A stretch of DNA of 29,231 nucleotides, taken from the IMG/VR virus record IMGVR_UViG_3300048034_001033, positions 1 through 29,231 of that record; one strand, given 5' to 3'. Each line of letters starts with the position of its first letter. Position 1 is the stretch's first letter. This DNA is from a virus. The position numbers and the translations under genes are program-made. This document shows positions 1 to 29,231 of this stretch, one piece after another. A model generated the notes under the pieces. It worked only from the letters and a program-made list of their open reading frames with translations, did no database searches and was not told the DNA's origin.

Positions 1-597
1 AAATCTACTATTGATAAATTTAAGAAATATATCTATGGAGAATATGTAGTTAATCCTCAAATAATAAAAATTATATCTAAAGAAATTACTGATGGAAATA
101 TAATTGGTTGGTTTGAGGGTAGAATGGAGTTTGGTGCAAGAGCACTAGGTAATCGTTCTATATTAGCAAATCCAAGAGACCCTCAAATGAAATCTCGTTT
201 AAATATGATGATTAAAAAAAGAGAAGGGTTTAGACCATTTGCTCCTATTGTACATAGAGAAAAACAGATTAAATATTTTAAATATAATAGATTAGTTCCA
301 TATATGAATCAAGTAGTAAAGGTTAAGAAAGAATTCGTTGATAAACTTCCTGCTATAACACACATTGATAATTCTGCAAGAATACAGAGTTTAGATTCTA
401 AAGATAATCCAAGAATATACTCTTTATTAACTCAACTTGAAATAGATAATGAGTATCCAATTGTTATCAATACCTCTTTCAATTTAAAAGACCAAACAAT
501 GGTTCTAACACCAGAAGATGCAATAAAAACATTCCTTGATTGTGAAATGGACACTCTTGTACTTGGAAATTATATTATTAGAAAAACAATTATTTAA
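1..597 (+). CDS. Carbamoyltransferase, NodU/CmcH/TobZ-type, C-terminal part (5' end outside window)
   Basis: The frame is open from base 1 to the TAA at 595-597, giving 198 residues of a protein that starts upstream. The ATG at 124 is internal and is not the start. Residues 36-56 read GWFEGRMEFGARALGNRS and onward, the signature of the C-terminal domain of O-carbamoyltransferases. It is followed by a REGFRPFAPIV segment and, near the end, NTSFNLKD and TPEDAIKTFLD, all in the family's usual order. Family members transfer the carbamoyl group of carbamoyl phosphate, through carbamoyl-adenylate, to a hydroxyl on a sugar or natural product. The N-terminal Kae1-like domain that makes the adenylate is not in the window. 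The target in this phage is unknown; a glycan or a modified nucleotide are both possible. A terminator follows about 100 bases downstream. Confidence 0.9.
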   Translation, partial: KSTIDKFKKYIYGEYVVNPQIIKIISKEITDGNIIGWFEGRMEFGARALGNRSILANPRDPQMKSRLNMMIKKREGFRPFAPIVHREKQIKYFKYNRLVPYMNQVVKVKKEFVDKLPAITHIDNSARIQSLDSKDNPRIYSLLTQLEIDNEYPIVINTSFNLKDQTMVLTPEDAIKTFLDCEMDTLVLGNYIIRKTII

Positions 598-695
598 TTA
601 TTAAAATATACTTATTGAAAGATAGAGGACACTGTTTTAAGTTATAAATTACCTCGGAAATCTCTAATCGTATAATAAAGTGGTTAGTACAAAAT

Positions 696-721
696 ACCCC
701 TCCAATCGGTGGGGTTTTTTT
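696..721 (+). terminator. Rho-independent terminator after the carbamoyltransferase
   Basis: A five-base ACCCC/GGGGT stem, extended past a T-T mismatch by CC/GG around an AATC loop, runs straight into seven T residues (715-721). Its 3' arm and T run are identical to those of the terminators at 1148 and 18847. The rest of the gap (598-695 and 722-824) is AT-rich and shows no gene or tRNA. Confidence 0.8.
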
Positions 722-824
722 ATACATAAATATATAAACCCCTAATACACTTATTTAATTGAAGGTTGAATATATATTGTAATTTTTTTTATCATATATA
801 CCATAGTTATTAACGGATATCCCT

Positions 825-832
825 TAGTTTTG
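825..832 (+). promoter_or_regulatory. Candidate Bacteroidetes-type -7 box (TAGTTTTG) for the small membrane protein gene
   Basis: TAGTTTTG fits TAnnTTTG, the -7 element of the Bacteroidetes primary sigma factor. It lies 48 bases before the ATG at 881, between a terminator and the gene. I see no good -33 TTG at the expected spacing, so the match is partial. One such 8-mer in an AT-rich gap could arise by chance. Confidence 0.4.
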
Positions 833-880
833 CAAGATGGAAAAGTTATTCACATTTAATTAAAACAAAAGGAGAACAAT

Positions 881-1111
881 ATGGAATTTTTGAAAAAAAT
901 AGGCTCTTGGGCTGAAGAATTAACAAAAATTGGTATTAGCATCATTGCCTTGGGAGTTGTACTTGAAGTACTCTTCAAAGGTACAAACATCCCTTTTTGG
1001 CCAGAAGTATCAGTAGTTGATAACATTATGGGCATTCTAGGAAGTTTAAGTGCTGAAGGTCTGTTAGGACTTGTAGGGGCTTTTGTACTGTACCACATTA
1101 TTAAGAAGTAA
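881..1111 (+). CDS. Small two-helix membrane protein, unknown function
   Basis: The gene codes for 76 residues with a strong Shine-Dalgarno (AAAGGAG) seven bases before the ATG, which fixes the start. Two hydrophobic helices are visible, about residues 18-33 (GISIIALGVVLEVLF) and 60-74 (GLLGLVGAFVLYHII). They are joined by a linker containing PFWPEVSVVDNI, and the protein ends in two lysines. The gene is insulated by terminators on both sides, with a promoter-like box at 825, so it is probably transcribed alone. A small two-helix protein near tail genes could be a holin or an inner-membrane protein, but no motif proves that. The strong ribosome site contrasts with the weak sites of the neighbouring structural genes, which suggests high or differently timed expression. 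Confidence 0.8.
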   Translation: MEFLKKIGSWAEELTKIGISIIALGVVLEVLFKGTNIPFWPEVSVVDNIMGILGSLSAEGLLGLVGAFVLYHIIKK

Positions 1112-1147
1112 GGATTAGAAGTAATTCTAACAACGCGTTTAAGATTA

Positions 1148-1175
1148 AACCTCACACTAAAAGTGGGGTTTTTTC
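1148..1175 (+). terminator. Rho-independent terminator after the membrane protein gene
   Basis: The stem AACCTCAC/GTGGGGTT has eight pairs including one T-G wobble, a seven-base loop and six T residues (1169-1174). It separates the membrane protein gene from the late structural operon, whose promoter-like box begins seven bases further on. Confidence 0.88.
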
Positions 1176-1181
1176 GTTTAC

Positions 1182-1193
1182 TATATTTATATA
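1182..1193 (+). promoter_or_regulatory. Proposed phage late promoter (TATATTTATATA) for the baseplate operon
   Basis: The box lies directly after the 1148 terminator and 20 bases before the ATG at 1213. The same TATATTTATA core occurs at 3445, 11159, 16849, 20652 and 26226, with one base changed at 19489, always just before a gene. No -33/-35 element is visible, which would fit a late sigma factor that reads only the -10 region, as in T4. The gene behind it has no Shine-Dalgarno. Confidence 0.6.
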
Positions 1194-1212
1194 CAACTAA
1201 TATGGTATAATC

Positions 1213-1623
1213 ATGAGTATAGAATTTGAATTATTTCCTGGAAAAAACCTTAGTGGATTGTTTAAAGATATCTATGATAATCAACAAAACAAGAAACAAA
1301 GAATATCAGAACTGATTTCAGAAATGAGAAATGTAATCAGACATGCTGGGGATATGGCAGTAATAGGACCAATCCTAAAAGACTTAATTGATTCATCAAT
1401 CAGAAACGATGAATCATTAATTAAGATGAGTGCAATTGCACAAAGAATTATAGGTGCAGCACAAAAATCAGAAGGAGATACTGGTTTTCTTTCTGATATT
1501 GAAAAAGAACAACTACTAAGACAATTAGATGAAACTATTCTACAAGTAGCAGATGAACAAGATGTTAAGGTTGATGAACTTACTAACGAAATAGAAGAAC
1601 TTAAACAAAAGGTTGGAGAGTAA
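1213..1623 (+). CDS. Hypothetical coiled-coil protein, first gene of the tail/baseplate operon
   Basis: This gene codes for 136 residues and I cannot assign a family. The N-terminus (MSIEFELFPGKNLSGLFKDI) is mixed. The remainder is predicted helical and highly charged, and the last 30 residues (VDELTNEIEELKQKVGE) look like a short coiled coil. The stop overlaps the next start in a TAATG, so the two are translationally coupled. It starts a run of tail genes behind a proposed late promoter, so a small structural, chaperone or tail-assembly role is inferred from position only. The ATG has no Shine-Dalgarno and the predicted leader is very short. Confidence 0.75.
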   Translation: MSIEFELFPGKNLSGLFKDIYDNQQNKKQRISELISEMRNVIRHAGDMAVIGPILKDLIDSSIRNDESLIKMSAIAQRIIGAAQKSEGDTGFLSDIEKEQLLRQLDETILQVADEQDVKVDELTNEIEELKQKVGE

Positions 1624-2855
1624 TGCAAAGAATACAAAAATCAAATTCTAGTTTTTTAACTAACAATCAAAATAATAAACAAAAGTTAGTTACAGGTACC
1701 GTAGTATATGTTCATATTAATGATACAGAGTTTGAATCAATAACAATACCAGATGATATAACTTCAGATGTATCGGATTTAGATTCAGTACTTGGATTTG
1801 CTAAAATTGTTGAAAAGGGAGATACTTCATATGATTTCGATGATTTAAATGATTACCCACCATTTAATATCGATGAAGGACTTCCATTACTTGGTGAGGT
1901 AGTTGAATTAATTAAAGTGGGTGGTAATTCACATTACAAAAGAATTCATAATATAGATATCAATGCAGGTAATGCAGTTGAGGATGCACAACTACAAGGA
2001 TTGCCAGTAGAAAACTCAGATTCAAATTCATCCGGATATTCAGAAACATCTCAAACAGGAACTCCAAACTCAGGAGGTGATGGTGATAGAAGTAATAAAC
2101 TTGGAGAATATTTTGAACCAACGCAAATCAATCCACTTGTATATTATGAAGGTGATAAGGTAATACAATCGAGATTTGGACAATCAATTCGTTTTAGTGG
2201 ATATAACAATGAAGAAAATGTTTTTGCTCCAACTATACTAATAAGAAATAGGCAAAATGATAAATCTATTGAAGATTTAAAAGAGTTTGAAATAACAGAA
2301 GAGGATGTTGTAGAAGATGGTTCTACTATCGCTATAACTAGTGGAGATTATGAGTTAGCATTTACTCCTGGTACTGCTGATGTTCCATTTGAAACTGAAC
2401 CTATATATCATACCCCACCTGAAGAACTAAAGGCAACAGACCAAATTTTAATTAATAGTGGTAGAATAATACTATCTTCTAAAGATTCAGAAATGATATT
2501 CTTTTCTAAAGGAGATTATTCATTTATTTCCGATGGTAAGCTTACAATCGATAATGGATTAGATGGTGCTGAAATAGATTTAAATGGAGAATATAGAACA
2601 ACTACTAATGATAATAATATGTATTTTTTAGGTGGTAGTGGTGAAATATATTTAAATACCGAAGAAACAACAGAACCTTTGGTAAGAGGTGAAACTCTAC
2701 TTGGATTAATGGAAGAGTTAATTGATGCCATAAATGTACAAGTATTTCAAACTCCATGTGGTCCAACTGCACCTGGTCCAACTAACAAACCTACCTTTAA
2801 TCAGATTAAATCAAAATTGAATACATTTTTATCTACTTTAAATTATACGGAGTAA
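1623..2855 (+). CDS. Probable baseplate hub/central spike-like structural protein
   Basis: The product is 410 residues. Residues 20-100 (VTGTVVYVHIND then GLPLLGEVVELIKV) look like a beta-barrel of the OB type that opens phage spike and hub proteins. A Ser/Gly/Asn-rich linker follows at about 130-155. The middle has GDKVIQSRFGQSIRFSG, a pattern I associate with spike-type tail proteins. The C-terminal half has beta-helix-like strands (QILINSGRIILSS, GKLTIDNGLDGAEIDLNGEY) and ends with FQTPCGPTAPGPTNKPTF, resembling the tip region of puncturing proteins. It lies upstream of gp25 and gp6, where T4-like phages carry spike and hub genes. The spike call is an inference from fold-like patterns and position; a generic baseplate protein is the alternative. 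It is coupled to its upstream neighbour through TAATG. Confidence 0.6.
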   Translation: MQRIQKSNSSFLTNNQNNKQKLVTGTVVYVHINDTEFESITIPDDITSDVSDLDSVLGFAKIVEKGDTSYDFDDLNDYPPFNIDEGLPLLGEVVELIKVGGNSHYKRIHNIDINAGNAVEDAQLQGLPVENSDSNSSGYSETSQTGTPNSGGDGDRSNKLGEYFEPTQINPLVYYEGDKVIQSRFGQSIRFSGYNNEENVFAPTILIRNRQNDKSIEDLKEFEITEEDVVEDGSTIAITSGDYELAFTPGTADVPFETEPIYHTPPEELKATDQILINSGRIILSSKDSEMIFFSKGDYSFISDGKLTIDNGLDGAEIDLNGEYRTTTNDNNMYFLGGSGEIYLNTEETTEPLVRGETLLGLMEELIDAINVQVFQTPCGPTAPGPTNKPTFNQIKSKLNTFLSTLNYTE

Positions 2856-2859
2856 TAAT

Positions 2860-3423
2860 ATGTCATTCAATACATTTAAAGCAAATATGGAAAACTATAT
2901 GACCAACCAAGGTGGTATAGGTGCATTTACTGATTTTGCTAAAAAGATTACTCAAGAATATAATATGTGTATTTTGAGAGGGTTTCAAGATACAAACATG
3001 ATTCCATTATCTGCGGGAAATACTGCAGGAATGGAAGCGTTGGTAGCTATAGCGTGTGCAACTGCTTTATCAAAAACTGATGGGTTGCATACATTTGCAG
3101 ATGATATTGGTAAGGGAGTAGTTGCGTTTTGGACAGGTGCTACACTTACAGTTGGAATTCCTCCTATAATACCAGCAACTGGAGCAATTCAAAACATAAC
3201 AACAACTGCAGCGGTGTGTATGAATCCAGGTGCTTGGTCTCCAATCGGTCCTTTATCAAATACTAATGAAACAAGTACTTTTTTATCACTACTTGCAGCT
3301 GGTATGCAAACCCATCTAACAACAACCGTATTTATGTATTCAACAATATCCATTTATCCTGGTGCACCACCACCCGTAGCACCTGGTGTTTTGATACATC
3401 CAGCATACTTAGTACCAGGTTAA
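2860..3423 (+). CDS. Hypothetical virion-associated protein
   Basis: The gene codes for 187 residues and starts four bases after the previous stop, with no Shine-Dalgarno, so it belongs to the same transcript. No family is recognised. The N-terminus (about 1-45) is helical. The centre is rich in Ala, Gly, Thr and Pro (MEALVAIACATALS; TLTVGIPPIIPATGAIQN), hydrophobic but interrupted by prolines, so membrane insertion is uncertain. The C-terminus is proline-rich (YPGAPPPVAPGVLIHPAYL). A structural tail role is inferred from the operon alone. Confidence 0.7.
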   Translation: MSFNTFKANMENYMTNQGGIGAFTDFAKKITQEYNMCILRGFQDTNMIPLSAGNTAGMEALVAIACATALSKTDGLHTFADDIGKGVVAFWTGATLTVGIPPIIPATGAIQNITTTAAVCMNPGAWSPIGPLSNTNETSTFLSLLAAGMQTHLTTTVFMYSTISIYPGAPPPVAPGVLIHPAYLVPG

Positions 3424-3444
3424 TAACCATAAAATTAATAGTAA

Positions 3445-3455
3445 TATATTTATAT
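3445..3455 (+). promoter_or_regulatory. Proposed phage late promoter (TATATTTATAT)
   Basis: The box sits in the 51-base gap before the ATG at 3475, with 19 bases between box and start. It matches the boxes at 1182, 16849 and 20652 exactly over ten bases. It would give the gp25-gp6 genes a second start point within the operon. Confidence 0.55.
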
Positions 3456-3474
3456 TAAGATAAACAGAATCAAA

Positions 3475-4056
3475 ATGAACAACAAACAATTAATAAAAGT
3501 AATAAGAACTCTTGTTGAGGTAGAAACTGCCAAACAACAAGAACGTTTTTTATCGAAAACTTTTCCAAGGATATTGGAAGAGGAAGTAAGTAGAAGATTA
3601 GCAGAGGTGAAGGGGGGTGTAGCCGTTCCCTCAACGCAAGTCGTTAGTGAAGAGATAGACCCTTTCCAACAAGTAGAACTTGCGTTAGAACAAGAACGAG
3701 CAACACCAAAGAAAACATATTCTAAAAACAAATCTATAAACGAGGTTTTAAATATGACAACTCCCTTTACAAAGGCACAGAGAAGTAGCGGACCAGTTGG
3801 TGGAAAATCAGTATTAGATACTCTACCACAACAAGAACCAATTCAAGAGAGTATGGATAAAACCGTATCATTTACATCTCAAGGAGCAGGAGCTGGAGTT
3901 GAGGGAATGAGAACACAGATGGCACAAAAAATGGGGTATGGAGATGTATCACGAGGACCAAGTAAAAATGGTCTTGGAGTTAAGACAGGTTTAGCCGGTC
4001 TTGATAAAATACTAAACAGAGATAATTCTGCATTGGTTAAGAAATTTAAAAAATAA
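3475..4056 (+). CDS. Hypothetical protein between spike-like gene and gp25
   Basis: The product is 193 residues with no recognised family. Residues 1-47 form a charged helix (LIKVIRTLVEVETAKQQERF). Residues 48-150 are low-complexity, rich in Gln, Ser and Gly, and probably disordered. The C-terminus (GLAGLDKILNRDNSALVKKF) is a short amphipathic helix with a basic end. A helix, flexible region, helix layout suits a tethering or assembly protein, but that is speculation. It sits directly behind a proposed late promoter and 17 bases before gp25. The start has no Shine-Dalgarno; the ATG was chosen because it is the first after the promoter box and the helix begins there. Confidence 0.72.
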   Translation: MNNKQLIKVIRTLVEVETAKQQERFLSKTFPRILEEEVSRRLAEVKGGVAVPSTQVVSEEIDPFQQVELALEQERATPKKTYSKNKSINEVLNMTTPFTKAQRSSGPVGGKSVLDTLPQQEPIQESMDKTVSFTSQGAGAGVEGMRTQMAQKMGYGDVSRGPSKNGLGVKTGLAGLDKILNRDNSALVKKFKK

Positions 4057-4073
4057 GATAAGGGGAGTGAGTA

Positions 4074-4508
4074 ATGGCATTTATACTTGGTAAAAAAACA
4101 CTTAAAGATTCCGAAGAATTTGATTCTTATGCATATGGAATTACACTACCAATACAAGGTGGTAATACAGGATTTTTTTCACAAGCATTTACATCACTTG
4201 AGCAAGCAAAAGCTAATCTTAAAAATTTGTTATTAACTGCAAAGGGTGAACGAATAATGCAGCCAGACTTTGGTTCAGGACTAAGGTCATTATTATTCGA
4301 ACAAATGGATGATACTGAATTTAAAAAAAACATCCAACAAACTATTTTAAAAAGTGTAGAGTATTGGTTACCTTACATTAGAATAGAAGCAATTGATGTA
4401 GATATGGCAAGTGAATTAAAAGATAAAAATCAAGTAAATTTAAATTTACAATTTACAGTTGGAAACGATATTGATTTACAAGAAATAACATTGGTAGTAC
4501 AGGAATAA
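4074..4508 (+). CDS. 25: Baseplate wedge protein, gp25/GPW family
   Basis: The product is 144 residues, close to T4 gp25 (132). The family core is clear: ANLKNLLLTAKGERIMQPDFGSG (residues 47-69, with G58, E59, R60, P64, F66 and G67), then a helix (FKKNIQQTILKSVEYWLPYI) and the closing strands VNLNLQFTVG and EITLVVQE. In T4-like phages gp25 joins the gp6 wedge proteins and helps nucleate the tail sheath at the baseplate. The gp6-type gene starts four bases after its stop, the neighbourhood expected for this family. A GGGGAG ribosome site lies ten bases upstream of the ATG, better than most genes in this operon. Confidence 0.93.
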   Translation: MAFILGKKTLKDSEEFDSYAYGITLPIQGGNTGFFSQAFTSLEQAKANLKNLLLTAKGERIMQPDFGSGLRSLLFEQMDDTEFKKNIQQTILKSVEYWLPYIRIEAIDVDMASELKDKNQVNLNLQFTVGNDIDLQEITLVVQE

Positions 4509-4512
4509 TATT

Positions 4513-6525
4513 ATGGCATTAAACTCAGCTAATTTTAAAAGTAACAATGGAAGAGATATAAAATATCTAAGTAAAGATTTTGCGTCTTTTAGAAGTAACT
4601 TAATTGAATACTCTAAAACTTATTTTCCTAAAACATATTCTGATTTTAACGAAGCTTCTCCTGGTATGATGTTTATAGAAATGGCATCTTATCTTGGAGA
4701 TATATTGTCATACTATACAGATGATTCATTGAAAGAATCATTAATGTTATATGCAGAAGATAAACAAAATGTAATTGCTCTTTCAAACTACTTAGGATAT
4801 AAACCAAAAGTTACTTCACCTGCAATCGTAACAATTGCGGTGTATCAATTAGCACCTTCTATTGGTAGTGGAGAAGATAACAGACCAGATTCTGATTATT
4901 ACTTAAGAATAAGAGAAGGTATGGTTGTAGAAGCAGCTAAAACAAATGTTCAGTTTAGAACAACCGAACTTGTTGATTTTAATGATGCAACTGATAGAGA
5001 AATTACGGTTTATACTGATTCAGCGGGAGAAGCAACACAATACCTTATTAAAAAATATGTAAAAGCAATTTCAGCTACATTAAAAACCGTAACTAAAACA
5101 TTTAGTTCACCTCAACAATTTTCTAAAATAAATCTTGCAGATAAAAATGTAATTGATGTATTTGATGTACGAGATGCAAATGGTGGTAAGTGGTATCAAG
5201 TTCCATACTTAGCACAAGAAATGGTATATGTTGATTATCCAGTTTCAGAGCAAACTGATAAAGATTTAGCTCAATTTAAAGATTCTGTATCAAATATATT
5301 AAAAGTATTGAAAACTTCAAAAAGATATGTAACTAAGATTAATCAAGATAATACAACTACACTAGTATTTGGTGGTGGTAATTCAACAAATGATGAAGTA
5401 TTAATACCAAGTACAAAAAATGTTGGATTGGGATTAAATTCATCCATAGATAAAATGAGTTCTACGTTTGACCCTGCTAATTTCTTAAGAACATCATCTT
5501 ATGGACAAGCACCTTCAAATACAACTCTTACAATTTCTTATCTAGTGGGTGGTGGTGTATCTTCTAATGTTTCTAAGGGAGAACTAACATCAATAAAAAG
5601 AATTGAATTCGATGATGATGTAAAAACATTTTCACAAAACGAATCTACTTTATATAATAAAATGAAAGCTTCGGTAGCAGTTGATAATGAAACTCCAGCA
5701 ACTGGTGGTAGGGGTGAAGAAACTATTGATGAGATTAGAGAAAACGCATTAGCTAACTTTGGTTCACAAGGTAGAGCAGTAACAAGAAAAGATTATCAAG
5801 TTAGAGCATTGGCATTGCCTCCTAAATATGGTGGAATCGCAAAGGCATATTGTTCACCAGATGGTCAATTGGATAATAACTCACCTGGTTCATTATTAAA
5901 AGATACTGATTCAATTGAAGAACTAATGGGTGTGGTTAACATGGTTAAAGACCAAAACCTATCAGATGCAGAAACACGAGAAGAAGTTAAAAGATTATTA
6001 AAAAGTAAAAAGGGTAGTCCTGGTGAAAAAAATAATCCATTTGCAATTAACTTATATATTCTTGGATATAACTCAGATAAAAATTTATCTATATTGAATA
6101 GAGCAGTTAAAGAAAATCTGAAAACATATATTGGAGAATATAGAATGTTAACAGATGGAATTAATATTATTGATGGGTATGTTATAAACATAGGACTTGA
6201 TTTTGAAATAAGAGTTTATGGTGGATATAATAAAAGAGAAGTACTTGCAAAATGTATATCAGAATTAAAGCAATATTTTAATATAGATAATTGGACGTTT
6301 AATATGCCAATTAATATATCTGCAATAGAAATTTTACTAGCAAGTATTGAGGGAGTACAATCTGTACCAAAATGTGAAGTTACTAATAAGTGTTTAGGAA
6401 AATACTCAGAACATTCATATGATATACAAGCAGCAACAAAGGGTAAAATGGTGTATCCATCAGTAGACCCTTCTGTATTTGAGGTTAAGTTTCCAAATAA
6501 AGATTTAAAAGGGAGAGTAGTATAA
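4513..6525 (+). CDS. 6: Baseplate wedge protein, gp6 / baseplate J-like
   Basis: The product is 670 residues, near T4 gp6 (660). The N-terminal segment DFNEASPGMMFIEMASYLGDILSYY (about residues 44-68) is the typical opening of gp6/J-type wedge proteins. A baseplate-J core follows at about 398-446 (EETIDEIRENALANFGSQGR then AVTRKDYQVRALALP). The C-terminus has the wedge dimerisation-like strands around GVQSVPKCEVTNKC. The protein forms the ring of wedges around the hub and contacts gp25, encoded immediately upstream. The stop overlaps the next ATG by one base (TAATG). The start has no Shine-Dalgarno but lies four bases after the gp25 stop, so coupled translation is likely. Confidence 0.93.
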   Translation: MALNSANFKSNNGRDIKYLSKDFASFRSNLIEYSKTYFPKTYSDFNEASPGMMFIEMASYLGDILSYYTDDSLKESLMLYAEDKQNVIALSNYLGYKPKVTSPAIVTIAVYQLAPSIGSGEDNRPDSDYYLRIREGMVVEAAKTNVQFRTTELVDFNDATDREITVYTDSAGEATQYLIKKYVKAISATLKTVTKTFSSPQQFSKINLADKNVIDVFDVRDANGGKWYQVPYLAQEMVYVDYPVSEQTDKDLAQFKDSVSNILKVLKTSKRYVTKINQDNTTTLVFGGGNSTNDEVLIPSTKNVGLGLNSSIDKMSSTFDPANFLRTSSYGQAPSNTTLTISYLVGGGVSSNVSKGELTSIKRIEFDDDVKTFSQNESTLYNKMKASVAVDNETPATGGRGEETIDEIRENALANFGSQGRAVTRKDYQVRALALPPKYGGIAKAYCSPDGQLDNNSPGSLLKDTDSIEELMGVVNMVKDQNLSDAETREEVKRLLKSKKGSPGEKNNPFAINLYILGYNSDKNLSILNRAVKENLKTYIGEYRMLTDGINIIDGYVINIGLDFEIRVYGGYNKREVLAKCISELKQYFNIDNWTFNMPINISAIEILLASIEGVQSVPKCEVTNKCLGKYSEHSYDIQAATKGKMVYPSVDPSVFEVKFPNKDLKGRVV

Positions 6526-7592
6526 TGTATCATTTCGTAACATCATCCAAAGATTCAACAATTTATTTACAACAACCAAGTCAAAACACTGGATTGGATG
6601 AGATAATTGAGGTATCTAAAACTTTCTATGGTAATCTTAAAGATAATGCAAGAGCATTAATAAAATTTGATACTACTCCATTATCACAATCAATTGCTAG
6701 TGGAGATATCACAATGAGTTCTGCTCATTTATTATTAAAAGAATCTGATGCAAATGAGATTCCTATGGATTACACAATTTATGCATATCCTATATCACAA
6801 TCATGGGATATGGGTATTGGAACACGATTTGATGATATATCAACCGATGGTGTAAGTTGGGAAAACAGAGGAACATCCACAGAAAGTTGGTTAGGAGATG
6901 GTGGATATGCGAGTGGTACGAGTGGTTCTTTTAACGGAAAGGGTGGTACATGGTACACTGGTTCGGTTGGTTCACAAGATTTTTCATATCAATCGAGTGA
7001 TATAGAAATGAATGTACTCAGTTCAATGAATAGTTGGATTGGTGGTACACTACCAAATGAAGGATTTATAGTAAAACATTCAGATGCAAAAGAAGCAGAT
7101 ACAGTTGATTATGGAGAATTAAAATTCTTCGGTAAAGAAACTGCAACAATATACCAACCTAAAATTAGAATTGGTTGGGATGATTCGGTATTTACAACAG
7201 GTTCATTAACAGAATTAACTTCTGAAGAAATTAATGTAACGTTCAAAAGATTAAAAGTAAGATATAAGGTAGGGAGTACACCAATGATTAGAGTTTTTGG
7301 TAGAGAAAAGTATCCTCTTAAAACCTATACAAATACATACGCTTATAATGATTTATATTATTTACCATCTACAACATATTATCAAATAAAAGATATCGTA
7401 ACAGGTGATGTAATAATACCATTCAATGATAACTATACAAAAGTTAGTTGTGATGCCAATGGTAATTATTTTAAATTAGATTTATCTAACTTTGAATATA
7501 ATAGAGATTACTATATTGAAATAAAAACAATAAGAAGTGGTGTAGTAGAATATTTTAGTGATAAAGATTTAACATTTACCGTAGAGAAATAA
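6525..7592 (+). CDS. DNRLRE-like virion structural protein
   Basis: The product is 355 residues. The first 230 resemble the DNRLRE fold of beta-sandwich surface and fibre proteins: an opening with SKDSTIYLQQP, a strand pattern ARALIKFDTTPLSQ, the AYPISQSWDMGIGTRFDD turn, and GVSWENRG. A glycine- and serine-rich loop lies at about 120-150 (GYASGTSGSFNGKGGTWYTG). The last 120 residues look like one or two beta domains (LKVRYKVGSTPMIRVFGREK). It overlaps the gp6 stop and is followed two bases later by the next gene. In T4-like phages the genes after gp6 code for further wedge and fibre-attachment proteins, so a baseplate-periphery role is inferred. Confidence 0.7.
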   Translation: MYHFVTSSKDSTIYLQQPSQNTGLDEIIEVSKTFYGNLKDNARALIKFDTTPLSQSIASGDITMSSAHLLLKESDANEIPMDYTIYAYPISQSWDMGIGTRFDDISTDGVSWENRGTSTESWLGDGGYASGTSGSFNGKGGTWYTGSVGSQDFSYQSSDIEMNVLSSMNSWIGGTLPNEGFIVKHSDAKEADTVDYGELKFFGKETATIYQPKIRIGWDDSVFTTGSLTELTSEEINVTFKRLKVRYKVGSTPMIRVFGREKYPLKTYTNTYAYNDLYYLPSTTYYQIKDIVTGDVIIPFNDNYTKVSCDANGNYFKLDLSNFEYNRDYYIEIKTIRSGVVEYFSDKDLTFTVEK

Positions 7593-7593
7593 C

Positions 7594-8889
7594 ATGGGGT
7601 TAAAAGATAGATTTCGAATTGATGAACTTGTTAAAAAAGGTTCTAAAGCAATTCCTCGTGATGAACGAGGTGGAATCCGAGTGCGCAAAAGAGATGGTAA
7701 AGCTTTACCACCGGGATACTATTTCAAAGAGGGTTCTAAATATCCAGTAAAATTACCAGAGAAATTTATACCATATGGTAAAAAGCCAATCAAATCTCCA
7801 AACGATACAAAAAAATTCAAAGCTGATTTTGTAGATACATTGCCTCCACTAAAGAGTCTTGCGGATTTAGAAGCTCAAAAATCATTTGGGGGAGAAACAT
7901 CTGGTTTCATTGAAAAACCTAATTATGATGAAAGTGAACTTAAAAAGGCAATTGATGTAAAAGTTGATGAGTTAATAAAACCCAAAAAAGTTCAAAGAGG
8001 TGATTTTATTCCTAAACCAAGATATACTAGTTTAGAAAAAAAGTATGAAGAGGCACAAAAACAAATAAAGACAATAACCTCACAACGAGATAATGCGTTA
8101 TCTAGTATTGCTTCACTTGAGGGGGAGATATCATCTTTACAATCACAACTTGATTCATGCCAAGCTCAACTTGATGCACAGATTATAGAAACCGAAAAAG
8201 CAACCGATAGATATAGTGATTTACTAAAAGATTTTCAGACTTCTTTAATAAAGGGTACAAAGGAAGGTATTGAACGAGCATCTTTATCTGCACAAGCTCA
8301 AGGGTTACAAGCACAAAAAGAAACCTTACAAGCACAATTAGCATCACAACAAGATATTGTAAAATCGTTACAAAATCAACAAGAGATACAACAACAAGTT
8401 GCCGAACAACAACAAGAAGCAGCGGAACAACAAGTTGAGGCAGCTAAACAAACAAGTTTATTGGGGTTAGTTGAGGATAAAGGACAATACCAAGTTAAGG
8501 GTACAGTTGGTTGGGCACTTCATCCATCAAGTAAAAATAGAAAACCAGAACAAGCTGCTAGATGGGATGATAGAAAGAAAGGTGATAGGGGAAGATTAAC
8601 TGGTCTTAAATATGATTGGTATAACTTAGGTGAAGAAGCAGTCACACTTAGCGTAACGGAAACTGTAATTAAAAACAAAAAATGGTTAACAGGTGTTCCT
8701 AGTTCACTTACTATTCCTGCAAGTCCTGATGGTGGTTCAACACCTGGTAAGAAAACAGTTACTTTTGCTAGGGGAAGTATTGGTAAGGGAACTTATGAAA
8801 CAGAAATAGAATGGACAAACACAACCACTAATGAGAAATTTAAAATGAAAACTCGTTATTGGCAAGCAAGAAGTAGGAGAAGAACCTAA
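7594..8889 (+). CDS. Structural protein with long central coiled coil and C-terminal beta domain
   Basis: The product is 431 residues with no recognised family. The N-terminus (1-110) is basic and proline-rich (GKALPPGYYFKEGSKYPVKL). A long coiled coil covers about 144-288, rich in Gln, Ala and Glu (QLDSCQAQLDAQIIETEKA; QQVAEQQQEAAEQQVEAAKQ). From about 295 there is a compact beta domain with Ig-like strands (EAVTLSVTETVIKNKKWLTG; SLTIPASPDG; TYETEIEWTNTTT), ending in a basic tail (QARSRRRT). A rod with domains at each end suits a fibre or tape-like structural role, but 145 coiled-coil residues are too short for a tail tape measure. It lies one base after the previous stop and six before the next gene. 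Confidence 0.72.
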   Translation: MGLKDRFRIDELVKKGSKAIPRDERGGIRVRKRDGKALPPGYYFKEGSKYPVKLPEKFIPYGKKPIKSPNDTKKFKADFVDTLPPLKSLADLEAQKSFGGETSGFIEKPNYDESELKKAIDVKVDELIKPKKVQRGDFIPKPRYTSLEKKYEEAQKQIKTITSQRDNALSSIASLEGEISSLQSQLDSCQAQLDAQIIETEKATDRYSDLLKDFQTSLIKGTKEGIERASLSAQAQGLQAQKETLQAQLASQQDIVKSLQNQQEIQQQVAEQQQEAAEQQVEAAKQTSLLGLVEDKGQYQVKGTVGWALHPSSKNRKPEQAARWDDRKKGDRGRLTGLKYDWYNLGEEAVTLSVTETVIKNKKWLTGVPSSLTIPASPDGGSTPGKKTVTFARGSIGKGTYETEIEWTNTTTNEKFKMKTRYWQARSRRRT

Positions 8890-8895
8890 TAGATT

Positions 8896-11133
8896 ATGGC
8901 TTTAGAAACATTTAAAGAAATAGTAGAGAGAAAAGGATATCTCGTAGAAAATGAAGATAGAAAAATTTTCGAAAAGGAAATTAAGAAATCTAACTTCGGA
9001 CTTGGTGTGTCTGATATGATTGAATTCATTTTATATGATTCAAATGATAATCAACTACCACAAGGAGAGGATGCAAAACTTGTTAGATATATTCATATAG
9101 ATGATAAAAACATTAATGATTATTTTTTAATAACAAGAAATGAAGAAACTAAAAAGACAAATGATGCATCTGAGTTTATAATTGATTTAGAAAGATTAAT
9201 TAGAGAAGCTGGATATTCTAATGGTATATTCAAGACTCAAATAACATTACTAAACAGAAGAATCGGTTCAGAAGAAGGAGAAACTGATAAATTATGGATA
9301 CATGAAATATCACCAACACGAACCGAAATAAGAGTTGTTCCTTTAAAAAATACAAATAAACCTAATGAAGATTTACTAAGAAGGTATGGGTTATTCACCG
9401 ATGAAGGAAACTTTAGAGATGATACCATTTATTATGTTAGAAACTTTATTGATAGTATTGATATCTTTAAGGTTGTTGATAGCTTTATAAGAAGTAAGGG
9501 TAGAATTCGTGATGGAAGACGATATCAAAAACTAGTTCAACAAGAATTTAAAGTAGGTTCATTTGATAATTTGTTAAATGATATAAAAGCTAGATATCTT
9601 GAGTCTATGGATTATTTCATAGTTGGAAAAGATTGGGATATAACATCAAACACTTATGGTAAATCAATTAATAATCCTGATTTATTAGAATTAACAATTT
9701 CAAAAATAAAAAGAGTAGCAGAAACTGCTATACGAAATTCTGTTGAGTATTATTTACCAAAACGTAAAATACAAAATAGTATTGAATTAACCGCAGATGA
9801 ACAAATTACGTTTGATAAGGTTAAGAAAATATTAAAAACTATTAAAGCAAATCAAAAATTTCCAAGTACCATACCATCTGAAGTAGGAGGTATAGTTAGA
9901 GGTTGTACAGATAAAGAAGCACTTAACTATAATCCACGAGCAAAAGAAAACGATGGTAGTTGTAGATATAAAGAAACAGAAGTAGCAGCTGCTGTTGTAG
10001 AGGGTTGTACTGATAAGAGTGCAGTAAACTATAATCAGTATGCAAATAAAGATGATGGTAGTTGTAAATATCAAGAAGTGGTTGAAGATTTTGCTGATTT
10101 AGGAGGAGGACTTGATACCGATACAGAGGTTGTAGTTGACCCTCCACCACCTCCACCACCAAAACCAGTGTACAAATATACAACAAAAATATACTATGTT
10201 TGGTCAGAAACTGGTTCAATAAATTATACCGATAGAACTGGAGGAAAGGTTGTATCATCTGGTATTGAATACGATGCTCTAAAAATAACTTTTAGAGATG
10301 ATGGACCTCCGAAGTTTGTTAATGATGTAAGAGAAATACCAAAAATAAAAATTACACCACCACTTGTTGTTGAATATAGAGTTCAGAACCAAAGTAGGGT
10401 AACAAGACAAAGACCAGAATTCTTAGAAAGAAAGAGATTTAATGATATTCACCCATTTGGTGATATAGAAGGATATAACAGACGTAACAACCGTTTACAA
10501 AAGTATCCAAATGTAATTGAAGAGTTTGAAGAAATATTTGTGGGTTCTTCTTTATCTTTTTCTTATAAGAATAAGTTAAATCAACAAAAAACAAGTTCTA
10601 CAATAGAACCGAATGATTCGTTAATAATATGTGCAGTTGAAAATTCAATATCAAGTGTACCTGGTCTTAAAGTAACACGAGTAGGAACCTGTGGAGGAAC
10701 ATATCCACAAGTAATTACCGTACCTAAACCAAAATATAAATGTAATAATTCACGAGCGATAAACTTTGGTGAAGTTGGTGTGTGTAAATATGCACCAAAA
10801 CCAGCTGACCCAGTAATACCATTTGTTCCACCAACTCCACCACCACGAAAAAGGTGTCTTGACCCAAATGCAGATAATTATCAGCAATATGGGACTTGTA
10901 CTTATCCAATTTTTGTTGATGTTGTGGATAAACCAATTCAAATAGTTCAAAATACACCACCTAGAATCACTGGTGGAAATTCTGGAGGTTTTGGTGGTTC
11001 AAGAGAAGTTGAGGAGATATTAGATGCAATGGGAGGAAATTTTAATGGAGCAATTGAATTTAATAACGGAAGAAATAACAGAAGTAATAATTCAACGTTG
11101 AGAATGGGTGGGTATAATGCCAACTTCTTCTAA
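8896..11133 (+). CDS. Large tail/baseplate structural protein with cysteine (GCTD...DGSC) modules
   Basis: The product is 745 residues. The N-terminal 200 (VSDMIEFILYDSNDNQLPQG; DYFLITRNEETKKTND; ELDRLIREAGYS-like segment) form a mixed domain that looks like a tail-attachment domain. Two near-identical cysteine modules follow at 336-358 and 370-392, of the form GCTDxxAxNYNxxAxxxDGSCxY. Two degenerate copies lie at about 616-634 and 654-670 (CLDPNADNYQQYGTCTY). Proline runs (PPPPPPPKP near 418; VPPTPPPRKR near 645) separate the domains, and the last 60 residues are Gly/Asn-rich. Each module has two Cys, suggesting a disulphide or a small cysteine-stabilised turn. It is the last gene of the 1182 operon. 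Function beyond virion structure is unknown; an adhesin-like role is possible. Confidence 0.75.
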   Translation: MALETFKEIVERKGYLVENEDRKIFEKEIKKSNFGLGVSDMIEFILYDSNDNQLPQGEDAKLVRYIHIDDKNINDYFLITRNEETKKTNDASEFIIDLERLIREAGYSNGIFKTQITLLNRRIGSEEGETDKLWIHEISPTRTEIRVVPLKNTNKPNEDLLRRYGLFTDEGNFRDDTIYYVRNFIDSIDIFKVVDSFIRSKGRIRDGRRYQKLVQQEFKVGSFDNLLNDIKARYLESMDYFIVGKDWDITSNTYGKSINNPDLLELTISKIKRVAETAIRNSVEYYLPKRKIQNSIELTADEQITFDKVKKILKTIKANQKFPSTIPSEVGGIVRGCTDKEALNYNPRAKENDGSCRYKETEVAAAVVEGCTDKSAVNYNQYANKDDGSCKYQEVVEDFADLGGGLDTDTEVVVDPPPPPPPKPVYKYTTKIYYVWSETGSINYTDRTGGKVVSSGIEYDALKITFRDDGPPKFVNDVREIPKIKITPPLVVEYRVQNQSRVTRQRPEFLERKRFNDIHPFGDIEGYNRRNNRLQKYPNVIEEFEEIFVGSSLSFSYKNKLNQQKTSSTIEPNDSLIICAVENSISSVPGLKVTRVGTCGGTYPQVITVPKPKYKCNNSRAINFGEVGVCKYAPKPADPVIPFVPPTPPPRKRCLDPNADNYQQYGTCTYPIFVDVVDKPIQIVQNTPPRITGGNSGGFGGSREVEEILDAMGGNFNGAIEFNNGRNNRSNNSTLRMGGYNANFF
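9901..10071 (+). repeat. Tandem pair of cysteine modules (GCTDxxAxNYNxxAxxxDGSCxY)
   Basis: Two 23-residue copies lie at bases 9901-9969 and 10003-10071, separated by 11 residues. They share G, C, T, D, A, N, Y, N, A, D, G, S, C and Y at matching positions. The DNA is also similar, with cgatggtagttgta / tgatggtagttgta at the 3' ends. A fifth related copy is in the next gene (CMDSKATNFDRRATYDNGKC, bases 11507-11566). Confidence 0.85.
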
Positions 11134-11158
11134 AAGATACAGGAGAAGATAATAACTA

Positions 11159-11168
11159 TATATTTATA
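11159..11168 (+). promoter_or_regulatory. Proposed phage late promoter (TATATTTATA)
   Basis: The box lies in the 58-base gap after the 745-residue protein gene and 23 bases before the ATG at 11192. It is an exact copy of the ten-base core. It would allow the 1875-residue protein gene to be transcribed separately. Confidence 0.55.
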
Positions 11169-11191
11169 GTAGAAATATTGTTGGGATATAA

Positions 11192-14100
11192 ATGAGAAAC
11201 AGAAGAGAATTTAATTACGATGATTTCAGAGGTTATGAGGATAACTTTGGAAGAACTAATGGGGAAAATCCTTTCGGATATGAACCAGAGGTACTTCGTC
11301 CTATTGGTAACGGTGGAGGCGGAGGTGGAGGTAGAGTATCAAGACCTACTCCACCTATAATTGTACCGAAACGTCCTGTGCCAGAAATAAGTAAACCTCG
11401 TTTCGTAAAACCGATACTTCCACCACCACCACCAATAAAACCTGATTTGCCACCAAATCCAATTATCCCAATAAAAATACCACCTCGTGTTTTTGTAAAA
11501 GGTGGGTGTATGGATTCGAAGGCAACTAACTTTGATAGAAGAGCAACTTACGATAATGGTAAATGTAGATATCCAAAACCAGAGATTAAACCTGTGGTAA
11601 AGGATAAAAATGCACCAGTTACTGTGACCATAGCGAGTGATAGAGGACCAGCTGAAGTTAAAGTAAATGGTAAATCTGTGGGTACAACAAATGGTTCAGG
11701 TGATTTTCATTCCAAAGTTTTAAATTTTACAGAAAAAGAATTACTTAGTAGAAAGACAATAACAGTAGAAAAAGCAGGATTTACATCAAGAGATGAGTGG
11801 AGAATATCTTCTAAACAAAAAACTTTATATAAAGATGTAAAACCAGTTATTGATATTGTACAACCTGATTTACCACCACCAATTCGTACTAACCCACAAC
11901 CAACTAGAGGTAATGTAAGAAATAACACTCCTACAATCACTGCAACTACTGATGGTAGTGGTCAGTTTAGAGATTACATGGATGTGGACTTCCTTGACCC
12001 AATAACTGAACAATTTGGTAGAAAAGGAGAAAATATCAACTTCGGAGGAAACAATCCCTTTGAACGTAATTTTAGGGGAGGAATTAATCCCAATTTTAAT
12101 AGGCTATTAAAAAGAAGAGCTCCTAAACCATCATCTCCAAAAATTAATTTTAACAATCGTCTTGGTATTGAGCCACTATTTTCGAGACCTGTTAAGGGAA
12201 AGTCTTTACCAAAACCAGCACCACCAAAACTATCATTAGGTACAGTTGGATTTAATTATTTCGAAATTGTATTAGAGAGAAAAATAAATGGTAAATGGGT
12301 ACAACAACCGAATTCAAATGCTAAAATTGCAGATGTATCTATAAGACCTAAATCACACGCACTACGATGTGGATTTAGTTTAAGAAAATCATCTGTTGAA
12401 ATTATAGAACCACCTATCATTGAAGAAAGCTATTCAGTTAGCATAATTGGTGATGTACCAACAGATGATACCATTCTTTGGAAAACTAATTATGGACAAG
12501 TTGGGGGTGTATTAGATGATGATGATATTGTAACATTTAAAATTGAAAGACAAGAAGGAGACCCTATACCAAGTATTTCATTTTATGCAAATGGAATAAC
12601 TGATTTTACACATAGGGGAGAATTTCAATATTCATCTAATGGTAAAAAGGTTACTTCAAGAAAGGGATTGGAAACAACAATTCAACTTGTAGGTGGTCAA
12701 ACAGATATACAAGTTCAAGTATTTAAAAATCCTATTGCAAGTGTACCTACACAACCAGCAGTTAAATTAAATAGAAGTAGTGTTAAGTTAAATCTAGCGG
12801 ATAGAAACTCTGTTAAGATATCATATGAGTCAATTGATGCAGATAGTTTATTATATATCCTTGGTAAGAACAAAAAAACAATACCATTACGAGGTACTAT
12901 TACATTATCACCAAGTGATTTTCCCAATGGTGCAGGAAATTATACATTATATGTTCAGCCTGTTTCAAAACGAGGAGGAAGTGGTGAAACTCAAAAGGTA
13001 GTAATTGCAGTAGAAAGTAAAGCATATTTACCTGGTCCAGATATTACTCATATAAACTATCCACAATTAATTAAAGGAGCGGATTTTAAAGGATATGATG
13101 CAGATTTTAATATATCTTGGCAATCTATTAATACGAACTATGTTGAAATATATCTTGATACTCCAAGAAGAGAATCTTTCTTAGGTAAATTCGAACCACA
13201 AGGAGTTTCTCAACTTAATATACAAGATATTATTAGAAAAGGTAGAAGATTTCAAACTTTAAGAAATAATAGAGATTTATTACAATTTAAAATATTACTA
13301 ATTCCTTATAATACAGAAGGTGATTCTAAAACAAAAGGTAAAGTTGAATCAATAAATATTACTTTTGATAAGGGAGATTTAACACTTCGTAGAGGAAGAG
13401 TTGTTGGTGATATAAGAAATGCATTTGTTAGTGAATTTGAAGATAAAGGACTTGATGAACATACATCTCCATTTTTAACACACTATTTGCACCTAGGTGA
13501 TGGTGATAATAGGTTAATTGGTACATGGGGAATCGATGAAACAACATTTTCAGATTTTAGAATTAATCCAGCAACTAACAAAAAGGAATTATATGGTGAG
13601 GTACAGAAATCATTAGTTTTAAAACTATATGACCCATTACCACGAAATATAAATCCTAATGATAAAATTTGGATATCCAAAATACAATCAATTCCATTAA
13701 TTGATAGAATAACAATTACAGATGATATAGTTAACAACTGTACTCCATTAACTCCTAACTTTGAATTAGATGTTACTGATACAATTGGATATCAAATAAT
13801 GGATGATTTAATAACAAGTGGTTCTACCTCATCTACCGATGTTGTAAATCAATTTGTATCATCTAGTAATTTTTCATTAGATAATTTAAATATAGAATTT
13901 GTAAGTCAATCTTCAATAATAAATGAAGTTGGTACTGGACTAATATTAGAACAAACTGGTGATGAAGATTATAATTGGAAAGAGTTTATTAAATATTCAT
14001 CTGCAGATGAGAGAGTTCAAAATTTTTACTATAAAGTAAAATTATTAGAATCATATCAATCTAAATATGATATTGTAAATTCACTAACTTCATCAATTGC

Positions 14101-16819
14101 AACAACTCAAGAAGCTAAAAATATACAATTTAAAATAGGTGAAGTAAGAAGGGGATTTGATTCTTTTGAAAAATATCTATATAACGAATCAGGTTCATTA
14201 ACGTATCCTGGAGCGGGAGAGAATACACTTTCATCATCAGATGACTCATCTACTATAAGTTGGTTTGCTGGAATATTAAACTCAGCTCAATCATTTGATT
14301 ATAATAACACATCTCGATTATCATTTAATTTACCAAAACATATTAAAGATGATGAAAACAATTCTGATTTCATTTTATTCTCTGATATGATTGGACAACA
14401 CTTTGATGTTATATACACACATATCAAAGCAATATCTAAAAGTAATAGAATTGAAAATACACATGAATATGGTATAGATGATACTATGTTATATCATATG
14501 TTAGAATCCTTGGGATGGAATGCCGATATGGGTGTTTCTGGACAAGCACTTTGGGAATATGCATTTGGTAAAGATAAGGATGGTAATAAAACAACTTCCT
14601 TAAGTGGTAAGGATAGACAAAATGAAATATGGAGAAGATTATTAAACAATCTACCATATTTGTATAAACATAAAGGTACAAAACGAGCAATATCCGCAGC
14701 GTTAAGTTGTTATGGTGTTCCTGCTTCATTACTGACTGTGATGGAATTTGGAGGACCTAGTGACCCGGATGGAGATACTCCAACCAAATTCACATATGAT
14801 GATAGAACTGCTTCAATATTACTAAGTGGTTCTGCAGCTATTACTTTACCTTGGAAAGAACACACATCAGTATTTAGTGATGATTATCCTAATGCAGTTG
14901 AACTAAGAATAAACTCGGAACAAAGACAAGACCAAGAGATAGTGAGTACCGATGGGTGGTCATTGAATTTAATCGCAAATACAGGTTCTCTTGCAGAAGT
15001 ACAATTTAAAATTAGTGGAAGTAATACTATACTTTCATCTTCAACTGGAACTGGTTCTTTATTTAATGATGAATATACTCAAATAGTAGTACAAAAAGTA
15101 GTATCTGGTTCATTTGATGTATTTGATGTATATGCACAGGAATCATTTCAAGGAAGAATTAGAACTAAACTTAGTTCAAGTTTAGAAATACGTTCAGGAA
15201 CAAATTCATGGAAGAGTGGTAGTTTACTAACGTTAGGTGGTACTAACTTAACTGCTTCGGTTGATGAGTATAGATTATGGAGAACTCCATTATCACAATC
15301 AAGAATTGATAATCATACATTATTACCAGATGCAGTAGATGGAAATCATATATCTGCATCATCTACTGATTTATTATTTAGAAATGATTATGAGTATCCT
15401 AAAAACAGATACTCAAGTACCTCTATTAAAAACGTATCAATAATACAAACATATGTTACTGAATCGATTGCTTCTAATTTTACAGATATTAGTTCATATC
15501 CATTTCAATATAAATCATATGATAGAGAAGTAACTGCAGTTGTACCATCAACGGGTAATAGTCTTGGAAATAAAGTTAGATTTGAAACACAAACATTAGT
15601 ATCGGATTTAAATTATAGAAGTAGAGCTACTAAAAAATCATTTGACCAATCTCCTGTTGATTCAAACAGATTAGGATTATTTTTCTCTCCAACAAAAGAG
15701 ATAAATATGGATATAATTCGTTCACTTGGTGAGTTTAATATAGATGATTATATTGGAGACCCATCTGATGATTATAAACCAACATACAATAAACTTAATC
15801 AATTAAGAAACTACTACTTTGACCGATATACTTTAAATATTTACGAATATATACAATTAGTTAGATATATTGACCAATCATTATTTAAGATTATATTATC
15901 TTTAATACCTGTTAGAGCACAAACAAGTGAAGGTTTATTAATTGAACCACATATTCTTGAAAGAAGTAAAACAGAATGGAAACCATCAACTGCGGTTAAA
16001 AAAGATTACAAAACTAATATTAATGTAAATGATTTAGTACCAAGTGGCGAAACTAAAAATTACCTAACTGTAATAGATACTAAAAATAGTACCAATCTTT
16101 CGGCAGAATCTAAGGATTTCACTGGAGTTATACCATTAGATACATCTGAAGAATTATCTGCAGATAATATAGGAATAGATAGTACTATATTAACTCACGA
16201 TAATACCGTTTTATCTGGTGAAAATATTGGGTTATCACTTTCGATTAATAATACAGAAATTGGTCAATCACTTAGTGGTGAATTTGAGTCTGATATGTTC
16301 ACACAGATAGGAACAGGACCAGATTCTCTTTCAGTAGCAGGATTTGGATTATTTGGAAATGATGCAAACGCTATCAGAACTAGATTTGATTCTAGTAAAC
16401 AACTTGTAAAAGAAAGAGTAAAAGTATTTTTACTTAAAAAATCATATACAGTTGATATTCCTGAGAACATAACTCAAGATTCATCACAAGGTACACGATT
16501 TGTAACTACAACTAAATTTAAAGAAGTTGTAAATATTTTACCATTTACTGGTTCAGATGGAAATGAATCAGTAGACCCAACTGTAAGTGGGGATATTGTT
16601 GGTGTTACTCCATTAAATGGATATTTCCCAACACATTATAGAAACGTTGGAGATTTAACAAGTGGATTGGAAAATTCATTTTTTAATGGCTCTAAACAAA
16701 CTGCGGCAACTACTTTAGATGGTGGTTCGCCAATTGTTACATTTACTACTAATCCTAATACTCTTAAGGTATCTGATAGTGGAAGGGGAAGTGGAGAACC
16801 AATTTTAGAAGTAGATTAG
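11192..16819 (+). CDS. Giant tail/baseplate structural protein with PEGA-like, gpI-like and LamG-like regions
   Basis: The product is 1875 residues, the largest complete gene here. The N-terminus is Gly- and Pro-rich (to about 100), followed by a cysteine module at 104-127 (CMDSKATNFDRRATYDNGKC). A PEGA-like repeat lies at about 143-210 (PAEVKVNGKSVGTTNGSG). The middle has several beta domains with Ig-like strands. At about 1150-1190, LPYLYKHKGTKRAISAALSC then YGVPASLLTVMEFGG resembles the conserved segment of P2 gpI-type tail proteins. A LamG/concanavalin-like jelly roll covers about 1213-1370, ending DEYRLWRTPLSQ. The remainder includes QLRNYYFDRYTLNIYEYIQL and Ser/Asn-rich repeats. Its place after gp6 is where T4 has gp7 and gp8, so a wedge-periphery or fibre-bearing role is inferred. 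The start has no Shine-Dalgarno. Confidence 0.78.
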   Translation: MRNRREFNYDDFRGYEDNFGRTNGENPFGYEPEVLRPIGNGGGGGGGRVSRPTPPIIVPKRPVPEISKPRFVKPILPPPPPIKPDLPPNPIIPIKIPPRVFVKGGCMDSKATNFDRRATYDNGKCRYPKPEIKPVVKDKNAPVTVTIASDRGPAEVKVNGKSVGTTNGSGDFHSKVLNFTEKELLSRKTITVEKAGFTSRDEWRISSKQKTLYKDVKPVIDIVQPDLPPPIRTNPQPTRGNVRNNTPTITATTDGSGQFRDYMDVDFLDPITEQFGRKGENINFGGNNPFERNFRGGINPNFNRLLKRRAPKPSSPKINFNNRLGIEPLFSRPVKGKSLPKPAPPKLSLGTVGFNYFEIVLERKINGKWVQQPNSNAKIADVSIRPKSHALRCGFSLRKSSVEIIEPPIIEESYSVSIIGDVPTDDTILWKTNYGQVGGVLDDDDIVTFKIERQEGDPIPSISFYANGITDFTHRGEFQYSSNGKKVTSRKGLETTIQLVGGQTDIQVQVFKNPIASVPTQPAVKLNRSSVKLNLADRNSVKISYESIDADSLLYILGKNKKTIPLRGTITLSPSDFPNGAGNYTLYVQPVSKRGGSGETQKVVIAVESKAYLPGPDITHINYPQLIKGADFKGYDADFNISWQSINTNYVEIYLDTPRRESFLGKFEPQGVSQLNIQDIIRKGRRFQTLRNNRDLLQFKILLIPYNTEGDSKTKGKVESINITFDKGDLTLRRGRVVGDIRNAFVSEFEDKGLDEHTSPFLTHYLHLGDGDNRLIGTWGIDETTFSDFRINPATNKKELYGEVQKSLVLKLYDPLPRNINPNDKIWISKIQSIPLIDRITITDDIVNNCTPLTPNFELDVTDTIGYQIMDDLITSGSTSSTDVVNQFVSSSNFSLDNLNIEFVSQSSIINEVGTGLILEQTGDEDYNWKEFIKYSSADERVQNFYYKVKLLESYQSKYDIVNSLTSSIATTQEAKNIQFKIGEVRRGFDSFEKYLYNESGSLTYPGAGENTLSSSDDSSTISWFAGILNSAQSFDYNNTSRLSFNLPKHIKDDENNSDFILFSDMIGQHFDVIYTHIKAISKSNRIENTHEYGIDDTMLYHMLESLGWNADMGVSGQALWEYAFGKDKDGNKTTSLSGKDRQNEIWRRLLNNLPYLYKHKGTKRAISAALSCYGVPASLLTVMEFGGPSDPDGDTPTKFTYDDRTASILLSGSAAITLPWKEHTSVFSDDYPNAVELRINSEQRQDQEIVSTDGWSLNLIANTGSLAEVQFKISGSNTILSSSTGTGSLFNDEYTQIVVQKVVSGSFDVFDVYAQESFQGRIRTKLSSSLEIRSGTNSWKSGSLLTLGGTNLTASVDEYRLWRTPLSQSRIDNHTLLPDAVDGNHISASSTDLLFRNDYEYPKNRYSSTSIKNVSIIQTYVTESIASNFTDISSYPFQYKSYDREVTAVVPSTGNSLGNKVRFETQTLVSDLNYRSRATKKSFDQSPVDSNRLGLFFSPTKEINMDIIRSLGEFNIDDYIGDPSDDYKPTYNKLNQLRNYYFDRYTLNIYEYIQLVRYIDQSLFKIILSLIPVRAQTSEGLLIEPHILERSKTEWKPSTAVKKDYKTNINVNDLVPSGETKNYLTVIDTKNSTNLSAESKDFTGVIPLDTSEELSADNIGIDSTILTHDNTVLSGENIGLSLSINNTEIGQSLSGEFESDMFTQIGTGPDSLSVAGFGLFGNDANAIRTRFDSSKQLVKERVKVFLLKKSYTVDIPENITQDSSQGTRFVTTTKFKEVVNILPFTGSDGNESVDPTVSGDIVGVTPLNGYFPTHYRNVGDLTSGLENSFFNGSKQTAATTLDGGSPIVTFTTNPNTLKVSDSGRGSGEPILEVD

Positions 16820-16840
16820 TAGAAATATTATCTAATTTTT
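16815..16840 (+). terminator. Weak AT-rich hairpin, possible terminator
   Basis: ATTAG (16815-16819) can pair with CTAAT (16832-16836) around a 12-base loop, with five T residues at 16836-16840. It overlaps the stop codon of the giant gene and precedes a late promoter box. The stem is short and lacks the GC core of the other terminators. Confidence 0.25.
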
Positions 16841-16848
16841 AAAATACT

Positions 16849-16859
16849 TATATTTATAT
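16849..16859 (+). promoter_or_regulatory. Proposed phage late promoter (TATATTTATAT)
   Basis: The box is 30 bases before the ATG at 16890, inside a 70-base gap, and matches the copies at 3445 and 20652 over 11 bases. A Shine-Dalgarno (AAGGA, 16876-16880) lies between it and the start. Confidence 0.58.
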
Positions 16860-16889
16860 ATTGAACAACAATAACAAGGAATTTAAATT

Positions 16890-17546
16890 ATGGCTTATTT
16901 AAATAATACAGAAATCACAGTAGATGCGATTCTCACGAAGAAGGGTAGAGAGAAATTAGCAGCTGGTGATGGTTTAAACATCACAAAGTTTGCTTTGGGT
17001 GATGATGAAATAGATTATACCCTTTACGAACCCGCACATCCAAAAGGAAGTGCATATTATGATGCAGCAATTAAAGCTATTCCAATTACAGAAGCTTCAC
17101 CAGATGAAACTCAAGTATTGAGACATAAATTAGTTACCTTACCAAAAGGTACTACAAAAATTCCAAAAGTAGAATTTGGTATCCCTTCGATAGCAGTAAA
17201 TTCAGATTCTGGACAAGTACAGTTATCACCAACAACTTCACCAAGTGGTAATACACAAAGTGGATATACCGTAATACTAGCTAATAAAAATGCAGGTACT
17301 ATCGTTGGTAGTGGTTTAGCAGCTGGAGCAGCAACTACACCATCATTCTTAGGAGATGAAATAACTGCAACTGCAGCTATTGAAACAGGATTAACATTCC
17401 AATTCATACCAAACCCAAGTTTAAGAGGTTCAGTTAAAACAACTATAACTGTTTATGGAAATGAAACGGGTGGTTCACAAACTATTCCAGTAACCGTAAC
17501 AGATTTACGACAAAGAGCTACTGTACGAAATGTATTAGGTTCATAA
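16890..17546 (+). CDS. Conserved phage tail structural protein (AYLNNTEITVDAILTKKGRE type)
   Basis: The product is 218 residues. The opening AYLNNTEITVDAILTKKGRE (2-21), then KFALGDDEIDYTLYEPAHPK and GSAYYDAAIKAIPITEA, is a pattern I recognise from structural proteins of marine T4-like phages. It has no established biochemical role that I know of. The C-terminal 100 residues are beta-rich and Ala/Thr/Gly-rich and may be an Ig-like domain (SVKTTITVYGNETGGSQTIP). An AAGGA ribosome site lies nine bases upstream. It is first in a two-gene unit behind a late promoter and ahead of a strong terminator, consistent with an abundant virion protein. Confidence 0.8.
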   Translation: MAYLNNTEITVDAILTKKGREKLAAGDGLNITKFALGDDEIDYTLYEPAHPKGSAYYDAAIKAIPITEASPDETQVLRHKLVTLPKGTTKIPKVEFGIPSIAVNSDSGQVQLSPTTSPSGNTQSGYTVILANKNAGTIVGSGLAAGAATTPSFLGDEITATAAIETGLTFQFIPNPSLRGSVKTTITVYGNETGGSQTIPVTVTDLRQRATVRNVLGS

Positions 17547-17572
17547 TAAAATAAAACAAAGGAAAATAAAAA

Positions 17573-18802
17573 ATGGCACAAATATCAGGACAAGCTGGAG
17601 TAAATTTAACAACGGAGTTATCTACCTATTTGGCAGATAATCAAGGTACACTTACTTCTGAACAATTAGCATCTATCGTAAATCAGTATTTAACTGGTGG
17701 TGATAAATTGGGTGCAAGTGGTGGAGCAATTGCACAAGGTATCTATAAACGATTTGGTGAATTTGACCAAATTACTGGTAAAGTAGAAGTTGTTACAACT
17801 GGACTTTGGAGTGGTGATACTGGAAGTTTAACTTCATTCTTTACTTCATCAACTGAAGTTGGGCAGGGAAGTTCAAATTATTATATAAATGTATATGATA
17901 AGAATCCATCAAGTGATACATCAGCAGCTGTACAATATGCAGTTGCATATGGTGAGATACTAGGTAGTGGTTCAATCTCGTTAGCAAACTCAGATACATC
18001 AACTTTAGCATCAAAAGCAACTTATGCACAATATCGTTCAATCTTATTAGATAACGATGATACTAAATTTACTTTCTTTTCTTCATCAGCAGCAGGAATC
18101 CATGATTCCGATGATATCTATGTAATCAATGTAGCTCGTGCCCGTTACAAAGAGAAAATGGATGCAGGAAACTGGTCATTAAAATTAAGTGGTTCTAATG
18201 GAATTTCAACCTTTATTGATGATAGTGGAAAGAAATTCTCAGATAGTGTTGGAAAATCAGGTAGAGTATTTAATGTATGTAGTGGTTCACTTAACTTAGG
18301 AACTGAAAATGAAGCAACTGTAAATACACTTACTGCTTCAACTGGTCAAGGTTTAGGTTTATTTTATCCTGACCAAGGATTAGTAATACTTAATCCATCA
18401 GCAGTACATAGTATAATTGGAACATCAATCGATAGTGGTTCAAATAGTGGTAAAAGTATTTCAACATCACAAGCATATGAAGGTAAAAATCATTTCTTAT
18501 TGCATGAAGCAATTCGAGGTGGTGCAGATTTCGAAGCAAGAAGAACAGAAAACGTTTCTACTTCACATTACTTCATAAGAGCAACAAACAGAGAATTTAA
18601 CTTCTCAAACAATCCTACATTTGTAACTGGTTCAGATGGTTCATTTGCTGAATCAACTTTTGAAACAGACCCTAAAACTTTTATTTCAACAATTGGATTA
18701 TTTAATGATTCAAATGAAATATTAGCAGTAGCTAAAACATCACAACCTGTTCCTAAATCATTTGATAAGGAAGTATTAATCAAAGTAAAACTTGACTTTT
18801 AA
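17573..18802 (+). CDS. Conserved T4-like phage tail structural protein
   Basis: The product is 409 residues. I recognise the pattern from marine T4-like virion proteins: VTTGLWSGDTGSLTSFFTSS, YYINVYDKNP, VINVARARYKEKMDAGNWSL, GLGLFYPDQGLVILNPSA and FETDPKTFISTIGLFNDSN. The final 45 residues (ILAVAKTSQPVPKSFDKEVL then IKVKLDF) match the C-terminus of the 19516 product, so the two share a terminal domain. It is presumably a baseplate or tail-tube-associated protein, but its exact place in the virion is unknown to me. It lies 26 bases after its partner with an AAAGGA ribosome site, and a strong terminator follows 45 bases after the stop. Confidence 0.82.
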   Translation: MAQISGQAGVNLTTELSTYLADNQGTLTSEQLASIVNQYLTGGDKLGASGGAIAQGIYKRFGEFDQITGKVEVVTTGLWSGDTGSLTSFFTSSTEVGQGSSNYYINVYDKNPSSDTSAAVQYAVAYGEILGSGSISLANSDTSTLASKATYAQYRSILLDNDDTKFTFFSSSAAGIHDSDDIYVINVARARYKEKMDAGNWSLKLSGSNGISTFIDDSGKKFSDSVGKSGRVFNVCSGSLNLGTENEATVNTLTASTGQGLGLFYPDQGLVILNPSAVHSIIGTSIDSGSNSGKSISTSQAYEGKNHFLLHEAIRGGADFEARRTENVSTSHYFIRATNREFNFSNNPTFVTGSDGSFAESTFETDPKTFISTIGLFNDSNEILAVAKTSQPVPKSFDKEVLIKVKLDF

Positions 18803-18846
18803 TAAACACGAATTGTTGTGGTTGCAAACATAACGTTCACGAATAT

Positions 18847-18871
18847 AACCCCACCACGAGTGGGGTTTTTT
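18847..18871 (+). terminator. Strong Rho-independent terminator ending the 16890-18802 unit
   Basis: A perfect eight-base stem, AACCCCAC/GTGGGGTT, has a five-base CACGA loop and six T residues (18866-18871). It ends only ten bases before the glycosyltransferase ATG. Its 3' arm is identical to those at 696 and 1148. Confidence 0.92.
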
Positions 18872-18881
18872 GTTGTTACCC

Positions 18882-19475
18882 ATGAGTTATAAAATAAAAG
18901 TATTATCATTAAAAAGAAGAAACGATAGAAGAGAACTCTTTGATTCAAGATTTTCTGATTTTCAATATGAATATTTTTATGGATTGGATGGTAAAAATTA
19001 CACCTTATCTGAATACGATACTAATTGGATTGATGGTAACATATATGCTCATTATAAAATACACATACCATCATTAGTATGTGCAAATAAATCACATATC
19101 TTAATGTTAAAACAATGTATATCAGATAATATCCCTTACATTATATTTGAAGATGATACTGAAATAATAAAACCTATTGATTTTAAATTTGAAGATATCG
19201 TAAAAAAAGATTTGGATGTGTTTTGGTTAATGCCTAAACAATCATCTATACTTTGTTATGTAGTTTGGCCTGCAGGAGCTAAAAAGCTAATAAAATGTGT
19301 AGATAAAAAAGGTGGATTAATAAAAGGACTGGATGATATGTGGCATATTATAAAAGATACTGGTTATCTAAGAGAAGAAAGTTTGAGTGATGAATACTTT
19401 ACTCAACGAATGGGAGCTCCTGATTCTGATATAACTTCTTTGTTAGATTATCAAATATCCAAAGAACTTCTATGA
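18882..19475 (+). CDS. Glycosyltransferase family 25-like protein
   Basis: The product is 197 residues. I place the start at the ATG 18882 (MSYKIKVLSLKRRNDRREL). An upstream in-frame TTG at 18870 is inside the terminator T run and is unlikely. GT25 features appear in order: the first strand with LKRRNDRR (10-17), a KSHILMLKQCI segment at 70-80 equivalent to the family's SH helix, the acidic IIFEDD motif at 87-92, and VVWPAGAKKLI at 127-137. LDDMW at 150-154 occupies the place of the family's second acidic motif. GT25 enzymes add hexoses to lipopolysaccharide or protein. Which glycan is modified here is unknown. The gene sits between two tail gene units, seems to lack its own promoter and has no Shine-Dalgarno, so expression would depend on readthrough. 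Confidence 0.78.
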   Translation: MSYKIKVLSLKRRNDRRELFDSRFSDFQYEYFYGLDGKNYTLSEYDTNWIDGNIYAHYKIHIPSLVCANKSHILMLKQCISDNIPYIIFEDDTEIIKPIDFKFEDIVKKDLDVFWLMPKQSSILCYVVWPAGAKKLIKCVDKKGGLIKGLDDMWHIIKDTGYLREESLSDEYFTQRMGAPDSDITSLLDYQISKELL

Positions 19476-19488
19476 TTTTAATTTCATC

Positions 19489-19498
19489 ATATTTATAT
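19489..19498 (+). promoter_or_regulatory. Proposed phage late promoter, one-base variant (CATATTTATATA)
   Basis: The sequence CATATTTATATA (19488-19499) replaces the first T of the core with C. It is 17 bases before the ATG at 19516. The AGAGGAG ribosome site starts right at its 3' end, so a start about seven bases downstream would leave little of that site in the transcript. That makes this the least certain copy. Confidence 0.42.
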
Positions 19499-19515
19499 AG
19501 AGGAGTAATAATACT

Positions 19516-20649
19516 ATGATAAAGAATATACCTAAATCAGCGGTATGGAGGAAGAGTTTTCCTGTGTACAAGAAATTCACCCTAACCAAAGAGGATAGTG
19601 AAGTAATTTCTGGTTCACTTGAGGTAGGGGATTTTGATACTGGTTCATTTAATAAACAAGGAACGATATTTACACATCCTTTATTAAAATCTATAACTTC
19701 TAAGTATTATCATCCTGATACAAATCCATTTACTTTATTTGGTGAAGTTCCTGATATCGGTCAAATTGATAGATTCCGAGTTACTGGTTCTACTGCATAT
19801 ATTATTTCAATAGACCAAGAAAAGTATGGTGAAGCAATAAAAAGGAATTCACTTACATTAAAAGACCCTACTAATAGTATAGATTTTGCTGATGATGGGC
19901 AAGGAAATATTGTATCATCTGTACCTCTCTATGGACTAGAATCAATTGATTTTGAAACAGGTGATATTATTATAAAAGATGCGGATAACGAATTATTTTC
20001 AGGTAGTTTTTTAGGAATTGATTTTGATACGGGTGTTAGTACAATGACTTTTAATGGTGATACAGACCAAATAAGTGTAGGTATATTAGATTTAACCAAT
20101 TCATCAATTACTACTGCAGTACCAATGGATTTCGATGGATTAGAAATCGATGAAGCAAGGTATGGTAATGTATTCTATTCAGATGGAACACTTGTTGTAT
20201 GGGATTATCCTATTGATAATTATACTATGGGATATCGAAGTACTAAAACAATACATGAAACCGAAGTACTTGTTAGTGTTAAGGCAGGTGAGTTTAATAC
20301 CTCACAAAATCCATCAGCAGTAGATGTTCAGTTATTTGCTACACCTGAGTTTCATGAGGTTACTCGAACAGGTACACATTCACGAGATGGTAGTATAAAA
20401 ATAAAACAAGTGTTGGATATTAGTAAAAAAAGTGAGTTCTATGGTTCAATAGGAACTTCAACTGGTAGTTGGGATGATTATGATACATATAGACAAACCG
20501 ACCCAACTGGTTCTTATCTAGCACCATTTATTACAACTATTGCATTATACGATGATGATGGAGATATGGTTGCAGTAGCAAAATTACCAACACCAATTAA
20601 GAATTTACCAGATATGGATATGAACTTTATTGTTCGTTTCGATACTTAA
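19516..20649 (+). CDS. Phage tail structural protein sharing a C-terminal domain with the 17573 product
   Basis: The product is 377 residues. The N-terminus (KNIPKSAVWRKSFPVYKKFT) precedes a beta-rich body with strands such as TAYIISIDQEKYGEAIKRNS and a central region of repeated DFDTG-like turns (EVGDFDTGSF, SIDFETGDIII, LGIDFDTGVS). The last 45 residues (PFITTIALYDDDGDMVAVAK, then PDMDMNFIVRFDT) align with the C-terminus of the 17573 product. Both are therefore probably built into the same tail substructure. AGAGGAG lies ten bases before the ATG and fixes the start. The glycosyltransferase gene separates it from its relative, which looks like an insertion into a structural block. No enzymatic motif is visible. 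Confidence 0.75.
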   Translation: MIKNIPKSAVWRKSFPVYKKFTLTKEDSEVISGSLEVGDFDTGSFNKQGTIFTHPLLKSITSKYYHPDTNPFTLFGEVPDIGQIDRFRVTGSTAYIISIDQEKYGEAIKRNSLTLKDPTNSIDFADDGQGNIVSSVPLYGLESIDFETGDIIIKDADNELFSGSFLGIDFDTGVSTMTFNGDTDQISVGILDLTNSSITTAVPMDFDGLEIDEARYGNVFYSDGTLVVWDYPIDNYTMGYRSTKTIHETEVLVSVKAGEFNTSQNPSAVDVQLFATPEFHEVTRTGTHSRDGSIKIKQVLDISKKSEFYGSIGTSTGSWDDYDTYRQTDPTGSYLAPFITTIALYDDDGDMVAVAKLPTPIKNLPDMDMNFIVRFDT

Positions 20650-20651
20650 TC

Positions 20652-20662
20652 TATATTTATAT
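20652..20662 (+). promoter_or_regulatory. Proposed phage late promoter (TATATTTATAT)
   Basis: The box starts two bases after the previous stop and lies 22 bases before the ATG at 20685. An AAAGGAG ribosome site follows at 20668-20674. Confidence 0.55.
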
Positions 20663-20684
20663 TATACAAAGGAGATACTAAATT

Positions 20685-20864
20685 ATGGCATCAATAGAAG
20701 AACTATACAACAAATCAGAATTCGCAAAAGTAGGCAAATCTAAAAATGATAAAACACCAATCGACTTGGATGGTGGTAAAGATTTATCAAATGAAGAAAA
20801 CTTAGCTAAAGCTAGGGGTGGAAAACTCAACGAGAAAAAATACTCCGATTCTGTTTCACGCTAA
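20685..20864 (+). CDS. Small hydrophilic protein, 59 residues, unknown function
   Basis: The gene runs from an ATG at 20685, preceded by a strong AAAGGAG ribosome site, to TAA at 20862-20864. The product opens MASIEELYNKSEFAKVGKSK, continues through TPIDLDGGKDLSNEENLA and ends KKYSDSVSR. It is highly charged, with no hydrophobic stretch and no cysteine. A proposed late promoter and good ribosome site indicate a real, well-translated late gene despite its size. It could be a small virion or assembly protein; no family is recognised. The sulfotransferase-like frame begins 11 bases after its stop. Confidence 0.78.
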   Translation: MASIEELYNKSEFAKVGKSKNDKTPIDLDGGKDLSNEENLAKARGGKLNEKKYSDSVSR

Positions 20865-20875
20865 AACCTTAGATT

Positions 20876-21448
20876 TTGGGTTTATATATTAACTCGAAGG
20901 ATAAATGGGCATATGTTCATATTCCTAAAACAGGTGGTACAAGTATTTCTCAGGTATTAAGAGTTCAACCAAATACTACTAATCCTGCCGGTCACGATTC
21001 TCTAAGAATATTAGAGTATAACATGATGGAATATTTTAAATTTACTTTTGTGAGAAATCCATTCACAAGAATAGCATCAGCATACTTTCATGAAACTAGA
21101 AAAACACAACATATGAGTTTTGAGCATTTTTTAAAAAATGCAAATGCATATGATTTGTGGTTTTTGAACCAATCATACTACACACATCAGATAGATTCCA
21201 ATGATAAAGAAATGACCTTTATTGGTAGATATGAAAACTTTAAAGAAGATACTGATTATGTTTTTAATAAATTAAATATAAAAGAAGATATTCCTCATAT
21301 AAACCGTAATCCAATTTACGAAAAACACCCTAACTTAAATCAACATAAATACTACAAATATTTGTATTCTGAAGAGTGGATGAAAGAGTGGGTTAGAGAG
21401 AGGTATTATAATGATTTCAAGATTTTTAACTATGGGATGGACATATAA
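20876..21448 (+). CDS. Sulfotransferase family protein (PAPS-dependent type)
   Basis: The product is 190 residues if translation begins at the TTG 20876; an in-frame stop at 20870 leaves no room for an upstream ATG. The 5'-phosphosulfate loop is clear at 13-23 (YVHIPKTGGTS, with K18 as the expected PAPS contact). FVRNPFTRIASAYF (58-71) is the 3'-phosphate binding segment with R60 and S68. AGHDSLRIL (38-46) has a His in the place where carbohydrate sulfotransferases of this type carry one. Family members move sulfate from PAPS to hydroxyl groups, usually on carbohydrate. In a phage the target could be a host glycan or virion protein glycan. Its start is unusual: no ATG before the PAPS loop and no Shine-Dalgarno. 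It overlaps the next gene by 38 bases. Confidence 0.85.
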   Translation: MGLYINSKDKWAYVHIPKTGGTSISQVLRVQPNTTNPAGHDSLRILEYNMMEYFKFTFVRNPFTRIASAYFHETRKTQHMSFEHFLKNANAYDLWFLNQSYYTHQIDSNDKEMTFIGRYENFKEDTDYVFNKLNIKEDIPHINRNPIYEKHPNLNQHKYYKYLYSEEWMKEWVRERYYNDFKIFNYGMDI

Positions 21449-21878
21449 AGGAAAATGTATAACAGAGATATCAGATATGCCAGAAGGTACTATCGGATTC
21501 ATATACAAAATAACCAACGGAGAAACTGGTCAATATTATATTGGGAAAAAATCCCTATATTCACACAGAACATTACCGCCATTAAAAGGTTATAAACGAA
21601 AAAGAAAAGTAGTAAAAGAATCTAAGTGGTTAGATTATCGTTCATCAAATGCTTCAGTACAACTTTGGTTTCATTCAAACGAGATGGCACTACAAGAAGA
21701 ACCGAGGGGAGAGATAAACGATACACTAAAGTTAGAAATACTTAGATTTTGTAAAGGAAAGAAAGCTTTAACCTATTATGAACTACAAGAACAGTTCTCA
21801 CACAACGTATTAGGAGATGAGTTATCTCTAAATGATAACCTATTAGGAAAGTTTTTTAGAAAAGACTTGGAAAATTAA
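21411..21878 (+). CDS. GIY-YIG-like putative endonuclease
   Basis: The product is 155 residues from the ATG 21411, which has AGAGAGG seven bases upstream. An in-frame ATG at 21432 (MGWTYKGK) is the alternative and lacks such a site. The first strand pair is GFIYKITN (29-36, with FIY in the GIY position) and QYYIGKKSL (41-49, containing YIG). A basic segment follows (PPLKGYKRKRKVVKESKW, 56-73). A Glu-rich helix near 91-97 may carry the catalytic glutamate. GIY-YIG domains in T4-like phages are often homing endonucleases, and this gene lies beside an accessory sulfotransferase gene. It may equally be a resident phage nuclease of unknown role. A DNA-binding domain is not evident in the last 60 residues. 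Confidence 0.65.
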   Translation: MISRFLTMGWTYKGKCITEISDMPEGTIGFIYKITNGETGQYYIGKKSLYSHRTLPPLKGYKRKRKVVKESKWLDYRSSNASVQLWFHSNEMALQEEPRGEINDTLKLEILRFCKGKKALTYYELQEQFSHNVLGDELSLNDNLLGKFFRKDLEN

Positions 21879-21897
21879 AATATTTTTCGTATATTTG
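21867..21897 (+). promoter_or_regulatory. Bacteroidetes-type promoter (TTG-N20-TATATTTG) for primase and SbcDC genes
   Basis: TTG at 21867-21869 and TATATTTG at 21890-21897 are separated by 20 bases, matching the -33/-7 arrangement of Bacteroidetes primary-sigma promoters (TTG, about 19-20 bases, TAnnTTTG). The ATG at 21917 is 20 bases after the box, so the leader would be about 13 bases with no Shine-Dalgarno. It reads TTTG where the late boxes read TTTATA, which fits early transcription by unmodified host polymerase. Confidence 0.6.
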
Positions 21898-21916
21898 TAT
21901 TGTTAAAAGTGTAATT

Positions 21917-22861
21917 ATGCTCTCACATCACGAGAAACAAGAAGTTATAAACATATTAAATGATGTATTGGGTGTTGGTACACCAATGAAAAATGATGAA
22001 CAAGCACATCATTGTCCATTCTGTCACCACCACAAGAAAAAGTTACAGGTTAACTTAAAAACACAATATTGGCATTGTTGGGTATGTGATGCAAAAGGAA
22101 GAAAGATACAGAGGTTATTAAAAAGACTTCATGTAGATGCTCGTAGATTAAAAAAGTTATTTGAAATCTATGGAGATGATTATATAGTTTACTCAAAAGA
22201 TACTGAAGAAGAAAAAGTAGAGTTACGATTACCAATTGAATTTAAATCACTTCTAAAAGTACCAGAGGGTAAAGTAAATCCTGTGTACAGAAAGGCTCTT
22301 AAGTATGCTGAAGATAGAGGTATTACTAAAGAAGATATTACAAAGTACAATATCGGTTATTGTGATGGTGGTATGTATTCCAATCGTATTATCATTCCTT
22401 CCTATGATTTGGACAATAGACTCAATTACTTCATCGCAAGGTCTGTACATCCTGAGGAAAAGTTTAAATATAAAAATCCACCAGTTTCGAAGAATGTTAT
22501 CATGTTTGAAAATCAAATAAATTGGAATGAACCAATAACATTAGTAGAAGGTGTATTTGATGCAATGGCTGTTAAGAGAAATTCTATTCCAATTTTAGGT
22601 AAATTTATTCCTACTAAATTAAATGAAGCTATTTATAAAAACGAAGTAAAAAGTATTAACATCTTATTAGATGAAGATGCTCAACAACAAGCATTGCGTT
22701 ATACTATGCAATTCCAAAATCAAGGAATCACTACAAAAAATATTAAACCCACAGATAAAGATGCATCTGATATGGGATTCATAGAAGTAAATAATAAATT
22801 AAAAGAATCCAAGCAAACAGGATTCGGTGATATTATATCACAAAAATTAAAAGGTTTATGA
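21917..22861 (+). CDS. DNA primase, DnaG/T4 gp61-type
   Basis: The product is 314 residues, close to T4 gp61 (342). A zinc-binding domain opens the protein, with C33-P-F-C36 and C54-W-V-C57 as the four ligands. The TOPRIM domain follows: ITLVEGVFDAMAVK (207-220, E211 as the metal-binding glutamate) and ILLDEDAQQQA (248-258, D252 and D254). RIIIPSYD and FIARSVHPEEKFKYKNP lie between, in the family order. It makes RNA primers for lagging-strand synthesis; no helicase gene is in the window. The gene overlaps the SbcD-SbcC gene by four bases (ATGA), so the two are coupled. A host-type promoter precedes it, as expected of an early or middle gene. Confidence 0.92.
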   Translation: MLSHHEKQEVINILNDVLGVGTPMKNDEQAHHCPFCHHHKKKLQVNLKTQYWHCWVCDAKGRKIQRLLKRLHVDARRLKKLFEIYGDDYIVYSKDTEEEKVELRLPIEFKSLLKVPEGKVNPVYRKALKYAEDRGITKEDITKYNIGYCDGGMYSNRIIIPSYDLDNRLNYFIARSVHPEEKFKYKNPPVSKNVIMFENQINWNEPITLVEGVFDAMAVKRNSIPILGKFIPTKLNEAIYKNEVKSINILLDEDAQQQALRYTMQFQNQGITTKNIKPTDKDASDMGFIEVNNKLKESKQTGFGDIISQKLKGL

Positions 22862-25800
22862 TAATAAATAAGGTTTACCACCTTGCAGATTTACACATTA
22901 GAAATCTACAAAGGCACAAAGAATATAGAATAGTATTCAAAAAATTCCTAAAAAAAGTTAAAGAAGATAAAATTGAGGATTCCCTCATTTATATTGCAGG
23001 TGATATTGCTCATGCTAAAACTGAGATGTCACCCGAACTTGTACACGAAATAAGTTGGTTTCTCACCGAGTGTGCAAAGTTAAGAGAAACTGTGTTAATC
23101 ACAGGTAACCACGATTGTAATTTAAATAATTCCCACAGACTTGATGTACTCACACCTATTATCGAAAATCTTGGAAATGATAGAATTCATTATCTTCGTG
23201 ATACTGGTGTTTACCCTATTCACAATCTTACTTTTGTTGTCTATTCTATATTGGATAACAAGGAAAATTGGCCTAAAGGAAATACCGTTGATGGAGAAAA
23301 TACAATCTGTCTTTTTCATGGACCAGTAAACAAAGCTCAAACAGATATTGGCTATACCGTTTCCTCTAACTCATTCCAAGTGGATATGTTCGATGGATTC
23401 GATATGGCTATGTTGGGTGATATCCACAAACGACAAACTTTCGGAGAAGGTTACGAACATATTGCTTATGCTGGTTCTATGGTTCAACAGAATCATGGGG
23501 AGTTGCTAGAAAATCATGGTTACTTACTTTGGGATATTCCTACAAGAACTTTCACAGAACATCACTTACATAATGATTATGGATTTCTTACAATTGATGT
23601 GGTTAATGGTAAGATACCTCAATGGGTATATGATGAAATTGATACTAAACTACCAAGGTATCCACGATTGAGATTAAGGTTTACAAAGACAGAAGCTTCT
23701 GATATGAAAAGAAGAATAACTGAATTAAAGAAGTTATTCAAAGTTGCTGAAGTTACTGTAACAAGAACCGATACAATCGGACAATTAAAAACAAATCAAA
23801 AAGTAAACAAAAATATTGTTGGTGATGTTAAGAATGAAACATTCCAAAACCAACTAATCAGAGATTACTTAGAAAGACAATATCTTTTAGAAGATGAAGA
23901 GTTAGATAAGATAGCAGAAATAAACTCAGAATTGAATTCACATATAGATGAATCAGATATGATGGGTAACATTTTATGGACACCTAAAGAGTTTCAGTTT
24001 TCTAATATGTTCTCTTATGGTGAGGATAATAAAGTAAGGTTTGATAAAGCACAAGGTATCGTTGGTATCTTTGCTCCAAATGCTTCTGGTAAATCCTCTC
24101 TGTTCGATGCATTATCTTTTTGTATCTACGATAAGACTTCTCGTACAAACATCTCTAAAAACATCATTAATAATCGTAAGACAAACTTCTATTGTAAGTT
24201 TAACTTCGAGATAGATGGTATCAATTACTATATTGAAAGAAGAGCCAAATATGTTAGAAAAGCAACATCGGTAAAAGTAGATGTAGATTTTTGGAGAGAT
24301 AACAACGGAGTTATTGAATCACTTAATGGTGAACAACGAAAAGATACTAATAAGGAGATAGAGAAGTATTTGGGTAAATTCGAAGATTTTGTTCTAACTG
24401 CACTATCCTTACAAGGAAACAATGCACTCTTTATAGATAAATCACAAAGTGAAAGAAAAGAAATACTTTCCCAATTTATTGGAGTCAACATCTTTGATAA
24501 ACTCCATCAGAAAGCATCTGATGAGAACCGAGATAATGCAACACTTATCAGAAAATTTAAGAGTGATGATTTTACCACAAAATTAGCGGGAATCGACACT
24601 GATTTAAAATCAAATAAAAACGAGTATAAACTTTATGAGATGAATCAAAAATCTCTTAAAGATGAGGAAGATGTTTTAAATAAAAAGATTATATCTCTAA
24701 ATGAGAAGGTTGTAAAATTAAACGCAGATAGTGGTGTAGCTATTGAAGAACTTGAAAAAAGATTTAAATTACTCGAAACCAAACGAGATACAATCCAATC
24801 GGATAAAAAATCTACACAAGATAGAATTACCCATAGAGAAGAATTACAAATCACTTTAGATGAAATCGTTGATAAATTTGATGAAGAAGAATTAGAAGAT
24901 GGTATTGGTAAATTAAAAGATTCGAAGGATAAACTAAGAGATATTGAATCTACAATTGATAAAATCAATATTAAAAAAGATTCTTTATATGAAAGAAAAG
25001 ACCACTTAGATAAACACAAATATAATGAAGAGTGTGATATTTGTATGGAAAACTCTGAAACTATTCTACAACAAAAAGAAAAGGTAGAAGCCGATATATC
25101 TCATTATCAAGAGTTATTTACAGATAATGATAAGACACGATTGCAATTGATGTTGGTGATTGATTCTTTAAAAGGATATGCTGATGAGTGGAATAACTAT
25201 TTAGATGCAAAAGATAAAGAAGATAAAATTGATAGAGAGATATCACAACTTATCAACAAGTTATCAACAATTGAAACTGAAGAATTACGAAATAAACAAC
25301 AAATTAGTCAACAGGACCAACTTATAAAGGAATATTATAAGAATGAAAAGCAGATTATAAAGAATAAAGAGATACGAACTGAAATACAATCGGTTAGAGA
25401 AAAACTGAATGTTACTAAAGATGATTTAAGAAAAGTAAATACAGAAGTTCTTAAATTAAATGGTAAAGTATCGGCATTACAGAACCAAAAGGAAACTATT
25501 GAAGATAGAATCAACGAGGTTAAAGAAATGGAAACTCAGAGTAGGTTATTTGATTTCTACTTAAATGCTCTTTCTAAAGATGGTGTTTCTTATGAATTAA
25601 TTGAAAAGGCATTACCAATGATTGAAGGAGAGGTAAACAATATCTTGGCTCAAATCGTTGAATTTGGAATGCAACTTGAAATGGATGGTAAAAACATTAA
25701 TGCGTATTTAGTGTATGGAGACCAGAGATGGAGTTTAGAAATGTGTAGTGGAATGGAAAGATTCATTAGTGGATTGGCAATTCGAGTTGCACTTATAAAT

Positions 25801-26016
25801 GTATGTAACCTTCCTAGACCTAATTTCCTCGTTATAGATGAAGGATTTGGTACTTTAGATAGTGAGAACTTACAATCTTTATTTATGTTGTTTACATACC
25901 TTAAAACTCAATTTGATTTCGTAATGATTATCTCACACATAGATTCTATGAGAGATGTAGTAGATGACTTGATTACAATTAAAAAAGAAAAAGGATTCTC
26001 AAACGTTAAGTTTTAG
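22858..26016 (+). CDS. SbcD-SbcC (gp47-gp46) recombination nuclease/ATPase fusion
   Basis: One 1052-residue frame carries both subunits of the Mre11-Rad50 complex. The SbcD/gp47 part (about 1-345) has metallophosphoesterase motifs D11-L-H13, G48-D49, G83-N84-H85-D86, H154 and G187-D188-I189-H190; the last is GDxH where GHxH is more usual. The SbcC/gp46 part (about 370-1052) has the Walker A loop APNASGKSS at 406-414, a coiled coil from about 570 to 900, a zinc hook CDIC at 726-729, the SGMERFISG signature from S964, and the Walker B LVIDEG with D994-E995, then a SHID switch motif near the end. In T4 these are separate genes needed for recombination-dependent replication and host DNA breakdown. 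It overlaps the primase by four bases. No internal stop or frameshift was seen. Confidence 0.93.
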   Translation: MIINKVYHLADLHIRNLQRHKEYRIVFKKFLKKVKEDKIEDSLIYIAGDIAHAKTEMSPELVHEISWFLTECAKLRETVLITGNHDCNLNNSHRLDVLTPIIENLGNDRIHYLRDTGVYPIHNLTFVVYSILDNKENWPKGNTVDGENTICLFHGPVNKAQTDIGYTVSSNSFQVDMFDGFDMAMLGDIHKRQTFGEGYEHIAYAGSMVQQNHGELLENHGYLLWDIPTRTFTEHHLHNDYGFLTIDVVNGKIPQWVYDEIDTKLPRYPRLRLRFTKTEASDMKRRITELKKLFKVAEVTVTRTDTIGQLKTNQKVNKNIVGDVKNETFQNQLIRDYLERQYLLEDEELDKIAEINSELNSHIDESDMMGNILWTPKEFQFSNMFSYGEDNKVRFDKAQGIVGIFAPNASGKSSLFDALSFCIYDKTSRTNISKNIINNRKTNFYCKFNFEIDGINYYIERRAKYVRKATSVKVDVDFWRDNNGVIESLNGEQRKDTNKEIEKYLGKFEDFVLTALSLQGNNALFIDKSQSERKEILSQFIGVNIFDKLHQKASDENRDNATLIRKFKSDDFTTKLAGIDTDLKSNKNEYKLYEMNQKSLKDEEDVLNKKIISLNEKVVKLNADSGVAIEELEKRFKLLETKRDTIQSDKKSTQDRITHREELQITLDEIVDKFDEEELEDGIGKLKDSKDKLRDIESTIDKINIKKDSLYERKDHLDKHKYNEECDICMENSETILQQKEKVEADISHYQELFTDNDKTRLQLMLVIDSLKGYADEWNNYLDAKDKEDKIDREISQLINKLSTIETEELRNKQQISQQDQLIKEYYKNEKQIIKNKEIRTEIQSVREKLNVTKDDLRKVNTEVLKLNGKVSALQNQKETIEDRINEVKEMETQSRLFDFYLNALSKDGVSYELIEKALPMIEGEVNNILAQIVEFGMQLEMDGKNINAYLVYGDQRWSLEMCSGMERFISGLAIRVALINVCNLPRPNFLVIDEGFGTLDSENLQSLFMLFTYLKTQFDFVMIISHIDSMRDVVDDLITIKKEKGFSNVKF

Positions 26017-26179
26017 AAACTCTTAAAGCATTTGTAGGCTTTGGTTGATTGGGTTGATTGATTCTTTGTTTTATTAATCTTTCAATTAACCCACTTTTAG
26101 AATAACCATTCTCACAACAGTAATTATGTAATTCCTTATATAGTTCTCGTTTTACTTGTATTGTAGTGTATTTTCCCAT
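26006..26179 (-). CDS. Ribbon-helix-helix (Arc/MetJ/CopG-like) small DNA-binding protein
   Basis: The frame runs on the minus strand from an ATG at 26179 to a stop at 26008-26006, giving 57 residues, and is the only minus-strand gene supported here. The product opens MGKYTTIQVKRELYKELHNY, continues CCENGYSKSGLIERLIKQRI and ends in a Pro/Asn-rich tail. That is the ribbon-helix-helix layout: a beta strand (TTIQVKREL), helix A (YKELHNYCCENG), a turn and helix B (SKSGLIERLIKQRI). RHH proteins are dimers that bind short operators and often repress their own promoter. The gene overlaps the last 11 bases of the SbcD-SbcC gene and diverges from the giant fibre gene. A palindrome lies 6 bases upstream of its start. 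Regulatory role and target are inferred. Confidence 0.75.
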   Translation of the reverse strand: MGKYTTIQVKRELYKELHNYCCENGYSKSGLIERLIKQRINQPNQPKPTNALRVSKT

Positions 26180-26184
26180 AGTGT

Positions 26185-26196
26185 ATAGATTTCTAT
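26185..26196. promoter_or_regulatory. Candidate operator: palindrome ATAGATTTCTAT
   Basis: ATAGA and TCTAT are perfect inverted halves with a two-base TT centre. The site is 6 bases upstream of the ribbon-helix-helix start and within the divergent intergenic region, where an autoregulatory operator would be expected. In such AT-rich DNA a five-base palindrome is weak evidence alone. Confidence 0.3.
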
Positions 26197-26210
26197 TGAA
26201 TATATATTAG

Positions 26211-26218
26211 TAAATATA
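26211..26218 (-). promoter_or_regulatory. Possible minus-strand promoter box (TATATTTA) for the ribbon-helix-helix gene
   Basis: On the minus strand these bases read TATATTTA, the first eight bases of the late-box core. They lie 31 bases upstream of the ATG at 26179 and seven bases from the plus-strand box at 26226. The region is extremely AT-rich, so chance is possible. Confidence 0.3.
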
Positions 26219-26225
26219 ATTTAAA

Positions 26226-26235
26226 TATATTTATA
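26226..26235 (+). promoter_or_regulatory. Proposed phage late promoter (TATATTTATA) for the giant fibre gene
   Basis: This is an exact copy of the ten-base core, 23 bases before the ATG at 26259, with a weak TAGGA ribosome site between them. Its position across from the minus-strand gene makes this a divergent control region. Confidence 0.55.
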
Positions 26236-26258
26236 GTAAGAATAATAGGAAATTATAT

Positions 26259-29231
26259 ATGGCAATTATTAAAAAATTCTCACCTTTTCAAAATCTTAGT
26301 AATTTTTCAACATTTGTTAATGATGATAACCCAAATTCGGAATATTTCAAAATTACTGAACTTAGGGAAACATTAACAGGTGGAAAAAATGGATTTCTTA
26401 TAGAAGGTTGTCCTGAATTAAAAGAAAGTTCTGACGTTAAAATAGAGTTACTCGATGTAGAAGGAAATCCTATATACTTTGAACCTGGTAATGGTGTACC
26501 AGAATATTATGAAGGTACATCTAAATTAATATCAGTTCATATCTATGATGATACTCCAATTGGAGCAGGAAAAATAACCATACTTGGTGAATTAAAAAAA
26601 TATAGAGATTCTTTTGGAGCTCTAGTAGATGTACCAAATGAATGGAAGGGTGTTTATAATGTTAAGTGGGAAAAAACATTTCAAGTAAACAAAAATCTAT
26701 CAAACGAAAGTATTGTAAGATTCTATAAAAGACCTACTGTTGAAATTACAGAGTTAATAAAACCTATATTTTCAAAAAGTATTCCAACCGTAACTGAAAC
26801 TGGTCATGTACATGGATTTGCACTAGTACCAGATGTTGGTTCTGATTTATCTACATGGAGAGCTGGAGTATCATATGGTTTAGAAAGAACAAGTGGTTCT
26901 TGGGATATTGATGTAGATGAAAATGTAATTAATCTTGCCGGTTTAAACTATTCTCCTAGAATTATAGAAGTATTAAATTCTAAACAAGTTCTTGTTGATG
27001 TACCATATACTGTAAATAACATCGTAGAAGAGTTTGAATCTGGTTCTTATTCTGTAAGTTATACTGATTTTCAAAATCAAGTAATTGGAGAAACTTCATT
27101 AACTGGTTCTTTTGCAAAAATTGATTTTTCAAAACTTAAAACTTTTGTGGGTGATGTTGCTCGTGTTAAGGTATTTAGAAAATCAAGAAATGCAGTTGGT
27201 GATTTCCAATTCGTTCAAGAATCAAAATTAGAATCATCCGAATTACTTAGAGATATTACAACAAACTCTGATACTGAATTATCATATGGTAGATTTGATG
27301 AAAGTAACCTTTCAAATTATTGGATTACTTCTTCAAACGACCATGTAGTAAGTGTAGATTCAGATACATTATCTCAAGCATTAAAATTCGATTATGATAC
27401 TACTGCTGGTGGAGTTCAAAAATTAATAACATCACAATCACTTTCAGTATCTAAAGATGTAGAATATACACTTAACTTTAAAACAATATTAAGTGGGGCT
27501 CTCGATGATACCGATAAGAGTATTACTGCATATTTTAGTTCATCTAATTTTACACAAAACTTTTTAACAATCGATGGTTCTGCAATTTATAGAGCAAGAC
27601 AATCGGTATCTCAAAATATAATATCAGAAAATACAGGTGATGCAAAATTAGTATTTGAAGTACAAGGAGATGATTGGTATATTTCAAATGCATCTTTAAG
27701 AAATGCACAAGATACATCATTTTCACCAGATGAGTTTACTTTAATACAAGATATACCAAGAAAAACAATATCAGAAACTTTTGATTTTAAATTTGAGTTT
27801 TATGATATAAATAATAATTACATACCTGTTGATGTATTAGCAGTTGGTGTATTTGATGGTGGTAATGACTTTCCAACGAGTGCTAAGTTACTAACATTTG
27901 AATCTGATAGAAACGCATTTAGATTCTCAAGTGGTTCAGTACAAAATCCAAAAGGACAACAAATACAATTTAAACTAACACAGAACAACTTAACAGGTTC
28001 TACTTTATTTGAATCATCTGCATTTGATACGGATGGTAACTATTTAAATCCTAGTGATTATACACAATATCCAGGTTTACTAACAAGTGTAAATCCTGCA
28101 GGTGGTATTATTACTATTAACAACTTTACTGGTTCAAGAACAGATGGATTATATGAACCATTTGTAGGTTCTGTTGTTTATACTGCTTCTTTGGAAAGTG
28201 AACAAGAATTCGAAACTGTATATAGATTAGAAGATGGTGATAATGCACCTCAACTTATTGTAACTTCTAATGCAAATCAATTTACATATGAACCAACAAC
28301 TCTTTCTTCAAAACCAAGTGGACAAAGTATAACTGTAAGAGCACAAAGAAAAAACTTAGCTTCATTGATAACACCAATTGAAGTAAATAGTGGAAGTAAT
28401 AGACCACCACTTAATTTTGTAGAAACTGTAAATGGTATTGATTCATATAGTATAACATCTAATCAGTTCTCTGCATCATTTGCATCAAATAACTTTGATG
28501 AGGTAACATATTCATTTACAGGTTCTGATGTTTTTGGTAATAAACAATCGGATGAAATCACATTATCTAAAGTAATTAACTTTGATGCAGTTTCACTTGT
28601 ACTATCAAACGAATCCACAACATTTCCAGCAAAATCAACTGGTGTTGTAATTGGTGGATTGGCATCATCGGTAGGAACTGTTCAAATGAATATTGGTTCT
28701 TCACAAATAACACATGATGATGTAGGAGATGGTAGAGCAAAAAATACATTTGATATAACAAGTGTTAGTGGTACTAATGTAACTCCTATCAGTACATCAC
28801 CAACTTCAAATTCATATGGAATATCTGCGTTTTCAAACACTAAGGATAGTGGTTCTTTAACATTAAATATTGAATATCTTGCAGGTGATAATGCAACATC
28901 TCAATCATTTCAAAAAATAGTATCCTATACTAAAGCTAAAAATTCTGTACCAAATATAGAACTTGCTGTTTCTCCTATTGCACAAACAATTGCTGGAAAC
29001 TCAAGAGGTTCTGGTTCAGCAACACCAAATAACTTAACATTAAGTGCAACCGAGGGTGGTACTTCACGATTTGGTTCAATTGGTAATCCAACATATAGTG
29101 GGGGATTAACGGGTTCTATATCTACAAATACTATTGTGATTACAGATTCTGCATCTGATATGACATCGGATACTGAAACAATAACAATACCTGTAACCTT
29201 TACTGATAGTGAAGGTACTCAAGGTACTAAA
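26259..29231 (+). CDS. Giant tail-fibre/tail structural protein, N-terminal 991 residues (3' end outside window)
   Basis: The frame is open from ATG 26259 to the last base with no stop. The first 180 residues (MAIIKKFSPFQNLSNFSTFV; SSDVKIELLDVEGNPIYFEP; KWEKTFQVNKNLSNES) form a beta-rich head domain, probably for tail attachment. About 345-485 looks like a jelly-roll carbohydrate-binding-type domain (DESNLSNYWITSSN; KDVEYTLNFKTILSG; GDDWYISNASLRNA). Later regions are a chain of Ig-like beta domains rich in Ser, Thr, Asn and Gly, such as GGIITINNFTGSRTDG, QEFETVYRLEDGDNAPQLI and IPVTFTDSEGTQG. This composition suits a long fibre or adhesin that contacts the host surface. It has its own late promoter and follows the ribbon-helix-helix gene. 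Total length and receptor-binding tip are beyond the window. No enzymatic motif was seen. Confidence 0.85.
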   Translation, partial: MAIIKKFSPFQNLSNFSTFVNDDNPNSEYFKITELRETLTGGKNGFLIEGCPELKESSDVKIELLDVEGNPIYFEPGNGVPEYYEGTSKLISVHIYDDTPIGAGKITILGELKKYRDSFGALVDVPNEWKGVYNVKWEKTFQVNKNLSNESIVRFYKRPTVEITELIKPIFSKSIPTVTETGHVHGFALVPDVGSDLSTWRAGVSYGLERTSGSWDIDVDENVINLAGLNYSPRIIEVLNSKQVLVDVPYTVNNIVEEFESGSYSVSYTDFQNQVIGETSLTGSFAKIDFSKLKTFVGDVARVKVFRKSRNAVGDFQFVQESKLESSELLRDITTNSDTELSYGRFDESNLSNYWITSSNDHVVSVDSDTLSQALKFDYDTTAGGVQKLITSQSLSVSKDVEYTLNFKTILSGALDDTDKSITAYFSSSNFTQNFLTIDGSAIYRARQSVSQNIISENTGDAKLVFEVQGDDWYISNASLRNAQDTSFSPDEFTLIQDIPRKTISETFDFKFEFYDINNNYIPVDVLAVGVFDGGNDFPTSAKLLTFESDRNAFRFSSGSVQNPKGQQIQFKLTQNNLTGSTLFESSAFDTDGNYLNPSDYTQYPGLLTSVNPAGGIITINNFTGSRTDGLYEPFVGSVVYTASLESEQEFETVYRLEDGDNAPQLIVTSNANQFTYEPTTLSSKPSGQSITVRAQRKNLASLITPIEVNSGSNRPPLNFVETVNGIDSYSITSNQFSASFASNNFDEVTYSFTGSDVFGNKQSDEITLSKVINFDAVSLVLSNESTTFPAKSTGVVIGGLASSVGTVQMNIGSSQITHDDVGDGRAKNTFDITSVSGTNVTPISTSPTSNSYGISAFSNTKDSGSLTLNIEYLAGDNATSQSFQKIVSYTKAKNSVPNIELAVSPIAQTIAGNSRGSGSATPNNLTLSATEGGTSRFGSIGNPTYSGGLTGSISTNTIVITDSASDMTSDTETITIPVTFTDSEGTQGTK

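Follow-up and report, generated by a model that had tools for sequence, protein, structure and literature searches.

Organization of the fused gene

The window, by which we mean the whole 29,231-nucleotide stretch of viral DNA that was analysed, carries a gene encoding a fused SbcD-SbcC (Mre11-Rad50) protein, and the features of this locus are collected in Table 1. The gene starts with ATG at 22858 and ends with a stop codon at 26014-26016, and there are no internal stops over its 1052 codons, with none at residues 330-400. A reading made from the sequence only had proposed that SbcD motifs are followed in the same frame by SbcC motifs with a CDIC hook, and this was borne out by the single open reading frame, both halves of which scored over their Pfam cut-offs. 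Pfam, PHROGs and phmmer placed the Mre11-like phosphoesterase at the N-terminus and the Rad50-like ATPase at the C-terminus, and PHROG 77 (SbcC-like) matched residues 280-1051 with an E-value of 1.1e-56. In NCBIfam, the protein scored 27.6 against the curated cut-off of 77.65 for sbcd, and the cut-off of 700 for the cellular equivalogs sbcC and rad50 was not reached, the best Rad50/SbcC model giving 70.9 bits. Since these scores lie below the curated cut-offs, the fusion protein is a distant viral relative and not a cellular equivalog.

Table 1. Features of the fusion locus in the window (residue numbers refer to the fusion protein)
Feature	Position	Strand	Evidence
SegE-like GIY-YIG endonuclease gene	21411..21878	+	Pfam PF19835, E 2.2e-22
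DnaG-type primase-like gene, upstream of the fusion	21917..22861	+	phrog_47 DNA primase, E 1.6e-48
Fused SbcD-SbcC (Mre11-Rad50) gene, 1052 aa	22858..26016	+	Single open frame; Pfam, PHROGs and PDB sequence matches
SbcD/Mre11 phosphoesterase (Metallophos, residues 5-191)	22870..23430	+	Pfam PF00149, E 1.4e-7, over cut-off; model structure alignment
GDIH motif, residues 187-190, Asp188 against His in canonical Mre11	23416..23427	+	Asp in every locus of both aligned sets
Capping region (about residues 240-303; borders approximate)	23575..23766	+	Model secondary structure; alignment to SbcD nuclease and capping domain, 7dog
Helix-loop-helix (HLH), residues 327-360, at the position of the Rad50-binding HLH of Mre11	23836..23937	+	Model helices 327-341 and 346-360
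Linker of about 14 residues (361-374) joining the halves	23938..23979	+	No helix or strand in model
SbcC/Rad50 ATPase N-lobe (375-541), Walker A 406-413, Q-loop Q519	23980..24480	+	AAA_23; phmmer to Rad50 3aux
Coiled coil (about 544-719 and 736-905), hook in between	24487..25572	+	Long helices in model
Zinc hook CDIC, C726-C729	25033..25044	+	Both Cys conserved
ATPase C-lobe, CSGME (963-967), DEGFGTLD (994-1001)	25690..26013	+	phmmer to SbcC 6s6v_C 837-1048; invariant columns

The nuclease and ATPase halves

When residues 1-308 of the structure model were compared with solved structures using VIA-align, Mre11/SbcD gave best Z values of 20-23, and other phosphoesterases (purple acid phosphatase, GpdQ and Rv0805) gave 14-18 over 200-226 residues, so that the Mre11/SbcD structures outscored the others, with longer alignments. 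We take the phosphoesterase motifs to be D11-x-H13, G48-D49, G83-N84-H85-D86, H154 and G187-D188-I189-H190, and the SbcD/Mre11 metal-ligand motifs are complete except for Asp in place of the first His of GHxH. This Asp had been pointed out in the sequence-only reading, and both the residue numbers and the substitution proved correct. The window protein shares its fold and motifs with E. coli SbcCD and archaeal Mre11-Rad50, which consist of separate subunits and have His where the window protein has Asp.

By alignment, Asp occupies the position of residue 188 in all 121 merged IMG/VR loci and in all 80 loci of the set found with the SbcD half, two sets that overlap in some contigs. Where aligned, D11, D49, N84, H154, D188, H190, K412 and E995 showed no substitutions in the 121 and the 80 loci, and H13 was replaced by Gln in 9 of 120 loci of the merged set and 13 of 80 of the SbcD-half set. 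Judging from sequence, Asp188 and the change of H13 to Gln could alter catalysis. It might be proposed that metal binding is changed by Asp188 and, in a subgroup, also by Gln in place of H13, leaving the nuclease half mainly endonucleolytic or structural and the ATPase half with the main work of bridging ends. The constancy of Asp and the recurrence of Gln fit this proposal, but we regard it as improbable, given that the remaining metal ligands are conserved and that Asp can bind Mn; we infer that Asp188 still binds the active-site metal as His would. It also speaks against the proposal that Asp is found in the split D12 protein of Salmonella phage SPC35 and in Mimivirus R555, where, according to Yoshida, Claverie and Ogata (2011; PMC3175470), it takes the position of His206 of Pyrococcus furiosus Mre11. 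As a marker of fusion Asp188 was ruled out, since the split D12 of SPC35 has GDLH and the fused gp288 of phage PAU has GHIH.

The C-terminal half contains the full SbcC/Rad50 set of Walker A, Q-loop, signature, Walker B, D-loop, coiled coil and CxxC hook. AAA_23 matched residues 382-617 over the Pfam cut-off (E 3.2e-11), and the best level reached with Rad50/SbcC sequences in phmmer was 9.1e-19, against Rad50 3aux. By our assignment, the ATPase motifs are Walker A 406-413, Q519, C726-D-I-C729, the signature S964-G965, D994-E995 and H1027. The Cys pair of the hook was intact in all 115 loci aligned there, the other 6 of the 121 being unaligned at this site.

The junction between the halves

The order SbcD-capping-HLH-linker-ATPase was seen in the model, whose secondary structure shows a region of capping and HLH length and a short linker ahead of the ATPase. 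Such a region and linker occur in most Mre11/Rad50 fusions of the kind described in PMC3175470, which argues that the Mre11-then-Rad50 order suits the Thermotoga complex, where a 28 Å gap needs 9-12 residues. By analogy with that study, the HLH may be the counterpart of the one that binds Rad50 in Mre11. The single-chain model has a mean pLDDT of 72.5 and a pTM of 0.38, with pLDDT below 50 in stretches that take in much of the C-lobe as well as GNHD, Walker A and the Q-loop, so that it does not establish how the nuclease packs on the ATPase. The fixed 1:1 stoichiometry claimed in the first reading follows from the single chain, and the tethering of the nuclease to the ATPase may matter for activity. 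If the polypeptide were instead cut into SbcD and SbcC after translation, the fusion would serve only to supply equal amounts, and the short linker without helix or strand could be the cutting site. However, the fused order persists at 40-100% identity, and we consider such cleavage very unlikely.

Distribution of the fusion

One frame runs through the SbcD/SbcC junction in 121 of 121 merged IMG/VR loci, and the match extends from residue 10 or earlier to residue 1040 or later in 101 of them. When the SbcD half alone was used as the query, 74 of 80 loci were fused and six contigs ended too early to judge; one locus counted as fused (L228) has a frame that goes on 713 residues past the SbcD part. 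There is no break between residues 330 and 400, where a stop or frameshift had been considered beforehand, and contigs of 46-100% identity read through in the same frame, so that raw reads are hardly necessary. An assembly or sequencing artefact, whose probability we put as negligible, is refuted by these independent contigs, all 121 and all 74 judgeable loci being in frame, and the named phages described below are fused likewise. Based on these searches for the same domain order, the fusion is real and conserved, though not novel, and it appears to be the rule among these phages.

Such fusions are also present in Microcystis phage Mel-JY01, in a phage of 735 kb and in several jumbo phages that have been cultured. 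The SbcD half matched 117 of 50,697 phage records at E-values up to 10, and in three of them, one of Mel-JY01 and two of the 735-kb phage, the match covered more than 80% of the query. Among the best 60 of the 117, all matches had E-values of 1e-2 or weaker except Mel-JY01, the pair of the 735-kb phage and LR756508. With the SbcD half of the 735-kb phage protein, eight pattern matches were obtained in IMG/VR and none was confirmed. Four of 72,556 plasmid records matched, but no match spanned more than 80% of the query. In bacterial and archaeal genomes, three MAG contigs (L163-L165) were confirmed out of 48 pattern matches; L163, with 40% identity over nearly the whole chain and a primase gene, probably stems from a phage and was placed in a MAG by binning.

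Each of ten long records (190-484 kb) has the fusion gene as its sole long SbcC match, and the fusion seems to be the main or only Mre11-Rad50 copy in many phages. Seven of the ten also encode separate metallophosphoesterases that are short but exceed the Pfam cut-off, and four have extra short weak SbcC matches. The fusion gene of LR756508, one of the ten, is interrupted by an insert, over which Rfam gave two matches, both far below the gathering score and neither an intron.

Comparison with known fusions and split pairs

A fused Mre11-Rad50 with the Asp variant is not new as a kind, having been known since 2011. The sequence-only reading had left its novelty open and had supposed that it may be a known variant of marine phage lineages; the second view was upheld and novelty was not, as PMC3175470 reports the same domain order, the same Asp in R555, and abundant relatives in metagenomes of aquatic and probably phage origin, where phage primases share the scaffolds. 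That study lists Mimivirus R555 and a further twelve proteins as fusions, and describes the fusions as not monophyletic. Among the matches listed in the open-licence PMC literature, no further paper names the fusion in its title or at the start of its abstract. A review of jumbo phages (PMC7824862) describes SbcC and SbcD as practically universal among them, and its passages on the two proteins do not mention a fusion.

Like the window protein, R555 has Mre11 then Rad50 in one chain, with Asp at the His206 position (PMC3175470). R555 and its Tupanvirus counterpart have 1351 and 1379 residues, respectively, while the window protein is shorter (1052) and comes from a tailed phage. When BFVD was searched with the window model, the best five matches were giant-virus proteins, with Tupanvirus first (26% identity over 1320 columns) and relatives in Harvfovirus, Yasminevirus and Catovirus; their length and alignment suggest that they are fusions themselves. 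The R555-like GOS/BIOME sequences described in PMC3175470 are aquatic, probably phage, fragments with phage primases on their scaffolds, a few long ones being fused; matched by description, they very probably belong to the same family as the window protein.

Among phages, the Mel-JY01 protein (WWT39521.1), which is labelled 'AAA domain containing protein', is 37% identical to the window protein over the whole chain, and its gene also has GIY-YIG and primase-like genes upstream. Unlike the window, Mel-JY01 has a small gene between primase and fusion, and its host is Microcystis elabens. The PHROG 35725 fusions of jumbo phages (Sphingomonas PAU gp288, Tenacibaculum pT24 and PTm1, and Chryseobacterium MA9V-1) likewise have a phosphoesterase followed by a Rad50-like part in one CDS, annotated as metallo-phosphoesterase; they have 1301-1326 residues and are 23-24% identical to the protein of the 735-kb phage. 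The pT24 and PAU proteins fill PHROG 35725 end to end. Both halves were over the Pfam cut-off in MA9V-1 only, one half being below cut-off or missed in PAU, pT24 and PTm1. T4 gp47/gp46, SPO1 gp21.3/gp21.9 and T5-type D12/D13 are also phage SbcD/SbcC pairs, and SPO1 and Eldridge likewise have a primase gene, downstream of the pair, but in all of them the two proteins come from separate genes. In a tree with 13 fused rows and 5 split pairs (18 rows in all), the fused ones make up one side of a branch with 100/100 support. Since cellular, giant-virus, Bacillus phage 0305phi8-36 and LR756508 rows are absent from this tree, its branches are long (T4 groups with SPC35) and PMC3175470 found its fusions to be non-monophyletic, this branch is no proof of a single origin.

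Proposed function

The stop of the primase gene overlaps the start codon of the fusion (22858-22861). A primase gene was found upstream on the same strand in all 95 loci with more than 2.5 kb of sequence on that side. Its distance was no more than 1 kb in 70 of these loci and reached 4.2 kb, and a GIY-YIG gene was upstream in 58 of the 95. All ten long records encode RecA. We suggest, with a probability of roughly 0.8, that the fusion is a phage DNA-end-processing enzyme for recombination-dependent replication, working as a homodimer equivalent to M2R2. The nuclease and the ATPase would act as one chain, and two chains would pair, with contacts at the ATPase heads, in the Mre11 part and at the zinc hook. 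The capping region, HLH and short linker would set each nuclease on the ATPase head of its own chain, and opening gated by ATP would give the nuclease access to DNA ends or hairpins for trimming. By analogy with T4 gp46/gp47, the trimmed ends may be passed to RecA and primase during repair and recombination-dependent replication. According to the T4 record, recombination and the degradation of host DNA both require gp46/gp47, which could suggest a main role in degrading host DNA or resisting host nucleases. However, the upstream primase gene and RecA fit replication and recombination better, and we give this role little chance beside the end-processing function proposed above.

Implications

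A single-chain Mre11-Rad50 of moderate size would be a convenient model of ATP-gated end processing because its stoichiometry and pairing are fixed. The labels 'AAA domain containing protein' and 'metallo-phosphoesterase' conceal a common fused enzyme. The long phage contigs described here mainly confirm what was proposed in 2011 from shorter environmental sequences (PMC3175470). More tentatively, a lineage of large aquatic phages may keep a fused, primase-linked Mre11-Rad50 as its standard enzyme for end processing and may have been the source of the fused enzyme and the Asp variant of mimivirus-like giant viruses, which is a doubtful proposal as a whole; if it is true, a core recombination enzyme would have passed from phage to giant virus.

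Identification of the fused gene

The sequence-only reading had found an SbcD (Mre11)-type nuclease and an SbcC (Rad50)-type ATPase fused in one gene of the window, and this observation is correct; the gene is real and strongly conserved. The motifs which it had assigned to particular residues were located there, including GDIH, in which Asp188 stands where canonical Mre11 has His, and CDIC. When the protein was searched against the PDB using phmmer, the C-terminal part matched Rad50 and SbcC chains with E-values down to 9.1e-19, and the Mre11 matches of the N-terminal part were weak (0.0078). With the cellular rad50, sbcC and sbcD models, the fusion scored far under the NCBIfam cut-offs, indicating that it is a distant viral relative.

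Features of the fused gene, its protein and neighboring genes in the window
Feature	Position	Basis or remark
Fused gene	22858-26016, + strand	uninterrupted ATG-to-stop frame, 1052 residues
Calcineurin-like phosphoesterase	residues 5-191	Pfam, over cut-off
GDIH	residues 187-190	motif
SbcC-like subunit, PHROG 77	residues 280-1051	PHROG match
AAA_23	residues 382-617	Pfam, over cut-off
CDIC	residues 726-729	motif
Glycosyltransferase family 25 gene	18870-19475	downstream of baseplate genes
Sulfotransferase-family gene	20876-21448	downstream of baseplate genes

Fused and split forms in named phages

The fusion matched 887 of 50,697 phage records, and coverage of the query exceeds 80% in four of them. 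These belong to Microcystis phage Mel-JY01, the 484-kb phage LR756508 and, with two records, Bacillus phage Eldridge, which has two separate genes. The fusion gene of LR756508 is interrupted. In LR756508.1 (L002:6001-10175), the break lies directly after GDIHKRQ, the insert is about 0.9 kb and the gene continues beyond it in a different frame; the insert contains an ORF (6671-7588) with matches to HNH and TnsA-like endonucleases. No Rfam intron was found in this interruption; either an intron or the splitting of the gene by a homing element could account for it.

In the 735-kb phage LR756501, a frame of 1202 residues shows a Metallophos match and an AAA_23 match slightly below the Pfam cut-off. 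Its protein matches 13 records, including Tenacibaculum phages pT24, PTm1 and PTm5, Chryseobacterium phages MA9V-1 and MA9V-2, and Sphingomonas phage PAU. The cultured jumbo phages pT24, PTm1, PAU and MA9V-1 each carry SbcD and SbcC fused in a single gene (1301-1326 aa), annotated only as 'metallo-phosphoesterase'. Among these four, both halves exceed the Pfam cut-off only in MA9V-1; Pfam detects the phosphoesterase alone in pT24, the ATPase and a weak zinc hook in PTm1, and the phosphoesterase and a weak SMC_N in PAU. Since pT24 and PAU match PHROG 35725 end to end, these fusions already form a public cluster, one with a partial name. T4, SPO1, ZY21 and SPC35 have two genes, and the second gene of ZY21, which is unnamed, matches PHROG 77 at 1.8e-129.

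Frequency and conservation in IMG/VR

In the first IMG/VR scan, 120 relatives were confirmed, and identity is 46-100% among the best 80. A scan using a whole-chain alignment (A1) gave at least 600 stretches, at least 580 of them encoding relatives, with 40% identity for the weakest of the best 80. Pooling the best 80 of each scan gave 159 distinct locus ids, or 121 after merging loci of the same region. One frame spans residue 150 or earlier to residue 500 or later in all 121, and residue 10 or earlier to 1040 or later in 101. Because both scans used the whole chain, a third was run with only the SbcD half aligned, which gave at least 600 stretches and at least 585 relatives. In the best 80 of these, the frame continues into the ATPase in 74, and the remaining six contigs end too early to judge. 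No split relative was seen among the 121 merged loci and these 80, which are the best-scoring of longer lists and share some contigs. One fused relative with 60% identity (L061:8001-10991) lacks, in frame, approximately residues 275-327, a segment that takes in some of the capping region and the stretch after it.

All 121 merged loci have Asp at position 188, as do all 80 of the SbcD-half set. Asp188 is expected still to act as a metal ligand, given its strict conservation in these loci and the presence of Asp at this site in one split phage SbcD. D11, D49, N84, H154 and H190 are invariant where aligned in the phage loci, as is K412. The two hook cysteines are present in each of the 115 loci aligned there (six unaligned), and E995 is conserved in every one of the 106 that align at that site (15 unaligned). 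His13, which serves as a metal ligand in the first phosphoesterase motif, is replaced by Gln (DxQ) in 9 of 120 loci and 13 of the 80 SbcD-half loci, sets which overlap. The DxQ subgroup includes the fusions of loci L205, L215, L216, L219 and L221 among others, and also that of the MAG contig L165.

Predicted structure

The AlphaFold2 model, built on 26 aligned sequences, has a mean pLDDT of 72.5 and a pTM of 0.38. From the N-terminus, it consists of the phosphoesterase, a capping region, two helices (327-341 and 346-360) and an approximately 14-residue linker that leads into the N-lobe of the ATPase. Two long helical stretches flanking the hook follow, and the ATPase C-lobe comes last. When residues 1-308 were aligned with solved SbcD/Mre11 chains, the top 24 rows gave Z-scores of 20-23, with rmsd values mostly of 3.2-4.4 Å and a few larger ones (5.8, 8.0); non-Mre11 phosphoesterases gave Z-scores of 14-18 over shorter stretches. 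The top PDB rows in Foldseek were Mre11-Rad50 complexes. The pLDDT is below 50 where GNHD, Walker A, the Q-loop and much of the C-lobe sit, so the model gives only a tentative packing of one half on the other.

Gene neighborhood

In the window, baseplate genes precede genes for a GIY-YIG endonuclease and a DnaG-type primase-like protein, and the fusion comes next; its ATG overlaps the stop of the primase-like gene. Upstream context was scored in the 95 of 121 loci with more than 2.5 kb upstream. All 95 have a primase gene upstream, encoded on the strand of the fusion; its distance does not exceed 4.2 kb and is within 1 kb in 70 loci. A GIY-YIG gene occurs upstream in 58. A sulfotransferase relative was also observed upstream in 39 of the 95.

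Ten long records (190-484 kb; eight from IMG/VR, with a completeness estimate shown for none) were searched in full. A single long SbcC match is present in each, namely the fusion gene (interrupted in LR756508), and every record has a RecA gene. Additional short, weak SbcC matches occur in four records, and short separate metallophosphoesterases over the Pfam cut-off in seven. The contig L163 (CALBOT010000005.1), from a MAG labelled Candidatus Nitrosopelagicus, also carries the fusion and a phage-type primase gene; it is more likely a phage contig misplaced in an archaeal bin.

Relation to known fusions and proposed mechanism

The sequence-only reading had left open whether the fusion was new. 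PMC3175470 (Yoshida, Claverie and Ogata 2011) had already described fusions of this kind, the change at this residue and the aquatic habitat. Mimivirus R555 is described there as a fusion of Mre11-like N-terminal and Rad50-like C-terminal parts, with Asp242 at the position of P. furiosus His206, and the linker was argued to suit the known complex. Twelve further fusions were catalogued, one of them in Bacillus phage 0305phi8-36. Relatives of R555 were reported in 249 marine GOS sequences and 288 BIOME reads (267 from viral fractions). Many were probably of phage origin, and genes sharing their scaffolds included phage primases. The fusion proper was confirmed there in only a few long environmental sequences, a gap which the window and its relatives fit. 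The top five BFVD matches to the window model are giant-virus proteins, Tupanvirus first, and these model-based matches would fit the same wider group as R555.

We propose that two fused chains pair to form the equivalent of the M2R2 complex, in which ATP would close the ATPase heads, the zinc hook would link the coiled coils, and a helix-loop-helix would anchor the nuclease of each chain at the base of that chain's coiled coil. Such an enzyme may trim ends and open hairpins, leading to RecA invasion and restart of synthesis. End processing of this sort has been described for T4 gp46/gp47 and was proposed for R555 in PMC3175470.
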